Assembly: GCA_937923365.1 (NCBI GenBank)
Contig: CALAIJ010000014.1
Coordinates: forward strand, 1-12,628
DNA length: 12,628 bases
Source: an uncultured Sulfitobacter sp.
Lineage (GTDB): Bacteria; Pseudomonadota; Alphaproteobacteria; Rhodobacterales; Rhodobacteraceae
Direction of reading: 5' to 3'
This document shows positions 1-12,628 of the stretch, one piece after another (position 1 is the first letter of the stretch; each line of letters starts with the position of its first letter). Below the pieces are notes generated by a model. It searched no databases, was not told the origin of the DNA, and was given only the letters and a program-made list of their open reading frames with translations. The translations under genes and the position numbers were made by a program.

Positions 1-53
1 GCCTGTGGCTGTTCCATCCACTAAGTATAACCGTACTGAACGGCCGGTAACAC

Positions 54-962
54 TCACCCCTTCACTACACCCTCAAACTCCCGCCATTCCCCCTTCGACA
101 TCCCCGAAGTCTCCTGTGTGACCTCTTCGCCCGCCAGCATCCGGCGGACGCAATCCAGGGCTTTGCCGCTCATCGTGGCACCGCCTAGGCGGTAGTCCTC
201 GAAAGCTCCGTAAGCCGCTGGAACCCAGTCTTTGACCATTTCGCAGATGGCGTCGGCGTAGACGCGGATTTCGTATTGGGCGTGTTTGTCGGCCCGTAAG
301 CGCAGGAAGTGGAAGAGGTTGTGCAGGTCCACTTTCCAGTACCATTGGGTGTAAATGTTGGCGGGGAGGTTCATGCGGGCGAGCTCTCGGGCCAGGCCGT
401 CTTGACCTTCGTCGGAGATCATCTCTTCGTAGTGGTCATAGGCGCGATTGCTGTCGGCCTTGAGGATTTCCAACACGCGGGCGGCTTCGGCCCCTTCCAG
501 CACGCCTCCCCTGCCCTGATTGTTGATCACGGACTGCGCGTTGATGTGTTCGGGTGCCGGGATGTAGAATTCGCGGTCCAGAATGGAGTAGCGGGCGGAG
601 TATTCGTTCACGTTGGCGGTGCGGTGGCGGATCCATTGGCGGGCGACAAAGACCGGGAGTTTGACGTGCAGTTTGATTTCGCACATTTCAAACGGGGTCG
701 AGTGCCAGTGGCGCATGAGGTAGCGGATGAGGCCGGCGTCGTTTTGCACGGATTTGGTGCCCTTGCCGTAGGACACGCGGGCGGCCTGACAGATGGCGGC
801 GTCGTCGCCCATGTAGTCGATCACGCGGACAAAGCCGTGGTCCAGCACATTGTGCGCCTTGTAGAGGTGCGCCTCCATCCCCGGAACGGTTGCGCGGAGG
901 GTGGCGTGGGACGTGGCCCGCAGGTCGTCAATTTCGGCTTGTTGTTCAGGGGTCAGCGACAT
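54..962 (-). CDS. thyX: Flavin-dependent thymidylate synthase ThyX
   Basis: Makes dTMP from dUMP in the cytoplasm, using methylene-tetrahydrofolate as carbon donor and reduced FAD/NAD(P)H as reductant; it replaces ThyA in organisms that lack it. The ThyX signature RHRX7S is present as [11 protein letters not shown] (residues 112-122), inside the wider stretch [17 protein letters not shown]. The long FHFLRLR...AQYEIR region near the C-terminus is typical of alphaproteobacterial ThyX, and the 302-residue length fits. I chose the ATG at 962 because an AGGA lies 8 nt upstream. An in-frame GTG at 1001 would add 13 residues but has no clear ribosome binding site. The gene is single on its strand and divergent from the lipoprotein/Slam operon, so the two share a region of about 200 bp. 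No clear terminator is seen in bases 1-53. Identification is firm; only the start is open. Confidence 0.96.
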
Positions 963-1095
963 GGGATGCGTCCTATAGATGGGCGTGGATTCGGGTTTCA
1001 CTATATCTTGGTGGAAGGCCCGCAGGAACCGCCATATGCGGTATTGTTTTTAAGTTGCACATCGCAGCTAAATTCAGCGCGCCTGCGCATCAGCG

Positions 1096-1125
1096 TTGAC
1101 AGAAGGGGGGGCAAGGCCGGATCAT
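1096..1125 (+). promoter_or_regulatory. Candidate sigma-70 promoter for the lipoprotein/Slam operon
   Basis: A perfect TTGACA (1096-1101) is followed 18 nt later by GATCAT (1120-1125), a 4/6 match to TATAAT. Transcription would begin about 30 nt before the lipoprotein start at 1165. The -10 is weak and the spacer G-rich, so this is a proposal from pattern only. No iron-responsive operator that I could name was recognised next to it. Confidence 0.35.
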
Positions 1126-1164
1126 CAGGTCAATAATAAAAGAACACCCATGAGGCAGAGTTGT

Positions 1165-2274
1165 ATGAAAAAGCTAGTCGCAGGACTAATGCTGACCACG
1201 TTTCTGGTTAGCTGTGGTGGTACGCCACCTTTCCCAACCGAAGAGACCGCAAGCGAAGACGATACCGGTGATGGCACAGACGATACAGCCACGCCCATCA
1301 CAGGGGACCGCGTTGTGCCCCCCGGCACCACGTCGCCCTCGCCCGCATTGGGTCTGTTCCGAAACGAGGCACGCGATACCGAGGGTGAAAACATCGGTAA
1401 CGGATATGCCAACGAGGTGCGTTATGACGCCGCCAACGACACGTTCAGTGTCAACAACCTAGGCTTCGACGGCTTCAACACCTATCAGCGCGGCACAGCC
1501 GTCGGGTCGTTGAATGGCGAGTTTCAGGTCTATGAAGGTGCCAGTGTCGTCCCCGACAGCGTCACCGGCGCGCCCATCAGCCAGTTCACGCACCGCGCCA
1601 TCTATGGTGTCAGCCGCCTGAACGGGCCTGACGGCGTCACGCCCACATCCAGTTTCGCCATTGTGCGGACCGGAAACTACATCCCCTACGGCTTTGGTGG
1701 TTTCGTCTATCAACGCGAGGGGAGCGTCACGCTGCCCGCCACCGGTCAGGCCGAGTTCAAGGGCAAGGCCGCAGGTATCCGCGATTTCAACGGAGACGGC
1801 GGGTTGCAGTATTCAACGGGTGATATGCGCGTTGCCATCGACTTCAACGATTTTGATGATGATACCGGCCTGCGCGGCGATGCTGTGCTGGGTGAGCTCA
1901 CAAATCGTGAGATTTACGACATCAACGGCAACAACATCACGCAAACCGTGCTGGACAACATCAACGAAAGCGTTGGAAACGTTGACGATAATGCAGCCTT
2001 TGCCATCACGACCCTACCGGCAGCCGTGTTTACCGTGGGCCCCGGCGTTCTGGACAACAATGGCGATCTGATCGGCAGCGTGACCAGCACCGTGCGCACC
2101 GCAGATGGCGGCCAGCAATACGAAAGCGGCAAGTACTATGCCATCGTCTCAGGGGATGACCCCGACGAGATCGTGGGCGTGCTGGTGATGGAGAATACCG
2201 ACGACTTCGAGGGGGCAACCACCCGCGATACCTCGGGCTTTATTGTCTATCGGGACCCTGCAATCCAGCCATGA
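1165..2274 (+). CDS. TbpB-like surface lipoprotein, probable Slam (T11SS) cargo
   Basis: Predicted lipoprotein of 369 residues. A short signal peptide ends in the lipobox LVSC, with the lipidated cysteine at residue 17. An acidic, Thr/Asp/Pro-rich linker follows (about 18-60), as expected for a tether. The remainder is beta-rich. From about residue 185 it resembles the C-terminal barrel of transferrin-binding-protein-B-like lipoproteins: GQAEFKGKAAG near 194, then GLQYSTGDMRVAIDF, and a final SGKYYAIVSGDD...EIVGVLVME segment. Asp/Asn loops (DFNGDG at 207, DINGNN at 252, DNNGD at 297) could bind Ca2+. I chose the ATG at 1165 because GAGG lies 9 nt upstream; an ATG at 1150 and a TTG at 1096 have weaker sites. 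The stop overlaps the start of the Slam gene, so the two are almost surely co-translated. The ligand is unknown; transferrin itself would be implausible in a free-living marine bacterium. Confidence 0.8.
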   Translation: MKKLVAGLMLTTFLVSCGGTPPFPTEETASEDDTGDGTDDTATPITGDRVVPPGTTSPSPALGLFRNEARDTEGENIGNGYANEVRYDAANDTFSVNNLGFDGFNTYQRGTAVGSLNGEFQVYEGASVVPDSVTGAPISQFTHRAIYGVSRLNGPDGVTPTSSFAIVRTGNYIPYGFGGFVYQREGSVTLPATGQAEFKGKAAGIRDFNGDGGLQYSTGDMRVAIDFNDFDDDTGLRGDAVLGELTNREIYDINGNNITQTVLDNINESVGNVDDNAAFAITTLPAAVFTVGPGVLDNNGDLIGSVTSTVRTADGGQQYESGKYYAIVSGDDPDEIVGVLVMENTDDFEGATTRDTSGFIVYRDPAIQP

Positions 2275-3659
2275 TGGGACCTGCCTTTCGGCGGTTCGGA
2301 TATGCTGCGGCCCTGGCGCTATCAATAGCGCCGGGCTCGCAGGCCGAGGTCCGCATCTCCCCTGCCGAACTCAAGAAAGCTGCGGTGCTGAGCCTGCAAG
2401 GCAACGATCCCGCACGCGCCGTGGTCTTTGCCGAAGCCCTTTTGCAGCGCGACGAACAAGACCGCACTGCCCATCTGATCCGCGCCAGTGGATTGCGGCA
2501 GATGGGTCAATACGCCCCTGCCCAGACCTCTGCCCGTCAGGCGTGGCGCCTGTCCGAAACGGACGCCGAAAAATTCACCGCAGCCCGCGTGATGGCGCAA
2601 ACCCTGTCGTCAGACGGAAAACGCAGCCGCGCGCAGCTTTGGTTGCGCCGTGCCGTGCACCACGCGCCCTCTGTGCGCCACGAGCACCGTGCGCGCCGCG
2701 ACTTTGCCCATGTGCGCCAGCAAAACCCGTGGTCGACGCATCTGTCGTTCACACTGGCTCCCAATTCGAACATCAACAACGGCTCTGCCAATGACCGGTC
2801 GCTTCTGAACTACAAGATCAGCGAAATCCTGTTTGGCGAGCCTGTGGAATTCGCCCTCGATGGCGCAGCGCAAGCCTTGTCAGGGCTGGAATTCGGCGCA
2901 AGCGTGCAAACCCGCTACCGCTTTCACCAGACCCATGACACGGCGCACGATCTGAAATTCTCTGCCTCCTACCGCAGTTTCATGCTGTCGGGCAGTTCCA
3001 AAGATCAGGCACCCGGCGTGGAAGGCAGCGATTTTGCCTATGGCACCGTCGGGATCGGCTATGGCTACCGCAGGCTGAACCTTGAGCGGAAGGGCGAGTT
3101 CATGTTCGACCTTGACGCTGTCCAAAGCTGGTATGGCGGCGCGCGCTATGCCACCGCGCTGCGCGGGACAGTCGCCCAGACCTACAAGCCCAACCGCGAG
3201 ACCAACCTGCGCTTTTCCTTTCAGGCAGAGCATCAGGTGGGCCAGCGGACCTCGGACGTGGACACCTACAGGCTGACGGCCAGCATGAACAAGCGCCTCG
3301 CCTCCGGCAATCTGGCCTTTGTCAAGCTGGGGCTGGCCACGACCTCCTCCCCCACCGCGGATTCCGAGTATCGCGAAGTCGAACTGCGCGGCGGCTATGT
3401 GCTGGGCAAACCCGTTATGGGAGCCGCGATCCAGCTTGGTCTGGGCGCGTCATTGCGCGACTATGACGTATCGCGCCACAGCGCGGACGGGCGCGAGGAC
3501 CTCAAGATCACCGCCGACATCACCGCGACGTTTACGCAGATCGACTACTACGGGTTCAACCCCTCGGTCAGCCTGAGCGCATCAACCACCAGCAGCAACA
3601 TCGGGCTGTATGACAGCAACCGTGTAGGCCTGAGCATCGGCATCCGCTCCGCCTTCTGA
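2271..3659 (+). CDS. Surface lipoprotein assembly modifier (Slam, DUF560), T11SS outer-membrane translocator
   Basis: Outer-membrane protein of 462 residues (461 if the second ATG at 2274 is used). It has a signal peptide with probable cleavage after GSQA (residue 25). A helical region at about 32-135 reads as TPR-like repeats (GNDPARAVVFAEALL and MGQYAPAQTSARQAW). From NPWSTHLSF (152) onward it is a beta-barrel, with LAPNSNINNGS shortly after, a hallmark of the DUF560 barrel start. Amphipathic strands continue to a terminal phenylalanine (GLSIGIRSAF), the usual Bam signal. This TPR-plus-barrel layout is that of Slam proteins such as Neisseria Slam1 and Xenorhabdus NilB, which move specific lipoproteins to the cell surface. 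The start codon overlaps the stop of the lipoprotein gene, which points to that protein as its cargo. No TonB-dependent receptor is beside it, unlike the tbp/hpu systems. Confidence 0.85.
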   Translation: MMGPAFRRFGYAAALALSIAPGSQAEVRISPAELKKAAVLSLQGNDPARAVVFAEALLQRDEQDRTAHLIRASGLRQMGQYAPAQTSARQAWRLSETDAEKFTAARVMAQTLSSDGKRSRAQLWLRRAVHHAPSVRHEHRARRDFAHVRQQNPWSTHLSFTLAPNSNINNGSANDRSLLNYKISEILFGEPVEFALDGAAQALSGLEFGASVQTRYRFHQTHDTAHDLKFSASYRSFMLSGSSKDQAPGVEGSDFAYGTVGIGYGYRRLNLERKGEFMFDLDAVQSWYGGARYATALRGTVAQTYKPNRETNLRFSFQAEHQVGQRTSDVDTYRLTASMNKRLASGNLAFVKLGLATTSSPTADSEYREVELRGGYVLGKPVMGAAIQLGLGASLRDYDVSRHSADGREDLKITADITATFTQIDYYGFNPSVSLSASTTSSNIGLYDSNRVGLSIGIRSAF

Positions 3660-3677
3660 TCCGGCACCTCTGGCCCT

Positions 3678-3705
3678 CAGCGCGCAACATGCTACCTTTG
3701 CGCTG
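3678..3705 (+). repeat. Inverted repeat after the Slam gene, before gloA
   Basis: CAGCGC (3678-3683) and GCGCTG (3700-3705) form a perfect 6-bp stem around a 16-nt loop. It sits in the 71-bp gap between the Slam stop and the gloA start. No T-run follows, so a standard intrinsic terminator is not supported. It may be a weak terminator, an operator or chance. Confidence 0.3.
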
Positions 3706-3730
3706 AACCCACGGACAAAGGATACCCCCC

Positions 3731-4165
3731 ATGCCGATCAAATACCTGCACACCATGGTGCGTGTGAAAGACCTTGATGCCTCCATCGCGTTCTACAAAC
3801 TGCTTGGGTTGGTGGAGCGCAGGCGCATGGACCACGAAGGCGGGCGCTTTACGCTGGTGTTCCTGTGCCCCCCCGGCATGGATGACGGCCACGCGGATGT
3901 GGAACTGACCTATAACTGGGACGGCGACGATGGCCTGCCCAGCGACAGCCGCCACTTTGGCCACCTTGCCTACACGGTCGAGAATATTTACGAGACCTGT
4001 CAGCACCTTATGGACAATGGCGTCACCATCAACCGCCCGCCCCACGACGGGCGCATGGCCTTTGTGCGCAGCCCTGACAACATCTCGGTCGAGCTTTTGC
4101 AGGAAGGCGACAGCCTTGAGCCCGCAGAGCCATGGACCAGCATGGGCAACACCGGATCCTGGTGA
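3731..4165 (+). CDS. gloA: Lactoylglutathione lyase (glyoxalase I)
   Basis: Cytoplasmic metalloenzyme of 144 residues that isomerises the hemithioacetal of methylglyoxal and glutathione to S-lactoylglutathione, the first step of methylglyoxal detoxification. It has two VOC modules. All four metal ligands expected from E. coli GloA are visible: His7 (YLHTMVRVKD), Glu58 (DVELTYNW), His78 (FGHLAYTV) and Glu121 (SVELLQ). Its length and the lack of the extra insertions of the eukaryotic Zn type suggest the short bacterial Ni/Co-type enzyme. The ATG has AAAGGA 8 nt upstream. Its TGA overlaps the ATG of the first DUF1194 gene by one base, so the three genes 3731-5579 probably form one transcript. 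I know of no functional tie between the enzyme and the DUF1194 proteins. Confidence 0.93.
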   Translation: MPIKYLHTMVRVKDLDASIAFYKLLGLVERRRMDHEGGRFTLVFLCPPGMDDGHADVELTYNWDGDDGLPSDSRHFGHLAYTVENIYETCQHLMDNGVTINRPPHDGRMAFVRSPDNISVELLQEGDSLEPAEPWTSMGNTGSW

Positions 4166-4875
4166 TGCGCGCGCTGGCCGCATCCACGCTGGCGCTGTCC
4201 TTGCTGGCCGGTACCGCGATGGCGGAATGCCGTCTGGCGCTGCTGCTGGCGCTGGATGTCTCCAGTTCTGTTGATGCCGCCGAGGACCAGTTGCAGCGCG
4301 GGGGTCTTGTCTCCGCGCTGATCTCGCCCGAGGTGCAGAACGCCTTCTTTGCCGCCGACCAGCCGGTCGCTTTGGGTGTCTACGAATGGTCAGGGCGCTA
4401 CAATCAAGAGGTCCTGCTGGACTGGACCCTCATCAACAATCGCGCCGATATCGTGCGCGCCGCAGAGGTCATTGCAGACAGCAAGCGCAGCCACAACGAT
4501 TTCCCCACCGCCATGGGATATGCGCTGGGTTTTGGCGCCGAGATGTTCGCCCGCGGGCCCAAATGCCTGCGCCAGACCCTTGATATGGCCGGCGACGGGC
4601 AGAACAACGAAGGCTTCGGGCCGTTGATCGCCTACCGCGAGTTTGCCTTCCAGGGGATCACGGTCAACGGGCTGGTGGTCAACGCCGCCGATTTCGAAGG
4701 CGAAGTCGGGCTGATCGCGTTTTACCAGCGCGAAGTCATGCGCGGCCCCGGGGCGTTTATCGTCATCGCCGATGGTTTTGACGACTATTCCCGCGCCATG
4801 CGTCAAAAGCTGGAGCGGGAATTGACGCCACCCAGCATCGGTGCGCTGACGCAGCCCGGCCAAGACGCAGGATGA
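4165..4875 (+). CDS. Exported DUF1194 protein, vWA-like, first of a tandem pair
   Basis: Protein of 236 residues with a Sec signal peptide (cleavage after GTAMA, residue 20), so probably periplasmic or secreted. The mature part is a DUF1194 domain, related to von Willebrand factor A. A MIDAS metal site can be read: D31-V-S33-S-S35, then T115 and D144 (DMAGDG). Cys22 and Cys134 recur in the next gene and may form a disulfide. The segment GFDDYSRAMRQKLEREL ends the conserved part; a short tail follows. I took the ATG at 4165, overlapping the gloA stop (TGATG), because it begins directly at the signal peptide; a start at 4132 would put a polar extension ahead of it. The stop overlaps the next start by 4 nt. 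The molecular role of DUF1194 is not known to me; MIDAS domains usually bind a protein partner. Confidence 0.85.
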   Translation: MRALAASTLALSLLAGTAMAECRLALLLALDVSSSVDAAEDQLQRGGLVSALISPEVQNAFFAADQPVALGVYEWSGRYNQEVLLDWTLINNRADIVRAAEVIADSKRSHNDFPTAMGYALGFGAEMFARGPKCLRQTLDMAGDGQNNEGFGPLIAYREFAFQGITVNGLVVNAADFEGEVGLIAFYQREVMRGPGAFIVIADGFDDYSRAMRQKLERELTPPSIGALTQPGQDAG

Positions 4876-5579
4876 TCCGCGCGGCGGTCCTGTGCGCCGC
4901 TGTTTTGTCGGCAGGCGTGGCGCAGGCGCAATGTCGGCAGGCGCTGGCCCTGGGTCTTGATGTTTCAGGCTCCGTCGATGCGCGGGAATACCGCTTGCAA
5001 CTGGGCGGGGTCGCCGCAGCACTGGATGATGCAGATGTGCGAGCCAAGATTTTCGCCATGTCCAGCGCGCCCATTCGGCTGATGGTCTACGAATGGAGCG
5101 GGCCAAGCGATCAGGCCACCTTGGTCGACTGGACCATTCTGCAGGATGAAGCCGCCTTGGACGGGGTGATCGAAACCCTGCGCCAGACCACGCGGCGCAC
5201 GGCCACCCCCGGCACGGCCCTTGGGGTCGCCATGCAATTGGGGCGCATCCACCTCGACACGCAGCGCGACTGTTGGAAACGGACCCTCGACATTTCGGGC
5301 GATGGGAAAAGCAATCTGGGCCCCCGCCCCCGTGACCTCAAAGCGCGCATTGAGGCCAGCGGCATCACCATCAATGCCTTGGTGATCGGTGCGGATGATC
5401 CAAACACCGGTGATACCCGACAGTCCGAAATCGGCGAGCTGTCGTCCTATTTCAACGCTGAGGTGATCCTTGGGCCGGATGCCTTTGTGTTGACCGCCAT
5501 CGGCTTTGCCGATTACGCCCGTGCCATGCGCCAAAAGCTGCTGCGCGAATTGGACGGATTGGTGTTCTCGCAGCTTTGA
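4872..5579 (+). CDS. Exported DUF1194 protein, vWA-like, second of a tandem pair
   Basis: Protein of 235 residues and a paralogue of the preceding gene, with a signal peptide ending VAQA (residue 19). The same landmarks lie at nearly the same positions: MIDAS D30-V-S32-G-S34, T115, D144 (DISGDG), and cysteines 21 and 134. Shared stretches include MVYEWSG, LVDWTI, SGDGKSN and GFADYARAMRQKLLREL. It differs in the 165-190 region, which carries an extra loop (DDPNTGDTRQSE). Its ATG overlaps the upstream TGA (ATGA), and AGG lies immediately before it, so translation is probably coupled. Divergence between the copies is large, so this is an old duplication rather than a recent one. Function is unknown; a pair of secreted adhesive or assembly subunits is one possibility. 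Confidence 0.85.
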   Translation: MIRAAVLCAAVLSAGVAQAQCRQALALGLDVSGSVDAREYRLQLGGVAAALDDADVRAKIFAMSSAPIRLMVYEWSGPSDQATLVDWTILQDEAALDGVIETLRQTTRRTATPGTALGVAMQLGRIHLDTQRDCWKRTLDISGDGKSNLGPRPRDLKARIEASGITINALVIGADDPNTGDTRQSEIGELSSYFNAEVILGPDAFVLTAIGFADYARAMRQKLLRELDGLVFSQL

Positions 5580-5612
5580 GCCGCCTTTGGCGTCACGCAA
5601 ATGTGCATCCCG

Positions 5613-5622
5613 CCCGCGCGGG
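5613..5622 (+). repeat. GC palindrome CCCGCGCGGG upstream of the YHS gene
   Basis: A perfect 10-bp palindrome lies 33 nt after the second DUF1194 stop and about 45 nt before the YHS gene start. A TAGGAT (5631-5636), which resembles a -10 element, follows, but no good -35 is seen. It could be a terminator stem without a T-run, an operator, or chance in GC-rich DNA. Confidence 0.25.
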
Positions 5623-5667
5623 TGATCTGCTAGGATGTGTAAGACGCCCAAGGGTTCGAGGTTCCCC

Positions 5668-6117
5668 ATGACCACATTTTCACGCCGCTTTTTTCTGACA
5701 AGTGCCGCGGCTTTCTGCGCCGCACCCGCAGCATTTGCGACCCCTTACCGCGTGGCCACAAACCGTGCGGGGATTGCCATGCAAGGGTACGACACGCACG
5801 CCTATTGGACCATTGCCGCCGCCCGCGAGGGCAGCTCGGATCATGTGGTGGACTGGCGCGGCAAACCCTGGCACTTCGCCAGTGCGGAGGATGCAGAGGC
5901 GTTCCGCGCGGACCCCGCAGCCTTTGAGCCGCAGTTCGGGGGCTATTGTACCCGCGCAATGTCGTTCAAAAAGATCGTTGATGGCGACCCGGAAGTCTGG
6001 CGTATCTATCAGGGCAAGCTGTACCTGTTCGCCAAACCGGTGGGCGGCACCAAATTCGACGCAGGGCAAGATGCCATGATCGCCAAGGCCCAAGCCCATT
6101 GGGACAGCCTAAGCTAA
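5668..6117 (+). CDS. Tat-exported YHS-domain protein
   Basis: Protein of 149 residues with a twin-arginine signal (SRRFFL, residues 5-10, then an alanine-rich stretch; likely cleavage after AAFA at 24). It should therefore be folded before export to the periplasm. The mature part resembles the YHS-domain family common in proteobacteria, with the order GIAMQGYDTHAYW, VVDWRGKPWHFASAED, FGGYCTRAMS and VWRIYQGKLYLFAKP. YHS domains are often linked to metal binding; the FGGYC cysteine and several histidines (such as WHF) are candidate ligands, and a Tat signal fits a cofactor loaded in the cytoplasm. The ATG at 5668 has GAGG 6 nt upstream; an earlier ATG at 5635 would bury the Tat motif and has no good site. 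It is convergent with the MarR-type gene, 25 bp away. Exact function is unknown. Confidence 0.85.
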   Translation: MTTFSRRFFLTSAAAFCAAPAAFATPYRVATNRAGIAMQGYDTHAYWTIAAAREGSSDHVVDWRGKPWHFASAEDAEAFRADPAAFEPQFGGYCTRAMSFKKIVDGDPEVWRIYQGKLYLFAKPVGGTKFDAGQDAMIAKAQAHWDSLS

Positions 6118-6140
6118 GGCTGCCCTGCCCCACGCAGCTT
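6111..6140. terminator. Possible bidirectional hairpin between convergent genes
   Basis: GCTGC (6119-6123) pairs with GCAGC (6134-6138) around a 10-nt loop; an alternative outer pairing is AAGCT (6111-6115) with AGCTT (6136-6140). It fills the short gap between the YHS gene and the convergent MarR-type gene. There is no T-run on either side, so the call rests on position and symmetry only. Confidence 0.35.
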
Positions 6141-6142
6141 GC

Positions 6143-6673
6143 CTAGTAGATATAGCGGATCTGGTCTGACCAGTACCGCTCCATCCGTTTGAGCGAGGTG
6201 GTGATGTCCGCAATTCCTTCCGGACCCAAGACACCTTTATTCTCCAGACCTTCGGCGTGCCGCTCGAACAATGTGGCGACCACATCGCGGATATGGCGGC
6301 CTTTTTCGGTCAGGCGCACCCGCACGGATCGGCGGTCAATCTCGCAACGCTGGTGGTGCATATAGCCCATCTCGACCAGTTTCTTGAGGTTGTAGCTGAC
6401 GTTGGAGCCTTGATAGTAGCCGCGGCTTTTCAGCTCTCCGGCTGTGACTTCATTGTCGCCGATGTTGAACAGCAAGAGCGCCTGCACAGCGTTGATTTCC
6501 AGCACGCCGACACGTTCAAATTCGTCCTTGATCACGTCAAGCAGCAGACGGTGCAGGCGTTCGACCAGCGACAGCGCTTCAAGATATCCGGTCATGAACC
6601 CTTTGCTTTGGAAGGCCTGGGGGTGTGGCTGACCCGCATCATTGGCGGCAACCACGGGTGTTTCTGTGTTCAT
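6143..6673 (-). CDS. ldtR: LdtR-type MarR family transcriptional regulator
   Basis: Winged-helix regulator of about 176 residues. Its core is strikingly like alphaproteobacterial LdtR as I remember it: LSLVERLHRLLLDVIKDE, then ALLLFNIGDNEVTAGEL, RGYYQGSNVSYNLKKLV and DRRSVRVRLTEKG, with the ending DQIRYIY. LdtR was described in Liberibacter and Sinorhizobium as a small-molecule-responsive regulator of an L,D-transpeptidase and stress genes; no such target is in this window. The recognition helix is probably in QGSNVSYNLKKL, and the wing in CEIDRRSVRVRLT. Two adjacent ATGs (6676 and 6673) are possible; I prefer 6673, which has GGAG 7 nt upstream. An AT-rich imperfect palindrome about 50 nt upstream could be its own operator. 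It stands alone on its strand. Confidence 0.85.
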   Translation of the reverse strand: MNTETPVVAANDAGQPHPQAFQSKGFMTGYLEALSLVERLHRLLLDVIKDEFERVGVLEINAVQALLLFNIGDNEVTAGELKSRGYYQGSNVSYNLKKLVEMGYMHHQRCEIDRRSVRVRLTEKGRHIRDVVATLFERHAEGLENKGVLGPEGIADITTSLKRMERYWSDQIRYIY

Positions 6674-6723
6674 CATTTCTCTCCGATCCGTTTGGCTGAC
6701 CTGAACCTGAAGAAGAAATGACA

Positions 6724-6736
6724 ATAATTCGTTTAT
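6724..6736. promoter_or_regulatory. Candidate MarR-type operator upstream of ldtR
   Basis: ATAATTCGTTTAT reads as ATAA-N5-TTAT, an imperfect 13-bp palindrome in an AT-rich patch 51 bp ahead of the ldtR start. MarR proteins usually bind short AT-rich palindromes overlapping their own promoter, so autoregulation is a reasonable guess. It also lies in the space shared with the divergent small membrane gene. Confidence 0.35.
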
Positions 6737-6914
6737 AAGATGCGAGGAATGTCCGCCTTTCCGATGCGCAGCCCGCAAGAGCCTTGGAAATAAGGCCCCG
6801 GAGCCTGCAACGACACACCAAAACTGCCTTCTGAGCGCCTTCTTTGTTCCTCAATTCATGGTTAACAAAAGGTGCCTTTACCCGAAGGTGCTTGTGTTTA
6901 AGAGGACGCCACCC

Positions 6915-7151
6915 GTGATTTTCACATTGGGAATTCTGCTTGTCGGCGGCCATTTTATGGCCTGCATCGCCATGGCAACATTGCTGAGCGGACATCAGTC
7001 CGGATGGGTTCTGGTGCTGCTGTTGGCCTATGCCGCGCTGACGGGAATTCTGGTGCTGAACCTTCAGACCAAACTTGAACGGTTCATGATCGCGCGGCAC
7101 ATCAGCAAGCGCCCCAACTCAAGCTGGCGCGTGCTGAACCTCAAGAACTAG
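6915..7151 (+). CDS. Small inner-membrane protein with two predicted helices
   Basis: Predicted 78-residue protein with two hydrophobic segments (about 2-22, and 30-48 reading GWVLVLLLAYAALTGILVL) and a basic, soluble C-terminal tail ending KRPNSSWRVLNLKN. I choose the GTG at 6915 as start because AGAGGA lies 8 nt upstream. An in-frame ATG at 6858 would add 19 residues but has no ribosome binding site and adds a basic stretch. The positive tail after the second helix favours both termini facing the cytoplasm. I do not recognise a family. It is divergent from ldtR, which makes it a possible target of that regulator, but this is only positional. The convergent sdhE stop lies 10 bp beyond its own. 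Confidence 0.65.
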   Translation: MIFTLGILLVGGHFMACIAMATLLSGHQSGWVLVLLLAYAALTGILVLNLQTKLERFMIARHISKRPNSSWRVLNLKN

Positions 7152-7161
7152 GGTCAGGACC

Positions 7162-7420
7162 CTAGACCCGCTGCGCGGCCATATGCGCTTGAATATCCGC
7201 GATCATCGCAATGTAGGGGGCATCCGCCGCCGTCTGACCCGTCACCCATTGATAGAGGTCATGATCGTTTTCGTTCAGCAAGGCGTCATAAAGCGTCAGG
7301 GTAGCCTCATCCATGTCCGCCAGATGCCTGTCCGCGTAGGACGTCAGGATCAGATCCATTTCCTTGATCCCGCGCCGGATGGACCGCATGTAAAGCCGCT
7401 TGCGCCGATGGGCGTCCGTT

Positions 7421-7428
<8 letters not shown>
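7162..7428 (-). CDS. sdhE: FAD assembly factor SdhE (succinate dehydrogenase assembly factor 2)
   Basis: Small all-helical protein of 88 residues that promotes covalent attachment of FAD to the SdhA subunit of succinate dehydrogenase (also called Sdh5/SDHAF2, YgfY or DUF339). The defining RGxxE motif is present as R19-G20-I-K-E23, within RRGIKEMDLIL. Later parts typical of the family are DMDEATLTLYDALL and NDHDLYQWVTG. The length matches the family. Its ATG (7428) lies inside the end of the XRE regulator gene (stop 7421-7423), so the two overlap by 8 nt and are probably translated in concert. The sdh genes themselves are not in the window. Confidence 0.93.
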
Positions 7429-9114
<1,686 letters not shown>

Positions 9115-9119
9115 ACGCC

Positions 9120-9491
9120 ATGCGCGCCGACCGGATCACGGCCAACCTGCCCAGTCGCGACTTTGAGGCGACATGCGCCTTTTACGCGCGGCTGGGATTT
9201 GCAGAAGTCTACCGCGACACAGGCTGGCTGATCCTTGCCCGCGACACCATGGAAGTGGAGTTCGTGCACCACCCTGATCTGGTGCCCGAAGAAAGCTGGC
9301 ACAGTGCGTGCATCCGCGTGGATGATCTGGACGGGCTGCAACAGACCTGGGACGCTTTGGAGCTGCCCGATGATCCCATGGGGCGCCCTCGCGACATGTC
9401 GTTGATCGAAAATGAAAATGGTGTACGTTTCTTTTGTGTCATCGACCCGGACGGATCGCTGCTGCGGTGTATCGACAACGGGTCCGTTTAA
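9120..9491 (+). CDS. VOC-family protein resembling bleomycin resistance protein (Ble-like)
   Basis: Protein of 123 residues with the single beta-alpha-beta-beta-beta pairs of the vicinal oxygen chelate fold: TANLPSRDFEATCAFYARLG, then YRDTGWLILARDTMEVEFVHH and CIRVDDLDGLQQTW. This pattern is that of Ble-like proteins, which in resistant hosts dimerise and sequester bleomycin-type drugs. Chromosomal members in Proteobacteria are mostly uncharacterised, so resistance should not be assumed. The C-terminal part ENGVRFFCVIDPDGSLLRCI completes the second module. The ATG lies 5 nt after the aminotransferase stop with no clear ribosome binding site, suggesting coupled translation. It is unlike gloA in this window, as it lacks the glyoxalase ligand pattern. 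Confidence 0.85.
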   Translation: MRADRITANLPSRDFEATCAFYARLGFAEVYRDTGWLILARDTMEVEFVHHPDLVPEESWHSACIRVDDLDGLQQTWDALELPDDPMGRPRDMSLIENENGVRFFCVIDPDGSLLRCIDNGSV

Positions 9492-9515
9492 CAGGGTTGC
9501 CCTCGGGGATGTCTA

Positions 9516-9914
9516 ATGAGTGAAGCACTGCCAGAGTATTACTTCCGCATCCGCGACAACGGTGCGGCGGTGTTCCATGTGGACACCGAGAACCGCCAGC
9601 GGCGGATCGAAATGGACCAGATCGCCATGGTCAACATCCGCAACGGGGAGATCAAACCGCACGGCGATCGCAGCCTGTCCAAAGCGGACGAAAGGGCCAT
9701 CCGCAAATGGATGGAAGACCGGATCAAGATCCTTGCCCAGCGTGATATCGACGACATTTACCGTGCGGTGGATCATATGAACCTGACCACGCAATGGGCG
9801 CAATCCAAGGCGACGGATGCCCAGCTTGAGGCGGTCACGGACGGGCTTCTGCTGGCCATGCACGATCTGCGCAGCGTGTTGGTGCGCAAGAAGGCGGACC
9901 GCCTGCTTAAGTAG
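9516..9914 (+). CDS. Conserved-looking protein of unknown function
   Basis: Protein of 132 residues that I cannot assign to a named family. It has no signal peptide and no membrane segment and is highly charged. The first half looks beta-rich (YYFRIRDNGAAVFHVDTEN, RRIEMDQIAMVNIRNGEIKPHG). The second half is probably helical (ADERAIRKWMEDRIKILAQR, DIYRAVDHMNLTTQWAQ) and ends with a basic KKADRLLK. The ATG follows a GGGGA by 6-7 nt, a good ribosome binding site. It is the last gene of the aminotransferase run. Its final 8 nt overlap the end of the convergent MATE gene. Codon use matches its neighbours, which supports a real gene. Confidence 0.75.
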   Translation: MSEALPEYYFRIRDNGAAVFHVDTENRQRRIEMDQIAMVNIRNGEIKPHGDRSLSKADERAIRKWMEDRIKILAQRDIDDIYRAVDHMNLTTQWAQSKATDAQLEAVTDGLLLAMHDLRSVLVRKKADRLLK

Positions 9915-11283
9915 CCGCTGAAAGGCGTTTGAGGATCGTTGTCCAGAACCGCGCATTCAGCAGCAAGGCCGCAACGCCAAGGCCGATGACCAAGCCTGCC
10001 CAGACGCCCAGACCGTCCCAGCCCAGCACAAATCCCAGCAGATAGGAACTTGGGATGCCCACAACCCAATAGCTGATTGCCGCCAGCACCATGGGCACTG
10101 TCGTGTCCTGCACACCGCGCAGCACCCCAAGGGCAATCGCCTGCGTGCCGTCCACCAGCTGGAACAGGGCCGCCATTGCCAGCAGGCCCACACCCACGGC
10201 CAGAATGTCTGCGCGCGCGGGGTCGTCCCGCTCCATAAAGACAGAGATCAGCGGCTCGGGCAGCGCCAGAAACACGATGATCGTCAGGGCGGAAAAGCCC
10301 AGCGACATCACTGTCGTAATCCGCGCGCCCCGCGCCAGATGCCGCGCATCCCGCCGCCCGTAGGCATTGCCCGCGCGGATCGTCGCCACATTGCTGAGCC
10401 CCAGATGCACCATAAAGGTGATCGAGGCCCATTGCAGCGCAATGCCGTGTGCCGCCAGCGGAATGGTCCCCAGCCAGCCCATCATCAGGGCAGAAGCGGC
10501 AAAAAGCCCCGTTTCGCTTAACATCGTCAGGCCAATCGGCCAGCCCAGATTGAACACCCGTGCCAGCATCACACTGTCAGGACGCCACAGGCGCACAAAC
10601 AACTGGTGGCGCGGCTCGATAAAGATCAGGTAGCCCACCACCAGCGCCAGCGACATGCATTGCGTCACCAAAGAGGCCCAGGCAGCCCCTTTCAGACCCA
10701 GCTCCGGCACGCCCCAGTTGCCAAAGATCAGCGCATAGTTCGCCAGCCCGTTGGTCACGGCCGCGACAATGGTGATCCAGAAAACCACCTGTGTCCGCTC
10801 CAGCGCTGCAAGGTAGGATTTCAGCACCATCACCAGCAGCGCGGGAATGATCCCGAAACCTGCAATCGCCAGATAGGCGGCAGAATTCGCAGCCAGTTCA
10901 GACCCTTGGCCCAAGGCCAGCAAGATCGGCTCTGACCAGATCATCAGCGGCAGCACCAGCAAGCCAAACCCCGAGGACAACCACAACCCCATGCGCGTCG
11001 CACGGCGGATTTCGGTATCAGCGTCTTCGGCCACGAAAGTCGCCACCAAGGGCATCACCGCCATCGCGAACCCCGATCCCAGCAGGAAGATCGAGAAGAA
11101 ATAGGTATGCGCCAAGGTCACGGCCGCCAAAGCTTCGACCGCGTACCAGCCCAGCATGACCGTGTCGGTCACACCAATCGCGATCTGCCCCAAATGCCCG
11201 CCAATCAAGGGCAGGCCCAGTGTCAGAATGGCGCGGACATGGCCCGAGGTCGTCATTGTCGAAGGGGTGCCGGGGGTGTTCAT
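9907..11283 (-). CDS. MATE-family multidrug/cation antiporter (NorM-like)
   Basis: Inner-membrane exporter of 458 residues with about 12 hydrophobic helices in two homologous halves. MATE proteins expel cationic drugs or metabolites in exchange for Na+ or H+. Family features include the start LTLGLPLIGGHLGQIAIGVT, DTVMLGWYAVEALAAVTLA in helix 2, and the second-half counterpart GWPIGLTMLSETGLFAASAL with GWLGTIPLAAHGIALQ. Substrate cannot be told from the sequence. I keep the ATG at 11283, which has AAGG about 9 nt upstream; an internal ATG at 11256 has none. It lies 41 bp downstream of the DUF4260 gene on the same strand and may be co-transcribed with it. Its tail overlaps the convergent gene 9516-9914. 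Confidence 0.93.
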   Translation of the reverse strand: MNTPGTPSTMTTSGHVRAILTLGLPLIGGHLGQIAIGVTDTVMLGWYAVEALAAVTLAHTYFFSIFLLGSGFAMAVMPLVATFVAEDADTEIRRATRMGLWLSSGFGLLVLPLMIWSEPILLALGQGSELAANSAAYLAIAGFGIIPALLVMVLKSYLAALERTQVVFWITIVAAVTNGLANYALIFGNWGVPELGLKGAAWASLVTQCMSLALVVGYLIFIEPRHQLFVRLWRPDSVMLARVFNLGWPIGLTMLSETGLFAASALMMGWLGTIPLAAHGIALQWASITFMVHLGLSNVATIRAGNAYGRRDARHLARGARITTVMSLGFSALTIIVFLALPEPLISVFMERDDPARADILAVGVGLLAMAALFQLVDGTQAIALGVLRGVQDTTVPMVLAAISYWVVGIPSSYLLGFVLGWDGLGVWAGLVIGLGVAALLLNARFWTTILKRLSAAT

Positions 11284-11324
11284 GCCCCAGCCTTACGCCT
11301 GCTTTTCGCCAAGGGAAAGGGGGG

Positions 11325-11687
11325 TCAGACGCGGGCGATATGGGTCTCTTTGAAGCCGCTTGCGTATTTCAATCCATAGCCCAAGGCGCGGTCAAAGCCG
11401 ATATGAGCCGTCCAGATCAGGGCAATCGCCAGTGCCGTGTCGCTGGCCCACAGGACGCCCGCAAGGCCCAGTGCTGCGGGTGCCAGATAGCTATGGGCCA
11501 GATTGTAGCACAGCGCGCCCATGCGTTTGCTGAGCAGATAGCCCAGCATCGCCACATCCGGCAGCAGCAAGAGCACCGCAAACATCAGCCATCCCGCGCC
11601 CGTTTGGCTGTAGGCAAAGCAGGCAAGCGCGCCGATCGCGGCCCCTTCGGTTTGGAGGGTCAGGCGCAGTGGCATGGAAGAGGTCAT
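11325..11687 (-). CDS. DUF4260 family membrane protein
   Basis: Predicted 120-residue inner-membrane protein with about four hydrophobic segments. The C-terminal pattern ALIWTAHIGFDRALGYGLKY followed by SGFKETHIARV, together with GALCYNLAHSYLAPAALG, is characteristic of DUF4260, a family without known function. The conserved histidines in NLAHSY, TAHIGFDR and ETHI are the most notable polar residues. The ATG at 11687 has AGGA 6 nt upstream; an ATG at 11702 lies before that site and is less likely. It is upstream of the MATE gene on the same strand and divergent from a lysR gene about 90 bp away, the classical layout for a LysR target. Confidence 0.85.
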   Translation of the reverse strand: MTSSMPLRLTLQTEGAAIGALACFAYSQTGAGWLMFAVLLLLPDVAMLGYLLSKRMGALCYNLAHSYLAPAALGLAGVLWASDTALAIALIWTAHIGFDRALGYGLKYASGFKETHIARV

Positions 11688-11743
11688 GGCGTTTCCTTTC
11701 AAGGTTTCAACGGATCATAGCGCCTGCCCTTACCGATAATAAA

Positions 11744-11772
11744 TTGTCCAAATGCGTCTACTCAGCTATCAT
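11744..11772 (+). promoter_or_regulatory. Candidate promoter of the lysR gene
   Basis: TTGTCC (11744-11749), a 17-nt spacer and TATCAT (11767-11772) form a good sigma-70-like promoter (4/6 and 5/6 matches). Only six bases separate the -10 from the ATG at 11779, so transcription would start at or next to the start codon. Confidence 0.45.
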
Positions 11773-11778
11773 ATTTTG

Positions 11779-12628
11779 ATGAGCGCCTCTTTGCTGGATC
11801 ATATCCCGTCCTTTCACGCCGTCATGACCCATGGCAGCCTCAGTGCCGCCGCGCGAGCGTTGCGTCTGGCCCAGCCCACTGTGCGGCGGCATATCGAAGC
11901 GATGGAGTTGACCCTTGGCACCGCGCTTTTCACCCGCGCGGCCAACGGGCTGACCCCCACAGAGATGGCACAGACGCTGCTGCCCATGGCCCAAAGTGTG
12001 ATCGATGAAGCCACCGCATTGGCGCGGGCGGCCTCTGCTCAGGCCCATGCGCTTGACGGGACCGTGCGCCTTACCTGCAGCCGGATTGTCGCGGTGCATG
12101 TGTTGCCGCCGCTGCTGGCGCAGATGCGTGCAGACGCCCCCGGCATCCGGTTCGAAGTCGCCGCCACCGACACGCCAGAGAACCTTGCGCGCCGTGCGGC
12201 AGATATCGCGATCCGGTTCACACCGCCTGTGCAGCAGGCGCTGGTCGCAGCAAAGCTGCCTGATGTGGCTTTGGGGCTTTACGCCGCGCCAGACGGGCCG
12301 ACAGTGGCCAAGGCTGCAGACCTGACCGACGTGCCTTTCCTCAGCGATGATCGCGCAGGGCAGATCCTGCCCGCGTTTCAAAGCTTTGGCCTGCCCACAC
12401 CGCGCAACATTGTCCTGCGCAGCGATGATCCGCTTGCCTTGATTGCAGCGGTCGACGCAGGCGTGGGCGTAGGTGCTGTGCAAGTCAACCTTGCCAAAAG
12501 GCGCGGGTTGATCCGGCAGTTGCCTGACCTCACCGTGCCCATGCCCGCATGGCTTGTGGTGCACGAGGACCAGGCCCGGATTGCGCGGATCGCCTATGTT
12601 TTCGACCATCTCAAGACGGAGTTGCCCC
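11779..12628 (+). CDS. LysR-family transcriptional regulator, 3' end cut by window
   Basis: An open frame from the ATG at 11779 runs without stop to the window end, giving 283 residues, close to a full LysR protein (about 290-300). Translation reads MSASLLDHIPSFHAVMTHGS, then a winged HTH (LSAAARALRLAQPTVRRHIE, followed by AMELTLGTALFTR). After a linker helix comes the effector-binding domain (GTVRLTCSRIVAVHVLPPLL, ADIAIRF, AAVDAGVGVGA). Some spacing in the HTH is unusual: QPTVRRHI replaces the common QPAVSRQI. No ribosome binding site precedes this ATG. An in-frame ATG at 11752 would add nine residues and has no site either. It is divergent from DUF4260/MATE, which are the obvious candidate targets. 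Confidence 0.9.
   Translation, partial: MSASLLDHIPSFHAVMTHGSLSAAARALRLAQPTVRRHIEAMELTLGTALFTRAANGLTPTEMAQTLLPMAQSVIDEATALARAASAQAHALDGTVRLTCSRIVAVHVLPPLLAQMRADAPGIRFEVAATDTPENLARRAADIAIRFTPPVQQALVAAKLPDVALGLYAAPDGPTVAKAADLTDVPFLSDDRAGQILPAFQSFGLPTPRNIVLRSDDPLALIAAVDAGVGVGAVQVNLAKRRGLIRQLPDLTVPMPAWLVVHEDQARIARIAYVFDHLKTELP

Follow-up and report, generated by a model that had tools for sequence, protein, structure and literature searches.

The question raised by this locus is whether a lipoprotein gene and the outer-membrane barrel gene that overlaps it act as a dedicated secretion pair, and what such a pair would display. Both lie in a stretch of 12,628 nucleotides, called the window here, from an uncultured Sulfitobacter sp. 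We consider it highly likely that they constitute a cognate type 11 secretion (T11SS) pair of the marine 'cluster 3' type displaying a surface lipoprotein. The locus is of a known type: it is the one described in 2025 as the marine 'cluster 3' T11SS locus (thyX, cargo, T11SS outer-membrane protein, gloA, DUF1194; Grossman et al. 2025, PMC12282271, Fig. 8, a paper used here in part), so that the original prediction of an undescribed system did not hold. In the literature searched, PMC12282271 was the sole paper on this locus. Since thyX, gloA and DUF1194 are all present at the window locus, we infer cluster 3 membership from this synteny and the host family. The closest named relatives belong to Sulfitobacter (Rhodobacteraceae), from which the host is presumably free-living and marine, and the proposed Slam/type 11 pair in an alphaproteobacterium is borne out by this placement together with the SlipAM match described below.

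The locus and its predicted proteins

The first gene of the pair (1165..2274, forward strand) encodes the predicted T11SS cargo, a putative surface lipoprotein of 369 aa, and the second (2271..3659, forward strand) the T11SS outer-membrane protein (Slam/DUF560/SlipAM, 462 aa), referred to as the channel. The cargo stop and the channel start overlap in an ATGA (2271..2274, forward strand), confirming the predicted arrangement of a lipobox protein and a TPR/DUF560 barrel protein. The cargo begins with a lipoprotein signal peptide (1165..1215, forward strand) carrying the lipobox LVSC and Cys17. This cysteine is at least 90% conserved among 120 cargo homologues, 114 of which satisfy the lipobox rule; for its specificity, the rule was passed by 68 of 72 cargo ORFs vs 26 of 557 background ORFs with comparable lengths.

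The channel matched Pfam SlipAM (PF04575) at 24.5 bits over profile positions 1-277 of 288, against a cut-off of 22; the margin of just 2.5 bits counts against the T11SS reading. In the structural model (pLDDT 90.2), helices at residues 31-151, read as a periplasmic TPR domain (2361..2723, forward strand), are followed by 14 long strands at residues 154-461, the predicted outer-membrane barrel (2730..3653, forward strand). The channel model has the order of the Slam architecture, in which a periplasmic TPR domain precedes a 14-strand barrel. Fold matches of the model include TPR proteins and OmpG/CymA, while the PDB matches of the channel profile (E ≤ 1) are nearly all confined to the TPR part.

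The window cargo gave no match above cut-off in Pfam or NCBIfam, the best noted Pfam score being 14.8 bits for FHBP_C (cut-off 28.1), and the cargo profile matched no PDB sequence at E ≤ 1. Among the 120 relatives, FHBP_C was matched by 36 and TbpB_B_D by 4 at E ≤ 0.01, and the TbpB_B_D cut-off was passed by one of the 10 sister cargos scanned. Of the two profile matches originally proposed as a check, DUF560/SlipAM was therefore obtained and TbpB_B_D was not, a TbpB_B_D/lipoprotein C match being a detection aid and not a defining T11SS feature. Since the cargo has neither a family nor a PDB sequence match, fold comparison was needed. Its model, which is confident, matched fHbp, haemophilin/HphA, TbpB, HpuA and NHBA in Foldseek, in agreement with the TbpB-like barrel first read from the sequence; the list also contains the unrelated barrels DUF3598 and BFA1.

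Two domains are predicted in the cargo. The N-terminal, effector/handle-like domain (residues 52-194, bounds chosen from the model; 1318..1746, forward strand) is the most conserved part, with 38% of its columns at least 90% conserved in the 120 relatives, vs 25% in the barrel and 11% in the linker (residues 18-52). The C-terminal domain (residues 195-365; 1747..2259, forward strand) is modelled as an eight-stranded barrel, a feature of T11SS cargo, with a loop helix at 259-269. Pathogen cargo usually shows the opposite pattern, the barrel being more conserved than the N-terminal domain. The conservation found here suggests one lasting ligand or partner.

The pair is flanked by conserved neighbours. 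On the reverse strand lies the divergent thyX (54..962; flavin-dependent thymidylate synthase, Pfam Thy1 195 bits), whose start was placed at the methionine of MSLTPEQQ (ATG 962), the ORF list opening at GTG 1001. On the forward strand follow gloA (3731..4165; glyoxalase/lactoylglutathione lyase, Pfam Glyoxalase 62.6 bits) and two DUF1194 (vWA-like) genes at 4165..4875 (228 bits for the ORF from 4132) and 4872..5579 (217.5 bits). The ATG of the first DUF1194 gene at 4165 shares 1 nt with the gloA stop, and the two DUF1194 genes are joined by another ATGA. This chain with overlaps of 1 and 4 nt (3731-5579) starts about 70 nt 3' of the channel and is apparently a second coupled gene set.

Upstream of the cargo, a TTGACA (1096..1101, forward strand) may be the -35-like element of a presumed cargo promoter. 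The TTGAC word was found in 63 of 64 upstream regions (230 nt each), while the promoter consensus scan gave 2 sites vs a shuffle mean of 1.5, i.e., no excess. Because the terminator and promoter scans resembled shuffles, no operon boundary is claimed. The motif search covered enriched words only. ACTATATC, a conserved word on the thyX side, was considered as a cargo operator and rejected. Another word, ACTATATCTTG (1000-1010), precedes the start of thyX by 38 nt; of the 64 upstream regions, 30 contain its first eight letters and 7 the entire word. It resembles an NrdR box, and thyX may be under nucleotide-reductase control. Rfam gave no RNA elements in the window.

Pairing of cargo and channel in Rhodobacteraceae

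The survey of the family, suggested with the original prediction, covered 149 Rhodobacteraceae genomes drawn evenly from the larger family. The channel profile matched 80 of them and Pfam SlipAM 55. Cargo profile A1, built from rows selected without regard to position (the window protein is one row), matched 46 genomes, the window's own included; the channel was also found in all 46, and 45 of them carry the cargo just 5' of it on the same strand. Adjacency was scored when the match ends lay within -120 to 900 nt of each other, a range set because some matches are partial. The broader profile A3 matched 76 genomes, including 75 of the 80 channel genomes, with 71 just upstream; since 18 of its cargos were picked from these very genomes for their position 5' of the channel, the 75/80 is partly circular.

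A collection of named loci, the best 80 of 143 encoding a relative, leans towards channels close to the query and shares some genomes with the 149-genome sample. In all of these best 80 of 143, a same-strand cargo ORF ends less than 200 nt from the estimated channel start, although for two (L132, L140) it is a cargo fragment only, at a contig end; the cargo ORF passes the lipobox rule in 73. The length limits were exceeded by thyX in 64, gloA in 75 and DUF1194 in 67 of the 80, some contigs ending early. A lipobox ORF lies directly 5' of the channel in 52 of 60 loci, and two more (L034, L037) have a cargo by profile.

Exceptions were also recorded. Five of the 80 channel genomes have no detectable cargo (G045, G067, G079, G140, G146), which counts against the pairing; in G045 and G146 the channel matches are weak, and in G079 a short lipobox ORF precedes the channel. 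A weak cargo match in G074 stands beside a channel seen by Pfam SlipAM alone at E ≤ 0.001, and in G001 an unmatched lipobox ORF adjoins the channel, the profile-matched cargo being one ORF farther away. At three loci (L072, L073, L074) the channel seemingly adjoins thyX and the cargo gene is absent, again counting against the pairing; in G060 and G061 the channel is seemingly beside thyX, with weak cargo relatives elsewhere (L174, L175, L176). Locus L177 (G115) also counts against it, having the order thyX-cargo-gloA-DUF1194 but no channel gene between cargo and gloA; that genome has a weak channel match on a different contig. In L037 (G038) an in-frame TGA interrupts the channel gene, through either a sequencing error or a decaying copy. 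The sole congener sampled (G055; 4.2 Mb, 100% complete) has no cargo or channel match; the distribution of the module in the genus is therefore patchy.

The pairing is nevertheless near-universal in the sample, and this is new relative to the published account. In the parts of PMC12282271 used, 8 cluster 3 loci out of 145 are reported to have TbpBBD, whereas the profile search here finds a cargo in nearly all sampled. Three options are offered there: cluster 3 channels are seldom accompanied by cargo, the cargo falls below the similarity threshold, or it was lost. Our counts favour the second option, and argue against rare pairing and against DUF1194 as cargo. They bear on a question left open in print: cluster 3 channels do have adjacent cargo, missed by Pfam-based searches. 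Of 11 syntenic loci, structure prediction in the same paper left only Pseudooceanicola marinus LMG 23705 without a cargo and gave one in the other 10. At that locus (L139), a full-length lipobox cargo (382 bits) was found at about 4857-5885, some 133 nt ahead of the estimated start of the channel; possibly this cargo gene had gone unannotated.

Co-divergence and alternative readings

Of the named loci (best 80 of 143), the 54 in which all five genes exceed the length limits were used for the co-divergence analysis. Cargo and channel divergence correlated with r 0.731, and with a partial r of 0.755 given thyX, gloA and DUF1194 (0 of 999 permutations as high; bootstrap 0.43 to 0.86), bearing in mind that related loci are non-independent and that adjacent genes can co-travel. 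However, gloA lies directly 3' of the channel and yet does not track its divergence (partial correlation 0.086; 103 of 999 permutations). The value for thyX is smaller than that of the cargo, yet no permutation is as high (0.330; 0 of 999), which counts against the cognate pair. Among 158 less diverged pairs, the values were 0.56 for cargo, -0.05 for DUF1194 and 0.10 for gloA. In 213 locus pairs with a thyX distance below 0.15, the channel distance exceeds 1 in 51 and the cargo distance in 34; all 34 fall within the 51, while the other 17, without such cargo distance, count against joint change. The gloA distance is above 0.6 in none of the 213. As cargo and channel diverge together while gloA stays close, the pair seems to be exchanged as a unit between fixed neighbours.

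These data bear on the proposal, raised among other possibilities in the parts of PMC12282271 used, that the DUF1194 (vWA-like) proteins are the real cargo. DUF1194 is indeed frequent (102 of 145 loci in that paper; here 67 of the best 80 of 143 have one or more full-length copies), and its partial correlation with the channel, 0.314, though smaller, lies above all 999 permutations and counts against the lipoprotein. When the copies were taken separately, however (37 loci; thyX and gloA removed), they barely tracked the channel (0.18 for the first, 0.07 for the second) vs 0.81 for the lipoprotein, and the parts of PMC12282271 used give predicted alpha/beta folds without the barrel of known cargo. 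DUF1194 is thus unlikely as cargo, and we regard this proposal as quite improbable. Still less credible, and in our view highly improbable, is a channel for polysaccharide or another envelope product with the lipoprotein as an accessory. BcsC and PelBC take the top Foldseek ranks for the channel model, and the 50 matches listed include no Slam entry, so the ranking cannot separate Slam from BcsC/PelB-like TPR barrels; against this stand the SlipAM family match, the fHbp/TbpB fold of the partner and the absence of polysaccharide synthesis genes from the window ORFs scanned.

Another alternative keeps the pair and changes its role, the lipoprotein being a TbpB/HpuA-like, TonB-coupled co-receptor for a nutrient (haem, a haem protein, cobalamin or a metal chelate) with its TonB receptor elsewhere in the genome. 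The fold in common with TbpB, HpuA and haemophilins agrees with it, as does the occurrence of a TonB plug domain somewhere in 41 of the 75 genomes that contain the pair. However, this domain was undetected (E ≤ 0.001) in the other 34, and in 33 of the 70 that are at least 90% complete, counts that rest on the plug model and would let receptors it misses escape. Nor is there any association, plug presence/absence being 41/34 with the pair vs 44/30 without (Fisher p 0.62). The cognate TonB-dependent receptor of such a co-receptor was not found at the locus: none is encoded in the 12 window ORFs scanned, some smaller ORFs lying outside the scan, and no plug domain was detected in the host assembly (64.75% complete). 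The lack of an adjacent TonB receptor, noted at the outset, was thus strengthened. Since 34 of the 75 pair genomes have no detected plug domain, TonB-driven uptake is unlikely as a general role, and the co-receptor keeps only a small chance.

Proposed transport and known systems

What the analysis shows is the gene pairing, the predicted folds, the co-inheritance and many hosts without a detectable TonB plug domain. The channel very probably carries the lipoprotein to the cell surface, a path and location that we infer from Slam and other type 11 channels. In translocation by Slam1, TbpB is unfolded and Skp serves as its holdase (PMC9090332, parts used), so by analogy the window cargo should cross the outer membrane via its partner; a Skp-type gene (PF03938) and a signal peptidase II gene (PF01252) are present in the host. 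The lipoprotein would be exported by Sec, lipidated on Cys17 and kept unfolded in the periplasm by a Skp-like holdase. The partner's TPR domain would then engage it and the 14-strand barrel would convey it to the surface, where the C-terminal barrel would fold outside, the lipid anchor would stay and the conserved N-terminal domain would face outward. As for its role, our best guess is a TonB-independent binding protein or adhesin with one conserved ligand.

More tentatively, the pair may represent a TonB-independent T11SS branch of marine Rhodobacteraceae, a two-gene cassette replaced as a unit at a fixed thyX-gloA site, whose conserved outward domain would make it one dedicated, channel-specific binder or adhesin, in contrast to pathogen cargo, which is variable and immune-driven. 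The near-complete pairing, the inheritance as one unit, the unlikely DUF1194 cargo and the many hosts without a detectable TonB receptor are new here. According to the parts of PMC12282271 used, the verified channels are seven, all of the animal-associated cluster 1, and no cluster 3 pair has had its transport or localisation measured. A conserved, complete marine pair, often without a detectable TonB receptor, would be an easy laboratory model for channel recognition.

Compared with Neisseria Slam1/Slam2 (TbpB, LbpB, fHbp, HpuA), the window channel has the SlipAM/DUF560 barrel and periplasmic TPR domain in common, and both cargos have a lipobox, a handle and a C-terminal barrel. Unlike them, the window pair has no TonB receptor partner in the ORFs scanned or the host assembly, and its cargo is conserved in the N-terminal domain and too distant in sequence for the Pfam cargo models. 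Haemophilin/HphA and Xenorhabdus NilC-NilB are also among the closest known systems; haemophilins are haem binders, whereas the window cargo is a lipoprotein. The marine cluster 3 locus shares the whole gene set (thyX, cargo lipoprotein, T11SS outer-membrane protein, gloA, DUF1194) and the host family with the window; in the parts of PMC12282271 used, its cargo has 282-375 aa, a range that includes the 369 aa found here, and the first five models carry the same barrel-loop helix as the window cargo.
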